A stretch of DNA of 50,786 bases from Terriglobia bacterium (lineage in GTDB: Bacteria; Acidobacteriota; Terriglobia; 20CM-2-55-15), in the NCBI GenBank assembly GCA_036496425.1, contig DASXLG010000024.1:1-50786 (forward strand). The letters run 5' to 3'. A program made the position numbers and the translations under genes. Numbering within the stretch: the first letter of the stretch is position 1; each line of letters opens with the position of its first letter. Below the pieces are notes generated by a model. It was not told where the DNA came from, searched no databases, and saw nothing but the letters and a program-made list of their open reading frames with translations. Shown in pieces: positions 1 through 50,786 of the stretch.

Positions 1-674
1 TCCAGAATGCTTGCCGGCCGCTCGGTGTAGTAGATCTCGGAATAGATCTCGTCGGAAAGGATCAACAGGTCATGTTTCCTTGCGAGGTCCGCCACTTTCT
101 TCAGGTCGTCCAGCGTCAGTACCCCGCCGGTCGGATTCTGCGGTGAGTTGACGACGATCAATTTGGTGCGTGGCGTAATCTGCCGCGCCAGCTCATTGAG
201 ATCGAAGCGGAATTGCTTTGACTCTTCGAGCCGCACCCGGACCGGAACCGCAGCTGCCATCCGAATCGCCGCCTCGTACGCGGGATAGGAGGGATCGGGG
301 CAGATGACTTCGTCGCCCGGATCCACGATCGACTGGATGATGGAAAAGATCATCATCTTTGCGCCGGGCGTGACCAGGATATTTTTCGGATCAACCTTCG
401 CGGGGTGCTGCGCCGACAGATGGGCCGCGATGGCCGATCTCAGGTCCCAGACGCCGGGAACCGGAGAGTAGTGGGTGGCGCCTTTCTTCAACCATTCGAT
501 GCCGGCGCGAATGATCGGGCCCGGTGTATCGAAATCCGGCTCGCCGATTTCCAGGTGGATGATGTCGCGGCCCTGCCGCTCCAACTCATTGGCGCGCCCC
601 AACATCTCGAACGCGGCCTCGCCGCGAACTCCCTGCATCCTTTTTGCGATCCGGCCCTTCGTATCCAGCTTCAC
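1..674 (-). CDS. Class I/II PLP-dependent aminotransferase (3' end beyond window)
   Basis: Likely an aspartate/aromatic-type aminotransferase moving amino groups between amino acids and 2-oxo acids with pyridoxal phosphate. Only the first 224 codons are here; the C-terminal half, including the lysine that holds PLP, lies off the left edge. Visible motifs are GEPDF at about residues 44-48 (substrate-side loop), the N-S-P-Q-N-P-T-G-G block at 176-184 (cofactor asparagine) and SDEIY at 207-211 (aspartate to the pyridine nitrogen, tyrosine to the cofactor). I start at GTG 674 because GAGAGGGAG lies just upstream; the next in-frame ATG is codon 13. It is divergent from the Rieske gene across 65 bases. 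The exact substrate cannot be told from this fragment. Confidence 0.88.
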   Translation of the reverse strand, partial: MKLDTKGRIAKRMQGVRGEAAFEMLGRANELERQGRDIIHLEIGEPDFDTPGPIIRAGIEWLKKGATHYSPVPGVWDLRSAIAAHLSAQHPAKVDPKNILVTPGAKMMIFSIIQSIVDPGDEVICPDPSYPAYEAAIRMAAAVPVRVRLEESKQFRFDLNELARQITPRTKLIVVNSPQNPTGGVLTLDDLKKVADLARKHDLLILSDEIYSEIYYTERPASIL

Positions 675-739
675 CCGGTGAACTCCCTCTCGATCGAAAT
701 GGCCTCAAAGTATAACATTAGCCGGGAGACATATTTGTC

Positions 740-1051
740 GTGAGCGATAAGTGGATTCGTGCCGCAAACCTGTCGGAATTACCCGGCGAAGGGCTCGGAC
801 ATGCCGTCAAGGCCGACGGCCTGGATATTGCCATCTTCCGATGGAACGAGCGCGTCTACGCCATTGAAGATCGCTGTCCTCACCTTGGTTTTCCGCTCAG
901 CGAGGGCATGATGCAATCCGGCGAAGTCATCTGCAGCTGGCATGGCTGGCATGTACGCCTTGAAGACGGGACCTGCCGGCGGGAACGGGAGCGGGCCAAA
1001 GTCTGGGATTGCGAGATCCGCGATGGGGAGATCTACGTCAATCTCCGATAG
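740..1051 (+). CDS. Rieske [2Fe-2S] domain protein
   Basis: Small soluble Rieske-type ferredoxin of 103 residues. The cluster ligands are C46-x-H48 (CPHLG) and C65-x2-H68 (CSWHGWH), the two-Cys two-His pattern of the family. It has no membrane segment and no catalytic domain, so it resembles the electron-transfer partners of dioxygenases or NirD-like domains rather than a bc1 subunit. The start is GTG. No oxygenase is adjacent, so its partner is unknown. The family assignment is firm from the motifs; the role is not known. Confidence 0.9.
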   Translation: MSDKWIRAANLSELPGEGLGHAVKADGLDIAIFRWNERVYAIEDRCPHLGFPLSEGMMQSGEVICSWHGWHVRLEDGTCRRERERAKVWDCEIRDGEIYVNLR

Positions 1052-1190
1052 GAATCCCCGCAATTCATGGTCGAATTCCCTGATTCCCTTCCCCGCCCAT
1101 TCATTAAATCCATACAATTCATTGAGTTATAGATACGGGCCTCCATATGCAGCCATCATCGTAGGGTTCACCAATCTGGAGGTTAGAGCT

Positions 1191-2078
1191 ATGCATTTCA
1201 TAAAAAAGGATACAGCCATCCTTGTTGGCTGTTTTGTCTTTGCACTGGTGTTCTTGATGCCGGTCGCAACGCACGGAGACGAATGGAATTTGTCGACCCG
1301 GTTCATGGTTAATCAGGCCACCGAGGTTCCCGGCCTCGTGCTGCAGCCGAATACTCGATATCAGATCCGGCTCCTGGACTCCCCGGCCGAGCGCCGTGTG
1401 GTTCAGGTTTTCAATGCCGACCGGACCAGAATGCTGACAATGTTTATGGCGGTCTCGGACGAACGGGCGACGCCGACGGATCGCACGATGTTCACGTTTA
1501 TTGAAACCGAGCCCGGATATCCATTGCCGATCAAGGAATGGTTCTATCCCGGACATAGCGACGGGCTGGAATTCATCTATTCGAACAAACAGGCCCGGGA
1601 AATCGCGCAACATGCGATCGAGCCGATCCAGTCTGCAAGCGCGGCGGATCTGCACGACCTGGCCACTTTAAGGGTGGAGGCGAACAGCCTGGGCAGATTC
1701 GAAATACCGGCATCCACGGCATCGACCGCGAGCGTCACCAAAGTGACCGAAGCGCCGATAGTGGAAACCAAACCGAGCGCTCCGGCTGAAGCCGAAAACA
1801 ACTCAGAACAGAGCAACGTCACGAACGAAGCGGCTGAGCCGGCTGTTCAGCAACCCGAACCGGTACCTGCTCAGGAACCGGCACAGATCGCTCAGAATGA
1901 CAATTCGGAGCAGGCTGCCACAACCGAACAGAATACCGAAAGCAAGAATACCGAAACCAATGCTTCTGAAAATAAGGAGCTTCCGCGAACCGCAGGCGAG
2001 TTGCCGCTGATTGCCCTGATTGGTGCGCTCTGTCTGGGCGGGGGACTTGGCATGAAGGTCTTGTCGTCCAGGTCGTAA
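1191..2078 (+). CDS. Secreted protein with C-terminal LPRTAG sorting-like tail
   Basis: A 295-residue exported protein of unknown function. The start ATG follows CTGGAGG; the longer reading frame upstream lacks a better site. Residues 1-31 form a signal peptide (KK, hydrophobic core, ATHGDE). Residues 32-165 are a globular domain I do not recognise. Residues about 175-262 are a low-complexity Pro/Ala/Glu/Asn/Thr stalk. The end is tripartite: LPRTAG at 264-269, a hydrophobic Gly/Leu segment to about 290, then KVLSSRS. That is the layout of a sortase or exosortase-type sorting signal, which is unexpected in a diderm. The unrelated protein at 13622 ends in the same LPRTAG tail. No sortase is encoded in the window. 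Confidence 0.85.
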   Translation: MHFIKKDTAILVGCFVFALVFLMPVATHGDEWNLSTRFMVNQATEVPGLVLQPNTRYQIRLLDSPAERRVVQVFNADRTRMLTMFMAVSDERATPTDRTMFTFIETEPGYPLPIKEWFYPGHSDGLEFIYSNKQAREIAQHAIEPIQSASAADLHDLATLRVEANSLGRFEIPASTASTASVTKVTEAPIVETKPSAPAEAENNSEQSNVTNEAAEPAVQQPEPVPAQEPAQIAQNDNSEQAATTEQNTESKNTETNASENKELPRTAGELPLIALIGALCLGGGLGMKVLSSRS

Positions 2079-2086
2079 GCTGCATA

Positions 2087-2206
2087 ACTCCCCTCCTCAG
2101 AGAGGAGGGGTGCCCGAAGGGCGGGGTGGTCGCTCACGATTCAGGTCGATTCCGGGCCGACCACCCCGGCGCTTCGCGCCACCCCTCCTGTCGCAGGAGG
2201 GGGAGT
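2087..2206. repeat. Palindromic intergenic repeat, GGAGGGGTGG/CCACCCCTCC family, copy 1
   Basis: Nested inverted repeat: CTCCCCTCCTC facing GAGGAGGGG, then GCGGGGTGGTCG facing CGACCACCCCGG, closing with a second CCCCTCCTG/CAGGAGGGGG pair. It starts 9 bases after the stop of the upstream gene. A related copy lies at 36671-36872. It does not look coding. Confidence 0.8.
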
Positions 2207-2259
2207 CAGACGTTAAATCCGTTCAATCCGCGACTGAATTCCCCTTAAAATACTTGGCC

Positions 2260-3546
2260 ATGATCAGTTTCCTGTTGGGAGCCCTGCTGCTCCTGACTTC
2301 CGGCAATAGCGTCAATTTCTTTTCTGTGAAACAGGACGTGGAGATTGGAGCGGAATCTTCCAAAGAGGCGGAGCACTCTCTCCGGCTCATCAGGAACCTG
2401 ACGTTGAATCAATATGTGGGCGCGATCGCTCAGCGGATCACACAGAATCGTTCCCTGCCGCCGCTCAAATACCGGTTTCAAATCGTAAATTCTCGCGAGA
2501 TCAATTCGCTGGGATTCCCCGGCGGTCCGATTTACCTCTACCGCGGCCTCGTCGATATGGCGTCGAATGACGACGAACTTGCGGCAATCGTCGCGCACGA
2601 AGTCAGCCATGTCGCGTCACGGCACGGAACTCAGCAACTGTCGAAGCAGCTTCTGCTCGAGGCTCCGATTTCGATTGCGGGCGGCTTACCGATTTCGGAG
2701 GTCTGGAAGGAAGAGATCTCGAAACTCGGAATTACTCTCGGTGTGGATGCTCCATTCCTGAGGTACAGCCGCGATCAGGAACTGGAAGCCGATCTGATGG
2801 CAGTACACCTGATGGCCAATGCGCAGTTCGATCCGAATGCGTTTCTTACCTTGATCGAGAAGATCAACGAATCTCAGGCGCCGTTTCTGTTCAATCATCC
2901 GCAAGCGAAAATCATTTCACCGGAACTCGCCGGGGAAATCGACCGCCTCAGCCTTCAGGCACATCATGCCCACGACAACGCCGGCTTCCGCGGATTCCGA
3001 GCCGCGTTGCTGAAACTCTCTTTCCCCGAACCCGTCAAAGCCGCAAGCCCCGCCGATGCGCCGCCGGACGAACTCGCCAATGTATTCACGCACCCGATGG
3101 ATTATTACCGCATTGGATATCCGGCGGGATGGCAAGTGACCCGAACAGGCGCGAATGGCGCGATTATCGCGCCGGCAGATGGCGTTCAGCCTTCGGGAGA
3201 TGTTCATCGCGGTGTCATGTTCGATCTGTTTGATATTTCCGGAACCGACCGCTCATTCACACTCGAAGAAGCCACGAATCGCCTCATGGTGTTCCTGCGC
3301 CAGCGCAATCAGTCGCTGCGAATCGTACCTGGCGCTCAGACCCAGATGCTCGTCAGCGACGAGCCCGGCGTCCGAACCATCATGATCGGCAAGTCCGACA
3401 CCAGCAGCAGCTCTGAAGTCGCATGGGTTGTGACTCGCCTCTACTACCAGAGCCTCTTTTATATGGTGTTCGTCGCGCCGGAAGACGAATTCCCGATGTA
3501 TCAGCCGGTGTTTGAGCAGATGATCCGAAACGCCAGACTGAGATAA
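2260..3546 (+). CDS. M48-family zinc metalloprotease
   Basis: A 428-residue exported or membrane-anchored M48 peptidase of the YfgC/BepA-like group, which in diderms act in envelope protein quality control. The HEXXH zinc motif reads HEVSH at 113-117, preceded by the family block GFPGGPIYLYRGL at about 85-97. The third ligand glutamate is expected in ELEAD near residue 172. I start at ATG 2260 because the protein then opens with a clean hydrophobic segment; the longer frame would translate the palindromic repeat. The C-terminal 180 residues form a second domain with no motif I recognise. The gene is convergent with rpiA. The substrate is unknown. Confidence 0.9.
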   Translation: MISFLLGALLLLTSGNSVNFFSVKQDVEIGAESSKEAEHSLRLIRNLTLNQYVGAIAQRITQNRSLPPLKYRFQIVNSREINSLGFPGGPIYLYRGLVDMASNDDELAAIVAHEVSHVASRHGTQQLSKQLLLEAPISIAGGLPISEVWKEEISKLGITLGVDAPFLRYSRDQELEADLMAVHLMANAQFDPNAFLTLIEKINESQAPFLFNHPQAKIISPELAGEIDRLSLQAHHAHDNAGFRGFRAALLKLSFPEPVKAASPADAPPDELANVFTHPMDYYRIGYPAGWQVTRTGANGAIIAPADGVQPSGDVHRGVMFDLFDISGTDRSFTLEEATNRLMVFLRQRNQSLRIVPGAQTQMLVSDEPGVRTIMIGKSDTSSSSEVAWVVTRLYYQSLFYMVFVAPEDEFPMYQPVFEQMIRNARLR

Positions 3547-3551
3547 GAAAA

Positions 3552-3656
3552 ATAGCCACAAAACTTTAGGCTGCGCGCTGTCGCCCTTGCGCTTCGCGAG
3601 GCACAAAAGGCGCATAAGAGATTCAGTCGCTCCCTTTTGTGCTTTTTGTGGTTACT
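3552..3656. repeat. Inverted repeat between convergent genes (CCACAAAA / TTTTGTGG)
   Basis: GCCACAAAA near the left end pairs with TTTTGTGGTTA at the right, and GGCACAAAAGG pairs with CCTTTTGTGC inside. The right arm reaches into the last codons of rpiA. The element fills the gap between the M48 gene and rpiA, so it could end transcription from both sides. Confidence 0.7.
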
Positions 3657-4305
3657 TCCCTTTTCTTTGAATCCCCGATGAACCCGCAACAATGACCACA
3701 TTGGCAACATTTGCAAAAATCCCGGAATCCACCACTCCGGTCATCGCCTTGAGTTCCTTCTCGACGGCGGCCGGATCGTCGAGGGGGCCGCTTTTCCAGT
3801 CGAGAATGTTGTTGCCGTTATCGGAGATGAATGGCTTGCCGTTCTTCTGTCGAACGGCAGCCTGTTTCAGTTGAAGCAGAATCCGTGGAACGGCGAGAGG
3901 AATGACCTCAACGGGAATCACCGCTTTTGATCCGAGCTTCTGAACCAGCTTGGTTTCATCGACGATGATCACGACGCGCGTCGAGGCGTGAGCCACGATC
4001 TTCTCGCGCACAAGGGCGCCGCCCAGGCCCTTTGTCAGGTGTAATTCCGGAGAGACTTCATCCGCGCCGTCGACCGTGACGTCGATAACCGGATGCTCGC
4101 TGAAAGTCGTCAGCCGGACTCCCACTTCCGCGGCAATCCGCCCCGATTCTTCGGAAGTCGGAATCCCCAGGACCTGCCGCCCGGCCTTGCCGAGTTCACG
4201 AATAAAAATAGAAGCGGTCGAACCCGTACCCAAGCCCACGACCATTCCGTCCCGGATCTCTTCCAGCGCGGCAAGCGCGGCTTCGCGTTTGAGATTGTCG
4301 CTCAT
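3652..4305 (-). CDS. rpiA: Ribose-5-phosphate isomerase A
   Basis: Interconverts ribose 5-phosphate and ribulose 5-phosphate in the non-oxidative pentose phosphate pathway. At 217 residues it has normal RpiA length. Motifs in order are GLGTGSTA at 24-31 (phosphate loop), DGADE near 80 (catalytic aspartates) and KGLGGAL-REK near 93-103 (catalytic lysine region), ending in the usual VVDSGIFANVAN block. It lies 24 bases downstream of folE on the same strand, so the two may be co-transcribed. Nothing in it looks damaged. Confidence 0.96.
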   Translation of the reverse strand: MSDNLKREAALAALEEIRDGMVVGLGTGSTASIFIRELGKAGRQVLGIPTSEESGRIAAEVGVRLTTFSEHPVIDVTVDGADEVSPELHLTKGLGGALVREKIVAHASTRVVIIVDETKLVQKLGSKAVIPVEVIPLAVPRILLQLKQAAVRQKNGKPFISDNGNNILDWKSGPLDDPAAVEKELKAMTGVVDSGIFANVANVVIVAGSSGIQRKGK

Positions 4306-4329
4306 AGAAAATCGTTCAGGCGCAGAAAA

Positions 4330-4878
4330 TCACTTCGGATTACGCACCAGAGTGAGGAATTCGTTTCGAGTATTCTGGTTGTCTTTGAAAGCGCCGAGCA
4401 TCGAGCTCGTCACCGCGACCGAATTCTGTTTCTCCACGCCGCGCATGATCATGCAAAGGTGCTGCGCCTCGACAACCACCGCCACACCGCGAGGATGAAT
4501 TTTGTTGTTGATGGTGTCTGCAATCTGGGTCGTCAGCCGTTCCTGCACCTGGAGCCTGCGGGCATACATGTCCACCAGTCTCGGAATCTTACTGAGGCCG
4601 ATGACGCGGCCGTTCGGAATATAGCCGACATGGCACTTGCCGAAAAACGGCAGGAGGTGATGCTCGCACAGGCTGAAAACTTCGATATCGCGAACGATGA
4701 CCATCTCGTCGTATGCGACATCGAAGAGCGCCTTACCCAGAATTTCTTCGGGATCCATCTGATAGCCGCTGGTCAGGAAACGCATCGCCCGGTCGACCCG
4801 GGAAGGGGTGTTCTGAAGGCCGTCACGCGCCGGATCCTCGCCGATCTGCTCCAGGATCGACCGTATCTCGTCAATCAT
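4330..4878 (-). CDS. folE: GTP cyclohydrolase I
   Basis: Converts GTP to 7,8-dihydroneopterin triphosphate, the first step of folate synthesis and the entry to queuosine when QueD is present; a queD gene lies at 18787. The protein has 182 residues, the usual FolE-I core length. Zinc ligands are visible in [10 protein letters not shown] (C71 and H74) and in QHLCMIMRG near residue 142. [10 protein letters not shown] and the [23 protein letters not shown] block are the family signatures. It sits between the receiver-domain gene and rpiA on one strand with short gaps. Confidence 0.97.
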
Positions 4879-4894
4879 GCCGGATTAGTATAGG

Positions 4895-5287
4895 TTAACT
4901 GGCGGCCGTGTTGTGACGGGATCTTGTAACCCGCTCCACGCAGGCGACAAAGGCATCCGGTTCAAAAGGCTTGATGATGTAGTCGGCGGCGCCCAGGGCC
5001 AGAACCTGTGCCGGGCTGGCGGTATTGCCATAGCCCGTCATCAGAACGACCGGCAGCGTTTCTCTCAGATTGTGCAGCACTTCCAGCAGCTGGATTCCGC
5101 TCATCTCCGGCATCTGGACATCGGACACGACAACGTCGATGTCATCGGAATCCGATACGATTCGGACCGCGTTTTCGCAGGAGTTCGCAATCACGGCCAG
5201 GTGTCCGCGCCTGCGGATCAGCTTTGCGCACATCTGTGCCATCGCCTGATCGTCCTCGACAAGTAACACTTTCAACGGCACCGACAT
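4895..5287 (-). CDS. Single-domain response regulator (CheY-like receiver)
   Basis: A stand-alone phospho-receiver with no output domain, 130 residues from the start chosen here. The acidic pair (VEDDQ), phospho-acceptor aspartate (VVSDVQMPEMSG), switch threonine (LMTGYG) and lysine (YIIKPF) are all present, so it should be phosphorylatable. I prefer ATG 5287 (MSVPLK) because receiver domains begin a few residues before the first strand; an upstream ATG at 5356 would add 23 residues that look non-coding. No histidine kinase is adjacent; the nearest in the window is at 44913. Confidence 0.88.
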   Translation of the reverse strand: MSVPLKVLLVEDDQAMAQMCAKLIRRRGHLAVIANSCENAVRIVSDSDDIDVVVSDVQMPEMSGIQLLEVLHNLRETLPVVLMTGYGNTASPAQVLALGAADYIIKPFEPDAFVACVERVTRSRHNTAAS

Positions 5288-5423
5288 TCCGTTTACGCTG
5301 GCAATCCCGGTGCCATGGCTAACCCCATGTGTAACCGCATTCCGGCCTGCAGGCATTGTTACCGATCGAGACAGTGTGGGTAGGACAGGGACAGATTTTT
5401 CGAAAGTGTGCTATTAAAGCGAT

Positions 5424-5753
5424 ATGCCGATCTACGAATACGAGTGCGCCAAGTGCGGCAAAACCATCGAAACCATCCAGAAGATGTCCGACAAACCCTT
5501 GAAAAAACACGCGGGCTGCGGCGGTACGCTCACCAAGCTGATCTCCGCCTCCGGCTTTCAGTTCAAAGGCACGGGATGGTATGTGACGGACTATGCCCGC
5601 AAGGACTCCAAAACCGAAACGACAGAGAGCAAGGATTCCACTTCAACGAAAGACACCTCCTCCAATGGCAACAAGGAAGGCAGCAGCAAAACCGGCACAG
5701 AAAAAACCGGCAAGAAAGACAGCAGCGCCAAGTCCGGCGGCAAAAAAGAATAA
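5424..5753 (+). CDS. FmdB-type zinc ribbon protein
   Basis: A 109-residue protein of the putative regulatory FmdB/CxxC_CxxC family. The zinc ribbon is at the N-terminus (MPIYEYEC, C8-x2-C11). The second knuckle, usually CxxC, reads HAGC here, so one ligand would be histidine. The family block LISASGFQFKGTGWY follows at about residues 39-53. The last 50 residues are a Lys/Ser/Thr-rich low-complexity tail. The final 89 bases overlap the start of the endonuclease III gene in another frame, so the tail's composition is shaped by two frames. Confidence 0.88.
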   Translation: MPIYEYECAKCGKTIETIQKMSDKPLKKHAGCGGTLTKLISASGFQFKGTGWYVTDYARKDSKTETTESKDSTSTKDTSSNGNKEGSSKTGTEKTGKKDSSAKSGGKKE

Positions 5754-6384
5754 GTACCTTCGCGCCGAACAGATCTATTCCCGTCTCCAGAGCGCCTACC
5801 CCGACGCGAAATGCGCCCTGGATCACCAGAATCCTCTCCAGCTGCTGGTCGCCACCATCCTGTCCGCCCAGAGCACGGACAAAATGGTAAACATCATCAC
5901 TCCCGCGCTCTTCAAGAAATACAACACCGCTGCGCAGCTCGCGGACGCGGACACGGCGGACCTGGAAACCATGATCCATTCCAGCGGGTTTTTCCGGAAT
6001 AAAGCCAAAAGCATCAAAGCAGCGGCCCGCCTCATGGCTGATGAATACGGCGGAAAAGTTCCCGAAGAGATGGACCAGCTGCTCAAGCTGCCCGGAGTTG
6101 CGAGAAAGACGGCGAATGTCGTACTGGGCGTGGCTTATGGCAAGGCGGAGGGCGTCGTCGTCGATACCCACGTGCAGCGGTTGTCGCGGCGGCTCGATTT
6201 CACGAAGGAAGAGCGGCCGGACAGGATCGAACAGGACCTGATGCAGCTTTTTCCGCGCGATAAATGGATTCTGCTCGCCCACCTGCTGATTCATCACGGC
6301 CGCGCCAAATGCAGGGCGCTGCGGCCGAAATGCGCGGAGTGCCCGATTGAAGATCTCTGTTATGCCGAAGATAAGACGGTATGA
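5665..6384 (+). CDS. nth: Endonuclease III (DNA glycosylase/AP lyase)
   Basis: Base-excision repair enzyme for oxidised pyrimidines. The helix-hairpin-helix reads LPGVARKTANVVLG with the catalytic lysine, followed by VVVDTHVQRLSRRL with the catalytic aspartate. The C-terminal 4Fe-4S loop is intact: C-x6-C-x2-C-x5-C (CRALRPKC-AEC-PIEDLC). I take ATG 5665, giving 239 residues; earlier starts would lengthen the overlap with the upstream gene. The first 28 residues are Lys/Ala-rich and not part of the fold. The stop overlaps the next ATG as ATGA, so nth leads a tight run with two small genes. Confidence 0.94.
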   Translation: MATRKAAAKPAQKKPARKTAAPSPAAKKNKYLRAEQIYSRLQSAYPDAKCALDHQNPLQLLVATILSAQSTDKMVNIITPALFKKYNTAAQLADADTADLETMIHSSGFFRNKAKSIKAAARLMADEYGGKVPEEMDQLLKLPGVARKTANVVLGVAYGKAEGVVVDTHVQRLSRRLDFTKEERPDRIEQDLMQLFPRDKWILLAHLLIHHGRAKCRALRPKCAECPIEDLCYAEDKTV

Positions 6385-6533
6385 AAGGCCTGACGTTCGA
6401 TCATCTGTTCGCGATCGTTATAGGAATCGTCGAGTGGGCCATCGCAATCGTCTCGGTGGCGGGAACGCTCGTCCTGTGCGGCTGGATGGTCAGAATGATT
6501 GTGAAAAAGGACAAACCCGATGAGCTCCATTGA
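6381..6533 (+). CDS. Small single-span membrane protein (50 aa)
   Basis: A 50-residue protein beginning MKGLTFDHLF, with one hydrophobic span at about residues 10-40 and a basic C-terminal end (MVRMIVKKDKPDELH). Its ATG overlaps the nth stop (ATGA), and its last 14 bases overlap the start of the next gene, so three genes are translationally chained. The function is unknown. The overlaps and codon choice make it likely to be real. Confidence 0.7.
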   Translation: MKGLTFDHLFAIVIGIVEWAIAIVSVAGTLVLCGWMVRMIVKKDKPDELH

Positions 6534-6783
6534 GCGCGTCCGCGAGGAGATCGAAAAATACGAACATCCGTTTTTCCGGTTCGAAGCGCAGGACAAGGCC
6601 GAGGGCGTCGAATTGCTGATCCACTCCACAGTCCCCGGCGTCCTGTCGCCCACATACCGGATCACATTCCATGAACGCGACCTTCAGAGTTCTCAGTTTC
6701 CCTGGACCTTCCAGAAGCTGCTTTATGACTGCCTGACGGACTATGTCGTCGAGCTGTTCACCAGGTGTCCGATGACGGGGTAA
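6520..6783 (+). CDS. Conserved-looking small soluble protein, function unknown
   Basis: An 87-residue protein starting MSSIERVREEIEKYEHPFF, with charged helices and a central strand-rich part (VELLIHSTVPGVL, YRITFHERDL). It has no signal peptide, membrane segment or metal motif. It is the last gene of the nth run, overlapping the small membrane protein by 14 bases, and is followed 2 bases later by a palindromic repeat. I do not recognise the family. Confidence 0.7.
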   Translation: MSSIERVREEIEKYEHPFFRFEAQDKAEGVELLIHSTVPGVLSPTYRITFHERDLQSSQFPWTFQKLLYDCLTDYVVELFTRCPMTG

Positions 6784-6785
6784 CT

Positions 6786-6880
6786 TTTTGGCCGCAGATG
6801 ACGCGGATGACGCAGATGGGGCGCCTCAAACGTCTGTTCTTGCGTCCCATCTGCGGCATCCGCGTCATCTGCGGCCAAAA
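6786..6880. repeat. Palindrome GCCGCAGATGACGCGGATG family, copy 1
   Basis: Inverted repeat with arms of about 35 bases: TTTTGGCCGCAGATGACGCG at the left pairs with CGCGTCATCTGCGGCCAAAA at the right. Related copies lie at 16376-16464 and 31821-31877. It fills the gap between convergent genes and is flanked by T/A runs, so it could act as a bidirectional terminator. Confidence 0.9.
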
Positions 6881-6905
6881 CAGTTTGGTTGCGGAATAAC
6901 CGCGC

Positions 6906-8027
6906 CTATAGTTCGGCCAACCGCCTGTTTCGCATGGCGTCCATCAGCTTCTGCAATCGCCGGAATTTCCGGTCCGTTCCTGCACCCGGCAAGGCTCGCT
7001 CGAGCATGGCCAGCGCCGCCACGTATTCGCCGTTACGCCGATAAAGCACTGCGAGTCTTTCCAGAATTTTCTGCTGAGCCGGCCCTTCGACGCCTCCTGC
7101 GAGCGCCATCTCGTATAGACGAATGCTGCGGGGTGAATCCGCAGATTTATCGAGAATGCGCGCCAGTGAATAAAGATCCAGTGGATCGTCGAGAGGCGCC
7201 GGTTCAAAAACGACGCGATCGCAGGCATGCACCGTAAGGGCGGCCAATGAGAGCACATCATCGACGTTATGGGTAAATATGGAACGAAACGTCGCATTGG
7301 TACGCCGCTGCAGGTACTCGAAATAAGCCCGGGGAATCATCGCGCCGGGAATATCGGGGCCGCGCATGAATGAAAGCAATTCGCGCTCGAGCGCAACAAG
7401 CCGGCAGCTGCCGTGCCCGTTACGCCATAGCCTTCTCGCCGTAAACAGCAGATCGAAATGCGACATTGCCGCGAAGGGGTTATCCAGACGGGCGAGTGTG
7501 AATCGGGTCTCGAGCAGCGGGATGTCGAATGTGGTGCCGTTGTATGTCACGACAAGATCGAAGCTCTTGAGAAGTTCGGCAAGAGCGGACAGCATCGACG
7601 GCTCTTCATCAAAGTCCCGGATGAAGAACTGGATCATGTGAAAGTCATCCCCGGCGAAATAACCGAGCCCGACCAGAAACGGGCAGATCCCCGTGCCGCC
7701 CTGAACGCCTGTGGTTTCGGTATCGAGGAACAGAATACGATTCCGGTGCGGCACGCCGGCTTCCTCACGCATCAGCGTGATCAGCGACTGAAGATCGGCG
7801 GAAGAGAGCCGGTTCAAGGCCACTTTGCCGTGAAAATGATCGTGGGGATAGACGGCGCGGATGAAGTAATGCGAGCCGAACGCCGTCGACTGGATCTCAC
7901 CCGGCGGCAGAACCGAACGCGGGCTGAAGCCCGCGGTTACATAGTTTGCCAGTGCCGATTTCCAATCCGTGGCCGGGGGTTTCGGCCCGCGTTGCAGTCC
8001 CCGGAGGGCTTTGCCGAAATCAGGCAT
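6906..8027 (-). CDS. mrfB: MrfB/YprB-like DEDDh exonuclease with TPR C-terminus
   Basis: Resembles Bacillus MrfB (YprB), the exonuclease that works with the helicase MrfA in a UvrA-independent excision pathway for mitomycin damage. An RNase H-like exonuclease core is visible: DTETTG near residue 101, YNGTTFDIPLLETRF, and HNVDD carrying the His-x4-Asp-type end of a DEDDh site. The C-terminal ~110 residues look like TPR helices, also as in YprB. Its start overlaps the end of the helicase gene by 8 bases. Residues 30-38 are encoded by a palindromic repeat that recurs upstream of pepA, so the N-terminal region is probably a repeat-containing extension. Function is inferred from motifs and pairing. 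Confidence 0.85.
   Translation of the reverse strand: MPDFGKALRGLQRGPKPPATDWKSALANYVTAGFSPRSVLPPGEIQSTAFGSHYFIRAVYPHDHFHGKVALNRLSSADLQSLITLMREEAGVPHRNRILFLDTETTGVQGGTGICPFLVGLGYFAGDDFHMIQFFIRDFDEEPSMLSALAELLKSFDLVVTYNGTTFDIPLLETRFTLARLDNPFAAMSHFDLLFTARRLWRNGHGSCRLVALERELLSFMRGPDIPGAMIPRAYFEYLQRRTNATFRSIFTHNVDDVLSLAALTVHACDRVVFEPAPLDDPLDLYSLARILDKSADSPRSIRLYEMALAGGVEGPAQQKILERLAVLYRRNGEYVAALAMLERALPGAGTDRKFRRLQKLMDAMRNRRLAEL
7916..7938. repeat. GCGGGCTGAAGCCCGC palindrome inside mrfB
   Basis: A 23-base palindrome (AACGCGGGCTG/AAGCCCGCGGTT) within the coding sequence of the MrfB-like gene, read in-frame as V-T-A-G-F-S-P-R-S. A diverged copy with the same core lies at 10769-10799. It sits before the exonuclease domain, where an insertion would be tolerated. 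Confidence 0.8.
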
Positions 8028-10347
8028 GAATCAAAAACTCCAGAAGCGCCAGCGCAACATCCTTCGCCATCGCCGACGGTCCAACACACGACGGACATCC
8101 CTCATCGCAGGCGCAGGAGCGAATGAGCTGCCGTGCCGCCTGAAGCACCTGCTCGCGGATTTCGTACAACGGCCGGCTCAGGCCGATTCCGCCTGGAAAA
8201 TTGTCGTATAGAAAAATTGTCGGATGACGCGAAGCGCCAGCGCCATCCCGCGCAGCATCAATACATGCCGGATTCTCCAGCCCGTCATCGACCGCCGACC
8301 CGATATCGCGCCGGTCACACATCAGATAAACGCACGCGAGCTGCGCCAGAGCATACGCAAGGCCATGAAGGCCGTTCAGCTTCTCGATCGCGGAATACGG
8401 CATCGATTCCAGAGTGGCGCGCGGGATCGTGATCCAGTACGAAGTCGTATGCATTTCCTGCACGGGCAGATTGAGGTCTCCGGAACCGACGTTTTCCATG
8501 GTGTAGAACTTGATCTTCTTGAAGCCGACAATCTGATGGGCGACGTGGACTTCACCGTGATTGTGTTCGGCTGCCGATTCCATCATTTCGAGAATCTTGA
8601 CCTTCGTATACGTAATGGCATCTGTGAAGTAGTCGGAATCGACCCGTTTCACGTAAGCGCGGCGTTCCGGGATATCCAGTTGATGGACGTAGTACTGCTG
8701 CCCCTGGTGCAGATAGATGGCTTTTTCATGCAGGGTCGAGAAGGCTCTGGTGTAATCGACCTCTCCGATAATCCGGCTCTCTTCGCTGGTCTCGACGACA
8801 ACGAAATTGTCGCTGCTGATACTGCGCAACGAAATGGAGTCTGCCGGATATGAATCGTTCGTCCAATGCCACTTGTTGCCGGCGCGGTGAATGAATCCGC
8901 GGTCGCGCAGAAAATCCAGAATCTCGGAAACGTCGTGGCCGCCGAACCGCTCGTTCACATCGAACGGCAGTTCGAAGGTGGCGCATTGCAGGTGATTGAT
9001 GAGGATGTGGATGTTCTCGGGATTGATCAATCCCATCTCCGGCGGCTGGTTCAGGAAATATTCCGGATGATTGACGATGAACTGGTCCAGCGGCGAGCTG
9101 GATGCGACCAGCACGGCAACCGACATTCCGCTGCGGCGGCCGGCGCGGCCGATCCGCTGCCAGGTCGAAGCGATGGTGCCTGGATATCCTGCGAGGACGG
9201 AGACGTCCAGACTGCCGATGTCGATTCCCAGTTCCAGCGCATTCGTCGATACGACGCCGCGAATCCGGCCTTCCCGCAGTCCGCGCTCGATCTGCCGGCG
9301 CTCGTTCGGCAAATATCCGCCCCGGTATCCGACAACCGTTTCTTCGGCCACCGGCCCCTGTTCCAGCGATTCCTTCAGATAGCGGACCAGGATCTCCGTA
9401 ATCAACCGGCTGTTGGCGAAAACGATCGCCGGGATCTTCCGCTTCAGAAATGCCGCGGCAATGTGCTCGGACTCCTTCACGTAGGATCTCCGGATACCGA
9501 GCTGCCGGTTCACCACCGGCGGGTTGTAGAAGAACACATGTTTTTCGCCCTCGCCGGCGCCGCTTTCCCGGATAAATTCGAACGGGACACCGGTGAGCTT
9601 CTCGGCAAGCTCCTGGGGATTGGCAATCGTCGCGGACGTGCAAATGAACTGCGGTTTGCTTCCGTAGAACTCGCAGATGCGAGCGACCCTGCGGAACAGG
9701 TTCGCCAGATGACTGCCGAAGATGCCCCGGTAGGTGTGCAGCTCATCGACAACGATAAACTTCAGGTTCTCGAACAGCCTGGCCCACTTGGTGTGGTGCG
9801 GCAGAATGCCTTTGTGGAGCATGTCCGGATTGCTGAGAACAATATGCCCGCGCGAACGGATGGCGGAGCGGGCATCCTGCGGGGTATCGCCGTCATAGGA
9901 ATAAACTGCGATGGCCTCGGCATCCGCGAGGTCGTCGGACCAATGCATCAGATCATCCAGCTGATCGTAGGTCAGCGCCTTGGTCGGATAGAGATAGAGG
10001 GCGCGGGAATCCGGATTCTCCAGAATGCGTTGAAGCACCGGAAGGTTGTAGCAAAGCGTCTTTCCCGAAGCCGTCGGTGTGACGATCACGACATTTTTGC
10101 CTTCGCTGACGAGATCGAAGGCCCGCCCCTGGTGCGAGTAAAGCTTCGGAATGCCGCGGTGCTCGAGCGTCTTTTTGAGCCGCGCGTCCAGCGCCGATGG
10201 AAACTCGACGAGCTGCGGTTCCTTGGCGGGAACGTAGTGATAACCGGAAACACAACTGTTCTTTTTGAGCTCTACCAGGAATTCAGGGAGCAGTGAAGGT
10301 TTTACGAAAGCGGAGTCCTTAAGGACCAGCTGTGACTTCGGCCGCAT
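8020..10347 (-). CDS. mrfA: MrfA/YprA-like DEAD/DEAH helicase with DUF1998-type zinc domain
   Basis: Superfamily 2 helicase of about 775 residues, matching MrfA (YprA) in layout. It has a Q-motif-like LYSHQGRAFDLV, Walker A TPTASGKT near residue 90, motif II VVDELHTYRG near 199, CTSATIANP (motif III) and RIGRAGRR (motif VI). The C-terminal cysteine cluster CACDEGCPSC near 741-750 is the zinc site of this group. MrfA is a 3'-5' DNA helicase acting with MrfB, whose gene overlaps by 8 bases. I start at ATG 10347; a TTG at 10395 would add 16 residues but sits just after a terminator-like U-tract. A hairpin lies immediately upstream. Confidence 0.9.
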   Translation of the reverse strand: MRPKSQLVLKDSAFVKPSLLPEFLVELKKNSCVSGYHYVPAKEPQLVEFPSALDARLKKTLEHRGIPKLYSHQGRAFDLVSEGKNVVIVTPTASGKTLCYNLPVLQRILENPDSRALYLYPTKALTYDQLDDLMHWSDDLADAEAIAVYSYDGDTPQDARSAIRSRGHIVLSNPDMLHKGILPHHTKWARLFENLKFIVVDELHTYRGIFGSHLANLFRRVARICEFYGSKPQFICTSATIANPQELAEKLTGVPFEFIRESGAGEGEKHVFFYNPPVVNRQLGIRRSYVKESEHIAAAFLKRKIPAIVFANSRLITEILVRYLKESLEQGPVAEETVVGYRGGYLPNERRQIERGLREGRIRGVVSTNALELGIDIGSLDVSVLAGYPGTIASTWQRIGRAGRRSGMSVAVLVASSSPLDQFIVNHPEYFLNQPPEMGLINPENIHILINHLQCATFELPFDVNERFGGHDVSEILDFLRDRGFIHRAGNKWHWTNDSYPADSISLRSISSDNFVVVETSEESRIIGEVDYTRAFSTLHEKAIYLHQGQQYYVHQLDIPERRAYVKRVDSDYFTDAITYTKVKILEMMESAAEHNHGEVHVAHQIVGFKKIKFYTMENVGSGDLNLPVQEMHTTSYWITIPRATLESMPYSAIEKLNGLHGLAYALAQLACVYLMCDRRDIGSAVDDGLENPACIDAARDGAGASRHPTIFLYDNFPGGIGLSRPLYEIREQVLQAARQLIRSCACDEGCPSCVGPSAMAKDVALALLEFLIHA

Positions 10348-10393
10348 GAAGCCCAAGATGCCGCGGCTCGCGCCCAACTCAGGTCCGCAAGAC

Positions 10394-10437
10394 AAAAAAA
10401 GAGGCGGTTTCGTTGGGAGCGGACCATCGAAACCGCC
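10394..10437 (-). terminator. Rho-independent terminator-like hairpin upstream of mrfA
   Basis: Read on the minus strand: GGCGGTTTCG, a 15-base loop, CGAAACCGCC, then TC and seven Ts. The stem is 10 bp and perfect. It lies 5' of mrfA and points toward it, with no recognisable minus-strand gene before it. It may be an attenuator in the mrfAB leader or the end of an unannotated transcript. Confidence 0.75.
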
Positions 10438-10822
10438 TTTCGCGCCTATGAGAGGAGTGGGCGAGGGAGAGAAAACTCTATAAAATGTATGAAGTCAGCC
10501 TCGAATACGCTCCTTATTTCACGCTGGTTACAAGCTATTTATGACGCCAGCGTGCTGGATTATTGCAGGACGATTGCCAACCCGTGAAGTTTTGAGACAA
10601 AAAATGCAAACGCCCGATGATCAACCACTTACAGGTCAAGATGCCCTGGCCGGCTTCGAGGCGGATTATTACAACTGTAACCATCCTCCGCAACTTCACG
10701 GGACAGGTGTTTCGTATGGAAACAAACGCAAACCGCATTGTGGGCGCTCGACGAGGACGTCCGACTTTGTAGTCGCAGGCTTCAGCCCGCGTTTGTTACA
10801 GTCAGATTTTCAAGGAGAAGCG
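10438..10822. other. Intergenic region between divergent mrfA and pepA
   Basis: 385 bases with no gene I can support. It holds a hairpin-capable CACGCTGG/CCAGCGTG pair around 10517-10556, an AACTTCACGGG sequence that pairs with an upstream CCCGTGAAGTT, and at 10769-10799 a copy of the GCAGGCTTCAGCCCGC palindrome found inside mrfB. AAGGAG at 10813 is the pepA ribosome-binding site. Confidence 0.6.
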
Positions 10823-12307
10823 ATGAAGATCCAGCTGAACTACGACCAGCCCTCTCAAGTTCGGACCGACCTGCTTGTCATAATTCTAGATACCGAAACA
10901 CGATTTCACGATCTCCCAGGCTCGCCTTTGAACGACATCGTGCAGCGGGTGACCCGCGACCTAAAGGAAAAACGTCTTAGAACCAGCTATTTCACCTCTT
11001 TGGACTCCCAGAGCGCCGCGCGTCATCTCCTTGTCTATTCGACCTCTTTAAGCACAAGCTATAACAGCTGGGAAAATGTGAAAATCTTCGCCGCGCAAGC
11101 GGTGCGCAAGGCGCATGACCATGGCTTTCGCGACGTCTCGCTGGTGCTGAATACCGGAGATGCCCTGCCCTATGTCGGTAAAGCCGTCGAAGGGGCGATC
11201 CTCGGCAGCTACAGCTTCGACCGCTACAAAAAGGACAAGGCCGGATTCGACAAAATCCAGGTCAACATCGTCGGGCTGAAGGAACACGATGCGCAGAACC
11301 GCCGCACCGTTTCCCGGTACACGCTCGTCTCCGAAGCCGTCAACGAGGCCCGCGACATCATCAACGAACCGGGATCGGTCGTCACCCCCGAATACCTCGC
11401 CCAGGCGGCACGCACGATCGCCAAAGAATCCGGCCTCGAGCTGAAAGTCTGGGACGAAAAGAAGCTTCAAAAGGACGGCTACAACGGTCTGCTGCAAGTC
11501 GGCCGCGGCAGCGCCTTCCCTCCGCGACTGATCCGGTTGGCGTATCGCGCGAAAAAAGCCAAAGCGCACCTGGCGCTGGTCGGCAAAGGCGTCACCTTCG
11601 ACACCGGGGGCATTTCCATCAAACCGGCCGACAAAATGTACGAGATGAAAGGCGACATGTCCGGCGGCGCCGCCGTGCTTTATGCGATGAAGGTGATCGG
11701 AAAGCTCAAGCCGGACGTCCACGTGACCGGCATCGTTCCCACCGCCGAAAACTTTCCCGACGCGAATGCGCAGCGGCCCGGTGACATCTTTTATGCGAAG
11801 AACGGCAAATCGATCATGGTCGACAACACGGACGCGGAAGGCCGCCTGATTCTGACCGACGGTCTCCACCTCGCAGGCGAGGAGAAAGCCACGCACATTC
11901 TCGACATCGCTACGCTGACCGGAGCATGCGTGCGAGCCCTCGGGCTCAGCATCGCCGGCATCATGGGCAACGATGAAAAACTCATTCAGGCGGTAACGCA
12001 ATCCGGGCAGAACCAGGGCGAAGCGTTCTGGGAACTGCCGCTGCCGGAAGAGTACAAAGAACTGCTGAAAACGCCGTACGCCGATCTCAATAACATCGGC
12101 GGCCCCGTCGCCGGGGCGCTCACTGCCGGACTATTCCTTCAGGAGTTTGTACCCGAAGGAACTGCATGGGCGCACCTGGATATCGCCGGGCCATTCATTC
12201 GCGAGAAAGAGTGGAAGTACTACGAAGCGGGAGCCATAGGATTCGGCCTGAAGACCCTGGTCGACCTGGCCGAACGCTTCGGGGAATACGGGCTTTTCCC
12301 GCTGTAG
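10823..12307 (+). CDS. pepA: Leucyl aminopeptidase (M17 family)
   Basis: Cytosolic M17 aminopeptidase releasing N-terminal residues from peptides, with two metal ions per active site. At 494 residues it matches the family. The metal/catalytic lysine block VGKGVTFDTGG is at about 253-263 and the signature NTDAEGRL at about 334-341; GDMSGGAAVL lies between. The start ATG follows a clean AAGGAG; the frame stays open 282 bases upstream but no better site precedes it. The stop codon TAG lies inside a palindromic repeat (CTGTAGGCG), so the repeat inserted at, or set, the end of the gene. Confidence 0.95.
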   Translation: MKIQLNYDQPSQVRTDLLVIILDTETRFHDLPGSPLNDIVQRVTRDLKEKRLRTSYFTSLDSQSAARHLLVYSTSLSTSYNSWENVKIFAAQAVRKAHDHGFRDVSLVLNTGDALPYVGKAVEGAILGSYSFDRYKKDKAGFDKIQVNIVGLKEHDAQNRRTVSRYTLVSEAVNEARDIINEPGSVVTPEYLAQAARTIAKESGLELKVWDEKKLQKDGYNGLLQVGRGSAFPPRLIRLAYRAKKAKAHLALVGKGVTFDTGGISIKPADKMYEMKGDMSGGAAVLYAMKVIGKLKPDVHVTGIVPTAENFPDANAQRPGDIFYAKNGKSIMVDNTDAEGRLILTDGLHLAGEEKATHILDIATLTGACVRALGLSIAGIMGNDEKLIQAVTQSGQNQGEAFWELPLPEEYKELLKTPYADLNNIGGPVAGALTAGLFLQEFVPEGTAWAHLDIAGPFIREKEWKYYEAGAIGFGLKTLVDLAERFGEYGLFPL

Positions 12308-12374
12308 GCGCGGCCTATGACCGCGCACTGTATCGCGTTTAGACGCCGTGCGCGGTCATAGACCGCGCCTACAG
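12302..12374. repeat. CTGTAGGCGCGG-CCGCGCCTACAG palindrome, copy 1
   Basis: Inverted repeat with near-perfect arms: CTGTAGGCGCGGCCTATGAC on the left, GTCATAGACCGCGCCTACAG on the right. It supplies the TAG stop of pepA. A shorter copy is at 14331-14357. It lies in a convergent junction. Confidence 0.9.
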
Positions 12375-12489
12375 TCACATCTGTGGGAGTTCTCTAACTT
12401 TCCGAGGTCCAATCCACGGTGAATCGTTTCTTAATGACCTCGGTTGCCATACATATCCTTTTCGATCAAAAAGAAACGGGGGAGCTCCC

Positions 12490-12805
12490 TCATGTTGGAT
12501 CCGAACGGCCGCCCACGAACTTTGAAAAAGGGGCTGGCTCTATTGGAAATTCGAATTGGAATACAGTTACCGCAACTTTGGCTCCGGCCTTGAAAGACAG
12601 AAAGACTAGATCTCTCTGATATTGAGGAACCGGCCACTCCGTGCAGCCAGTCGCCTTTCGCGCTTTGGCGAGAGTCAAGACCTCATGTCTCCAGAAACGC
12701 TTGAGTTCGTCCAGATGTTCCTGGACCTTGCTCAGCCTGCGCCGCGCACCGTGGCTATCGACGAGTTGGAGGATGAGTTCTTCAATCGCTCGCGACGATT
12801 CCCCC
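12490..12805 (-). pseudogene. Out-of-frame 3' part of the GIY-YIG gene
   Basis: If one G is removed from the GGGGG run (12801-12805, read on the minus strand), the GIY-YIG reading frame continues for about 100 more residues instead of stopping at 12782. The continuation looks genuine: RAIEELILQLVDSHGARRRL and LSKVQEHLDELKRFWRHEV are charged helices, followed by an ordinary strand-like part. The end (VFQFEFPIEP) is encoded by a piece of the ATTGGAAATTCGA repeat at about 12539-12562. It is either a true frameshift or a homopolymer sequencing error. Confidence 0.7.
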
Positions 12806-13408
12806 TTTATAGAATGCGGCCCACATGTCGGCCCAGTTCGAAGGCAGTTTTCTGAAGCTGAAGAGGTAGCTGTGCTTTGGCAGGCGGGCGCGGCGATTCG
12901 CGGGATTGACGTGACCGGCGAACTTCAGGAGCCGCATCAGCGCGAAGAATGCGTCGCCGGTTCTCCGCCTCGAGCGGAACGCGCCGTGAAACTCGAAGCC
13001 GGGATGCTCTTTGAGGAAGGCGTCCGGAGTCGTTGTCATGCAGAAGTCGATGTTGCCGTTTGCGGAGCGAATCCCGATCAGCGGATAGAGAAAAGAATAG
13101 GCGCCGACGATGTTCCACCGGGGCCGATGTTCTTGAATGAGCATCGTCTCGCGGAGGCAGGCGTCCAGGTCCGTCTCCGCGCGCTGGATCTCGATGCGGG
13201 CGGCTTCCCTCACAATCCCGCGCATGCGGCGATGTTTTTTTCGCTGCAGAGCGTTCCGGTACTGCGAAAGACGGCGCCTCAGGTTCTTCGCCTTTCCGAC
13301 ATAAATCAACTCGTCTTGCCGGCCGTAAACAAGGTAGACGCCGGGAGAGCCGGGAAGCGACTCCAGGAATTCCGCGCCGAATTTCCGGTCGAAATTTCTG
13401 ACGGCCAT
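12782..13408 (-). CDS. GIY-YIG nuclease domain protein (frameshifted)
   Basis: An N-terminal GIY-YIG nuclease domain like that of UvrC/Cho and Slx1. The protein opens MAVRNFDRKFGAEFLESLPG; the GVYLVYG and LIYVGKAKNLRRRL blocks correspond to the two family motifs, with the arginine following. The frame ends after 208 residues, just past a five-G run, while another frame continues convincingly (separate entry). The intact product would be about 305 residues. There is no UvrB-binding or RNase H-like half, so it is not full UvrC. The role is unknown; DNA repair or processing is a reasonable guess. It is divergent from the second LPRTAG gene. Confidence 0.82.
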   Translation of the reverse strand: MAVRNFDRKFGAEFLESLPGSPGVYLVYGRQDELIYVGKAKNLRRRLSQYRNALQRKKHRRMRGIVREAARIEIQRAETDLDACLRETMLIQEHRPRWNIVGAYSFLYPLIGIRSANGNIDFCMTTTPDAFLKEHPGFEFHGAFRSRRRTGDAFFALMRLLKFAGHVNPANRRARLPKHSYLFSFRKLPSNWADMWAAFYKGGIVASD

Positions 13409-13435
13409 GGCTCATGGTAGTTGTTCAGCCGGCGG

Positions 13436-13510
13436 ATTTCCAATTTCCGCTGTCGAAACTTCGAATCTCCAATAGGGTCTTGTCCATTGGAATTCGAGAT
13501 TGGAAATCTG
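13436..13510. repeat. ATTGGAAATTCGAGATTGG-type repeat, diverged copy
   Basis: AT-rich imperfect palindrome: GGATTTCCAATTTCCG near the left end and CGAGATTGGAAATCTGG at the right, with CGAATCTCCAATAG and CCATTGGAATTC between. It belongs to the same group as the repeat inside ligD (22272-22352) and lies between divergent genes. Confidence 0.75.
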
Positions 13511-13621
13511 GTTTATTTCGGTCCGCTCCCCGATTCTTTACTGGCGGCATTGGCGTCTAAACAACTAAGGACAATTCCGAACAATTCATCAGAGAAACTT
13601 GACTGCTCAGTAGGAGGGAAA

Positions 13622-14308
13622 ATGCTGGTTTCATCCAGAACTTCGGCGAGGCTGGCGGTGGCCGTCAGCCTGTTGTTTGCCTTTGCAGGTTTCGCGTCTC
13701 CCGAGCAGGTGGGCTCCACCGCTACGGCGTGCTCCTGCCAGGGGACCACGTCAGCAAGCACTACGGACATCAGGAAAGCGGAAAAAGAAGTCGACCGGGC
13801 GCAGGCGGACGTTGCAAAAGCCTGCCAGGCCCGGCAGCGCGCGGCGATGAAGGCCGAACGCAGCGGCGATCAGGCGAAAGCGAATGCCAAACTCGAAAAA
13901 TACAACGCGATACTGCAAAAGAGGCAATGTGAACTGTCGCAGGCCCAGGCCCGTCTGAACTCGTTGCAAGGCAATACAGCGGTTGCGCGTAACTCAACAG
14001 AGGAGACCCAGACCAATATTGCCGAGGCAGAGCCCGCTCCCGTAGCGCCGGCGCCCGCGCCGTCGATACCGGAAACGGAACAGCCGCAGTCCAACTTAGC
14101 GGAATCGGCGCCGCCTGCACCTGCACCATCTGCGCCGTCGACCGAATCGACGCAATCCAATCAACCCACACAATCGATAGCTTCGAATTCAGAACCGCAG
14201 AACACGGAGCCGCGCGAATTGCCGAGAACTGCGGGATCGCTCGATCTCCTGGGCCTCGTCGGGCTGCTCTCGATGGGTGGCTATTTCACAACATTCCTGC
14301 GGCGGTAA
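13622..14308 (+). CDS. Secreted coiled-coil protein with LPRTAG sorting-like tail
   Basis: A 228-residue exported protein. TAGGAGGGA precedes the ATG. Residues 1-29 are a signal peptide. Residues about 45-130 are a charged, Ala-rich helical region with heptad character (KAEKEVDRAQADVAKAC, KLEKYNAILQKRQCEL) and several cysteines, likely a coiled coil. Residues about 135-197 are a Pro/Ala/Ser/Thr stalk. The end reads LPRTAG (200-205), a Leu/Gly-rich hydrophobic segment, then FLRR. Apart from this tail it shows no similarity to the 1191-2078 protein, so the tail behaves as a transferable signal. Possibly a surface spacer; the function is unknown. Confidence 0.85.
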   Translation: MLVSSRTSARLAVAVSLLFAFAGFASPEQVGSTATACSCQGTTSASTTDIRKAEKEVDRAQADVAKACQARQRAAMKAERSGDQAKANAKLEKYNAILQKRQCELSQAQARLNSLQGNTAVARNSTEETQTNIAEAEPAPVAPAPAPSIPETEQPQSNLAESAPPAPAPSAPSTESTQSNQPTQSIASNSEPQNTEPRELPRTAGSLDLLGLVGLLSMGGYFTTFLRR

Positions 14309-14330
14309 GGTCAGGGCTTTGCACATTATT

Positions 14331-14357
14331 GCAGGCGCGGTCATAGACCGCGCCTGC
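14331..14357. repeat. GCAGGCGCGGTC-GACCGCGCCTGC palindrome, copy 2
   Basis: A 27-base near-perfect palindrome of the same family as 12302-12374. It lies between convergent genes and covers the 3' end of the lipase-maturation-factor-like gene, whose last residues C-R-R-G-L and TGA stop are read from it. Confidence 0.88.
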
Positions 14358-15801
14358 AGTCTGCAAGCGACACCGGCTCAAGATAAACATCCACCAGCTT
14401 CCGTATCCACCACGCGCCCGTCCGGCGTCTTTCCTCCGCAGTCGAGTAGCGGTAACGATAGAAGAGCGCGCGAACGAAGGTGGGACGGCGCGTTTCGAAA
14501 GGATTTCGCCGTAAGAGCTTCAGCGTGGGGCGATCGTTTTCCAGAAGTCTTTGGATGAATCGCATAAACCAGCGGTCGTACCCCGGGATGCGGATGCCTT
14601 TGGAGTGAACCGCCACTGAAAACGGAAGGAACCAGACGAGCCAGTCCAGCCGCAGGTGATACGGCGCCACCTGCGGCGGCCTCCGCATCGGGTTGCCGGG
14701 CTTTCCCTTGAATTCATACTCTTCCCACTGCGCGCCGGGCAGCGGCTCCGGATCGGCGGTTCCCTCGATGACAATTTCATAGCGCTCTTTCGTGACGCTG
14801 CCGAATGCGCCGTAGGCGTTCACAAGGTGAAACGGGTTGTAGCTGTAATTCATCAGCTGACTTTTCGAAAGCAGATTCCGTGCCGGCTGGATACTCAGAA
14901 GGATGGTGCCCAGCCCCACCGCCAGCATCAGAACGTCTTCAATTACCGTGCGCGGTACAGTCTGCGGCATCGCGATGGGAAGGATCCATCTCAGCACTTT
15001 GTCGTCGAGGGCAGTGAATCCCAGCACGACCGTGATCCAGTTCAACCACGAATAGTTCCCGCTGACAATCAGCCAGAGTTGATGGAAGATGATCAGCGCT
15101 CCGGCCAGCGAAGCGAACGGCTGCGGCGCAAACAATGCGAAGGGAACGCCGACCTGAACGAAATGGCTGCCCAGCACGCCGGCCCGGTGAACGATCTTCG
15201 GAAGACGATGGAAATACCAGCTCAGGGGGTTCGGCAGCGGCTGCGTTTCGTAGTGGTAGAAGAGGCAGGTCAGATCGCGCCAGCACCGGTCATGGCGCAG
15301 CTTGATCATGCCGGCGCCGAACTCGGTGCGGAACAGCATCCAGCGCAGAATGAGAATCGGAACGATCGAAGGCTGCATCCGCGAAGGGCCCAGGAATGCG
15401 GCAAAAAATCCGGCTTCGACCAGCATCGATTCCCACCCGAAGGCATAGAAGGTCTGGCCGACATTGATAATCGAAAGATAGAAGACCCACAGCGTGAGCC
15501 AGACGGTTGCCGAAAGCCAGAACGGCCCGGCCTCCGAAACGCCTATCAATGCAAGCGCGGACAGGAAAAGACCTGCCCATGCGACGCCGTCCAATAGCCG
15601 GTCGGAATAATGCCAGCAGAAGATGCTTGGAGCATCCCGGAAACGGACCCGTTTCAGAAACGACGGAACGGGCAAAAGTCCATGTTCGCCGAGCAGCGGC
15701 TTGAACTGATTCCGAACAACCAGAAATGCGATCAGGTAGATGGCCGCGAACCCGCGCTGCAGGAGAAATCGCGAGAGTTGCACGCTACCGAAATAGCCCA
15801 T
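14341..15801 (-). CDS. Lipase maturation factor-like multi-span membrane protein
   Basis: A 486-residue membrane protein resembling bacterial relatives of LMF1 (DUF1222-type). The N-terminal block RFLLQRGFAAIYLIAF, the WHYSDRLLDG segment and the loop RTEFGAGMIKLRHDRCWRDLTCLFYHYETQPLPNP are the kind of conserved stretches I associate with this family; the last, with its E-x2-P-L-P-N-P turn, is the strongest. About nine hydrophobic spans occupy residues 15-320 and the C-terminal 150 residues are soluble. In animals LMF1 aids folding of lipases; the bacterial role is not established. Its C-terminus is set by a palindromic repeat. Confidence 0.82.
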   Translation of the reverse strand: MGYFGSVQLSRFLLQRGFAAIYLIAFLVVRNQFKPLLGEHGLLPVPSFLKRVRFRDAPSIFCWHYSDRLLDGVAWAGLFLSALALIGVSEAGPFWLSATVWLTLWVFYLSIINVGQTFYAFGWESMLVEAGFFAAFLGPSRMQPSIVPILILRWMLFRTEFGAGMIKLRHDRCWRDLTCLFYHYETQPLPNPLSWYFHRLPKIVHRAGVLGSHFVQVGVPFALFAPQPFASLAGALIIFHQLWLIVSGNYSWLNWITVVLGFTALDDKVLRWILPIAMPQTVPRTVIEDVLMLAVGLGTILLSIQPARNLLSKSQLMNYSYNPFHLVNAYGAFGSVTKERYEIVIEGTADPEPLPGAQWEEYEFKGKPGNPMRRPPQVAPYHLRLDWLVWFLPFSVAVHSKGIRIPGYDRWFMRFIQRLLENDRPTLKLLRRNPFETRRPTFVRALFYRYRYSTAEERRRTGAWWIRKLVDVYLEPVSLADCRRGL

Positions 15802-15917
15802 ATGGCCCCCTGCAGAAAAGCCTTCACGGAGTATGTGTGCACACCTCTTTCCCTCGACGGTGTCGATCTACACATCAAGAGTGGACGCAGGCTATGTGGA
15901 AGACTTACTCTTTAGTC

Positions 15918-16052
15918 ATGAAAAACATTACTCTCGCCCTGGACGACGAGACCCTTGAGGCGGGCCGCGCCTACGCCGAGCGTCATCAGACTACTCTTAA
16001 CGCATTGGTACGAGAGCTTTTAATCACGCGTCAAGATCTGTATGCCCGGTAA
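15918..16052 (+). CDS. vapB: VapB-like antitoxin, internally shortened
   Basis: A 44-residue ribbon-helix-helix antitoxin. The start MKNITLALDDETLEAGRAYA and the TTLNALVRELL helix are typical VapB. The end, TRQDLYAR, looks like the usual VapB C-terminal toxin-binding end, but the linker of roughly 25-35 residues normally between them is absent, so an internal in-frame deletion is likely. The upstream gap holds a GTGTGCACAC palindrome at 15835-15844 that could be its operator. The toxin gene overlaps it by 11 bases and is itself truncated. The remnant may still bind DNA. Confidence 0.75.
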   Translation: MKNITLALDDETLEAGRAYAERHQTTLNALVRELLITRQDLYAR

Positions 16053-16149
16053 GACCTTTCTCGACTCGAATATTCTGGCCTATGCCCAGGACGGCGGATC
16101 GCCGGCCAAGCAACAGAGGAGCCGTGCCTTTGCTCGATCATTATCGTGA
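16042..16149 (+). pseudogene. Truncated VapC (PIN-domain toxin) remnant
   Basis: Starts MPGKTFLDSNILAYA, the first strand of a PIN nuclease with its first metal aspartate (D8), and reads on as QDGGSPAKQQRSRAFA before stopping after 35 residues. A working VapC needs about 130 residues and three further acidic positions, so this is a dead fragment. Past the break the sequence belongs to the gene starting at 16124, whose ribosome-binding site AGAGGAG lies inside the remnant. The 11-base overlap with the antitoxin is the usual vapBC arrangement. Confidence 0.75.
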
Positions 16150-16375
16150 AGCCAGGGAACGTTACGATTTTCAGATGGGACCGGTTCGCGGAGGGCTCGC
16201 GACGGCGCTGGACATCCTCACCGATGCGCTGGCGCTGGTCGGCCAGCACGGCGTCTATTGCCGCAGCCAGCGGCAGCCGCAGTTTCCGGCGATGGATGTC
16301 CGGCTGGTGATGCAGCAGATCGAGGATTCCAAGGGCCTGATCATTGCCGCGATGGAAGAGCTGAGGAAACGATGA
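16124..16375 (+). CDS. Small helical protein, function unknown
   Basis: About 83 residues from a GTG preceded by AGAGGAG with a short gap; a start at 16082 would add residues in the wrong frame of the VapC remnant and is less likely. The protein (PLLDHYREARERYDFQMG, then GGLATALDILTDALALVG, and a final IEDSKGLIIAAMEELRKR helix) looks soluble and alpha-helical, with no metal motif. Its stop is followed directly by a palindromic repeat. I do not recognise the family. Confidence 0.65.
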   Translation: MPLLDHYREARERYDFQMGPVRGGLATALDILTDALALVGQHGVYCRSQRQPQFPAMDVRLVMQQIEDSKGLIIAAMEELRKR

Positions 16376-16464
16376 TTAGCCGCAGATTACGCGGATTACG
16401 CAGATGGGGCAAAAAAAGACTCGTTCATGCGCCCATCTGCGTAATCCGCGTATTCTGCGGCTAA
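16376..16464. repeat. Palindrome GCCGCAGATTACGCGGATT family, copy 2
   Basis: Left arm TTAGCCGCAGATTACGCGGA pairs with a right arm ending ATTCTGCGGCTAA; it begins on the base after the stop of the preceding gene. Same family as 6786-6880 and 31821-31877, with TTA in place of TGA in the core. Confidence 0.88.
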
Positions 16465-16522
16465 ACCTGTTTCGCAGAATCAGAAACTCACGGAACTTTG
16501 ACGAGGCTGATACGATAAAAAC

Positions 16523-18478
16523 ATGGCCGTCCGGAAGGTAGGACACGTCGACGTATTCCTTGACGCGGCGGGATTCGTTGAAGCCATTCAGCTCTCCGGC
16601 CGCGCCCTGTACCTCACGTCCGATCCCGCACTCCTCCAGAAACAATTTCGCGGTGAGGAACTTAAACCGGCTCCTCCGCTCAGCGGACTCTACGCGCACG
16701 TCTCGACCGACGCAATCATCAAAGCGAATCCCGATTGTTACTACTACGATGACCGGCTTGGAACGCTGGTGCTGCGGTCGCTCGGAAACGGCGGATTTGT
16801 CGAACCCGGAGATATCCGCAACGGCGGTTTCGGGATACTGTTCGCGGGCGATGGATGGGGTGAAGGTTCATCCCGGGAAGTGGCGGCGCTCGCATTGTTA
16901 TATGCGGGCATCGGCATCGTGTTCGCTCCCAGCATGGCTCCGATCCATCGCCAGAACCTGATCAACAACGGGATGTTTCCGGTGACGGATCTTCAACTCG
17001 CCGGCCGGCTTGCCACGCGCGAGCGCATCGGCGTCGAGGAACTGATCCGCGGTTTCGATGAGCTGTCGCAAAAAGTCGTGCGTTATGGCGGGTTGTTCCG
17101 TTTCATGGAAGCCCGGGCGCAGGGCCGTGAAAGCGATCGTCCCATTGAAACGCCGCATCGGCCGATGACCATCGCAGAAAAGATTCTGGCGGGCCACATG
17201 CAAACCCGTCACGGCGCAGTCAAGCCCGGCGACGCGGGCTTCATTCAGGTTGACGCCGGTTTTTCCCACGATTACACCACGGCACCGGCGGATGCCATGA
17301 TCCGGTCGGCGCTGGGGCGCCCTCCGCGCATCAAGAACCCCGCATCGATCCACACCTTTCCAGATCATTTGACCCTCGCCGGCAACCTGCCGGGTATCAC
17401 CAGCGAAGCGCTCGCCGGAATCAAAGACCTGCGCGAAGGACAGCGGCGCATTGCAGAGACGCTCGGTATCCAGTTTCATGCGACCGCATCCGGCGGCAGC
17501 ACCGGAATCTGCCATACGGTGATTCGGGAGGAGATCGCTCTGCCCGGCAAGGTCATCCTTGGAACGGATTCCCACACCTGCTCTGCGGGAGCGCTCAACT
17601 GCCTGGCTTACGGCATCGGCAATACCGAACTGGCCTGCATCTGGGAGCATAACGAAGCCGCTGGCCGGGTGCCGGCCACGGTTCGAATCCGGCTCAGCGG
17701 GAGACTGCCCGCGTCGTGCACCGCCAAAGACGTGATCCTGTCACTCGCGCACGAAGGCAAACTCAAAGGCACATTCACCGGCAAGGTCATGGAGTTCGGG
17801 GGATCCGGCCTCGCCGGGATTCCCTTCGAAGAGCAGGCGGTGCTTTCGAACATGGCCGTCGAATGCAATGCCCTGACGGCTGTCATGGAACCGAGCGAGC
17901 CCATGATCCAATACCTGATCGAACGCCGCGGGCTGACGCGGGAGGCCGTGGAATCGATGCTGGTCTATCCCGATCCCGATTCGGAGGTGGATGAAAAAAT
18001 CGAACTGGATCTTGGGGCGGTCGAAACTCTGGTTGCGCTGCCGGGACACCCCGGAAACGGATTGCCGCTGGAACGAGTGCGCGGCACTCCTGTGGATATG
18101 GCATATGCCGGCTCCTGCACCGCCGGCGATATGACTTCGATTGCCATGTATGCGCAGGTGTTGAAGGGACGTCACGTCCGCATACCGACATTTATCCAAT
18201 ATGGTTCCGAACGGGTTCGGGAGGAGGCCAAGCGCCGCGGCGTCCACCAGAGCCTTCTGGCCGCCGGCGTCCGTATGATCGAAGAACCGGGCTGCGGCGC
18301 CTGCATCAATGCCGGCCCCGGAGGGCCTCAGAAGGGCCAAACTGCTATTTCTGCAACAAACCGAAATATGCCGGGACGCATGGGCGAAGGGGATGCCTTT
18401 CTGGCAAACCCTTATGTTGTAGCAGCTTCGGCCGTAAATGGTTATATCTGCGGCCCGGAAGATTTACCTAAAGAGTAA
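16523..18478 (+). CDS. Fused 3-isopropylmalate dehydratase-like aconitase, small (swivel) domain first
   Basis: A 651-residue aconitase-superfamily protein joining LeuD-like and LeuC-like parts in reversed order. Residues about 1-200 carry the swivel motif GEGSSREVA, with an N-x2-N-N-G-M-F-P end near 150. Residues about 212-651 are LeuC-like: MTIAEKIL, GTDSHTC near 350 (first cluster cysteine), SCTAGDMTS, CGAC near 590 (two further cysteines) and SATNRNMPGRMG (substrate arginines). The 4Fe-4S site is therefore complete. In LeuCD the large subunit catalyses with the small subunit, in separate chains; in aconitase the swivel domain is C-terminal. No leuA, leuB or other pathway gene is adjacent, so the substrate (isopropylmalate, homocitrate, methylcitrate or other) is open. 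Confidence 0.88.
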   Translation: MAVRKVGHVDVFLDAAGFVEAIQLSGRALYLTSDPALLQKQFRGEELKPAPPLSGLYAHVSTDAIIKANPDCYYYDDRLGTLVLRSLGNGGFVEPGDIRNGGFGILFAGDGWGEGSSREVAALALLYAGIGIVFAPSMAPIHRQNLINNGMFPVTDLQLAGRLATRERIGVEELIRGFDELSQKVVRYGGLFRFMEARAQGRESDRPIETPHRPMTIAEKILAGHMQTRHGAVKPGDAGFIQVDAGFSHDYTTAPADAMIRSALGRPPRIKNPASIHTFPDHLTLAGNLPGITSEALAGIKDLREGQRRIAETLGIQFHATASGGSTGICHTVIREEIALPGKVILGTDSHTCSAGALNCLAYGIGNTELACIWEHNEAAGRVPATVRIRLSGRLPASCTAKDVILSLAHEGKLKGTFTGKVMEFGGSGLAGIPFEEQAVLSNMAVECNALTAVMEPSEPMIQYLIERRGLTREAVESMLVYPDPDSEVDEKIELDLGAVETLVALPGHPGNGLPLERVRGTPVDMAYAGSCTAGDMTSIAMYAQVLKGRHVRIPTFIQYGSERVREEAKRRGVHQSLLAAGVRMIEEPGCGACINAGPGGPQKGQTAISATNRNMPGRMGEGDAFLANPYVVAASAVNGYICGPEDLPKE

Positions 18479-18594
18479 GTAAAACTCCGCATTTACAATC
18501 CCATTCCGATTTTCCTTTACAACAGATCGACAGCAAGGCATAAAAGCTTCCGCAGTGTTAATGGCGAGTGCGCGTCAGAAGGAGGGTAATAGGA

Positions 18595-18717
18595 ATGACC
18601 CCAGCAACGAAACATGAAGGATTCGAGCTTGAAATTCAGATCGAAGAACTCGAAGCAAAAGTTGCGCCAGACGGTGGAGAAACCGTTCTGCCCATAGCCA
18701 AGTGTCATAAGCACTAA
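18595..18717 (+). CDS. 40-residue peptide with acidic leader and Cys/His-rich end (possible RiPP-like precursor)
   Basis: ATG preceded by GAAGGAGGG. The product begins MTPATKHEGFELEIQIEELE, continues AKVAPDGGETVLPIAKCHKH and stops. The N-terminal two-thirds is acidic and amphipathic with an EELE core and ends in a Gly-Gly pair. The last 12 residues are basic with one Cys and two His. This leader/core layout, with a double-glycine junction, resembles precursors of modified peptides, but no maturase or peptidase-exporter gene is nearby. A perfect GC-only hairpin follows 8 bases after the stop, so it looks like its own transcription unit. The gene is likely real; its function is speculative. Confidence 0.6.
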   Translation: MTPATKHEGFELEIQIEELEAKVAPDGGETVLPIAKCHKH

Positions 18718-18724
18718 TGTGACC

Positions 18725-18750
18725 GCGGGCGGCCCGCCGGGGCCGCCCGC
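18725..18750 (+). terminator. Strong GC hairpin after the 40-aa peptide gene
   Basis: GCGGGCGGCCC and GGGCCGCCCGC form an 11-bp perfect stem with a GCCG loop, between the peptide stop and queD. There is no U-tract, only AAATTG, so it may be a pause or 3'-protection element rather than a classic terminator. Confidence 0.6.
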
Positions 18751-18786
18751 AAATTGTCTCCACTTCCCGTATGCTATCCTCACACC

Positions 18787-19116
18787 ATGATGAAGATTGG
18801 TGTGACCGAGTACCTGGATTGTGCACATTTCCTTCCAGGCCATCCCAAATGCGGACCGCTGCACGGACACACCTATAAAGTCGAAATCACCATTGCGGGC
18901 GAACCCAAAAGCGGCATGATCATGGACTTTGCGGACCTCAAGCGGATCGCCCGCGAAGTCCTGGCACGCTACGACCACCGCTCCTGGAATGATTTTCTCG
19001 AGTATCCTTCGGTCGAAAATATCTGTGAGTTACTCAGCGGCAAGCTGAAAGAAAACCTCGGGTTTCCATTCACGCTGCGCGTCTGGGAAGGCCACGGCAA
19101 ATGGGCGGAGATTTAA
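18787..19116 (+). CDS. queD: 6-carboxy-tetrahydropterin synthase (QueD/PTPS family)
   Basis: T-fold enzyme converting dihydroneopterin triphosphate to 6-carboxy-tetrahydropterin for queuosine and other deazapurines. The 109-residue protein has the zinc histidines in CAHFLPGH and GPLHGHTY, the catalytic cysteine just before (KCGPLHGH), and the IMDFADLKRI block with the usual glutamate further on (SVENI and WEGHG). ATG 18787 or the next ATG at 18790 gives a normal start; an upstream GTG-like extension has no support. FolE, which makes its substrate, is encoded at 4330. A TPR gene follows immediately. No queC or queE is in the window. Confidence 0.93.
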   Translation: MMKIGVTEYLDCAHFLPGHPKCGPLHGHTYKVEITIAGEPKSGMIMDFADLKRIAREVLARYDHRSWNDFLEYPSVENICELLSGKLKENLGFPFTLRVWEGHGKWAEI

Positions 19117-19425
19117 ATGAATCGCATCGAGATCCTTAAAGGCTTCCTGAACGAAAACCCGAATGACTCCTTCTCACGCTACGCGCTTGCCCTGGAATAC
19201 GCCAAGATCGGGCAGCACGATGACGCGCTGCAGGAGTTTGAAACGGTCCAATCCAACGATCCCGGCTACGTTGCGACCTATTTTCAATTGGGACAGCTCT
19301 ACCAGAAGCTGGGACGGACCCACGACGCGGAAAAAACGTTCCGCACCGGGATTACGGTCGCGGCGAAAGCCGGCGACGAGCACACCCGGAGTGAACTGGA
19401 AAGCGCACTGGAAACGATCCTATAA
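19117..19425 (+). CDS. Small TPR protein
   Basis: A 102-residue protein made almost wholly of tetratricopeptide helices: NPNDSFSRYALALEYAKIGQ, then DPGYVATYFQLGQLYQKLGR, then a third repeat with HDAEKTFRTGI. It begins on the base after the queD stop (TAAATG), so it is translationally coupled to queD. TPRs bind partner proteins; what this one binds is unknown. Confidence 0.85.
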   Translation: MNRIEILKGFLNENPNDSFSRYALALEYAKIGQHDDALQEFETVQSNDPGYVATYFQLGQLYQKLGRTHDAEKTFRTGITVAAKAGDEHTRSELESALETIL

Positions 19426-19429
19426 GACC

Positions 19430-19507
19430 ATTGGAAATTGCATCATTAGAAGTTTTTTCATTTCAAATATAGAAATGCAGAAACTTCGAATGATGCAACT
19501 TCCAATA
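19430..19507. repeat. ATTGGAAATTGCATCATT palindrome, copy A1
   Basis: A 78-base AT-rich inverted repeat: ATTGGAAATTGCATCATT on the left, AATGATGCAACTTCCAAT on the right, with a central TTCATTTCAAAT / GAAATG part. It lies between the stops of two convergent genes (5 bases from one, 2 from the other). Related copies are at 21314, 24253, 26215, 40030 and 40998. Confidence 0.92.
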
Positions 19508-19508
19508 G

Positions 19509-21170
19509 CTATTTCCTCTCGCGAAGTTTCTCCATCAATCGCTTTTCCTTAGCCGCAATTTGCTCTTCGGTGCCGCGGCGGGCGATCGCGTATTCGTTGA
19601 TATCGACCAGCATGAATGAAGCGATCAACGGAAACTTCTCTTTCACCAGCCGGTACTTTTCCTGCTCGATGAACCGGTAGTCCGGATGGCCCTGTGAAAC
19701 CGTGCGGAGCTCGGCTTCCCAGAACAGCTGCCTGAAATTCTGCCACTGCTGAAAACGCATGCGATACGCAAGAGGCACGGCGTATTGCGCGAGGTCGCGG
19801 TCGATGCCGTCCATTTTCCGGAACAGCCGGTCCGCGCCCGTCAAAGCCTCTTCGAATTCCGGCGCAAGCCCCGCCTGCTGCAATTCGACCGGAACACTGT
19901 ATCCGTGAAACGTCGAAAACGTCTGGCGCTCCTGCGTCATCATGCGATGCCGATGCAGGTCGCGATACGAACCGATATCCATCACGATCTCAAAACGCAG
20001 ATACGCATTCTCGAAGGCGCGGCCGACCTTCTGCCAGCGCGCGGAACGGTTGCAGACATATGCTTCGAGGAGCCGGCGCCTGGCGTCCTCTGAAAGGGAT
20101 TTCGCCTGCCTCACGGCGTCGTCCCAGCCGGCATGCGTCTGCTGGAAGATAATGCCCGCCAGGATCCTGGTTTCCGATTCCGGATCGAATTCCACCAGCC
20201 GTACCTGCGCTTTGGGCGCCGTTTCCGTTTCTACTTCACCAAGAGCTTGGCGCACGTCTTGATAGCGCCGGTTCAGATACTTCTGGTATTCCTTCGATTT
20301 TTCGTCGGCCACGCGGAGCAGCAGCGATGGAATTTCCTTGTCCAATTCCGTCTTGATCTCGTGCGCAAACCACCGCAGCTCGCCCAGAGGGTGCGCCGCC
20401 GTCCGATTGATCAGATACTCAAAAGCCTGCGCATTTCCCCGGAACGCGGCCTGGCCGAGCGTCGCCATGGGCAGAAGACCGCGCAGCGTGTCGAACGCCT
20501 TCTTCTCGAGGATGGAATCCTTCTCGTCGAAATTCGTCTTCAGCCACTGGTGCAGGCGCGGCAGCAGCGCAACATATGTATCGAACAGGTGATCGATCGT
20601 GGCGGTATAGTCGGCGAGCAGATCGTGACGGATCAGGTCGGGTTTCGGAATGTAGTAGAGATAGCGGCCGCCCACCTTCGATCCGAAATGGACATAGCGA
20701 GTGGATTTTTCGATTGGCTCCAACCCGACGCGCTGGTCTTCGATGAATTTCATCGCCACCTGGGATATTCCCCACACCAGGACGTGCGTGCCGGTAACCT
20801 GCGCGATCGAATCATCGCCATATTGCGACAGCCACTTGGAATAGAACGCCTGCGCCCGCTGATTGTTGAGGATGTGCTTGAATCCGTGCTCTTTCAGGAA
20901 GGCGACCGTATCTTCGAGTTCCTGGGCCAGCGTGGCGTCATCTCCATTGACGATCGGATAAATATATTCCTTCAGCAGCACTTCAAGCAGCGAACCGGAC
21001 GCCCGGCTGGCGCGGGAACATAGAGCGCCGGTAATTTCCGCCGGCAGGTTGCGCAGGACAGAAACAATCCCCTCGGGATTGGTCGCAAACGCTTCCAGGA
21101 AATGCCGGTCGCGGGGCGACCAATCACCAGGGGAGAAATCCGGCCGGTATTCATCTACAATTTCTTGCAT
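19509..21170 (-). CDS. Double-length ThyX-like (flavin-dependent thymidylate synthase family) protein
   Basis: A 553-residue protein that reads as two ThyX-like halves. The second half has a recognisable ThyX motif, YRDLHRHRMMTQERQTF near residue 405-420, where the canonical form is RHR-x7-8-R. The first half has a corresponding but degenerate region, EPIEKSTRYVHF near 148-160, with no RHR. ThyX enzymes are about 220-250 residues and work as tetramers with active sites at subunit interfaces, so a fused pair with one altered half is plausible. Whether it still methylates dUMP is unclear. Its ATG overlaps head-to-head with that of the 46-residue gene on the other strand. A repeat abuts its stop. 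Confidence 0.8.
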   Translation of the reverse strand: MQEIVDEYRPDFSPGDWSPRDRHFLEAFATNPEGIVSVLRNLPAEITGALCSRASRASGSLLEVLLKEYIYPIVNGDDATLAQELEDTVAFLKEHGFKHILNNQRAQAFYSKWLSQYGDDSIAQVTGTHVLVWGISQVAMKFIEDQRVGLEPIEKSTRYVHFGSKVGGRYLYYIPKPDLIRHDLLADYTATIDHLFDTYVALLPRLHQWLKTNFDEKDSILEKKAFDTLRGLLPMATLGQAAFRGNAQAFEYLINRTAAHPLGELRWFAHEIKTELDKEIPSLLLRVADEKSKEYQKYLNRRYQDVRQALGEVETETAPKAQVRLVEFDPESETRILAGIIFQQTHAGWDDAVRQAKSLSEDARRRLLEAYVCNRSARWQKVGRAFENAYLRFEIVMDIGSYRDLHRHRMMTQERQTFSTFHGYSVPVELQQAGLAPEFEEALTGADRLFRKMDGIDRDLAQYAVPLAYRMRFQQWQNFRQLFWEAELRTVSQGHPDYRFIEQEKYRLVKEKFPLIASFMLVDINEYAIARRGTEEQIAAKEKRLMEKLRERK

Positions 21171-21309
21171 GGCTAAGGAGCCTACGTTTCTTCAGGGCTT
21201 TTTTGGGTCCGCCATCCCGCTGGCCGTTGCCATCATTGTCGGCATTCTCGCCACGGCCCTTTATTACACATTCTGGTTCGGAGTTGAATGGCTCTCGGAC
21301 TGGTTTTGA
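21169..21309 (+). CDS. Small single-span membrane protein (46 aa)
   Basis: Begins MAKEPTFLQGFFG, then one hydrophobic span (about residues 14-36) and an aromatic end (FGVEWLSDWF). Codon choice matches neighbouring genes. The ATG shares a CATG with the ATG of the ThyX-like gene on the opposite strand, leaving no room for promoters between them. No clear ribosome-binding site is seen, so the start could be leaderless. Function unknown. Confidence 0.6.
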   Translation: MAKEPTFLQGFFGSAIPLAVAIIVGILATALYYTFWFGVEWLSDWF

Positions 21310-21313
21310 TTCT

Positions 21314-21390
21314 ATTGCAAGTTGCATCATTAGAAATTTCTGCATTTCAAATTTCGAACTGAAACAACTTCTAATGATGCAATTTCCAAT
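21314..21390. repeat. ATTGGAAATTGCATCATT palindrome, copy A2
   Basis: Left arm ATTGCAAGTTGCATCATTAG, right arm CTAATGATGCAATTTCCAAT. It fills the convergent gap between the 46-residue gene and ligD (4 and 6 bases from their stops). Confidence 0.92.
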
Positions 21391-21396
21391 AAGTTT

Positions 21397-23958
21397 TCAC
21401 TTTTTCTTCAAAACCTTCAAAAATCCCGATACATCTTGCCTATCCGAGAGCGCTTTCTCGAAGAGATCACCAAATCTATCCAATCGTTTGAAAATCGTCT
21501 TGATCGTGTACGCGTCCGGATCAATCGGTTTCTGGAACTCACTCCATTTCAGCGGCGTTGAAACCGGAGCGCCCGGCCGCGGCCTGGGCGAATAGACCGA
21601 AGCGACCGTCTTGCCGCGGATGTTCTGCAGGTAGTCGACATAGACCTCGTGCGGCTTCCGCTTTTTCACGACGCGTTCGATCGTAGCGTACTGCGGAATC
21701 CGCTGAACCACCACCGAAGCGACCGCCTCGGCGAATCTCCGAACGTCTTCATACGTGAACGCCTTCTCCAGCACGGGCAGATGAACGTGTATCCCGGTGG
21801 CACCCGATGTCTTCGGATATCCGCGCAGTCCAAGCTCATCGAGAACATCTTTCACGACGAGCGCCACCTTCTGCACCGTCGAATAAGGCGCTTCGACAGG
21901 ATCGAGGTCGAACACCAGATAGTCGGCGAACTCCAGGTGCTGAACGCGCGACATCCAGGGGTTCTGCTGGATGTTGCCGGTGTTAGCGATATACAGCAAC
22001 TGTTCGGGATCCGCGCCGATAAAGTACCGGATGTCGCGCCGGACATCTTCAGCCCAGATTTTCTGAGTGCGGATCCAAGCCGGAGTGTGGTCCGGCGCAT
22101 CTTTTTGATAGAAAGACTTGCCGTGGATGCCGTTGGGAAAACGTTCGAAGACCAGCGGCCGGTCGAGCAGGTGCGGTATGAGATGCGGCGAGACTTTGTC
22201 GTAGTACTCAATCAGATCGCCTTTCGTATATCCATCCTCGGGCCAGAAAACCTTGTCAAGGTTCGTGAATTCTATTGGAAATTCGAGATTCGAAATTCGA
22301 GATTGGAAATCCGATTTCGAATCTCGAATTTCCAATCTCGAATTTCCAATAGAGTCCTCCGCTGGATCTCCCGCCACGCTATCCCTCAACACGCAGTCCT
22401 TTGGATCCACATCATCACGAAAGCCCTGAAAGATCGGCGACCGGAGCTTTCTGTCGGAGGTCCATTCGCCGAACTTCACTTCGCACACCAGCTTCGGCTG
22501 GACCCAGGTCGACTTTCGTACTTCCACGGGAACTTCCTTAAAGGGGCTCTTCTTTGTAATCAACGGCTGGAGCTGCTTTGCGGCATCGGCCAATGCCCGG
22601 TCATCAAAACCGCTGCCCGTCCGTCCGACAAAGATCAGATCGCCGTTATCGTACAGACCCAGCAGGAGCGCGCCGAAGTGTTTGCGGGAGCCGTCCGGAG
22701 GCGTGAATCCTCCGATGACAAATGCTTCCGTATGATGCGTCTTGATCTTGAGCCACTGCCTGGAGCGTGCCTGCTGATATGGACTTTTCTTGAGCTTCGC
22801 GACGATTCCTTCAAGATCGTGTCTGGCGACTGTCTCGAAGAATTGCCTGCCCTCGTCCTCCACATGGTCGGCGAATCGAATCCATCCGCCGTTGCTCTGG
22901 ATGAGTTTCTGCAGCACCGCCTTGCGATCGATCAAGGGAAACTTCATCAGGTTGTAGCCGTTGATATAAAGCAGGTCGAAGGCATAGAAGTAGACCGGAA
23001 TCTGCTCGTCGGCGGCCGCAATATCTTTCGCCCGGGACAGGTGAATGCGCGGCTGAATCCGGCTGAAGTACGCGCGGCCCTGTTCATCGAGAGCAACGAT
23101 CTCGCCATCAAGGATGGTGGTTTCCACCGGCAGGCCGGCGACGGCGGCAGCCAACGTCGGGAAACGGTGCGCCAGGCTTTTTCCGTTGCGTGTCCACATC
23201 TCGACTTTGCCGCCGTCCTTGAAAACGAGAGCGCGCATTCCGTCGAGTTTCAGTTCGAACAGCCACTCTTTGCTGTCGAACGGTTTGTCGCTGAGGGTCG
23301 CTAGCATCGGCTGAATCGACTTCGGCATCGCCGTATGGCCGGGCTTTTTCATCCCGTGGTTTTCGAGTTCGCGTTCGATGGGAGTTACCCATTGCTTGGT
23401 GTCCTTCTGCGCACCCATGTCGTCTACCAGCTTTCCGGAAATCACCGACTCGGGCCGGGCCTCGGTGATGACGACTTGGGGGTTGGCGTGATCGTCGCGA
23501 ATCTTGAAGAAGATCCATTGCCGCGGATCACGGCTGCCGCGCACCAGGACCCACTCGCCGTGAAGCTTTCTGCCGTGCAGGACGAAATGGAATTTGCCTT
23601 TCTTCCAGGCCGCCTCCGGGGTTTTGGGATCGACCATGTCGTAGGTGCCATTGTCCCAGATAATGACTTTGCCGGCGCCGTAGTTCCCTTTCGGAATGAC
23701 ACCTTCAAACCCGCCGTAATCGAGCGGATGATCCTCGGTGAGCATGGCGAGACGTTTCTCATCCGGATCGAGACTCGGCCCTTTGGGTACGGCCCATGAC
23801 CGGAGCACGCCGTCCATTTCGAGGCGGAAGTCGTAATGGAGGCGCGTGGCGTGATGTTTCTGGATGACGAAGCTGTTGCCGCTGCTTTTTTTGACTTCGC
23901 CTTCGGGCTCCGGCGTCTCGTGGAAGCGCCGTTTCTTTTTATATTCCTCAAGTCCCAT
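21397..23958 (-). CDS. ligD: Multifunctional ATP-dependent DNA ligase D (PE-LIG-POL)
   Basis: Bacterial non-homologous end-joining ligase, 853 residues, in the Pseudomonas-like order. A phosphoesterase domain covers about 1-190 (HHATRLHYDFRLEMDG). The ligase domain covers about 215-520, with the adenylated lysine in ELKLDGMRAL near 235, plus EGIVAK and WLKIK. A primase-polymerase domain covers about 565-853, with DLDP as metal aspartates and SGATGIHVHLPV. Residues 536-563, the linker before POL, are encoded by an 81-base palindromic repeat (separate entry). No ku gene is in the window; Ku is normally required for LigD in end joining. The start ATG 23958 gives the usual MGLEEYKKKR opening. Confidence 0.95.
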   Translation of the reverse strand: MGLEEYKKKRRFHETPEPEGEVKKSSGNSFVIQKHHATRLHYDFRLEMDGVLRSWAVPKGPSLDPDEKRLAMLTEDHPLDYGGFEGVIPKGNYGAGKVIIWDNGTYDMVDPKTPEAAWKKGKFHFVLHGRKLHGEWVLVRGSRDPRQWIFFKIRDDHANPQVVITEARPESVISGKLVDDMGAQKDTKQWVTPIERELENHGMKKPGHTAMPKSIQPMLATLSDKPFDSKEWLFELKLDGMRALVFKDGGKVEMWTRNGKSLAHRFPTLAAAVAGLPVETTILDGEIVALDEQGRAYFSRIQPRIHLSRAKDIAAADEQIPVYFYAFDLLYINGYNLMKFPLIDRKAVLQKLIQSNGGWIRFADHVEDEGRQFFETVARHDLEGIVAKLKKSPYQQARSRQWLKIKTHHTEAFVIGGFTPPDGSRKHFGALLLGLYDNGDLIFVGRTGSGFDDRALADAAKQLQPLITKKSPFKEVPVEVRKSTWVQPKLVCEVKFGEWTSDRKLRSPIFQGFRDDVDPKDCVLRDSVAGDPAEDSIGNSRLEIRDSKSDFQSRISNLEFPIEFTNLDKVFWPEDGYTKGDLIEYYDKVSPHLIPHLLDRPLVFERFPNGIHGKSFYQKDAPDHTPAWIRTQKIWAEDVRRDIRYFIGADPEQLLYIANTGNIQQNPWMSRVQHLEFADYLVFDLDPVEAPYSTVQKVALVVKDVLDELGLRGYPKTSGATGIHVHLPVLEKAFTYEDVRRFAEAVASVVVQRIPQYATIERVVKKRKPHEVYVDYLQNIRGKTVASVYSPRPRPGAPVSTPLKWSEFQKPIDPDAYTIKTIFKRLDRFGDLFEKALSDRQDVSGFLKVLKKK
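22272..22352. repeat. In-frame 81-base palindromic repeat inside ligD
   Basis: CTATTGGAAATTCGAGATTC at the left faces AATCTCGAATTTCCAATAG at the right; smaller GAAATTCGAGATTGGAAAT units are nested inside. 81 bases is exactly 27 codons and the ligD frame stays open. The encoded peptide (IGNSRLEIRDSKSDFQ, then SRISNLEFPI) is unlike any LigD domain and lies at the LIG-POL boundary. Confidence 0.92.
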
Positions 23959-23983
23959 CCGGAATCAAATCTATAATAGGCGG

Positions 23984-24250
23984 ATGGGCCGAATGCGAAT
24001 TAAAAAGAAGGAGGCCGTGATTCCGTTTCGCGAAACGGTCGCCTTCCGTTTGCTGATCGCCGGCGGCTGGGCCGTGCTTTTCATCGTGGCGCTGTACATT
24101 CTTGCGGGCGCCTTCCGGACCAGCCTGGTATTGGCGATTGTCTCCGGCCTCGTTGCCGTGGGCTCCGCTTACGGAATCGTCTACAACCTCGACCACATGC
24201 GCGATGCGAAGGTGCCTAAGGAAACGATGAACCGGATGAAGAGAAGATAG
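23984..24250 (+). CDS. Two-span membrane protein, function unknown
   Basis: An 88-residue protein starting MGRMRIKKKEAVIPFRETVAF; a second ATG three codons on is equally possible. Two hydrophobic spans (about 22-44 and 46-66) are flanked by basic ends (IKKK at the front, MNRMKRR at the end). A weak AGGCGG lies just upstream. It is divergent from ligD across 25 bases; CTATAATAG in that gap could serve as a -10 box either way but would sit very close to the start. I do not recognise the family. Confidence 0.7.
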   Translation: MGRMRIKKKEAVIPFRETVAFRLLIAGGWAVLFIVALYILAGAFRTSLVLAIVSGLVAVGSAYGIVYNLDHMRDAKVPKETMNRMKRR

Positions 24251-24252
24251 CT

Positions 24253-24334
24253 ATTGGATCATTGCATCAATTGACGTTGCTTCATTTCTTCAATTGATGC
24301 AATGCAGAAACGTCCAATGATGCAATGATCCAAT
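24253..24334. repeat. ATTGGATCATTGCATCAATTG palindrome, copy A3
   Basis: Left arm ATTGGATCATTGCATCAATT pairs with the right-hand ATGATGCAATGATCCAAT. Same family as A1 and A2 but with ATC in place of AAA after ATTGG, like copy A5. It is between convergent genes. Confidence 0.92.
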
Positions 24335-24349
24335 GCGTCTTTTCACTTT

Positions 24350-25513
24350 TCAGGAGCGCGTCAATGTTTCCGAGTGTTTACGGGACTTGACCGCGCGCCC
24401 GGTGCGCCGAATTTCGATCAATGTCAGTGCGGCGGCGGGTATGTAGCTGAACACCCAGAGCGGCGCGAACCAGGCGGCGGCGCGCAGGCGGCGGGCAAAA
24501 AGAAAATAGCTGGTCCACATCAGCAAATAGTTGACGCCGGAAAAGGCCAGGATGCTGGCTCCCGCAAAGTTATCGATGCCGTGGACGAGGCCGAAAATCA
24601 GGCCGGCGACACTCAGGGCGGCCATCACGGCTCCTCCGATCACAAAACTGACCGAACTTGCCCCGTAACGGCGTTCAGGATCCATATTCGACGACCACGA
24701 ACAGACGCTCGCATCGCGCCACATCCATCGGGAGCCGTCGCTGGCAAAGGTCCGCAGCCCTTCGATCTGATATCCCCAGAGATTCCACGCCGCGTCGTTC
24801 AGGATCCCCGGCATGCGGTTGATCTTATTGATCACCTCGAACGCCTCGCGATTCAGAAGCAGAAATGACGATTCGAACTCCAGCCCTTTGCGCTTTTCCC
24901 GGCGGCGGTTCGCGATGCGGACCATCTGAAGGATGTGTTCCATGGACGGCGCAATAATCTTCTGCAAAAAGGAGCGGCAGCGCACGCCGGGCCGCAGCAC
25001 AAGAGCCGATATCTCATTGGAGCCGGCAAATTCGATGGCGGTTTCAACCGCGAACCGGTCCAGAATGACCTCGGAATCGAGGACCACGAACCAGCGGCCA
25101 CGGGCGACCGGCTGCGCATGTTCGAGCGCGCGAATGCGATCATTGGCGGTATCGATCGGAAACAGCGTCGGGACCGTACGCACCGGGATATGGGAACGGG
25201 CGCCGCGAATCTGCTTCGCCATCTCGGCGAAGCGCCGGTCCTCCTCCCAGTAGATCAGGACAAGTTCAATGAAGGGGTAAGATTGCCCGAAAATCGAGCG
25301 GATGGCCCGTTCGATCTCGGCGGTCTTATCCGCGATCCCATGCATCGGCACAAAAACCGAAATCACGCCGTATGCCCCCGAAGCGCGCCGCGCCATGAAG
25401 CGGTTACGCCCGGAGATTCCCAGCCAGGTCTCGAGAAAAACCAGAAGCGTGGCGAGAGCGGCGAGCCAGCACACGAATAGCAGGGCATACTGGAGCAAAG
25501 ACCAAGACCCCAT
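24350..25513 (-). CDS. Membrane-bound family 2-like glycosyltransferase
   Basis: A 387-residue GT-A glycosyltransferase with an N-terminal membrane span (about 8-28) and three C-terminal spans (about 275-365), the layout of ceramide-glucosyltransferase/HpnI-like enzymes acting on lipids at the inner membrane. The GT-A core includes VISVFVPMHG, the QSYPFIELVLIYWEED strand-turn, and VVLDSEVIL, where a D-x-E pair replaces the usual DxD. A Q/RxxRW-like end motif is not clear. The donor and acceptor are unknown. The following exonuclease gene is 14 bases upstream on the same strand, with no evident functional link. Confidence 0.82.
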   Translation of the reverse strand: MGSWSLLQYALLFVCWLAALATLLVFLETWLGISGRNRFMARRASGAYGVISVFVPMHGIADKTAEIERAIRSIFGQSYPFIELVLIYWEEDRRFAEMAKQIRGARSHIPVRTVPTLFPIDTANDRIRALEHAQPVARGRWFVVLDSEVILDRFAVETAIEFAGSNEISALVLRPGVRCRSFLQKIIAPSMEHILQMVRIANRRREKRKGLEFESSFLLLNREAFEVINKINRMPGILNDAAWNLWGYQIEGLRTFASDGSRWMWRDASVCSWSSNMDPERRYGASSVSFVIGGAVMAALSVAGLIFGLVHGIDNFAGASILAFSGVNYLLMWTSYFLFARRLRAAAWFAPLWVFSYIPAAALTLIEIRRTGRAVKSRKHSETLTRS

Positions 25514-25527
25514 ACCTTTCTTCTAAT

Positions 25528-26160
25528 TTATCTGTAGTAATTTTTCAATCGCTGATACAGCTCGCCCGTCGCTTTACAATCGGCGAGACAATAATGTGCG
25601 ATTTCCTGGAGGCGTCCCTGCTTGAAATAATCCCCGACTTTGCTGCCGTTGATGCCGTTTTTGGGTGAATCGACACCGAAAATCTCGCAGAAGAATTCCA
25701 GCGTGCCCTTGCGGTAGCGCTCGAAGTTGGTGAGGACTTCGCGGACGTCGAAATGACGCTCGGTGCTGAAGCGGCGGGTATCGAGAAGGATATCGCGGGG
25801 GATCGGTACGCCCATGATGGCGCTCCGGATATTGATGTAGGGAAAATCGAACGACTTCCCGTTGAAGGTCACGAACCGCTGCGGCCGGATCTGGCCCATG
25901 TCGGACCAGAAGTTGGCCAGCAGTTCGCGCTCGTCGGGCTGGCAATAGGCGCGCGACCGCTCGAGCTCGAGCCAGTGCACGCCGATACAGATGATTCTGC
26001 CGGTGCAGGGGTCCAGGCCGAGCGACGAGAGCACCTTCTGCCGGTCCTCGTCGGTAGGCACGTCCAGAAGTATTTCTCGCGCGCGAGTGGACATACCGTC
26101 CGGGTCCTGCCCGACCGTTTCGATATCGATGACTAGTGTCGACGGCTGTCCCATTCCCAC
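25528..26160 (-). CDS. Predicted 3'-5' exonuclease, PolB proofreading-domain-like
   Basis: A 210-residue stand-alone exonuclease of the DnaQ-like fold resembling the proofreading domain of family B polymerases. ExoI reads VIDIETVG (Asp and Glu near residues 11-13), ExoII FVTFNGKSFDFPYI (Asn and Asp near 98-103) and ExoIII a YCLADCKAT block near the end, with tyrosine and aspartate. All four acidic positions are present. No polymerase domain is attached. Likely a DNA repair or processing nuclease; the precise substrate is unknown. Confidence 0.87.
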   Translation of the reverse strand: MGMGQPSTLVIDIETVGQDPDGMSTRAREILLDVPTDEDRQKVLSSLGLDPCTGRIICIGVHWLELERSRAYCQPDERELLANFWSDMGQIRPQRFVTFNGKSFDFPYINIRSAIMGVPIPRDILLDTRRFSTERHFDVREVLTNFERYRKGTLEFFCEIFGVDSPKNGINGSKVGDYFKQGRLQEIAHYCLADCKATGELYQRLKNYYR

Positions 26161-26214
26161 AGCTTACGCAACCCCCGGACAAGTCAGGGGCGCCCGGGAA
26201 GGAACACTAGAACT

Positions 26215-26291
26215 ATTGGAAATTGCATCATTGGAGGTTTCTTCAGTTCTAAATTTGAAATGAAGAAATCTCTAATGATGCAATTTCCAAT
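26215..26291. repeat. ATTGGAAATTGCATCATT palindrome, copy A4
   Basis: ATTGGAAATTGCATCATTGG on the left, CTAATGATGCAATTTCCAAT on the right. Unlike most copies it lies between divergent genes, 9 bases upstream of a promoter-like -35/-10 pair. Confidence 0.92.
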
Positions 26292-26300
26292 AGTCTCCTT

Positions 26301-26330
26301 TTGGAGTTCGAATTGCAGAGGGAGTACAAT
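26301..26330 (+). promoter_or_regulatory. Putative sigma-70-type promoter for the FecR-like gene
   Basis: TTGGAG, an 18-base gap, then TACAAT, 28 bases before the FecR-like ATG, which has its own AAGGAG. Match and spacing are good for a housekeeping promoter; no experimental support. Confidence 0.5.
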
Positions 26331-26358
26331 AGGCGCAGCCTTCCCCAAGGAGTTGACT

Positions 26359-27300
26359 ATGAACACCATCGTGTTTGCGTTGATGATGCAGGTGGCCAGC
26401 ACGTCCTTCATCGTTTCAACCAAGGCCGGCGTGGTGAATTATGTGCAGGGCGCGGCGACAGTCAAAATGGCGACCGTTGCAAAGCCAGGCGTGCCGATCG
26501 GAACCGGCCCCAACGGCCGGCTGGAAATTCTATTGAATCCCGGCTCGTACCTGCGGATGGGTGCCAACTCGCAGGTCATTCTGGACAAAGTGCAGTTCGA
26601 CGACATGGCGATTCACGTCGTGCAAGGGTCCGCTCTGGTTGAAGCCTCCGGCTTCAGTAAAGACCTCCCGCTGACGGTCACCACCGGTAACCTGCACATG
26701 CAGATCATCAAGGACGGCATCTATCTCTTCAGTGACGGACGAGTCACTGTCGTGGAAGGAAAGATCCGCGATGCCGGCAACAGCCTCGTCTACGGCAAAG
26801 GCTTCCAGCTTTCGGATGATCAAGGGTACCGCGCCCGGAAAGTGCAGACCTTCACGACGGCTCTGGAGCTTTGGAGCCAGCAGCGTGACTCGCAGATTGC
26901 GTCGGCCAACGCGAACATCGCGAGGAGCCTGAATTCGACGGCCGGAGTACCTTACGGTTCATTCCAGGACGTCTGGCTGTGGTCTCAGTTGCTCGGGTCC
27001 TTTATTTACATGCCGGGTGGGCGATACCGTTCGCCTTACGGATACACCTACACGCAGATCGTACCCGTCTACAACGGCGGAGGCGGATATGGCGGTGGCG
27101 GGCGCTCCAACAGCGGCACCATTGCTTCAAACAATAACGGCAATACGAACACTGGCGGCGGGGGCGGCGGTGCCTTTACCGCGGCGTCGGCTGCAGGCCG
27201 TGGCGGTGGTCCCGGGGGCTCCGCCGGTGGAATCAGCAGCGCCGGGTCCGGCGGTGGGGGCGGAAGGCCGTCCGGTCCTGCAAGATCGGTATCGAAGTAA
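26359..27300 (+). CDS. Secreted FecR-like domain protein with Gly-rich tail
   Basis: A 313-residue exported protein. The start ATG follows AAGGAG; the longer frame would translate repeat A4. A short signal peptide (MNTIVFALMMQVAST) precedes a FecR-like beta domain, about 25-180: VVNYVQGAATV, GRLEILLNPGSYLRMG, VQGSALVEASG and VTVVEGKI are its typical strands. There is no transmembrane anti-sigma part, so it is a secreted version. The last 90 residues are a Gly/Ser/Asn-rich tail (GGGGYGGGG, then GGGGGG runs), probably disordered. It shares a bidirectional terminator with the convergent TonB-dependent receptor. Confidence 0.82.
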   Translation: MNTIVFALMMQVASTSFIVSTKAGVVNYVQGAATVKMATVAKPGVPIGTGPNGRLEILLNPGSYLRMGANSQVILDKVQFDDMAIHVVQGSALVEASGFSKDLPLTVTTGNLHMQIIKDGIYLFSDGRVTVVEGKIRDAGNSLVYGKGFQLSDDQGYRARKVQTFTTALELWSQQRDSQIASANANIARSLNSTAGVPYGSFQDVWLWSQLLGSFIYMPGGRYRSPYGYTYTQIVPVYNGGGGYGGGGRSNSGTIASNNNGNTNTGGGGGGAFTAASAAGRGGGPGGSAGGISSAGSGGGGGRPSGPARSVSK

Positions 27301-27315
27301 CCGATTTTCAAGACG

Positions 27316-27352
27316 AAAAAAGAGCACGGGGTTGAACCCCGTGCTCTTTTTT
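27316..27352. terminator. Bidirectional rho-independent terminator
   Basis: AGAGCACGGGGTT and AACCCCGTGCTCT form a perfect stem, with a T-run after it on the plus strand and an A-run before it (a T-run on the minus strand). It separates the convergent FecR-like and TonB receptor genes. Confidence 0.93.
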
Positions 27353-27365
27353 TGTCTGAAAGAAG

Positions 27366-30300
27366 CTAGAAAACGATTCTACCGACGACCGTAATCTGCC
27401 GCGGATTGCTTGTGAAGAATCCGTCTTCGAAATGACCGAACTCCGGATTATTGACCAGCAGGAAACTCCGGGTGGTGTTGTTCTGATTCGGATAGACATC
27501 GTTCAACAGGTCTCCGGTGAACTGCGGGTGGTTGAAGATATTGAAAATCTGCCCCGCAACTTCGAACCGCGTCTTCTCCGTGATACCGAAACGTTTCATC
27601 AACTGGAAGTCGACGTCATCTGTTCGGCGTAGCGGATAGGTGTTCCTTCCCGCGTTCGGGAAAGCCCCGAGTCCGGCCACTACATACCGCGCGTTGGAAT
27701 GGTTCGCAACGTAAGCGACGATGCTGCGGTCGCCCGCTGCAACGGCCGCACCCGCAGCGTTGTATGGAGTGACATCGCTGCCGAGCAGAGCCTGGCCGCT
27801 GGTATTGACGACAGCCCGATCCCCAGCCGTGTCGTTGTTGAGATTGGAATCGACGCCGCTTTGAACGGTCGCGTACTCCGGCGACTGGAAGGTATATGAA
27901 CCGGTGATGTTCCAGTTGCCGACGACATTCTTCAGCAACCAGCTGCCGTTCGAAAACGGCTTGAAGTCGTAGACAGGCGCAAACGTGAACCTGAGACGGC
28001 GATCCAGAGCCGAAGTCGACCAGTCGTTACGCATATTGCCGAAATCCTGGCCGCGGCGCGGCGTCAGTTCGGTACTGAACACTGTCGCGGTGGAATCGTC
28101 CAGTGCATGACTCCATGTGAAAGCGGCGGCGTAGGAGAAGTTGTTGGTGTACCGCTTGATCAGCTGAAGAGCCAAGCCGTTGTATTTGGAATTCCCGATG
28201 GGCTCGTAAGCCGTGATCGTGTTGGGGAATCCCGCTGCCGCATAGCTGTTGGAGCCATTCCCGCCGGTCATGGCGTTGAGCTGATCCTGCAGGCCACCCA
28301 GTGTCCGGGGCAGCGTTGCCAGAGTCGCAAGGCTCGGCATCGTGAAGTACGTCGGCAGGCCGTTCGTCGGAGTAATGTTCGAAATGCGATTGAGCTGATC
28401 CTGCACGAACAGGTGAACGCCCTTGGTGCCGAGGTAACGGGCTTCGATCGTGTAGTTGCTGCCGAAACTTCGCTGAATGCTGACGGTGTAATTGATCGAA
28501 TACGGCCGGATCTGTTCGTTCGGCATGAACGATGCAACGGCCGCACGCGCCGCCACGGGATCGGTCGTGATCACGATCGCGTTGGAAGGCAGCAGGCCTC
28601 CATTCTTCAGGAAATTCGGCGTCTGCATGGTCAAGTCGACGTCATGCGTCTGCTGGAAGTACGCCGGCTTCGCGTTGATATTCAGGTTGTTGTACGTCAG
28701 ATCGTAATTGAGGCTGAACCCGCCGCGCACGGCCCAATCGGTCCTGCCGCTGGGAGTCCAGGCAAATCCGATCTTCGGCGCCCAGTTCGTCTTCTGGGGC
28801 GTCGGTTCCGCAAACGTGATCAGTCCCGGCACATTCGCCGGAGCACTGAACTTCTGGTAACGCGTCAGAACCGGCACGGTCATGTATTCGTACCGCAGGC
28901 CGAGGTTCAACGTCAGGTTGGGCTTTACTCGAAAGTCGTCATTGACGTACATGCTATGGAAGAGATAACCCGCAGGCGTTCCTCCGGTGACTCCCACGCT
29001 GCGCTCACCCTCGCTATCCGGGCTCAGGTCATGCAGGTACAGATCGACCATCGTATAGTCATAGTCGCCGCGTTCACGCTGGATGAAAGAGTTGCTGGCG
29101 ATCACGTCCAGGAACTGGTATCCGGCCTTGACCGTGTGCCTGGAAAACGTCTTGGTGAAATTCTCGTTCGCCTGAAGCTGCCCCTGAATGTATCCCTGTG
29201 GGGCGCTCGAGTCCGGACCGACCTGAAGATTCAGATCGTCGAACTGCAGGTTCGGGAACTGGTCGAGGCCGGGGAACGTGAAGTTCCCAACCGGGAAGTT
29301 ATTGTTCTTCCTGCTGTAAGAAACCCGGAATTCGTTGAGCGCCGTCGCCGAGAAGGTGTGGAACTCTGAGATTGAAAAGAGGTGTCGATTGTCCGGAACC
29401 GGCGTATAGAAGACAGGCAACTGCGCGAATGTATCGATACTATTGTACCTGTTGTAGATATACCGGCCGCGGATCTTATCGGAATTGCTTGCGTCATAGT
29501 CGATGGAGGCCACGATATTTTGCTTATTGAAGAACGACGGACCCGAAACACTGATGGATCCCGTCGGAATCGCCACGCCACCGACCGTGATCGAAGGCGC
29601 GTTCGCAATGGGCGCGGGCGCCAGATACTTCGTCAGAATGCCGAGGTTCGTCGCGCTGATACCCGGCAACCCCGCGATCGTGGCAAAGCCTGCGGCCGTG
29701 GGGCCAACGATGGGCGAGCCCGGAACCGAAGCCTGGCCTTCCGGCGAATACTCGTAATCCCCGAAATAGAACAGCTTGTTCTTGATGATGGGACCGCCGA
29801 CCGTTCCGCCCACGCGGTTGTAATCGAGACGGGGAATACGCACACCGGGTGCCGGGAATCCCTGTGCCGCCACTTTTCCGTCCAGGGCGTTCATGTTCCG
29901 GTTGTTGACGTACTCATACAAGGAACCGTGAATGTCGTTCGTGCCGCTCTGCGTGACGATGTTGAAAATGCCTCCGGAGGCGCCGCCGAACTCCGGGCTG
30001 AACTGGTTCTCGAGAATCGAGAACTGGGCGACGGCGTCGTTAGGCACGGTCACAGTCGGCCCCGTCACGTCATGACGGTTATTGTCCACGCCGTCGACAA
30101 AGAACGCGTTGTTCGTTTGCCTCTGGCCGCCGACCGACGGTCCTTCACCATAACCCATACCGCCGCTCTGCGTGACGCCGGGCGCCAGCAAACTCAAGTT
30201 CAATACGCCGGTGTCGTTGATGAAGTTGCCGGCCATCGGCTGATTGACCGCCTGATCCGCCTTGAAGGTGGTTTCCAATTGAGAGGTCGACGAGTCGATC

Positions 30301-30689
30301 AGCGGCGGCGCTTCACGCACGACGACATCTGCACTTACCGAAGACACCTGCATGGTGATGTTTTCGGTGGAGGTTCGATTCAATTCCACCTGCACATTCG
30401 CCAGTCTTTGCGGTGTCATCCCGCTCGCTGTAATGTTGACGTCATAGGTACCGACCGGGGCGTTGTTGATCCGGAACTCGCCGACGGAATTCGTCGTCGC
30501 CGTGTACACGATGCCGGTGGCCTTGTTCGTCGCCGCCACCATCGCGTTCGGAATCACGGCTTGAGTGGCATCCGTTACGGTGCCCAGGATGACGCCGTCG
30601 CTAGCCTGAGCGAACAGACCCGGCACCGCTCCGACGAGTCCGACTATCACCAACGCCACAAGCATCAATGATCTGGTTTTAGAAAACAT
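27366..30689 (-). CDS. Oar-like TonB-dependent receptor with carboxypeptidase-like regulatory domain
   Basis: A 1107-residue outer-membrane receptor. AGAAGGAGGG precedes the ATG. Residues 1-27 are a signal peptide. Residues about 30-115 are a CarboxypepD_reg-type beta-sandwich (GVILGTVTDATQAVIPNA, then VGEFRINNAPVGTYDV). A plug domain follows, then a long strand-rich barrel with many alternating aromatic segments. It ends in VVGRIVF with a terminal aromatic, as outer-membrane barrels do. Such receptors are expanded in Acidobacteriota and take up large substrates or export; the ligand is unknown. It has a 370-base upstream region before the next gene and shares its terminator with the FecR-like gene. 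Confidence 0.93.
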   Translation of the reverse strand: MFSKTRSLMLVALVIVGLVGAVPGLFAQASDGVILGTVTDATQAVIPNAMVAATNKATGIVYTATTNSVGEFRINNAPVGTYDVNITASGMTPQRLANVQVELNRTSTENITMQVSSVSADVVVREAPPLIDSSTSQLETTFKADQAVNQPMAGNFINDTGVLNLSLLAPGVTQSGGMGYGEGPSVGGQRQTNNAFFVDGVDNNRHDVTGPTVTVPNDAVAQFSILENQFSPEFGGASGGIFNIVTQSGTNDIHGSLYEYVNNRNMNALDGKVAAQGFPAPGVRIPRLDYNRVGGTVGGPIIKNKLFYFGDYEYSPEGQASVPGSPIVGPTAAGFATIAGLPGISATNLGILTKYLAPAPIANAPSITVGGVAIPTGSISVSGPSFFNKQNIVASIDYDASNSDKIRGRYIYNRYNSIDTFAQLPVFYTPVPDNRHLFSISEFHTFSATALNEFRVSYSRKNNNFPVGNFTFPGLDQFPNLQFDDLNLQVGPDSSAPQGYIQGQLQANENFTKTFSRHTVKAGYQFLDVIASNSFIQRERGDYDYTMVDLYLHDLSPDSEGERSVGVTGGTPAGYLFHSMYVNDDFRVKPNLTLNLGLRYEYMTVPVLTRYQKFSAPANVPGLITFAEPTPQKTNWAPKIGFAWTPSGRTDWAVRGGFSLNYDLTYNNLNINAKPAYFQQTHDVDLTMQTPNFLKNGGLLPSNAIVITTDPVAARAAVASFMPNEQIRPYSINYTVSIQRSFGSNYTIEARYLGTKGVHLFVQDQLNRISNITPTNGLPTYFTMPSLATLATLPRTLGGLQDQLNAMTGGNGSNSYAAAGFPNTITAYEPIGNSKYNGLALQLIKRYTNNFSYAAAFTWSHALDDSTATVFSTELTPRRGQDFGNMRNDWSTSALDRRLRFTFAPVYDFKPFSNGSWLLKNVVGNWNITGSYTFQSPEYATVQSGVDSNLNNDTAGDRAVVNTSGQALLGSDVTPYNAAGAAVAAGDRSIVAYVANHSNARYVVAGLGAFPNAGRNTYPLRRTDDVDFQLMKRFGITEKTRFEVAGQIFNIFNHPQFTGDLLNDVYPNQNNTTRSFLLVNNPEFGHFEDGFFTSNPRQITVVGRIVF

Positions 30690-31060
30690 TCACTGACCCT
30701 CCTTCTCGAGAGTTGAAAAGAGACATTACTAGTCATCGATCTATTGCAATTTTTTGAATAAAAGTCACCTGCGGCAGGCCAATTAGCGAACGTGTTCGAC
30801 AGTTTCCAAAGTCTGCGCTTCAAGTGTTTCGCCCTGGTCGCGAGGGGGTGAGAGTTCAGGCGCTTGAACCGTTCTCGTTAAAATATTCAAGATAGAGCGT
30901 CTGGATGTCAACAATATCTTTATTTTAGGGGGTCAGACCCGACCCGTTAGGTAGGGATCGTGGTTTTCAAAATCACGATCCTGGTTTGACAAACCATGAT
31001 CCTGTTTTCAAAATCACGATCCTGTCCTGCAAATCTTGAGCCTGGAAGGCCTTAAAGTGC
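30690..31060. other. Leader region of the TonB receptor gene plus repeats
   Basis: 371 bases without a gene. The part nearest the receptor is AT-rich (TTGCAATTTTTTGAATAAAAG) and probably holds its promoter, but I cannot fix -10/-35 boxes. Further out is GGGGTCAGACCCGACC, a short palindromic tag, and then the GATCCTG hairpin array (separate entry). Confidence 0.6.
30955..31045. repeat. Short tandem hairpin repeats (about 20-base units ending GATCCTG)
   Basis: Four consecutive units of 20-21 bases: TTTTCAAAATCACGATCCTG, GTTTGACAAACCATGATCCTG in part, TTTTCAAAATCACGATCCTG again, then a diverged TCCTGCAAATCTTGAGCCTG. The first also pairs with the preceding GGATCGTGG, and each unit has its own small dyad (TTTTCAAAA, GTTTGACAAAC). 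Confidence 0.85.
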
Positions 31061-31792
31061 TTAAATTTTGAGGGTTAGCCCGCCATCCACCGTCAAAACC
31101 TGGCCGGTGATGTAATTGTCCGGCTCCAGAAAGAGGAGGATGGCCCGGGCGACGTCCTGCGGACGACCGTAGCGGGGAATGGCCTTCTTCTCCACAAACG
31201 GATCGTATTTGCCGCTTTTGACGCTTTCCAAGGCCATTCCAGCGTTATTGACGCCGGGTGCGACCACATTGATGCGGATCTTCCACTGTTTCGCCAGGAT
31301 GCGGGCTGTATGGGTCAAAGCGGCCTTCGGTGCCGCATAAACGGTGCTGCCGGGAAACGCCGCCACGGCCTGCATGGTGGAGATGAACACAATCGTCCCG
31401 TCCCGATCTCCGGCAGCCGCGGCAAAATCACGCGCCAGAAGCACCGGGCCGGCGAAGTTAACGCGCATGGATTCAATAAGATCGTGTTCGGTTGCCTGTT
31501 CGATCGGTATTCTGGCGGGATTCCCGAGGAGGGGTACCAGACCATAGAGTTCTCCGGCATCCTGCGCTGCATCCATAAGAGCCGCCCGGACGGCGCTGTC
31601 CAGAACGTCGCCCACGACAACCGGTATCCGGACACCATATTTTTCCGAAAGGCGGCCGGCGAGCGCCTCCGCGCGTTCCTGGTTGGTCCTGCACCCGATT
31701 ACGGGGACAGCTCCGCGGGCGGCCAGTTCCTCTGCTAAAAAGGCTCCCAGTCCGCCAGAGCCGCCGGCGAGAATGATCGATTTACCTTTCAA
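31061..31792 (-). CDS. Short-chain dehydrogenase/reductase (SDR)
   Basis: A classical SDR of 243 residues. The NAD(P)-binding loop reads GGSGGLG near residues 10-16, the active site has a serine in VFISTMQA and YAAPK as Tyr-x3-Lys, and TVDGG closes the protein as in FabG-like members. In place of the usual NNAG the protein has LLGNPAR, a departure at the structural Asn motif. The substrate cannot be told. Another gene of unknown function lies upstream on the same strand, separated by a palindromic repeat. Confidence 0.88.
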   Translation of the reverse strand: MKGKSIILAGGSGGLGAFLAEELAARGAVPVIGCRTNQERAEALAGRLSEKYGVRIPVVVGDVLDSAVRAALMDAAQDAGELYGLVPLLGNPARIPIEQATEHDLIESMRVNFAGPVLLARDFAAAAGDRDGTIVFISTMQAVAAFPGSTVYAAPKAALTHTARILAKQWKIRINVVAPGVNNAGMALESVKSGKYDPFVEKKAIPRYGRPQDVARAILLFLEPDNYITGQVLTVDGGLTLKI

Positions 31793-31820
31793 TGTTTCAC
31801 CCCGGCTCCGTCAAAGTTAT

Positions 31821-31877
31821 TTAGCCGCAGATGACGCGGATGGCGCATCTGCGTCATCCGCGTCATCTGCGGCTAAA
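31821..31877. repeat. Palindrome GCCGCAGATGACGCGGATG family, copy 3
   Basis: The shortest copy: TTAGCCGCAGATGACGCGGA pairs with TCCGCGTCATCTGCGGCTAA with a small loop. It lies between two genes on the minus strand, just past the stop of the upstream one. Confidence 0.92.
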
Positions 31878-31892
31878 ACCTGTTTCGGCCCC

Positions 31893-33422
31893 TTACTCCA
31901 TATAAATGCTGCCGATAAACCGGGGATCAACCGGTTTTCCCACGAGCGGCTCGAACTCTTCGCGAAGGTCTGCCCACCAGCGTTCCGCGAAGGGTCGAAT
32001 CCCCGCCGGAACCTCGACTTCCGGCAGCTGGAATCCCTGCTTAAAGAAAGCTTCAACTTCGGCAGCCTGGAGCGGTTTGGGCTCAAGCTTCCCGCTGACA
32101 CCAAACTGAATCGTGGCCGTGTTGAAGGTGCGGCGGAACGATTGTGCGGTTCCCGGAAACGCTGCCAGGAAAACCTGGACCATGTCCCGCAGTTGATGCA
32201 GGCGGGTTCGTGCGGTTTCGACGTCCGCGAGGGATTGGAAATTCCGGTAGCGCCCCTCCTCGATCACCAGAGGTTTGAACCGCCGTACCGCTTCCAGGAA
32301 CTGCTGGTCTTCTTCATCGAGGGCCGCTGTTTGAAAACCGGGAAACTGGGCGAGACGATCGGCCTCATCGCGCAGGCGAGCAGCCTGGTCGAAGCCGATC
32401 TTGAAAATCGTCTGGATATAGCTCTTTCGCAGCACCTGTGGCGCGGATTCGGGACGGCCGCCGGTGAGGTATTCCAAACCGATGGTCAGAAAGTCCCGCA
32501 TCTCTTCCAGCGCTGGCCGGATGCCTTCAAGTTCTCCGAGGTTCACCAGGTTGGCCGAGAGGATCCGGTTTCCCAGCGCCGTCAATTCCTGCGCAAAATG
32601 GTCCGATTCCTCCGGATCCGTGATCTGGCCGAATGCTTTCATCAGAAACACGCCGCCGAGCAGCGAGTCCGCGAACACAGCCGGCAGGTTGCCGGGATTT
32701 TCTTCGCCGGCAATGCTTTCGGTCGGCTTTTCGCGATCAGCTACGGCTTCAGGCTTGGATGCGGGCGGAATGGCGTAGATCGACATTGCATCGTAGTAAT
32801 CGACAAACCCGTGCATCTCGAGACGGCGATTCTTGTTGTCGTACGCCACTTCCTCCAGCTCGACGCGGGTCGTATACCGCACCCTTGTGAGAATCTGCGT
32901 ACCGAGCGCCGGGTTGTATTTGAACAGCGCATCCAGGATGAGCATCCCGATCGTGGCCGGCTCCCCCTCCTCGAGCGGCTCGACGCCGAAACGGTTATCC
33001 GGCGTGAAGATCATCTGGGTGCCCGTCGGCGGATCGTCACGATCGATTTCATACACATGGATCAGATCTTTCAGGAACAACGCGGTCACCGCCTCGTCGA
33101 TTCCGGAGATCGCCTTCATGGTTTCCTCCACGCCCGACTGAATAAACGCGGTCACCCACTCCATGAACGGCTTTCGCACGAACGTGTCTTTCCGCCAGCA
33201 ATCCAGATCGATGAAACCCCGCACCTGCCTGCCGGAAACCAGCGACAGCAGATCGAGGCTGTCGGCCAGCCCCAGGTGTTTTATGGTGAAGAATACTTCC
33301 TCGAAGGACGCGGTCCGCACCACGTGCGCGGCGTCCGGACGCGACAGGAATTCGTCGAGCTCTTCCCGGTTCTCGACCCGCAGTGAAGATCCGACCAGCG
33401 GACTCAGCATTTCGTTGGACAT
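31893..33422 (-). CDS. Large cytosolic protein of unknown function (possibly DUF6178-like)
   Basis: About 509 residues from ATG 33422; a start at 33461 would add 13 residues that look like upstream non-coding DNA. The protein is soluble and helical, with no signal peptide. Stretches such as FEEVFFTIKHLGLADSLDLL, GFIDLDCWRKDTF, MKAISGIDEAVTALFLKD and GNRILSAN recall a little-studied family found in delta-proteobacteria (DUF6178), but I hold this loosely. No catalytic motif is evident. The MITE-like element lies directly upstream, between it and the divergent RNase gene. Confidence 0.7.
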   Translation of the reverse strand: MSNEMLSPLVGSSLRVENREELDEFLSRPDAAHVVRTASFEEVFFTIKHLGLADSLDLLSLVSGRQVRGFIDLDCWRKDTFVRKPFMEWVTAFIQSGVEETMKAISGIDEAVTALFLKDLIHVYEIDRDDPPTGTQMIFTPDNRFGVEPLEEGEPATIGMLILDALFKYNPALGTQILTRVRYTTRVELEEVAYDNKNRRLEMHGFVDYYDAMSIYAIPPASKPEAVADREKPTESIAGEENPGNLPAVFADSLLGGVFLMKAFGQITDPEESDHFAQELTALGNRILSANLVNLGELEGIRPALEEMRDFLTIGLEYLTGGRPESAPQVLRKSYIQTIFKIGFDQAARLRDEADRLAQFPGFQTAALDEEDQQFLEAVRRFKPLVIEEGRYRNFQSLADVETARTRLHQLRDMVQVFLAAFPGTAQSFRRTFNTATIQFGVSGKLEPKPLQAAEVEAFFKQGFQLPEVEVPAGIRPFAERWWADLREEFEPLVGKPVDPRFIGSIYME

Positions 33423-33452
33423 AGGAGAACAGTGTAGCGTGAACGGACACCC

Positions 33453-33620
33453 TGATAACAAACCTCGAATAAGCGATTCTCATTAAACACTTCCCATCGC
33501 CCCAATCTTCACCTTGTCCCTGATCGATAGGACTGACGGTGGAAGGGACAGAATAGTTATGGAGAAATTGGGGAAATGGGAAGTGTTTAATGGGAATCGC
33601 TTATTCGAGGTTTGTTAACA
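33453..33620. mobile_element. MITE-like element with about 56-bp terminal inverted repeats
   Basis: The ends are near-perfect inverted copies: TGATAACAAACCTCGAATAA at the left against TGTTAACAAACCTCGAATAA (reverse strand) at the right, continuing through GCGATT-CATTAAACACTTCCCAT to CCCCAAT with few mismatches. The 55-base centre has a minor GTCCCT/AGGGAC pair and no reading frame. Length about 168 bases. No target-site duplication is obvious. It lies between divergent genes. Confidence 0.85.
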
Positions 33621-33657
33621 GGCAAAAGAAGTCTTCACTGGTGTCGCAGCGTTTAGA

Positions 33658-35619
33658 ATGTCGGTGATGTTCCTGGAAGGACACATGGTCGAGTTCCTGG
33701 ATGGAGACCAATTGCGCGTCGGATATGTGCGCAAACAGGAACGGGACCGGCTGCACGTCGTCGATCCGCGAGGCCGGAATATCAGTGTCGGAGGGGACCG
33801 CGTCGTCATTGCCCACCGGCCGGTTACGGAGGACGACTTCCCTTCCGCAGCGCGGCAGCTGGCCGACAAGGTCGCCGCGCATCAATCGCAAATCGATATC
33901 GAATTGCTCTGGCAGTCCGTCAATGAAGTGCACCGCGATCTCGAAACCACAGAACTGGCCGAATTGTTCTTCGCCGAAGCCACGCCGGAGGCCGCGTCCG
34001 CGGTGTTTCGCGCCCTGTCCGAAGATAACCTGTTCTTCAAACGGAGGGGCGCGCAGTTTCAGGCCAGGACAGACGAGCAGGTCGGCGCTGAACGCACCCG
34101 CCGGCAGCGTGAGCAGGAACGCAAAGATTTTCGCGAGCACGCAACGAAGCGGATTGCTCAATTGCTGAAGACGAAAAACGGCGTCATCCCGGCCGATGCG
34201 GAACCTCTCATCGATCGCATCCAGAACTGGCTGCGGCATCGAACCGGCGACGAAGTGGGTAATCTTCTCGCGGAAATTGTAGGCCCGGCAAAAGCGCGAG
34301 ACGCGGCCTACGAGATCCTGCTGGCTGCCGGGAGAGTTCACGCCGCAACCGATCGGTTCCTGGTGATGGCGGGAATCGAAACCGAATTCTCTGAGCCGTT
34401 CCAGGAGGCCGCCGCCGCCTTCGCTCCGTACGTTCCCAGCCCGGCGCGTACGGATTTCCAGAACCTGGCGGCGTTTACCATCGACGACGAGGACACGCGC
34501 GAAGTCGATGACGCGCTCACCGTCGTGCACGACGGGAACGAAATTATTGTCGGGATCCATATTGCAGACGTCTCGGCGTTCATCTCCAGGGGCGATCTGC
34601 TCGACGCGGAAGCGGCTAAGCGTTCAGCGACGATCTATCTGCCGACCGGCAGCGTCCGGATGTTTCCGGAACGGCTGTCGACCGACCTGATGAGCCTGAA
34701 CGCCGGACGGCCCTGTCCCGCCTACACTGTCGAGGTCCGCTTCGACGAGCAAGGCAACCGGCTGGGCTACCGCATCACGCTCTCGACGATTAACATCGCC
34801 AGACGTTGGTCGTACGATCAGGCGGATGAAGGCCTGAAAGCGGACGATGCGGCGCTTCAAACTCTGCATCGGATCGCAACCCAACTGCACGATGCACGGG
34901 CGGCGCGGGGCGCCATCACCTTCCGGCGGCCGGAACTCAAGATTCATGTCAGCGGAAATGAGATCCAAGTCCACGTGATCGATCCGAATTCCCCATCCCG
35001 GCTCATCGTCAGCGAAATGATGATCCTGGCCAACGGTCTTTCGGCGGATTTCGCGTCGGTCAATGCTCTCGGCGTGATCTACCGGACGCAGGAGCCGCGG
35101 GAGGCTGTCGCTGTGGAAGAGGCTCCCGCCGTGGAAGCGCTGGCCTTTGAACGATTGCGCAAGACTTTTAAACGATCGCGCCTTTCACTGACTCCGGGAC
35201 TGCATTCCGGGTTGGGCCTGACGGCCTATACCCAGGCCTCGTCTCCGATCCGGAGATATGCGGATCTGGTGACGCAACGGCAATTCACCGCACTGCTTCG
35301 AGCAGAACCGATCCCGTACGGCCGGGAGGATTTGCTGCAAATCCTGGCGGGCGCCGAAGCCGCCGAGCAGGAGATTCGCGCAATCGAAGATCGTTCGACG
35401 AATTACTGGCTGCTGGAATACCTGTCGCGCTATAAGGCGAACGACCCTTTGCAGGCCGTTGTGCTCGACACCAAGGGAAATGTCGAACTGAAAGACTATT
35501 ATCTGCGCGCGAAATTGACTGCCGCGGGCAAGGCCCTGCCTGGAGTGACGATTGATGTCGCAATCGAATCCGTCGATCCGGCGAGGGGCGACATCCGGTT
35601 GCGGCAATCGAACGTATGA
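33658..35619 (+). CDS. RNase II/RNR-family exoribonuclease (RNB domain)
   Basis: A 653-residue 3'-5' exoribonuclease. The RNB catalytic domain begins near residue 260: TIDDEDTREVDDAL (274-287) carries the four metal aspartates, followed by GIHIADVSAFI, LPTGSVRMFPERLSTDLMSLNAG and SPIRRYADL near 530 (catalytic arginine). The first 250 residues are not ordinary cold-shock domains; they look like the helical N-terminal part of cyanobacterial/organellar RNB proteins. The C-terminus is short, with an S1-like end (VTIDVAIESVDPARGDIRL). It overlaps the next gene by 4 bases (ATGA). Confidence 0.92.
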   Translation: MSVMFLEGHMVEFLDGDQLRVGYVRKQERDRLHVVDPRGRNISVGGDRVVIAHRPVTEDDFPSAARQLADKVAAHQSQIDIELLWQSVNEVHRDLETTELAELFFAEATPEAASAVFRALSEDNLFFKRRGAQFQARTDEQVGAERTRRQREQERKDFREHATKRIAQLLKTKNGVIPADAEPLIDRIQNWLRHRTGDEVGNLLAEIVGPAKARDAAYEILLAAGRVHAATDRFLVMAGIETEFSEPFQEAAAAFAPYVPSPARTDFQNLAAFTIDDEDTREVDDALTVVHDGNEIIVGIHIADVSAFISRGDLLDAEAAKRSATIYLPTGSVRMFPERLSTDLMSLNAGRPCPAYTVEVRFDEQGNRLGYRITLSTINIARRWSYDQADEGLKADDAALQTLHRIATQLHDARAARGAITFRRPELKIHVSGNEIQVHVIDPNSPSRLIVSEMMILANGLSADFASVNALGVIYRTQEPREAVAVEEAPAVEALAFERLRKTFKRSRLSLTPGLHSGLGLTAYTQASSPIRRYADLVTQRQFTALLRAEPIPYGREDLLQILAGAEAAEQEIRAIEDRSTNYWLLEYLSRYKANDPLQAVVLDTKGNVELKDYYLRAKLTAAGKALPGVTIDVAIESVDPARGDIRLRQSNV

Positions 35620-36656
35620 ATCCGTTGGAAAAGTTCGATTACCGGATCCCGTGCGACGACTTTCTGCTTTACGAACTCGGGCGGCTGATCGAAGAAGATA
35701 AAGTCTCATTGGACGAGCCGGAATTCGGGAGACTGATCGAGGCGGGGATCGCCGAACACGTCGAACGCCGGCTCGATATCCGGGCGGACATGGCATTGAA
35801 TCTTCGCAAGGATCCCAGGCCCGGGTCCGGACGGCTGCTGCGCGCCATCGAAGACATCGAGACGCCGCTGAGGGACTTTCCGGAAATTATCCAGAGCTAT
35901 GCGGCGTACCTGTTCGAAAGGCTTGAAACCTGCGCGGCCGCAGAGCCGGACGATCGCCTGACCACGGCTGCCGATGTGTTGTTCGAGTCGCCGGACGATC
36001 GCCAAACGGCGGCAGCGGCCCTGGATGCGCTCGGCGGCAGTCCTTGTGCCGTCAGCGCCCGCGTCCTGGCGCATGCGATCTCCGAGCCGATGCTCCCTGA
36101 GGATCTGGAGGGCAAAGCCTACCAGTATGTTCGCTCGATGTGGCCGCTGCCCCGCCACTACATTCTGTATTCTCTGAAGCCGCACACTCACGAAGACATT
36201 CCGTTCCGCTGGTTTCAATTGCTGATCGAGTGCGACGAACCGTCCGCTGTGGACCGCATTCTGGAAGAGATCGTCGTGCACGGAGACGATCCCATATTTC
36301 ACGAGGACCTGCTGGCGTTGGCCGGTTTGTTCGCGCGGGGGAGTGATCCGGAAACTGAAGACAAAATCCTGCAGGTACTTAACAGCGAGGAGACGCCGAG
36401 GGCGGCTGCGGCGTTGCTGGAGAGGGTATTAAAGGACGAGAGGCCCGGGCGGGGCGCGGGGACGGAAAAATCTGGAACCTGGGCGGCGATGGATCGCCCG
36501 TTTGCGGCGAATAAGAAATATCTCGTAGCGGCGAAGCTGCTGGATTCGGGAAAAAACGAGGAGTGTATCCGGTCACTCGATACCCTGTTGAAGGAGGACC
36601 CTCAATACCCGCTCGCGCTCCTGCTGAAGAGACTGCTGGGTAGTGGTTTAATTTGA
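35616..36656 (+). CDS. Helical-repeat protein coupled to the RNase gene
   Basis: A 346-residue soluble protein overlapping the RNase stop (ATGA), so translation is coupled. It is mainly helical. The middle (about 115-265) reads like HEAT-type repeats (TAADVLFESPDDRQTAAAAL, then DLLALAGLFARG), and the end (about 305-345) like a TPR pair (LVAAKLLDSGKNEECIRSLD). No catalytic motif is seen. Coupling suggests a partner or regulator of the RNase; this is inference from position only. Residues about 275-295 are Gly/Arg-rich. Confidence 0.75.
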   Translation: MNPLEKFDYRIPCDDFLLYELGRLIEEDKVSLDEPEFGRLIEAGIAEHVERRLDIRADMALNLRKDPRPGSGRLLRAIEDIETPLRDFPEIIQSYAAYLFERLETCAAAEPDDRLTTAADVLFESPDDRQTAAAALDALGGSPCAVSARVLAHAISEPMLPEDLEGKAYQYVRSMWPLPRHYILYSLKPHTHEDIPFRWFQLLIECDEPSAVDRILEEIVVHGDDPIFHEDLLALAGLFARGSDPETEDKILQVLNSEETPRAAAALLERVLKDERPGRGAGTEKSGTWAAMDRPFAANKKYLVAAKLLDSGKNEECIRSLDTLLKEDPQYPLALLLKRLLGSGLI

Positions 36657-36670
36657 AAGGCTCGGCGACA

Positions 36671-36872
36671 ATTCCCCTCCGTTTCCAAGGAGGGGTGGCC
36701 GCACGATCAACAAGAAGCTGCGAAGCCTCCTTAGCCGCGCGGACGGGGTGGTTATCAACGAACCGCGAAGCGTACCTTTTTTGTTTGAATTTGATAACCG
36801 CCCCGTCTGCGCCGCTAAGGAAAGGACCATTTTTGATGGCGCAGCCACCCCGCCTTGGAAAGGCGGGGAATG
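36671..36872. repeat. Palindromic intergenic repeat, GGAGGGGTGG family, copy 2
   Basis: A long palindrome with outer arms ATTCCCCTCCGTTTCCAAGG and CCTTGGAAAGGCGGGGAAT and inner CGGACGGGGTGGTTATCAA pairing with TTGATAACCGCCCCGTC; TTAGCCGCGC also faces GCGCCGCTAAGG. It fills a convergent junction. Related to 2087-2206. Confidence 0.85.
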
Positions 36873-36890
36873 TTCGGTCTTCCTGAGCCG

Positions 36891-37691
36891 TCAGTCGAAC
36901 TTGGCGGACATGATGAGAATCAGAGCCCTGTCCCCTAACGTGGCTTTTCCGACGACGACCTGCTGGCCTTGCGGAATCTCCACGGCGCTTGCGACGCGGG
37001 CATTCACGCCCATGCCACTAAGCTGGAATGACATGTTATCTAACCGCAACACCTGCCCTTTTCCATCCGGGTTCACGATCTGGAAGCTGGCAGAAAAACC
37101 ATAAGAGGGCTTTGAGTTTTCGCTGAGCGCAATCGTTCCATCCAGCCGGGTCGGCATCGTGGAAAAAGTATTACCGCTCCTGGTGATCAACGTATCGAGA
37201 AGCTTGTAGCCCTTGTATGACAACACGCTTTTCAGCTGGTTGAGCACGGGGTTCAGGACCGAAGGAATCGCCGGCGCCGTTTCAGGCTGATCCGACGCGA
37301 GAACCACGTAAATCGTCAATTCCGCTTCTTTTCGTGGTTGCGGTGGTTGCGGGACATCCAGACGCTTGATGGCATCCTCGATCGCCGGCATGATTTCCTT
37401 GGGCGCTTTAACCGAAAGCACATGCAGCTCCGGGCTGGATTGCATCCTTGCACGAAACATGGACAAGGCGTTTCTCAGTTGCAGGAGATCCACATATCGG
37501 ACAGAGAAGATCTTCGTCTCCCAGTCCCGCTGCTCTGCTTCTTGCCTGGCTTGATCCTCAGCCTGGATGCGCAAGCGCTCCACATCGGGATTATCTGACG
37601 TCTGTCTCTGGCCCTGCATTGCGGCGAAACCGCTCAACGGCAACAGACCGCCTATCAGCAAGATGGATAAGAATCTTTTTAATCCCTTCAC
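36891..37691 (-). CDS. Secreted protein with secretin-like N-domain, third gene of an ECF operon
   Basis: About 266 residues from GTG 37691, which overlaps the anti-sigma stop as GTGA and is preceded by GGAGG. A signal peptide covers about 1-25. Then IFSVRYVDLLQLRNALSMF and LHVLSVKAPKEIMPAIEDAI followed by IKRLDVPQPP form a secretin/TonB-short-N type beta-alpha domain, about 55-115. The rest is strand-rich without recognisable motifs. It has no secretin gate or barrel, so it is a soluble periplasmic or secreted protein. As the last gene after an ECF sigma and anti-sigma, it is a likely target or effector. Confidence 0.78.
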   Translation of the reverse strand: MKGLKRFLSILLIGGLLPLSGFAAMQGQRQTSDNPDVERLRIQAEDQARQEAEQRDWETKIFSVRYVDLLQLRNALSMFRARMQSSPELHVLSVKAPKEIMPAIEDAIKRLDVPQPPQPRKEAELTIYVVLASDQPETAPAIPSVLNPVLNQLKSVLSYKGYKLLDTLITRSGNTFSTMPTRLDGTIALSENSKPSYGFSASFQIVNPDGKGQVLRLDNMSFQLSGMGVNARVASAVEIPQGQQVVVGKATLGDRALILIMSAKFD

Positions 37692-38254
37692 AGCGCACCT
37701 CCATTCTGATCGACCAACCAATAAATCACGACGTTCGGATCCTCCGTCAGCAGCTTGACCATGATCTCTTTCGGCGGCTCAGCAGCCTTCGTCTCCGGCG
37801 GACGGTGGCTGCGCCGCAGATGCGGTTTCGGCGGTTGTTTATCGGCAACAACTTCGGCGTGCAGCGCCACTGACGGTTGCAAAACAGCAGGAGGAGACAC
37901 CGCCACTGCCTGCACCTTCGCTACCGGTCGGTCGTACCTCGACAACGCTCCGGCCACCACCACAACCACAAACGCCACTCCCGCCAGCGCATAAACCCAG
38001 CGTCCCCACCCCGGCCTCCGGTTCTGCGCAGCCACCTGCCCGAGAACTCGCGTCCGTAGATGAGCCAGCGCCTGCGGGCTGACCGTTTCCTGGCGGATAC
38101 TCTTGAACGTCGATTGCGTTTCACGCAGTTCGTCCACAAATTGCCGGCACACCGGGCATGAATGAAGATGAACATCCACCTGGTCCGCCTTTGCCGGAGG
38201 CAGATCTCCCTCGACATACAAGGCCAGTTCATTTTCCGAATGGCGGCAAGTCAT
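37688..38254 (-). CDS. Membrane-anchored zinc-finger anti-sigma factor
   Basis: A 188-residue protein in which H-x3-C-x2-C (HLHSCPVC near residues 29-37), the zf-HC2/ZAS signature, sits ahead of one membrane span (about 90-108). The C-terminal periplasmic part of about 80 residues is Pro/His/Lys-rich. It overlaps both neighbours by 4 bases, the ECF gene before it and the secreted protein gene after it. It would hold the adjacent sigma factor inactive until an envelope signal arrives. The first residues MTCRHSENELALYVEG match the ZAS opening. Confidence 0.88.
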   Translation of the reverse strand: MTCRHSENELALYVEGDLPPAKADQVDVHLHSCPVCRQFVDELRETQSTFKSIRQETVSPQALAHLRTRVLGQVAAQNRRPGWGRWVYALAGVAFVVVVVAGALSRYDRPVAKVQAVAVSPPAVLQPSVALHAEVVADKQPPKPHLRRSHRPPETKAAEPPKEIMVKLLTEDPNVVIYWLVDQNGGAL

Positions 38255-38838
38255 ATTCGTCTCCGTTTCAGAGCCTTCCTGATCTTCAGCCGGGCAGTGC
38301 TGATTTGAGAACGCACCGTCGTCTCACTCGAACCCAGAATCTCCGCCACTTCGGCCGTCGAAAATCCTTCGATATCGCGAAGGACGACGGCGGCGCGTTC
38401 CTTCCCGGGCAGATCCTGAAGAGCCGCGTGAAGAATCTGCTTTTGTTCCTCGGCACTCCATTCCTGGTGCGGGTCGCCGCGGGCACGCAGGCTTTCGGTA
38501 TCCAGATCCGTCACGACCGGCCGCTTGCGTCCGATATCGCGGCAAACGTTGACGGTGAGCTTCACCAGCCAGGGCTCAAAAGGCCGCCGGGAATCGAACC
38601 GGTGCAAAAACCGGAACGCTCTCAGGAAGACTTCCTGCGAAGCGTCTTCCGCATCTTCCCCGCGCCCCAGCAGCCGCCACGCGAGCGTCAACACCCGGCG
38701 CTCGTATCGAATGACGATTTGCTCAAAAGCCGAAACATCGCCGGAGACCGCCCGCTCGAGGACCCGGGCAAATTCAATCCCGGAATCCCCTTCGGACCCG
38801 ATGCCGGTCATCCACAACGGTGATGCGCGCAGTTCCAT
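38251..38838 (-). CDS. ECF sigma factor
   Basis: A 195-residue extracytoplasmic-function sigma factor. Region 2 is clear: FEQIVIRYERRVLTLAWRLL, then DAEDASQEVFLRAF, then FEPWLVKLTVNVCRD. Region 4 is also clear: LPGKERAAVVLRDIEGFS, then TAEVAEILGSSETTVRSQIS. It is co-transcribed with its anti-sigma factor (ATGA overlap). An in-frame ATG at codon 10 (38811) is a possible shorter start. The 92 bases upstream hold a TTAGTTCTA/TAGAACTAA inverted repeat that may be a regulatory or terminator element. Confidence 0.92.
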   Translation of the reverse strand: MELRASPLWMTGIGSEGDSGIEFARVLERAVSGDVSAFEQIVIRYERRVLTLAWRLLGRGEDAEDASQEVFLRAFRFLHRFDSRRPFEPWLVKLTVNVCRDIGRKRPVVTDLDTESLRARGDPHQEWSAEEQKQILHAALQDLPGKERAAVVLRDIEGFSTAEVAEILGSSETTVRSQISTARLKIRKALKRRRI

Positions 38839-38930
38839 TCACGCTGCCTTTCTGATGATTAATACTGTCAGAGGCAGGAATCCGTTGAGAACTATTTAGT
38901 TCTATTTGCAATCTCGAATTTGAATTAGAA

Positions 38931-39071
38931 CTAAAAATCGCTGCAGGATTTGAAATAGAAGCAGTTGGGGCACACGAGCTTGCATTTCTGCTCGTCGAGT
39001 TGTGCCCCGCAGTTCGGGCAGGTGCGTTCGATCTGCTCGACCTCGGACGTATTACATGTGCCGGTCGTCAT
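38931..39071 (-). CDS. Small double-knuckle zinc-ribbon protein (46 aa)
   Basis: Start ATG 39071, overlapping the end of the upstream gene by 20 bases; a longer frame would run far into it. The sequence has CPNCGAQLDEQKC and KLVCPNCFYFKSCSDF, two CPNC knuckles about 15 residues apart that make a zinc ribbon. It has no other domain. Overlap with the 202-residue gene suggests joint function. Confidence 0.72.
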   Translation of the reverse strand: MTTGTCNTSEVEQIERTCPNCGAQLDEQKCKLVCPNCFYFKSCSDF

Positions 39072-39660
39072 GCGGCTTGTCGTCCTGGGTTTCTTTGCCG
39101 AAATATTCGGCGAGATGGCCGAGAATGGTGGCCGCGTCAGCGGGACGGCCCTCGAATGTGGTGATGCATCGCGAACGGCGCCAGCCATTGCCGCGCTTCA
39201 CGCCCACAATGATGTATTCATCGAAGAATCCGCTTTCCTTCAAAAACCGGACCGCCGACTCCGGCGTAAATTCGTTGGAGCGGAATTCGCAAACACTGAT
39301 CAGGTCCCGCAGCTTTTCGGTCTGTTCGGGCTCCGCCATTTCCAGGAAGGGATCCAGTCCGTGAACCTCGACGCGGGCCGGCGGCTCACCGTTCTGCGAA
39401 AGCGCTTCCAGTTGGGCTCTGACAAATTCACCGAGCGCACAATCTTCGAAACCTTCAATCACGGGTCCGGTCCGGAGAGTGCCGGTGTAGAAAACCCCTC
39501 GGCGCGGAATGACGCGTCCGGTTTCATCCACTTCACCGAGCAATGCCGCCTCTTCAACCGACGGCAAGCATAATGACAGTGGACGGATCGTCGCGCGGCG
39601 CGCTGCGGCTTCCTGCGCATTGAAAACGTTGTTTCGGATGCGGAATCTTAGCTCGACCAT
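39052..39660 (-). CDS. Soluble protein of unknown function
   Basis: A 202-residue protein preceded by AGGAGG. No signal peptide or membrane span. The middle (VEVHGLDPFLEMAEPEQTEKL) and the C-terminal part (FDEYIIVGVKRGNGWRRSRC) show no motif I recognise. Its 3' end overlaps a zinc-ribbon gene by 20 bases. A perfect AACACAA/TTGTGTT dyad lies 24 bases before the start, suggesting it is regulated. Confidence 0.72.
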   Translation of the reverse strand: MVELRFRIRNNVFNAQEAAARRATIRPLSLCLPSVEEAALLGEVDETGRVIPRRGVFYTGTLRTGPVIEGFEDCALGEFVRAQLEALSQNGEPPARVEVHGLDPFLEMAEPEQTEKLRDLISVCEFRSNEFTPESAVRFLKESGFFDEYIIVGVKRGNGWRRSRCITTFEGRPADAATILGHLAEYFGKETQDDKPHDDRHM

Positions 39661-39683
39661 CTATTGCCTCCTGGACGTTTTCG

Positions 39684-39701
39684 AACACAACCAATTGTGT
39701 T
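39684..39701. promoter_or_regulatory. Dyad operator candidate AACACAA-CCAA-TTGTGTT
   Basis: Two perfect 7-bp arms around four bases, in the gap between divergent genes at 39660 and 39798. Size and symmetry suit a dimeric repressor. No repressor gene is adjacent. Confidence 0.5.
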
Positions 39702-39797
39702 GTTTATGCTCCAAGTCCCGGACAGATGTGGTCCAAACGTTGATATTATTGGAAATTCGAAATTGAAAACTGGAAATGGAGATCGAGAATCAATCCC

Positions 39798-40022
39798 ATG
39801 ACGACCTTTACCGATGCTGAGTTGAAGTTGATCCGGAAGCTTACTGCGCAACCGGCCCAGACGGTCCTGCAAATCAGGAAATCCTGCCCGACACATTCCG
39901 TATGCATGCCTTTGCCGGTTTTTCAGGTTTACAAAATCGACGACACCTCATTCGAAGCTCAGTGGAACGGTTATCACGAAGCAGGCCCCAGGCAGGTGTT
40001 TCCGTTTAACGAGGCCAGCTAA
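39798..40022 (+). CDS. Small protein of unknown function
   Basis: A 74-residue soluble protein beginning MTTFTDAELKLIRKL, with a conserved-looking FEAQWNGYHEAGPRQVF segment and two cysteines. GGAG lies 14-20 bases upstream, a weak ribosome-binding site. A diverged ATTGGAAATTCGAAATTG repeat fragment lies just 5' of it. The evidence for translation is moderate. Confidence 0.5.
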   Translation: MTTFTDAELKLIRKLTAQPAQTVLQIRKSCPTHSVCMPLPVFQVYKIDDTSFEAQWNGYHEAGPRQVFPFNEAS

Positions 40023-40029
40023 GACCGGT

Positions 40030-40117
40030 TAAGACCATTGGATCAATGCATCATTGGAAGTTGCTTCATATGAAGAAATGAAGCAACGTCAATTGATGCA
40101 TTGATCCAATGGTCTTA
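40030..40117. repeat. ATTGGATCAATGCATCATTGG palindrome, copy A5
   Basis: An almost perfect 88-base palindrome: TAAGACCATTGGATCAATGC at the left, GCATTGATCCAATGGTCTTA at the right, and an inner GAAGTTGCTTCAT pairing with ATGAAGCAACGTC. It covers the TAA stop of the VWA gene. It lies between convergent genes. Confidence 0.95.
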
Positions 40118-41065
40118 ACTGCCCCCGAGATACCCGGTCTTTGCGCGGATTCTCAGATCGCTCCGACCGGGAACCGCCACTCGCAAGCGATGGAAGCCTG
40201 GGCGCTTCTGGATGTAGTAGCCGAGGTAATACTGCTGGGAGAGTTCCTGGCGAATTTGATTCATGACGGGAGACACCGCCTCGCTTTTCGGCACATACAA
40301 CGTGCGGCCGCCGCTGAGGTCCGACAGCGGCTCCAGGGTGTGCGAGTCCACCAGAATCGGAGAACCGATCGCGATGAAATACAGCAGCACGGCCGAATTC
40401 TGCACTTCCTGAACGACGCGGCCGTGGCCGGCGTTGCTGGCGTTGTCATCACCATCGGTGAAAACAATCAATGCCTTGCGCGGGCGATCCGACCTTTCCA
40501 CTCGTTCCATCGAATACAGCAGGCCGTCGAAGAGAGACGAGGTGCCGAAAGCCTGCACCTTTGTGAGAGCGTCCTCAAGGTCGCGCTGGGGCTGTGAAGA
40601 CGTGTGGACAAGCCGAACATTGGTTCCAAACGAAACGACGAAGTACTCATCGGTTTTAGGCAGAGCCCGCGTGAAATCGCGGATGCCGCGTTTCATAAAC
40701 GGCATGATGTCGACCATACTGCCGCTGCTGTCCATCAACAGTCCGATGGATGAATCGACCTTATCCTGCTTTTCGAAGATCTGGATATCCTGCGGCTGGT
40801 CGTCCTCGTAAACCCGGAAATCGCTCTTGCTCAAGTTGGAAACAAAGTTCCCCTGCGGATCTTTGACGGTGGCGAAAAGGCTGACGAGGTTGACGTCGAC
40901 CTTGAGCGTCTGAGAAGCGAACAGGAAGGAACACAAGAAGCATAAGAGGCACAAGACAATGAAAACCGGCCTGTACCCGTTGCCTCTGCCGTGTGCTATC
41001 GCAAGTTGCAGCATTGGAGGTTTCTGCATTTCAAATTTCAAATGAAGGAACTTCGAATGATGCAA
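40115..41065 (-). CDS. Secreted von Willebrand A domain protein (VWFA-related Acidobacterial type)
   Basis: A 316-residue protein whose body starts with a signal peptide (FIVLCLLCFLCSFLFASQ) and a short VKDPQGNFVSNLSKSDFRVYEDD beta domain. A VWA domain follows with an intact metal site: D-x-S-x-S (DSSGSM), the GTSSLFDGL threonine loop, and the FTDGDDNAS aspartate. This pairing is characteristic of Acidobacteriota proteins. The first ~28 residues of the open frame are encoded by repeat A6, so the true start is uncertain: it may be one of the ATGs in the repeat (such as MQKPPM) or a non-ATG codon after it. VWA domains bind protein partners; the role is unknown. Confidence 0.88.
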   Translation of the reverse strand: MHHSKFLHLKFEMQKPPMLQLAIAHGRGNGYRPVFIVLCLLCFLCSFLFASQTLKVDVNLVSLFATVKDPQGNFVSNLSKSDFRVYEDDQPQDIQIFEKQDKVDSSIGLLMDSSGSMVDIMPFMKRGIRDFTRALPKTDEYFVVSFGTNVRLVHTSSQPQRDLEDALTKVQAFGTSSLFDGLLYSMERVERSDRPRKALIVFTDGDDNASNAGHGRVVQEVQNSAVLLYFIAIGSPILVDSHTLEPLSDLSGGRTLYVPKSEAVSPVMNQIRQELSQQYYLGYYIQKRPGFHRLRVAVPGRSDLRIRAKTGYLGGS

Positions 41066-41073
41066 TATTGCAT
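40998..41073. repeat. ATTGGAAATTGCATCATT palindrome, copy A6, overlapping a gene start
   Basis: Diverged copy: CTATCGCAAGTTGCAGCATT at the left, AATGATGCAATATTGCATA at the right. It overlaps the first ~25 codons of the VWA reading frame and ends 13 bases before the stop of the next gene. Confidence 0.88.
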
Positions 41074-41086
41074 ACGTTTTTTACCA

Positions 41087-44000
41087 TCAGCTCCCGACCT
41101 GCAGTTCTCGATATAGACGGTAAATCGCAGGATTGGTGGCGAAAATTCTGTGCCCTTTTTCCACAACCCGGAGAGCGTCCTTTTTCCGTCCCGCGTTTGT
41201 ATACAGGTTTGCAAGCTTCACATAGACGTCGGGATCGCGATCAAAAGCATACCGCACGACGAACTCATATTCCTTGATCGCATCCTCCGTGTCCTTGCCT
41301 TTTTCATAGACCCGAGCCAACCGGTAGTGCGCCCAGTAAACATACGGGTCGGCATGTAAGGCGGCCTGGAGCGCCTCCCCTCCCTGTTCGGTCTGATCCG
41401 CAGCCAGACGATAATCGCCCAGCATTGCCCAGAAATGGCCGGGCTGCTGAGGCTGGGTCGCCACGTACTTTTCCATCCAATCGCCCGCCTCACTCCAGGA
41501 TTGATCTTTTGCCGCCAGTTCGGCAAGTTTCCTGAAAGGAAGCGGACGTGACGGATCGGCCTTGACGGAGTTTTCGTAATGACGTTTCGCGTCACTGGCA
41601 TTTCCCATCGCGTCGTACAGCAGGCCCGCCAGCTCCTCCGCTTCCCCCCGCAGGGGACTGTCCGGCTTCAGCTGCATGTCGGCCTCTTTCAGAGAGTCCG
41701 CAGCGCGCACAAAGTTTCCGGAATCCATATTCAACTTGGCGATTGCCAGTTGAAGCGATGCAGGCTCCTTTTTGGGAGCCTGCGCCAGACGAGCCATCGC
41801 CTGGTTGGCCAGGTTCGTCCGCTTGAAGACCAGAAACGGTTCGATCATTCCGGAATAGGCGCTCTCCGGGTCGGCCACGGCTCCAGCCGGCAGCAGGCCA
41901 TCCTTCGATTCGTACAGCAGATCGAGATTCAGATCGCGGGTGTCGGTAAAGAGTTGCCGGGGCGCGTGGAATTCCAGCAACGGATGGTCGTCGGTATTGC
42001 GGCGCGCATGAGACGCGAATTTCCGTACAGCATCGCTGGACATTACGTAGTATCCCAGGAGTCCTTCCGGCTGATCGGTGTGAAGGAAATCGCGGAAATC
42101 CCGAACCATGCTGGGATCGGAGCGAACGATGTCCGCCACACGCGACATATCGAGTTTCTGCGGCTGCCGGCTTGCGATGATGATCAAATCGGAATCTGTC
42201 ACCCAGACCGAGACTTCAGGGAACTTCCGCTGAACCTCATACAACACCATCCGCAGATCCTCGGGATCGAGTTCGTAGAGCTGAATCCATTGCGCGAAAA
42301 TTCCGTCCGGTTTGAGGACCTGCGAAGCGCGATCATAAAACTCCGCCGTAAAAAGGCTGGCAACGCCCGCGATCCAGGGATTCGACGGCTCCGAAATGAT
42401 GATGTCGTACTGCTTGCGCGTCGTATTCATGTAATTGCGCGCGTCGTTGAAGATGAGGTGGACTTTCGGATTTTCGTAGCTCTTTCGATTGATCGTCGAA
42501 AACCAGGGAGCGGCGCCATAGACGGCAGGCTCGATTTCAATACAGTCGATGTCTTGAAGCTCCTTGATCGAAGTCACAGCGCCGACGGTCACGCCGGAAC
42601 CGTAGCCGATCACCAGCGCATCCTTCGGATTCGGATGGTAGAAGCCCGGCAACCAGCCCACGGTCAATTGCGTGATCATGTCGTCGCGGTTGGACGCATC
42701 GACTTTGCCGTTCGTCCGCAGAGCGAGGTAGTTCTCTCCCTTGCGGACGGAGATCGTCGCATTGTTGCCTTCCTTGAAGTACACCACGTCCGTGTCCTGA
42801 TAGTTCTCGTCCACGGTGAGCTCCGGCCGTGAACCGAGCGCCTTCGCATAAACCAGGATGCCGCGATCCAGGGAGGCCGGCTTCCAGAACATGCCGCCCC
42901 GCATTGAAACGGTGGCAACCAGCAGAAGGACGGCGGCAATGCCTTGCGCAAACTTCGCCGTTCGGGCTTCCGTGAGCAACAGAAGCGCGATCGCCGAATT
43001 GAAGAACAGGCCTACCAGGATCGTTCGTTCCGTGCCGATAAGGGGCATCAGGACAAATCCGCCGAGCAGCGACCCGATAATCGCGCCCACCGTGTTGATC
43101 GAATAGATATTGCCGATGCTGCGGCCGAGGATGGTGAATTTGCTCGAATACAACTGGCTTGCGATCGGAAAACTCGCCCCCATGCACAGCGTGGCCAGAA
43201 TCATCAGGCCGGCGCAGAGAATGAACTGGATCGTGAGGATTGCCGGGAAAGAATAAAAAAACGCCCGGATCAGCGCCAGCAACGCGTACGGCGCGGCCAG
43301 GTAGCCCAGCAGAAAAACCACGCCGCCGATCGCCACTCCAACCTGCATCAATCCAAGCAGCCGGAGCGTAGCCACGGGCTTGCGCCGGCTGACGATCGAA
43401 CTGCCCAGCGCGATACCGATCAGAAACGTCACCAGCATGATGGAGAAGGCGTAGGTCGAACTGCCGATGATCGCCGAGAGCGCGCGGGTCCACGACACCT
43501 CATACATCATCGAGACAAAACCGGAAACCGCCAGAGTCATCAGCACCAGGCGGTCCGCGGCCGGATTCGAACTGCGGATATCATCCGCTGCCATGGAAAC
43601 AGGCGTCTCCTGTTCGGCAGGACCGGGCCTTCGAGCCGCCTCGTGAATGCGGCTCGACATCCATATCGCGAACACGCCGATGATGACGTTGATGCTCGCA
43701 ATGATGATCGTGGTCCGGATATTTCCGATTCCTGGAATAAGCACAAGCGCCGCCAGCAAGGAACCTGCGGCCGCGCCAAACGTGTTGAGCGCATACAAGA
43801 CGCCGACCTTGCCTTCCACCTCGTCAAGGCGTTCTGTAAAAAAGCGCGTCAGAACGGGCAGAGTGCCGCCCATCAGAAACGTCGGCGTGATCAGAACGAT
43901 GAAGCTGGTTCCGAAGCGGACGATGCCGCCGCCCGCTGGAATCGAAGAAAGGGCCGGAGCCATCGCCCAGTAAAACGTATCCAGCGCCCGGAACACCAGG

Positions 44001-44296
44001 GGCACCAGGGCCGCGGAAATACCGATCCCGATCTCCAGCAGGCCATAGAGCCGCAACGGATTCTGCGTCCGGTCGGCCCGCCGGCCCAGTTTCCAGCTTC
44101 CCAGCGCCAGCCCGGCCATGAACGCGCCAAGCACCGTCGAGATCGCGTGGGACGTGTTCCCGAATACAAGACCGGTCAGGCGCACCCAGATGACTTCGTA
44201 AACCAGGCCGGTGGCGCCGGACAGGAAGAAGATGACATAGAAGATCGAGGTTGAATTCAAGCGTTTGGCAAACATACGGCGGGGATTGTAATGCAA
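41087..44296 (-). CDS. MFS-like / spermidine-synthase-like / TPR fusion membrane protein
   Basis: A 1069-residue three-part protein. Residues about 12-460 contain some 12 hydrophobic spans of an MFS-like transporter region (SGATGLVYEVIWVRLTGLVFG at the start). Residues about 480-740 form a spermidine-synthase-like Rossmann domain: VIGYGSGVTVGAV near 563 (SAM site), CIEIEPAV, NDARNYM near 617, and DIIISEPSNPW near 630. Residues about 820-1069 are TPR repeats. Fused MFS/SpdSyn proteins are common in Acidobacteriota, but their substrates are not established. The PSNPW in place of the usual DSTDP means decarboxy-SAM chemistry cannot be assumed. It stands alone between repeats. Confidence 0.88.
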   Translation of the reverse strand: MHYNPRRMFAKRLNSTSIFYVIFFLSGATGLVYEVIWVRLTGLVFGNTSHAISTVLGAFMAGLALGSWKLGRRADRTQNPLRLYGLLEIGIGISAALVPLVFRALDTFYWAMAPALSSIPAGGGIVRFGTSFIVLITPTFLMGGTLPVLTRFFTERLDEVEGKVGVLYALNTFGAAAGSLLAALVLIPGIGNIRTTIIIASINVIIGVFAIWMSSRIHEAARRPGPAEQETPVSMAADDIRSSNPAADRLVLMTLAVSGFVSMMYEVSWTRALSAIIGSSTYAFSIMLVTFLIGIALGSSIVSRRKPVATLRLLGLMQVGVAIGGVVFLLGYLAAPYALLALIRAFFYSFPAILTIQFILCAGLMILATLCMGASFPIASQLYSSKFTILGRSIGNIYSINTVGAIIGSLLGGFVLMPLIGTERTILVGLFFNSAIALLLLTEARTAKFAQGIAAVLLLVATVSMRGGMFWKPASLDRGILVYAKALGSRPELTVDENYQDTDVVYFKEGNNATISVRKGENYLALRTNGKVDASNRDDMITQLTVGWLPGFYHPNPKDALVIGYGSGVTVGAVTSIKELQDIDCIEIEPAVYGAAPWFSTINRKSYENPKVHLIFNDARNYMNTTRKQYDIIISEPSNPWIAGVASLFTAEFYDRASQVLKPDGIFAQWIQLYELDPEDLRMVLYEVQRKFPEVSVWVTDSDLIIIASRQPQKLDMSRVADIVRSDPSMVRDFRDFLHTDQPEGLLGYYVMSSDAVRKFASHARRNTDDHPLLEFHAPRQLFTDTRDLNLDLLYESKDGLLPAGAVADPESAYSGMIEPFLVFKRTNLANQAMARLAQAPKKEPASLQLAIAKLNMDSGNFVRAADSLKEADMQLKPDSPLRGEAEELAGLLYDAMGNASDAKRHYENSVKADPSRPLPFRKLAELAAKDQSWSEAGDWMEKYVATQPQQPGHFWAMLGDYRLAADQTEQGGEALQAALHADPYVYWAHYRLARVYEKGKDTEDAIKEYEFVVRYAFDRDPDVYVKLANLYTNAGRKKDALRVVEKGHRIFATNPAIYRLYRELQVGS

Positions 44297-44322
44297 TGAA
44301 TGGAAAATAATGGTTTGAAAAT

Positions 44323-44366
44323 ATTGGAGGTTGCAGCATTGGAGGTTGCTTCAATGCATCATTTTG
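44323..44366. repeat. Partial ATTGGAGGTTGCAGCATTGG repeat, copy A7
   Basis: A degenerate half copy: ATTGGAGGTTGCAGCATTGG followed by GAGGTTGCTTCAATGCATCA. It lacks a clear second arm. It lies between the divergent fusion-protein and four-helix-bundle genes. Confidence 0.7.
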
Positions 44367-44393
44367 GGAATCACGCGTGCCTGAGGACGGCTC

Positions 44394-44765
44394 ATGAATG
44401 CGACCCCATCAAGAGGCATTGAGCTTCAAAGGCGGCTGGTCCAGTTTGCAGCGCAAATACTGACGCTCTGCCCGAAGCTACGCCGAACGCAGATAGGCCG
44501 GCATATATCCAGTCAGATGCTGCGATCCGCCAGCGCTACAGCAGCAAATTACGCTGAAGCGCGTGCCGCCGAAAGCAGGATGGACTTCATCCACAAGCTG
44601 AGGATTGTGTTGAAGGAACTGAATGAGACGGACGTCTGGCTTCAACTGATTAACGAAACGGCGCTGGTACCCGCGGAAATTACACAACCGATAGTCGCGG
44701 AAAACCAGGAACTTTGCCGGATTGTCGCCGCTTCAGTTCGAACGGCACGCCAACTTAATCAATAG
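44394..44765 (+). CDS. Four-helix bundle protein (23S rRNA intervening-sequence type)
   Basis: A 123-residue, all-helical protein of the four-helix-bundle family often encoded in intervening sequences of 23S rRNA genes. The typical sequence runs are LRRTQIGRHISSQMLRSA, then SATAANYAEARAAES, then FIHKLRIVLKELNETDVWL. Here it stands alone in the chromosome, with repeat pieces A7 and A8 on both sides, which fits a past movement. A TGAGGA lies upstream of the ATG. Function unknown. Confidence 0.88.
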   Translation: MNATPSRGIELQRRLVQFAAQILTLCPKLRRTQIGRHISSQMLRSASATAANYAEARAAESRMDFIHKLRIVLKELNETDVWLQLINETALVPAEITQPIVAENQELCRIVAASVRTARQLNQ

Positions 44766-44802
44766 TTTCCAAATTCAGATGCGGAAACCGCCAAATCGGC
44801 GA

Positions 44803-44854
44803 TTTCTTCATTGATGCAATGAAACAACTTCCAATTTCCAATTTGAAATTTGAA
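44803..44854. repeat. Partial ATTGCATCAATG-type repeat, copy A8
   Basis: GATTTCTTCATTGATGCAAT then GAAACAACTTCCAATTTCCA, matching the right half of family A copies. It is followed by AATTTGAAATTTGAAGG. Confidence 0.7.
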
Positions 44855-44858
44855 GGAG

Positions 44859-44906
44859 AAAAAAAGAAAGGGCGGGAAACCTCCATCCTGGAGGTTGCTC
44901 CCGCCC
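44859..44906 (-). terminator. Rho-independent terminator of the kinase/sigma operon
   Basis: On the minus strand GGGCGGGAGCAACCTCC and GGAGGTTTCCCGCCC form a long stem, followed by TTTCTTTTTTT. It is 7 bases past the end of the histidine-kinase gene, so it ends the 47551-44913 operon. Confidence 0.9.
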
Positions 44907-44912
44907 TACAGC

Positions 44913-46016
44913 CTAAAGAGGGAGGCTTATTAGGAAAGTCGTTCCGCGGTCGCTGGTCTGGACGTCGATGGCACCGTGGTGCTCATCCATCACCTGTCTG
45001 GTGATGTAGAGACCGAGTCCCGTACCGCGTTCACCTTTGGTCGTGAAGAAGGGATTAAAAATCTTGTCGATATTCACCCGTGAAATTCCGGGTCCCGTAT
45101 CGGAAATCGCAATTTGAAGCCGGCTGCCGTCGACGCGGGCTGTAATGGATACGCAGCGTCTATCCCGGTCCGCCATAACGTCGGCGGCGTTCTGAAGGAT
45201 ATTGACGACAGCCTGAACCATCTGCCAGCGATCCATCCGGATCATCGGTATTTCCGGTTCAAGCTGGACATCGACATCGACGAACTGGGAACGGGTGTAC
45301 GGCTGGATGAACCGCAGAGCGTCCGAGATGATTTCGGCGATGTCGCACGGTTCGGTCCGTTTTGTCCGCTTTTTGCTGAAGTCGAGCATCCGCTTCGTCA
45401 TCTCCTCGATGCGCCGCGAGGCCCGGTCGATCACTTCGAAGTTGATTCTCAAGGGGTGCCCGGCGGGCAGACTTTCTTCAACAAACTGGAGATGACCGCG
45501 AACGAGCGTGAGCGGATTCGTCACCTCATGAGCAAAACAGGCGGACAGTTCACCGATTGTGATCAAGCGTGAGAAGTGCAGGAGTTCATCTGTACTGAAA
45601 TTGGTTCTGGTCTGGCCCGAACCGGCGTCGATCAGGAGTTCGGCGGCGGCGGGGCCGTATTCCAATAGCCTACCCAGATCGTCAGCAGTGAATGTCCCTG
45701 GCTGGCCGGAATAACCCACAAGCACGCCGATGATGTGGCTGCCCTGCAGGACCGGGGCAGCGATCATCCGGGAATCGTCAACCACGATCGGTCCCCAGTC
45801 CCGCAGCCGCGCCAGGAGGTCGGCGGCCAGGTTGACCGGGGTCTCCGGTTCCGCACCCGCAATCGCCTGAATGCGGATCGAATCCTTTTCCGGGATCGCG
45901 ACCAGGGCATAATCACACTTCAGGAGGTTGCGAACATACAATGCGACTTCCTGATACGGCCCGGGGGAGGCAAGTCCAGATCCTTTGAACTCGACAACCT
46001 TGAAGTTCTCGTTCAT
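44913..46016 (-). CDS. Soluble GAF-type sensor histidine kinase
   Basis: A 367-residue cytosolic histidine kinase. Residues about 20-130 look like a GAF-type sensor (YVRNLLKCDYALVAIPEKD, then PVLQGSHIIGVLVGYSG). HisKA has the H-box AHEVTNPLTL with the phospho-histidine near 163. The ATPase domain has the N-box VVNILQNAADVM, G1 DTGPGIS and G2 GTGLGLYI. All key residues are present. No response regulator is in the operon; its partner may be elsewhere, for example the lone receiver at 4895. It overlaps the ECF gene stop (ATGA). As part of a sigma/anti-sigma operon, it may add a second signal input. Confidence 0.9.
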   Translation of the reverse strand: MNENFKVVEFKGSGLASPGPYQEVALYVRNLLKCDYALVAIPEKDSIRIQAIAGAEPETPVNLAADLLARLRDWGPIVVDDSRMIAAPVLQGSHIIGVLVGYSGQPGTFTADDLGRLLEYGPAAAELLIDAGSGQTRTNFSTDELLHFSRLITIGELSACFAHEVTNPLTLVRGHLQFVEESLPAGHPLRINFEVIDRASRRIEEMTKRMLDFSKKRTKRTEPCDIAEIISDALRFIQPYTRSQFVDVDVQLEPEIPMIRMDRWQMVQAVVNILQNAADVMADRDRRCVSITARVDGSRLQIAISDTGPGISRVNIDKIFNPFFTTKGERGTGLGLYITRQVMDEHHGAIDVQTSDRGTTFLISLPL

Positions 46017-46675
46017 GTCTGAATTCTCTTCCTTAATCTCGCGAGTATAGTTTCGACACCGGACTTCGTCAGTTCGAAGCCCGGGTGCCGGGCGATCTCG
46101 CCCGACTGAAAACCGTCGATGTAGTGAAGTTTGAAAATAAGTGCGTTCCTGCGGGCATTCTTGCGGTCCGGATCGCCTTCAACGATCCGCTCTACATCGA
46201 TCCACGACAGGATGGAGCCAAGCTGGCTCGAGTCGAATTCCGGCGAATCCGTCGACGGCATGCCGCCGAGTTCGGCTGCGCGCGCAGTCTCAATGGGGAC
46301 AACCTGGCCCCGCCGCTTGTCGCTTGCGGCCGCCCGTTGATAGTCCTGAACTACCGATGATGAAATCCGCGCCAGGAAAGCCATGACCGAAAACTCCGTC
46401 GTCCCTCGAAAGCCTCTGAGGATCCGGCCGTCGTGTTGGACGAGCCGCAAATAAACCTCCTGCGCCAGGTCCGGAACCACGTCGGCAGCGTCGTCTTGAA
46501 TTCGCCTCAGACGCATGGCTCGCATCAAATAGAGGAAGATCAGACCTTGAAACCGCTCCTGGAACTTTGACCAGAGGACGCGGTCCGTCAACTTCTCTCC
46601 ACACTCGCGCAGTAGATCAGGAGCGGAAGTTTCGCTGGCCTTCTGCCAGCGAAACCGCCGGATGTTGTCAGACAT
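46013..46675 (-). CDS. ECF-like sigma factor (diverged)
   Basis: A 220-residue sigma-70-family protein. The best region 2 match is VPDLAQEVYLRLVQHDGR with VMAFLARISSSVVQDYQR. Region 4 is weaker but present: NALIFKLHYIDGFQSGEIA, then FELTKSGVETILARLRKRI. The linker between them is longer than usual. It starts 3 bases after the anti-sigma stop and overlaps the kinase start (ATGA). The divergent promoter duplication at 47569-47665 is a likely target, as ECF factors often regulate their own operon. Confidence 0.82.
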   Translation of the reverse strand: MSDNIRRFRWQKASETSAPDLLRECGEKLTDRVLWSKFQERFQGLIFLYLMRAMRLRRIQDDAADVVPDLAQEVYLRLVQHDGRILRGFRGTTEFSVMAFLARISSSVVQDYQRAAASDKRRGQVVPIETARAAELGGMPSTDSPEFDSSQLGSILSWIDVERIVEGDPDRKNARRNALIFKLHYIDGFQSGEIARHPGFELTKSGVETILARLRKRIQT

Positions 46676-46678
46676 ATT

Positions 46679-47551
46679 TCAGCGACTTAATCCTTGAAGC
46701 CGTCCTTGCGCTTCCATAGCCCAGTCCGATCGGGGATCCAGAGCCAGGTAGCGCTTCCATTGCGTTTCAGCCATCACGGGCTGGTTGGTACGCTCATAAA
46801 ACAACGCCAGATTGAACACTGCGGCGGCAAATGCCGGATCCTGATCCAGTGCGCGGCGTAATTCTTTTCCAGATTGCTCCAACTTCATCGGATCGCCGCT
46901 TTCCAGATACGCAACCCCCAGATCATTGTGCACGGCCGCCGTGGCCCCTACCTCCCGGGCGGCAATCTCCAGATATGGGATTGCCTTTGGAAAGTCCTTC
47001 TGAAGAAGGTAGAAACGCCCCATCTGATGACTGTCGGCTCCACGACGAGTCATCTCACCGGCAAGAAGCCCGTAGGAAACGCCCGGATCCTCGGGACCGC
47101 GAGTCCGGGCCATCGGAACGTGCGGTTCATCGGCCAGACGCGACTCGAATGGCCGCTGATGAGTCAGTAACAGCTCGACGACTTCGCTTGCCGAGTTGGA
47201 CTCTGCCTGGCGCTCCAGGACAAACCGGACGGAAAGCACTCCGACAATAAGGACCGCTGCAACTCCGATGAACCCCATGAACCGGGAAGGAAATATCCCC
47301 GCGCCGCGGGAAAGCCGCCCGCTGGATTTCTTCCGATCCCACTCAGCAGTAATGACTTGGAGCTTTTGAGTCTCTTCTGCGGCTACTTCTTCGTCCAACA
47401 GCCGCATGAAGAAACCCAACCTGTCCCGGCAGTCATCGCAGGAGATCAGATGGCCTTCACTTGCGGCCTTAAGTGCTGGATCTAGAACGCCTTCCAGGTA
47501 TTCGGTTAAGGTCTCTTCAGCGATGCACTGGCCGTGTTCATTACCTCTCAC
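46679..47551 (-). CDS. Zinc-finger anti-sigma factor with C-terminal TPR repeats
   Basis: A 290-residue membrane protein. The zf-HC2 motif (H-x3-C-x2-C) is in SEGHLISCDDCRDRLG near residue 33-41. One membrane span is at about 92-110 (FIGVAAVLIVGVLSV). The periplasmic part of about 175 residues contains TPR helices (AAVHNDLGVAYLESGDP, then PAFAAAVFNLALFYERTN). GTG start, with GGAGGG upstream. The TPR half may bind a periplasmic partner and so sense a signal. It lies first in the operon, before the sigma factor, and is divergent from the Tat-protein/CHAT genes. Confidence 0.85.
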   Translation of the reverse strand: MRGNEHGQCIAEETLTEYLEGVLDPALKAASEGHLISCDDCRDRLGFFMRLLDEEVAAEETQKLQVITAEWDRKKSSGRLSRGAGIFPSRFMGFIGVAAVLIVGVLSVRFVLERQAESNSASEVVELLLTHQRPFESRLADEPHVPMARTRGPEDPGVSYGLLAGEMTRRGADSHQMGRFYLLQKDFPKAIPYLEIAAREVGATAAVHNDLGVAYLESGDPMKLEQSGKELRRALDQDPAFAAAVFNLALFYERTNQPVMAETQWKRYLALDPRSDWAMEAQGRLQGLSR

Positions 47552-47568
47552 CTATTTACCCTCCTACT

Positions 47569-47665
47569 AGAAGAAGACGTAATCCGCGTGCGCCAACACG
47601 CAAAAAATTTTTCAAATTTAAAAAAATTATTTGAATGTCGGGGCTAAGGAATTACGTCTTCTTAA
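47569..47665. promoter_or_regulatory. Duplicated, divergently oriented promoter-like sequence
   Basis: Two 37-base sequences face outward, one per strand. The final 13 bases are identical (ATTACGTCTTCTT), and the 24 bases before them match at 14 positions with no gap, including TTTG, TGT-x-GG and GC. The CGTC inside suits an ECF -10 element and TGT-x-GG a -35 element 13 bases upstream. The left copy points toward the anti-sigma operon and the right toward the Tat-protein gene. An AT-rich stretch (47601-47632) separates them. Recognition by the local sigma factor is inferred. Confidence 0.65.
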
Positions 47666-47746
47666 GTAAATGGGGTTTTTCCGCCACTGGGCTGAAAACC
47701 GGAAGTCGCTGTTCAAACCTAAAAACAACTAAAGAAGGAGTCCCAG

Positions 47747-48568
47747 ATGAAACGAATGAATCGACGTGAATTTATCGGTGTTGTCGCCGGCGCCGGCGCT
47801 ATGTCCATGGCAATTCCAGCACTTGCATCCACCTCTGCAGTAGATACCGCTGGGGCAGATATAACTTCTCTATATGTTAAAGGCCTGGTCATGGTCGACC
47901 TCGGAAACCCGGAAGTGATCCGGCTCGGTTTTCCGAAGGCCCCCGGTCACAAAGCTACATTGTCTGTGGTACCGCAAGTTGGAGAAAAAAGGATTCTCGC
48001 TATTAAAGGAAAAGGCGCCATCGATGCTCCCGGCGTTGCGTCCGCCGACCCGAAGATCGTAGCGCCGGAATTGATCCGCATGAAGGAGTTCTACGGGAAC
48101 GACGTCAAATCTCACATCGATCAATGCCCCGGATTGATTTCAATTCCGCGGAATGCCATTCGATCTATAACGACGTCGGAAGTGACGCCGGTCCGTTATA
48201 CCTTCGTCCGCGCCGACAACGGCCAGGAAGTGACATCATTCCGACCGCGCCAGGTTGCGGATGCCCTGAGGATTGATTTATCATCGGCCGGCACGTTGAA
48301 ACTGGACGAAGGCAAGGTCAATATTCCGCTCCAGACAACCCGTGAGCTGCGGGTGGAATATACCGCGGAAAGAATGGACTCTACGGACCCGTTCGCCGAT
48401 CACTTCCACCACTATTTCCCGTACGTCGAGCGGCCAGCGGCGCTTGATTTCGACGTTGTCCCGAGGAAAGTCGGTGCGACCGGCGATCCGGCGCCGACGC
48501 CGCACGCCGGCCATCATTTCATGATGCTTGACGCCTGGATCATGTGCAGTCTGGTTGCAGTTCCCTAG
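47747..48568 (+). CDS. Tat-exported protein of unknown function
   Basis: A 273-residue protein with AAGGAG six bases before the ATG. The signal peptide has the twin-arginine motif (MNRREFIG), a short hydrophobic core and an A-x-A-like site (ALAST). The mature part (about 30-273) has no motif I recognise. It has a His/Pro-rich patch near 220-265 (FADHFHHYFPYVE, PHAGHHFMML) that could bind a metal. The Tat route suggests it folds before export. It is followed closely by the CHAT gene and lies under the divergent promoter shared with the sigma operon. Confidence 0.82.
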   Translation: MKRMNRREFIGVVAGAGAMSMAIPALASTSAVDTAGADITSLYVKGLVMVDLGNPEVIRLGFPKAPGHKATLSVVPQVGEKRILAIKGKGAIDAPGVASADPKIVAPELIRMKEFYGNDVKSHIDQCPGLISIPRNAIRSITTSEVTPVRYTFVRADNGQEVTSFRPRQVADALRIDLSSAGTLKLDEGKVNIPLQTTRELRVEYTAERMDSTDPFADHFHHYFPYVERPAALDFDVVPRKVGATGDPAPTPHAGHHFMMLDAWIMCSLVAVP

Positions 48569-48595
48569 TTGAACGGCCCGGGCGAAGGAGGAGAC

Positions 48596-50786
48596 ATTAC
48601 GTCATTCGCGAAGCGAGGCAGGTCCGCGGGTTTCATCGCCGCTCTGATCGTGCTCTGTTTCGGTTCTCTTGGCGTTTTCTTCTTCGCCCGGGATGCCTAC
48701 TCCGGCAATCAGATACACCAACTGATCGACGCGGCATACAGCGGCCAGCGGCCGGGCGGCGGACGTTTGTCCGGAACCCCCTACGCACCGCTTCTCCATC
48801 AAGCATCCGCGGCGCAGGAGCTTGGAAAAGCGCAGCTTCTTCTCCTCCAGCAGCCGCGCTTGAAAAACCATCAAACGCTTCAGGGTCTGCTCTATCTGGC
48901 CGCTGGAAACTGGCAGAAGTTCGTCGAGTCGACCAACCAAGCCGATCCTAAAACCTCCGGCAATGCCGGGGCGCTGAACAATCTCGGCGCCAGCTTCCTT
49001 GCACTGGCCGGAAACGATCCGGCGTTTCTTTTGAAAGCCCAGGACGCTTTTGAGAGCGCCCTGAAGTCCGACCCGAAAGCCGTTGAACCCCGCTTCAATC
49101 TCGTCGTCCTCTTTCGCAAGCTGCGATTCCACAATCTTGCAGAAAACGCCCTGCATGCGTATGCCGGGCGCGACGAAAAGTCGGACTGGTACCACGAGCT
49201 CGCGAATCCGGAACATATCGATGAAGGCGGTATTGTCGACCAGCTGAGAACGGCCGTGGAATCGAACAACCTGGTCGAAGCCGAACGGTTGTTCGACGAC
49301 AATCCCGAACTCTGCCGCCGCGTCGCCATGCAATACGCCACTTCGGACGAGGAAGAATCATCGGCCTTACTGCATTTTATCGCTTCTCAAATGGAGCGCC
49401 GTTATGGCGACCGGACAATTTCAGCGATGCTTGCGCCGCTCTTTAGCGACTCAAAGGATCGCACTGTTGAAATAAGAAAGGATGTCAAAGCAGGCGCCGA
49501 TGCATATTTAGCGGAAAATTATCCCGCGAGCCTCGAAGCTTATACTCATGCCAAACAACTGGCGCTTCAGACGGATTCGGTCTTCGACCGTCTCTGGATC
49601 GACTTGAACCTCGTGGACACTTTGATCCGGCTGGCCCGGTTTGACGAGGCAAAACAGTCGCTCGAACACCTGGTCACAATATCCAGGAAGGAACGTTTTA
49701 TCTGGCTCGCCGCGCGCGGGCTGTCGATATACGGATCGACCGTCAGATTAACGCCGAGCTATGACAATATGATCAACCTCCTGACGGAAGCGAATCAGAG
49801 TTTCCTCGATCTCGACGCTCCGCATGATCGGATCCGCGTGCTGTATTATCTCGCCGCCTATCGATATGCCGCGGGAGACCAGGACGGAGCCTTGAGTCTT
49901 GCCCTTGAATGTTTATGCCTGACAAACGATGATGCTGCCTCCGCCTCAAAAATCGCCACTCTGGACTGGTTGATCGGCTCTATTCTTTACCGCCACGGCA
50001 TGGCCGAAAAGGCCATTCTCTTTGCCAATGAATCCGTCGCCCGCAGCCATGAATCTGCCGGAATCGAATTTACGACGGCGTCGACGCTGTCCGATCTTTA
50101 CGAATCGATGTCTCAACACGACCAGGCGGATCGATACCTCAAGGTGGCCGAAGACGCATTCAAGAAAGTTCCCGATGGATTTGACCGCGATAAAGGCGCC
50201 CTCTGGCTCGGCATCGTGAAAGCCAGAAGTGAAATCCACCGGAAGCAATTCAATCAGGCGGAGGCCGTGCTGCAGGAGAATCTTCGAATCTCGTCGCAGC
50301 TGCCGTTCAATGCCTCGACGCATCTGTCCCAATCTCTGATGCTGCTGGCGCAGGTTTACGCAGACACCGGCCGCACCAGCGAAGCATCGAAGAAATATGA
50401 TGAGGCTATCCAGGTCGTCGAGGATGACGACCAGTACCTCAAGTCCGAAAGCCTGCGGGTCAAATTCGACGATTCGCGCCGCGAATTGTACGACTCGGCG
50501 ATCGAATTTGCATTCGATCAAGGCAACCCGGACGCCGCATGGGTTTATCTTCAGAAATATCGCGCCAAGCTTTTCCTCGAATTTCTGGCTGAATTCAACC
50601 CCGATATCGAACAGACCCGGGCAAATCCCGACCCCTCCAGCACTCAGCACCGCATACCGAAGGACTCACAAATTCTCGAATATGCCTTGCTCAAGGACCG
50701 GCTGTTGATCTGGGTTATGACAGACTCGCTGTTCACTGTGCGCAGCGTTCCGGTCAAACGGGACGAGGTCGAGGCACAAGTCGAGG
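48596..50786 (+). CDS. Membrane-anchored TPR-CHAT protein (3' end beyond window)
   Basis: At least 730 residues, running off the right edge. A membrane span (GFIAALIVLCFGSLGVFFFA) at about 11-30 precedes a long helical TPR region (about 80-660: ALNNLGASFLALAG, AYLAENYPASLEAY, RVLYYLAAYRYAAGD and more). From about 675, the opening of a CHAT caspase-like domain appears: SQILEYALLKDRLLIWVMT. The catalytic His and Cys would lie off the edge. I suggest an ATT start because GAAGGAGGAG is 3-6 bases upstream and no ATG is near; TTG 48569 is in-frame but lacks such a site. CHAT proteases act in signalled proteolysis or defence in some bacteria. It probably shares an operon with the Tat gene. Confidence 0.85.
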   Translation, partial: MTSFAKRGRSAGFIAALIVLCFGSLGVFFFARDAYSGNQIHQLIDAAYSGQRPGGGRLSGTPYAPLLHQASAAQELGKAQLLLLQQPRLKNHQTLQGLLYLAAGNWQKFVESTNQADPKTSGNAGALNNLGASFLALAGNDPAFLLKAQDAFESALKSDPKAVEPRFNLVVLFRKLRFHNLAENALHAYAGRDEKSDWYHELANPEHIDEGGIVDQLRTAVESNNLVEAERLFDDNPELCRRVAMQYATSDEEESSALLHFIASQMERRYGDRTISAMLAPLFSDSKDRTVEIRKDVKAGADAYLAENYPASLEAYTHAKQLALQTDSVFDRLWIDLNLVDTLIRLARFDEAKQSLEHLVTISRKERFIWLAARGLSIYGSTVRLTPSYDNMINLLTEANQSFLDLDAPHDRIRVLYYLAAYRYAAGDQDGALSLALECLCLTNDDAASASKIATLDWLIGSILYRHGMAEKAILFANESVARSHESAGIEFTTASTLSDLYESMSQHDQADRYLKVAEDAFKKVPDGFDRDKGALWLGIVKARSEIHRKQFNQAEAVLQENLRISSQLPFNASTHLSQSLMLLAQVYADTGRTSEASKKYDEAIQVVEDDDQYLKSESLRVKFDDSRRELYDSAIEFAFDQGNPDAAWVYLQKYRAKLFLEFLAEFNPDIEQTRANPDPSSTQHRIPKDSQILEYALLKDRLLIWVMTDSLFTVRSVPVKRDEVEAQVE

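Follow-up and report, generated by a model that had tools for sequence, protein, structure and literature searches.

A split variant of the DdvA/DdvS-type sigma factor module with a TPR-CHAT membrane protein in Acidobacteriota

What connects an ECF sigma factor and its membrane-bound inhibitor with a caspase-like CHAT protein encoded on the other side of a shared control region? The question is raised by one end of a 50,786-nucleotide stretch of DNA (the window), which is the whole of contig C24 in a 6.16-Mb Acidobacteriota genome (G000) and in which the initial annotation had placed five genes as a possible new system. All five genes were found in their places, overlapping or abutting. The leftward operon starts with the gene of an anti-sigma factor that combines a zf-HC2-like motif, a transmembrane helix (TM) and an extracytoplasmic TPR half (46679 to 47551, minus strand). 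It is followed after 3 nt by SIG, encoding a divergent ECF-family sigma factor (46013 to 46675, minus strand), and by HK, encoding a soluble HisKA/HATPase_c histidine kinase with a weakly GAF-like N terminus (44913 to 46016, minus strand); SIG and HK overlap by ATGA, with the kinase start lying over the sigma stop codon. At the HK end, the operon closes with an intrinsic terminator (44858 to 44906, minus strand), a hairpin at 44870 to 44906 followed by a T-run on the minus strand, with an MFE of −30.1 kcal/mol (z −4.79) and 0 of 200 shuffles as stable. In the rightward operon, the gene of an exported protein with a Tat signal (MNRREF), here called TAT (47747 to 48568, plus strand), is followed directly after its stop codon by the gene of a predicted membrane-anchored TPR-CHAT protease (48569 to 50786, plus strand), which is open at the contig end and encodes the first 739 of 1026 amino acids in the window.

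The CHAT gene continues, in frame, on contig C145 of the same genome (positions 1 to 874), which has an 11-bp overlap with the last bases of the window. The joined protein of 1026 amino acids contains HYAGHS (H881, H885) and SSC (C931), and its C145 part matches PF12770 with an E value of 1.5e-53. The catalytic His-Cys pair, for which the initial annotation had pointed to the adjoining contig, is therefore present, with H885 and C931 as the predicted residues. The 23 Acidobacteriota CHAT domains examined all retain His and Cys, and many of these domains share only 20-30% identity. Judged by its sequence, the window's protein has the CHAT peptidase (PF12770) fold with an intact predicted His-Cys dyad; its predicted TM spans residues 22-40 and is accompanied by a juxtamembrane/TPR segment like that of the anti-sigma factor. 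Translation may begin at the TTG at 48569 or at a rare start codon farther on, after GGAGGAG at ~48587; the TM is unaffected by the choice.

The anti-sigma factor carries a CHCC/zf-HC2-type zinc finger with invariant C9, H34, C38 and C41 (numbered from the GTG start), for which the zf-HC2 match is present, below threshold. A single TM is predicted at residues 94-112, with the TPR half outside the cytoplasm. This extracytoplasmic half is homologous to the N terminus of the CHAT protein (BLAST E of ~1e-12 in the window pair, repeated in relatives). A profile of it matched CHAT N termini with E values of 6e-15 to 3e-10 and gave E values of at least 0.036 for the remaining TPR and CHAT proteins encoded in the genome. 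Because of this homology, the split pair seems to have arisen from a fused protein by duplication and subsequent division, with the zinc finger retained in one copy and the protease in the other, or else by the reverse history. Since the TM/TPR segment is homologous in both proteins, it is also plausible that they form a heterodimer through it. The initial annotation had suggested that the two proteins meet at the membrane, which we judge likely; the homology of their segments was absent from it.

Is this a new system? An anti-sigma factor with the same TPR-CHAT architecture is already known, the transmembrane protein DdvA of Myxococcus xanthus, which has a solved structure (PDB 8rot and 8rw5, with 8rlz also listed for DdvA/DdvS; Bernal-Bernal 2018, 2024, cited in PMC12288465). 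A full model of the CHAT protein of a relative, G003 (pLDDT 84), had DdvA as its best PDB match (Foldseek E 1.5e-17). With 828 aligned residues between positions 42 and 1016 of the model (Z 22.3), DdvA also gave the longest alignment; Csx29 and separase reached a higher Z (up to 32) over shorter stretches, mainly in the TPR-CHAT part. In sequence comparisons, the N terminus of the CHAT protein is matched by DdvA residues 84-289 and its CHAT domain by residues 834-978 (E 4.8e-15, the best of the PDB), and residues 9-276 are collinear with the whole anti-sigma factor (E 5.4e-11). Both systems have an ECF sigma factor, a zinc-finger cytoplasmic domain, a single TM and extracytoplasmic TPRs followed by CHAT. 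However, the zinc finger and TPR-CHAT form one chain in DdvA and are divided in the window and its family f1 between two proteins, both with the TM/TPR segment, and the window unit adds the Tat protein and the kinase. Because the zinc finger and TPR-CHAT lie in two genes, the unit is a split variant of the DdvA/DdvS-type module and not a plain member of it; with TAT and the kinase as lineage-specific additions, it represents no new kind of system, and earlier mention of these Acidobacteriota loci is possible.

The active sites differ as well: the Acidobacteriota CHATs have the first His of the HxAxH motif and a C-terminal HPYYW.F strand, and neither is present in the aligned DdvA sequence. The 2024 structure paper reportedly describes DdvA dimers in which the incomplete His-Cys site faces the dimer interface, and it is said to put forward autoproteolysis in trans followed by RseP, proteolysis of DdvA being only proposed. 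The absence of this His and of the strand from DdvA means that activity may be dispensable in the family. The CHAT protein could then be a catalytically unimportant sensor or scaffold that competes with or clamps the anti-sigma factor, and a ligand would shift sequestration without proteolysis; the homologous segment in both proteins and the nature of TPRs as binding modules agree with such a role. However, the retention of His and Cys throughout the divergent Acidobacteriota domains is hard to explain without catalysis, and we consider a CHAT protein that acts without catalysis distinctly unlikely.

The sigma factor links the window to further loci. SIG matches TIGR02937 with 38.6 bits (E 7.9e-10), just under the cutoff of 42.9, and its profile matches RpoE/SigH structures at 1e-7. 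With this profile (A1), relatives were found in 46 of 396 Acidobacteriota genomes. A CHAT gene is present in 19 of the 36 sigma-relative loci examined outside f1, in 18 of them on the same strand and just downstream. Thirteen of these loci encode one fused zinc-finger/TM/TPR/CHAT protein of 1140-1320 amino acids; anti-sigma factor and CHAT are separate genes in five or six, one of which (L121) could be a fused gene broken by a frameshift. No CHAT was detectable near the other 17 sigma relatives, and therefore, the protease is not universal. The motif H-x3-5-C-x2-C stands N-terminal of the predicted TM in 13/13 fused proteins compared to 10/241 control ORFs; weak zf-HC2 matches were obtained in 7 of 10 fused proteins tested and a Pfam CHAT domain at the C terminus in 4 of 4. 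Fused and split forms each tend to group together on the tree of sigma factors, yet neither is a single clade, and the state changed at least once (three times by parsimony). Genes in the relatives' loci are longest-ORF calls, some of which give too long a start to the fused protein (L129). A contig scan with a CHAT alignment, whose N-terminal patterns are poor, returned three loci, of which only one had not been known before. Sampling was deep in one phylum and reached other phyla through plasmids, on none of which the sigma factor was found. Plasmid relatives of the fused protein were rejected as sigma modules and are ordinary TPR-CHATs: two Burkholderiaceae loci examined are without such a sigma factor, one of them beside type VI secretion genes, and a Gemmatirosa locus gave no sigma match.

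The fused proteins also bear on topology. Because their zinc finger must meet the sigma factor in the cytoplasm and one TM precedes the TPRs, the TPR-CHAT part is predicted to be external to the cytoplasmic membrane. For the f1 CHAT proteins, positive-inside counts by themselves leave the orientation undecided, and we carry it over from the fused proteins. From the observed anatomy, homology, fusion and splitting, intact active site and shared promoters, we propose, with somewhat better than even confidence, that the window encodes a split transmembrane sigma switch of the DdvA/DdvS kind, in which we infer the pairing, the cleavage, the signal and the roles of the Tat protein and the kinase. 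In this model, the anti-sigma factor would hold the ECF sigma factor in the cytoplasm by its CHCC zinc-finger domain, cross the membrane once and expose a short TPR domain outside. Its TPR-CHAT partner has the same TM/juxtamembrane/TPR segment, which leads into a long TPR sensor and then a complete caspase-like domain, both predicted outside, and the two would pair through the common segment, much as two DdvA chains pair with each other. When the TPR sensor binds a ligand or an envelope signal, possibly together with the Tat-exported protein from the same mRNA, CHAT would be turned on and would cut the extracytoplasmic part of the anti-sigma factor, and a site-2 (M50) protease would complete the cleavage and free the sigma factor. 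M50 site-2 proteases are present in the genome. Free sigma would induce both divergent operons, giving positive feedback and a renewed brake, and also a small regulon, in which a cyclic-nucleotide-binding protein is joined in a relative by a C39-family peptidase lipoprotein. The proposed sequence resembles that of RseA/DegS/RseP (E. coli sigmaE), in that an extracytoplasmic cut of a membrane anti-sigma factor would free an ECF sigma factor, but a caspase-like CHAT membrane partner or fused domain would stand in the place of DegS.

Within f1, the divergent kinase-sigma-antisigma/TAT-CHAT order recurs in G001, G004, G006, G008 and G009, in some of which a contig end truncates CHAT or TAT. A TAT-CHAT remnant stands at a contig start in G003, and G002 has a divergent copy with an internal stop in TAT and a different, PAS-like kinase. 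The gene order is conserved far above chance and found in at least five relatives, and the initial view of the five genes as one functional unit holds; neither of the two outcomes that the initial annotation had named as refuting it, a gene order confined to this genome or a CHAT domain without the His-Cys pair, was observed. Two of its descriptions were too strong. The kinase had been called a GAF kinase, but GAF_3 scores 17.3 bits against a cutoff of 27, and the kinases of the f1 relatives match over the kinase core only (54-65% identity). Likewise, the Tat protein had been described as His-rich, although only 8 of its 273 residues are His, with partly conserved HFHHYF and GHHF clusters. TAT was not found outside f1 among the 396 Acidobacteriota genomes and is therefore lineage-specific; within f1, it was not found in G005, G007 and G010. 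It had no Pfam, NCBIfam, PADLOC, PDB-sequence or fold match, and its predicted structure is all-beta; a resemblance to EapH1-type domains was rejected, since a Z of only 2.1-2.4 is not meaningful. TAT may be a ligand, an inhibitor or a second substrate of the CHAT system. A kinase adjoining the sigma factor was not seen in other families, except for a larger membrane kinase gene beside the sigma gene at one locus (L132), and the window's kinase may modulate the sigma factor or be a passenger.

Two head-on TGTT-N15-CGTCTTCT elements stand in the 195 bp that separate the two operons. One is the predicted sigma-type promoter of the sigma operon (47567 to 47598, minus strand), which is conserved in relatives, and the other, in the form TTGAATGTC-N15-CGTCTTCT, is that of the TAT-CHAT operon (47631 to 47662, plus strand). 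Elements and spacing are conserved in relatives, and the sequence between them varies. The form common to both divergent operons is TTGAATGTT-N~16-GTCTTCT. A search of 11 family genomes with the exact pattern TTGAANGNTTN{15,16}GTCTTCT gave 8 matches, compared to 0 for the reversed control and a chance expectation of ~0.2 estimated from base counts. Five of the 8 lie at the divergent site (in G001, G006 and G009). Two others precede small cyclic-nucleotide-binding genes, one in G000 (C379) and one in G006, which are 43% identical to each other, and the last precedes a gene of a C39-family peptidase lipoprotein in G001; the unlinked regulon predicted by this search thus consists of the cNMP-binding and C39 genes only. 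The pattern was absent from G005, G007 and G010, the genomes in which TAT was not found. Another exact match of the short motif (C125) was dismissed as a promoter, as it lies inside an ORF, and most one-mismatch matches were set aside as chance, their number being equal to that of the control. The simplest reading of these sequences is that the motif is the promoter of the cognate sigma factor and that both operons are autoregulated.

A common promoter also allows the protease to be the output of the switch. The sigma factor and its inhibitor would then sense stress by themselves and induce an executioner protease that cuts the co-expressed TAT, much as CHAT or caspase-like proteases activate effectors encoded nearby, or other envelope proteins. 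Caspase-like proteases are often encoded beside their own substrates, and indeed, the TAT and CHAT genes abut or overlap behind one sigma-type promoter, and TAT occurs only with the module. However, the thirteen fused loci have CHAT within the anti-sigma polypeptide and no TAT gene, and therefore, CHAT belongs with the anti-sigma factor in the conserved core function. We regard CHAT as an output as rather unlikely and retain the model in which it acts on the sigma inhibitor.

The initial annotation had not recognised the pairing of CHAT with an ECF sigma factor, a TPR anti-sigma factor and a Tat protein as a described one. In Craspase (Csx29, a TPR-CHAT protease, with Csx30 and CASP-sigma), a CHAT protease already cuts an ECF-sigma inhibitor (PMC10028731). 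Likeness extends to positive autoregulation of the locus and to the fold (Z ~30). However, Craspase is cytoplasmic, RNA-guided by Cas7-11 and without a TM, Csx30 is not a zinc-finger membrane anti-sigma factor, and none of the window's five genes matches a cas gene. DdvS/DdvA, as an ECF sigma/anti-sigma pair, controls an antiphage CBASS-CRISPR island (PMC12288465; PMC4374960), whereas no CBASS/CRISPR island or other link to a defence island was found next to the relatives' loci here; flanking ORFs of 19 of them are mostly housekeeping genes with scattered PADLOC matches. The antiviral role of DdvS is therefore not to be transferred.

ECF54 sigma factors likewise adjoin CHAT genes; they have CHAT, subtilase and carboxypeptidase neighbours and no reported anti-sigma factor (PMC8999054). 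If the window's sigma factor were of this kind, CHAT or another protease would cut it directly. A similar locus does exist in the same genome, on C288, but its CHAT is soluble and lacks a TM, and it has a subtilase and a different sigma factor, whereas the window's sigma factor adjoins a membrane anti-sigma factor homologous to the CHAT protein, and CHAT is predicted outside the membrane, away from sigma. Direct cleavage of sigma is, in our view, highly improbable.

For CHAT anti-sigma factors of the DdvA type, a single solved protein is known, and the self-cleavage proposed for it is difficult to test, as the inhibitor and the protease share one polypeptide. The Acidobacteriota have fused and naturally split forms, and the split one combines a complete active site with a defined promoter and a predicted regulon of few genes. 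Since its parts are separable, whether an extracytoplasmic caspase-like protease fires an ECF sigma factor becomes simply testable. This also marks the module as a signalling device of general use in a phylum dominant in soil and not as an accessory of CRISPR. Possible, but on the whole doubtful, is a more far-reaching reading of the naturally split pair, in which a membrane caspase-like enzyme would recognise the sigma inhibitor through the duplicated TM/TPR segment, with TAT as a ligand or second substrate; this would amount to an extracytoplasmic caspase cascade controlling transcription outside CRISPR.

Downstream of the CHAT gene on C145 are a cyclic-nucleotide-binding gene and an AI-2E-type transporter gene.

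Adjoining the kinase end of the module (window 40115-44296) are genes for a spermidine-synthase-like membrane protein of 1069 aa with C-terminal TPRs and for a VWFA-like protein, and both are syntenic in several relatives (L020, L022, L025, and L026; identity, 46 to 83%). The CHAT gene, which continues onto a second contig of the source genome (G000:C145, L066), is followed there by a cyclic-nucleotide-binding gene and a gene for an AI-2E-type permease (L066:891-2463), and the same pair recurs in the relative G008, about 2 kb past CHAT (L022:14202-15759). Within the module, the Tat-protein gene is disrupted by a frame break in G001 (L026:9452-10181) and by an in-frame TAA in G002 (L024:485-1180), with the adjoining genes open in both; sequence error or decay could be the cause.

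The source genome has a second, distinct ECF-CHAT locus on G000:C288 (L071:9160-14533), which encodes an ECF sigma factor, a soluble TPR-CHAT protein starting 3 nt past the sigma gene, a small HxxxCxxC protein, and a secreted subtilase; this locus resembles the published ECF54 context (PMC8999054). Another acidobacteriotal genome has a split sigma/anti-sigma/CHAT locus (L106:11210-13828) with a TOTE conflict-system primase gene nearby. Locus L132:7326-10271 carries a sigma-gene relative whose immediate downstream neighbor is a large membrane histidine kinase gene, in place of an anti-sigma or CHAT gene.
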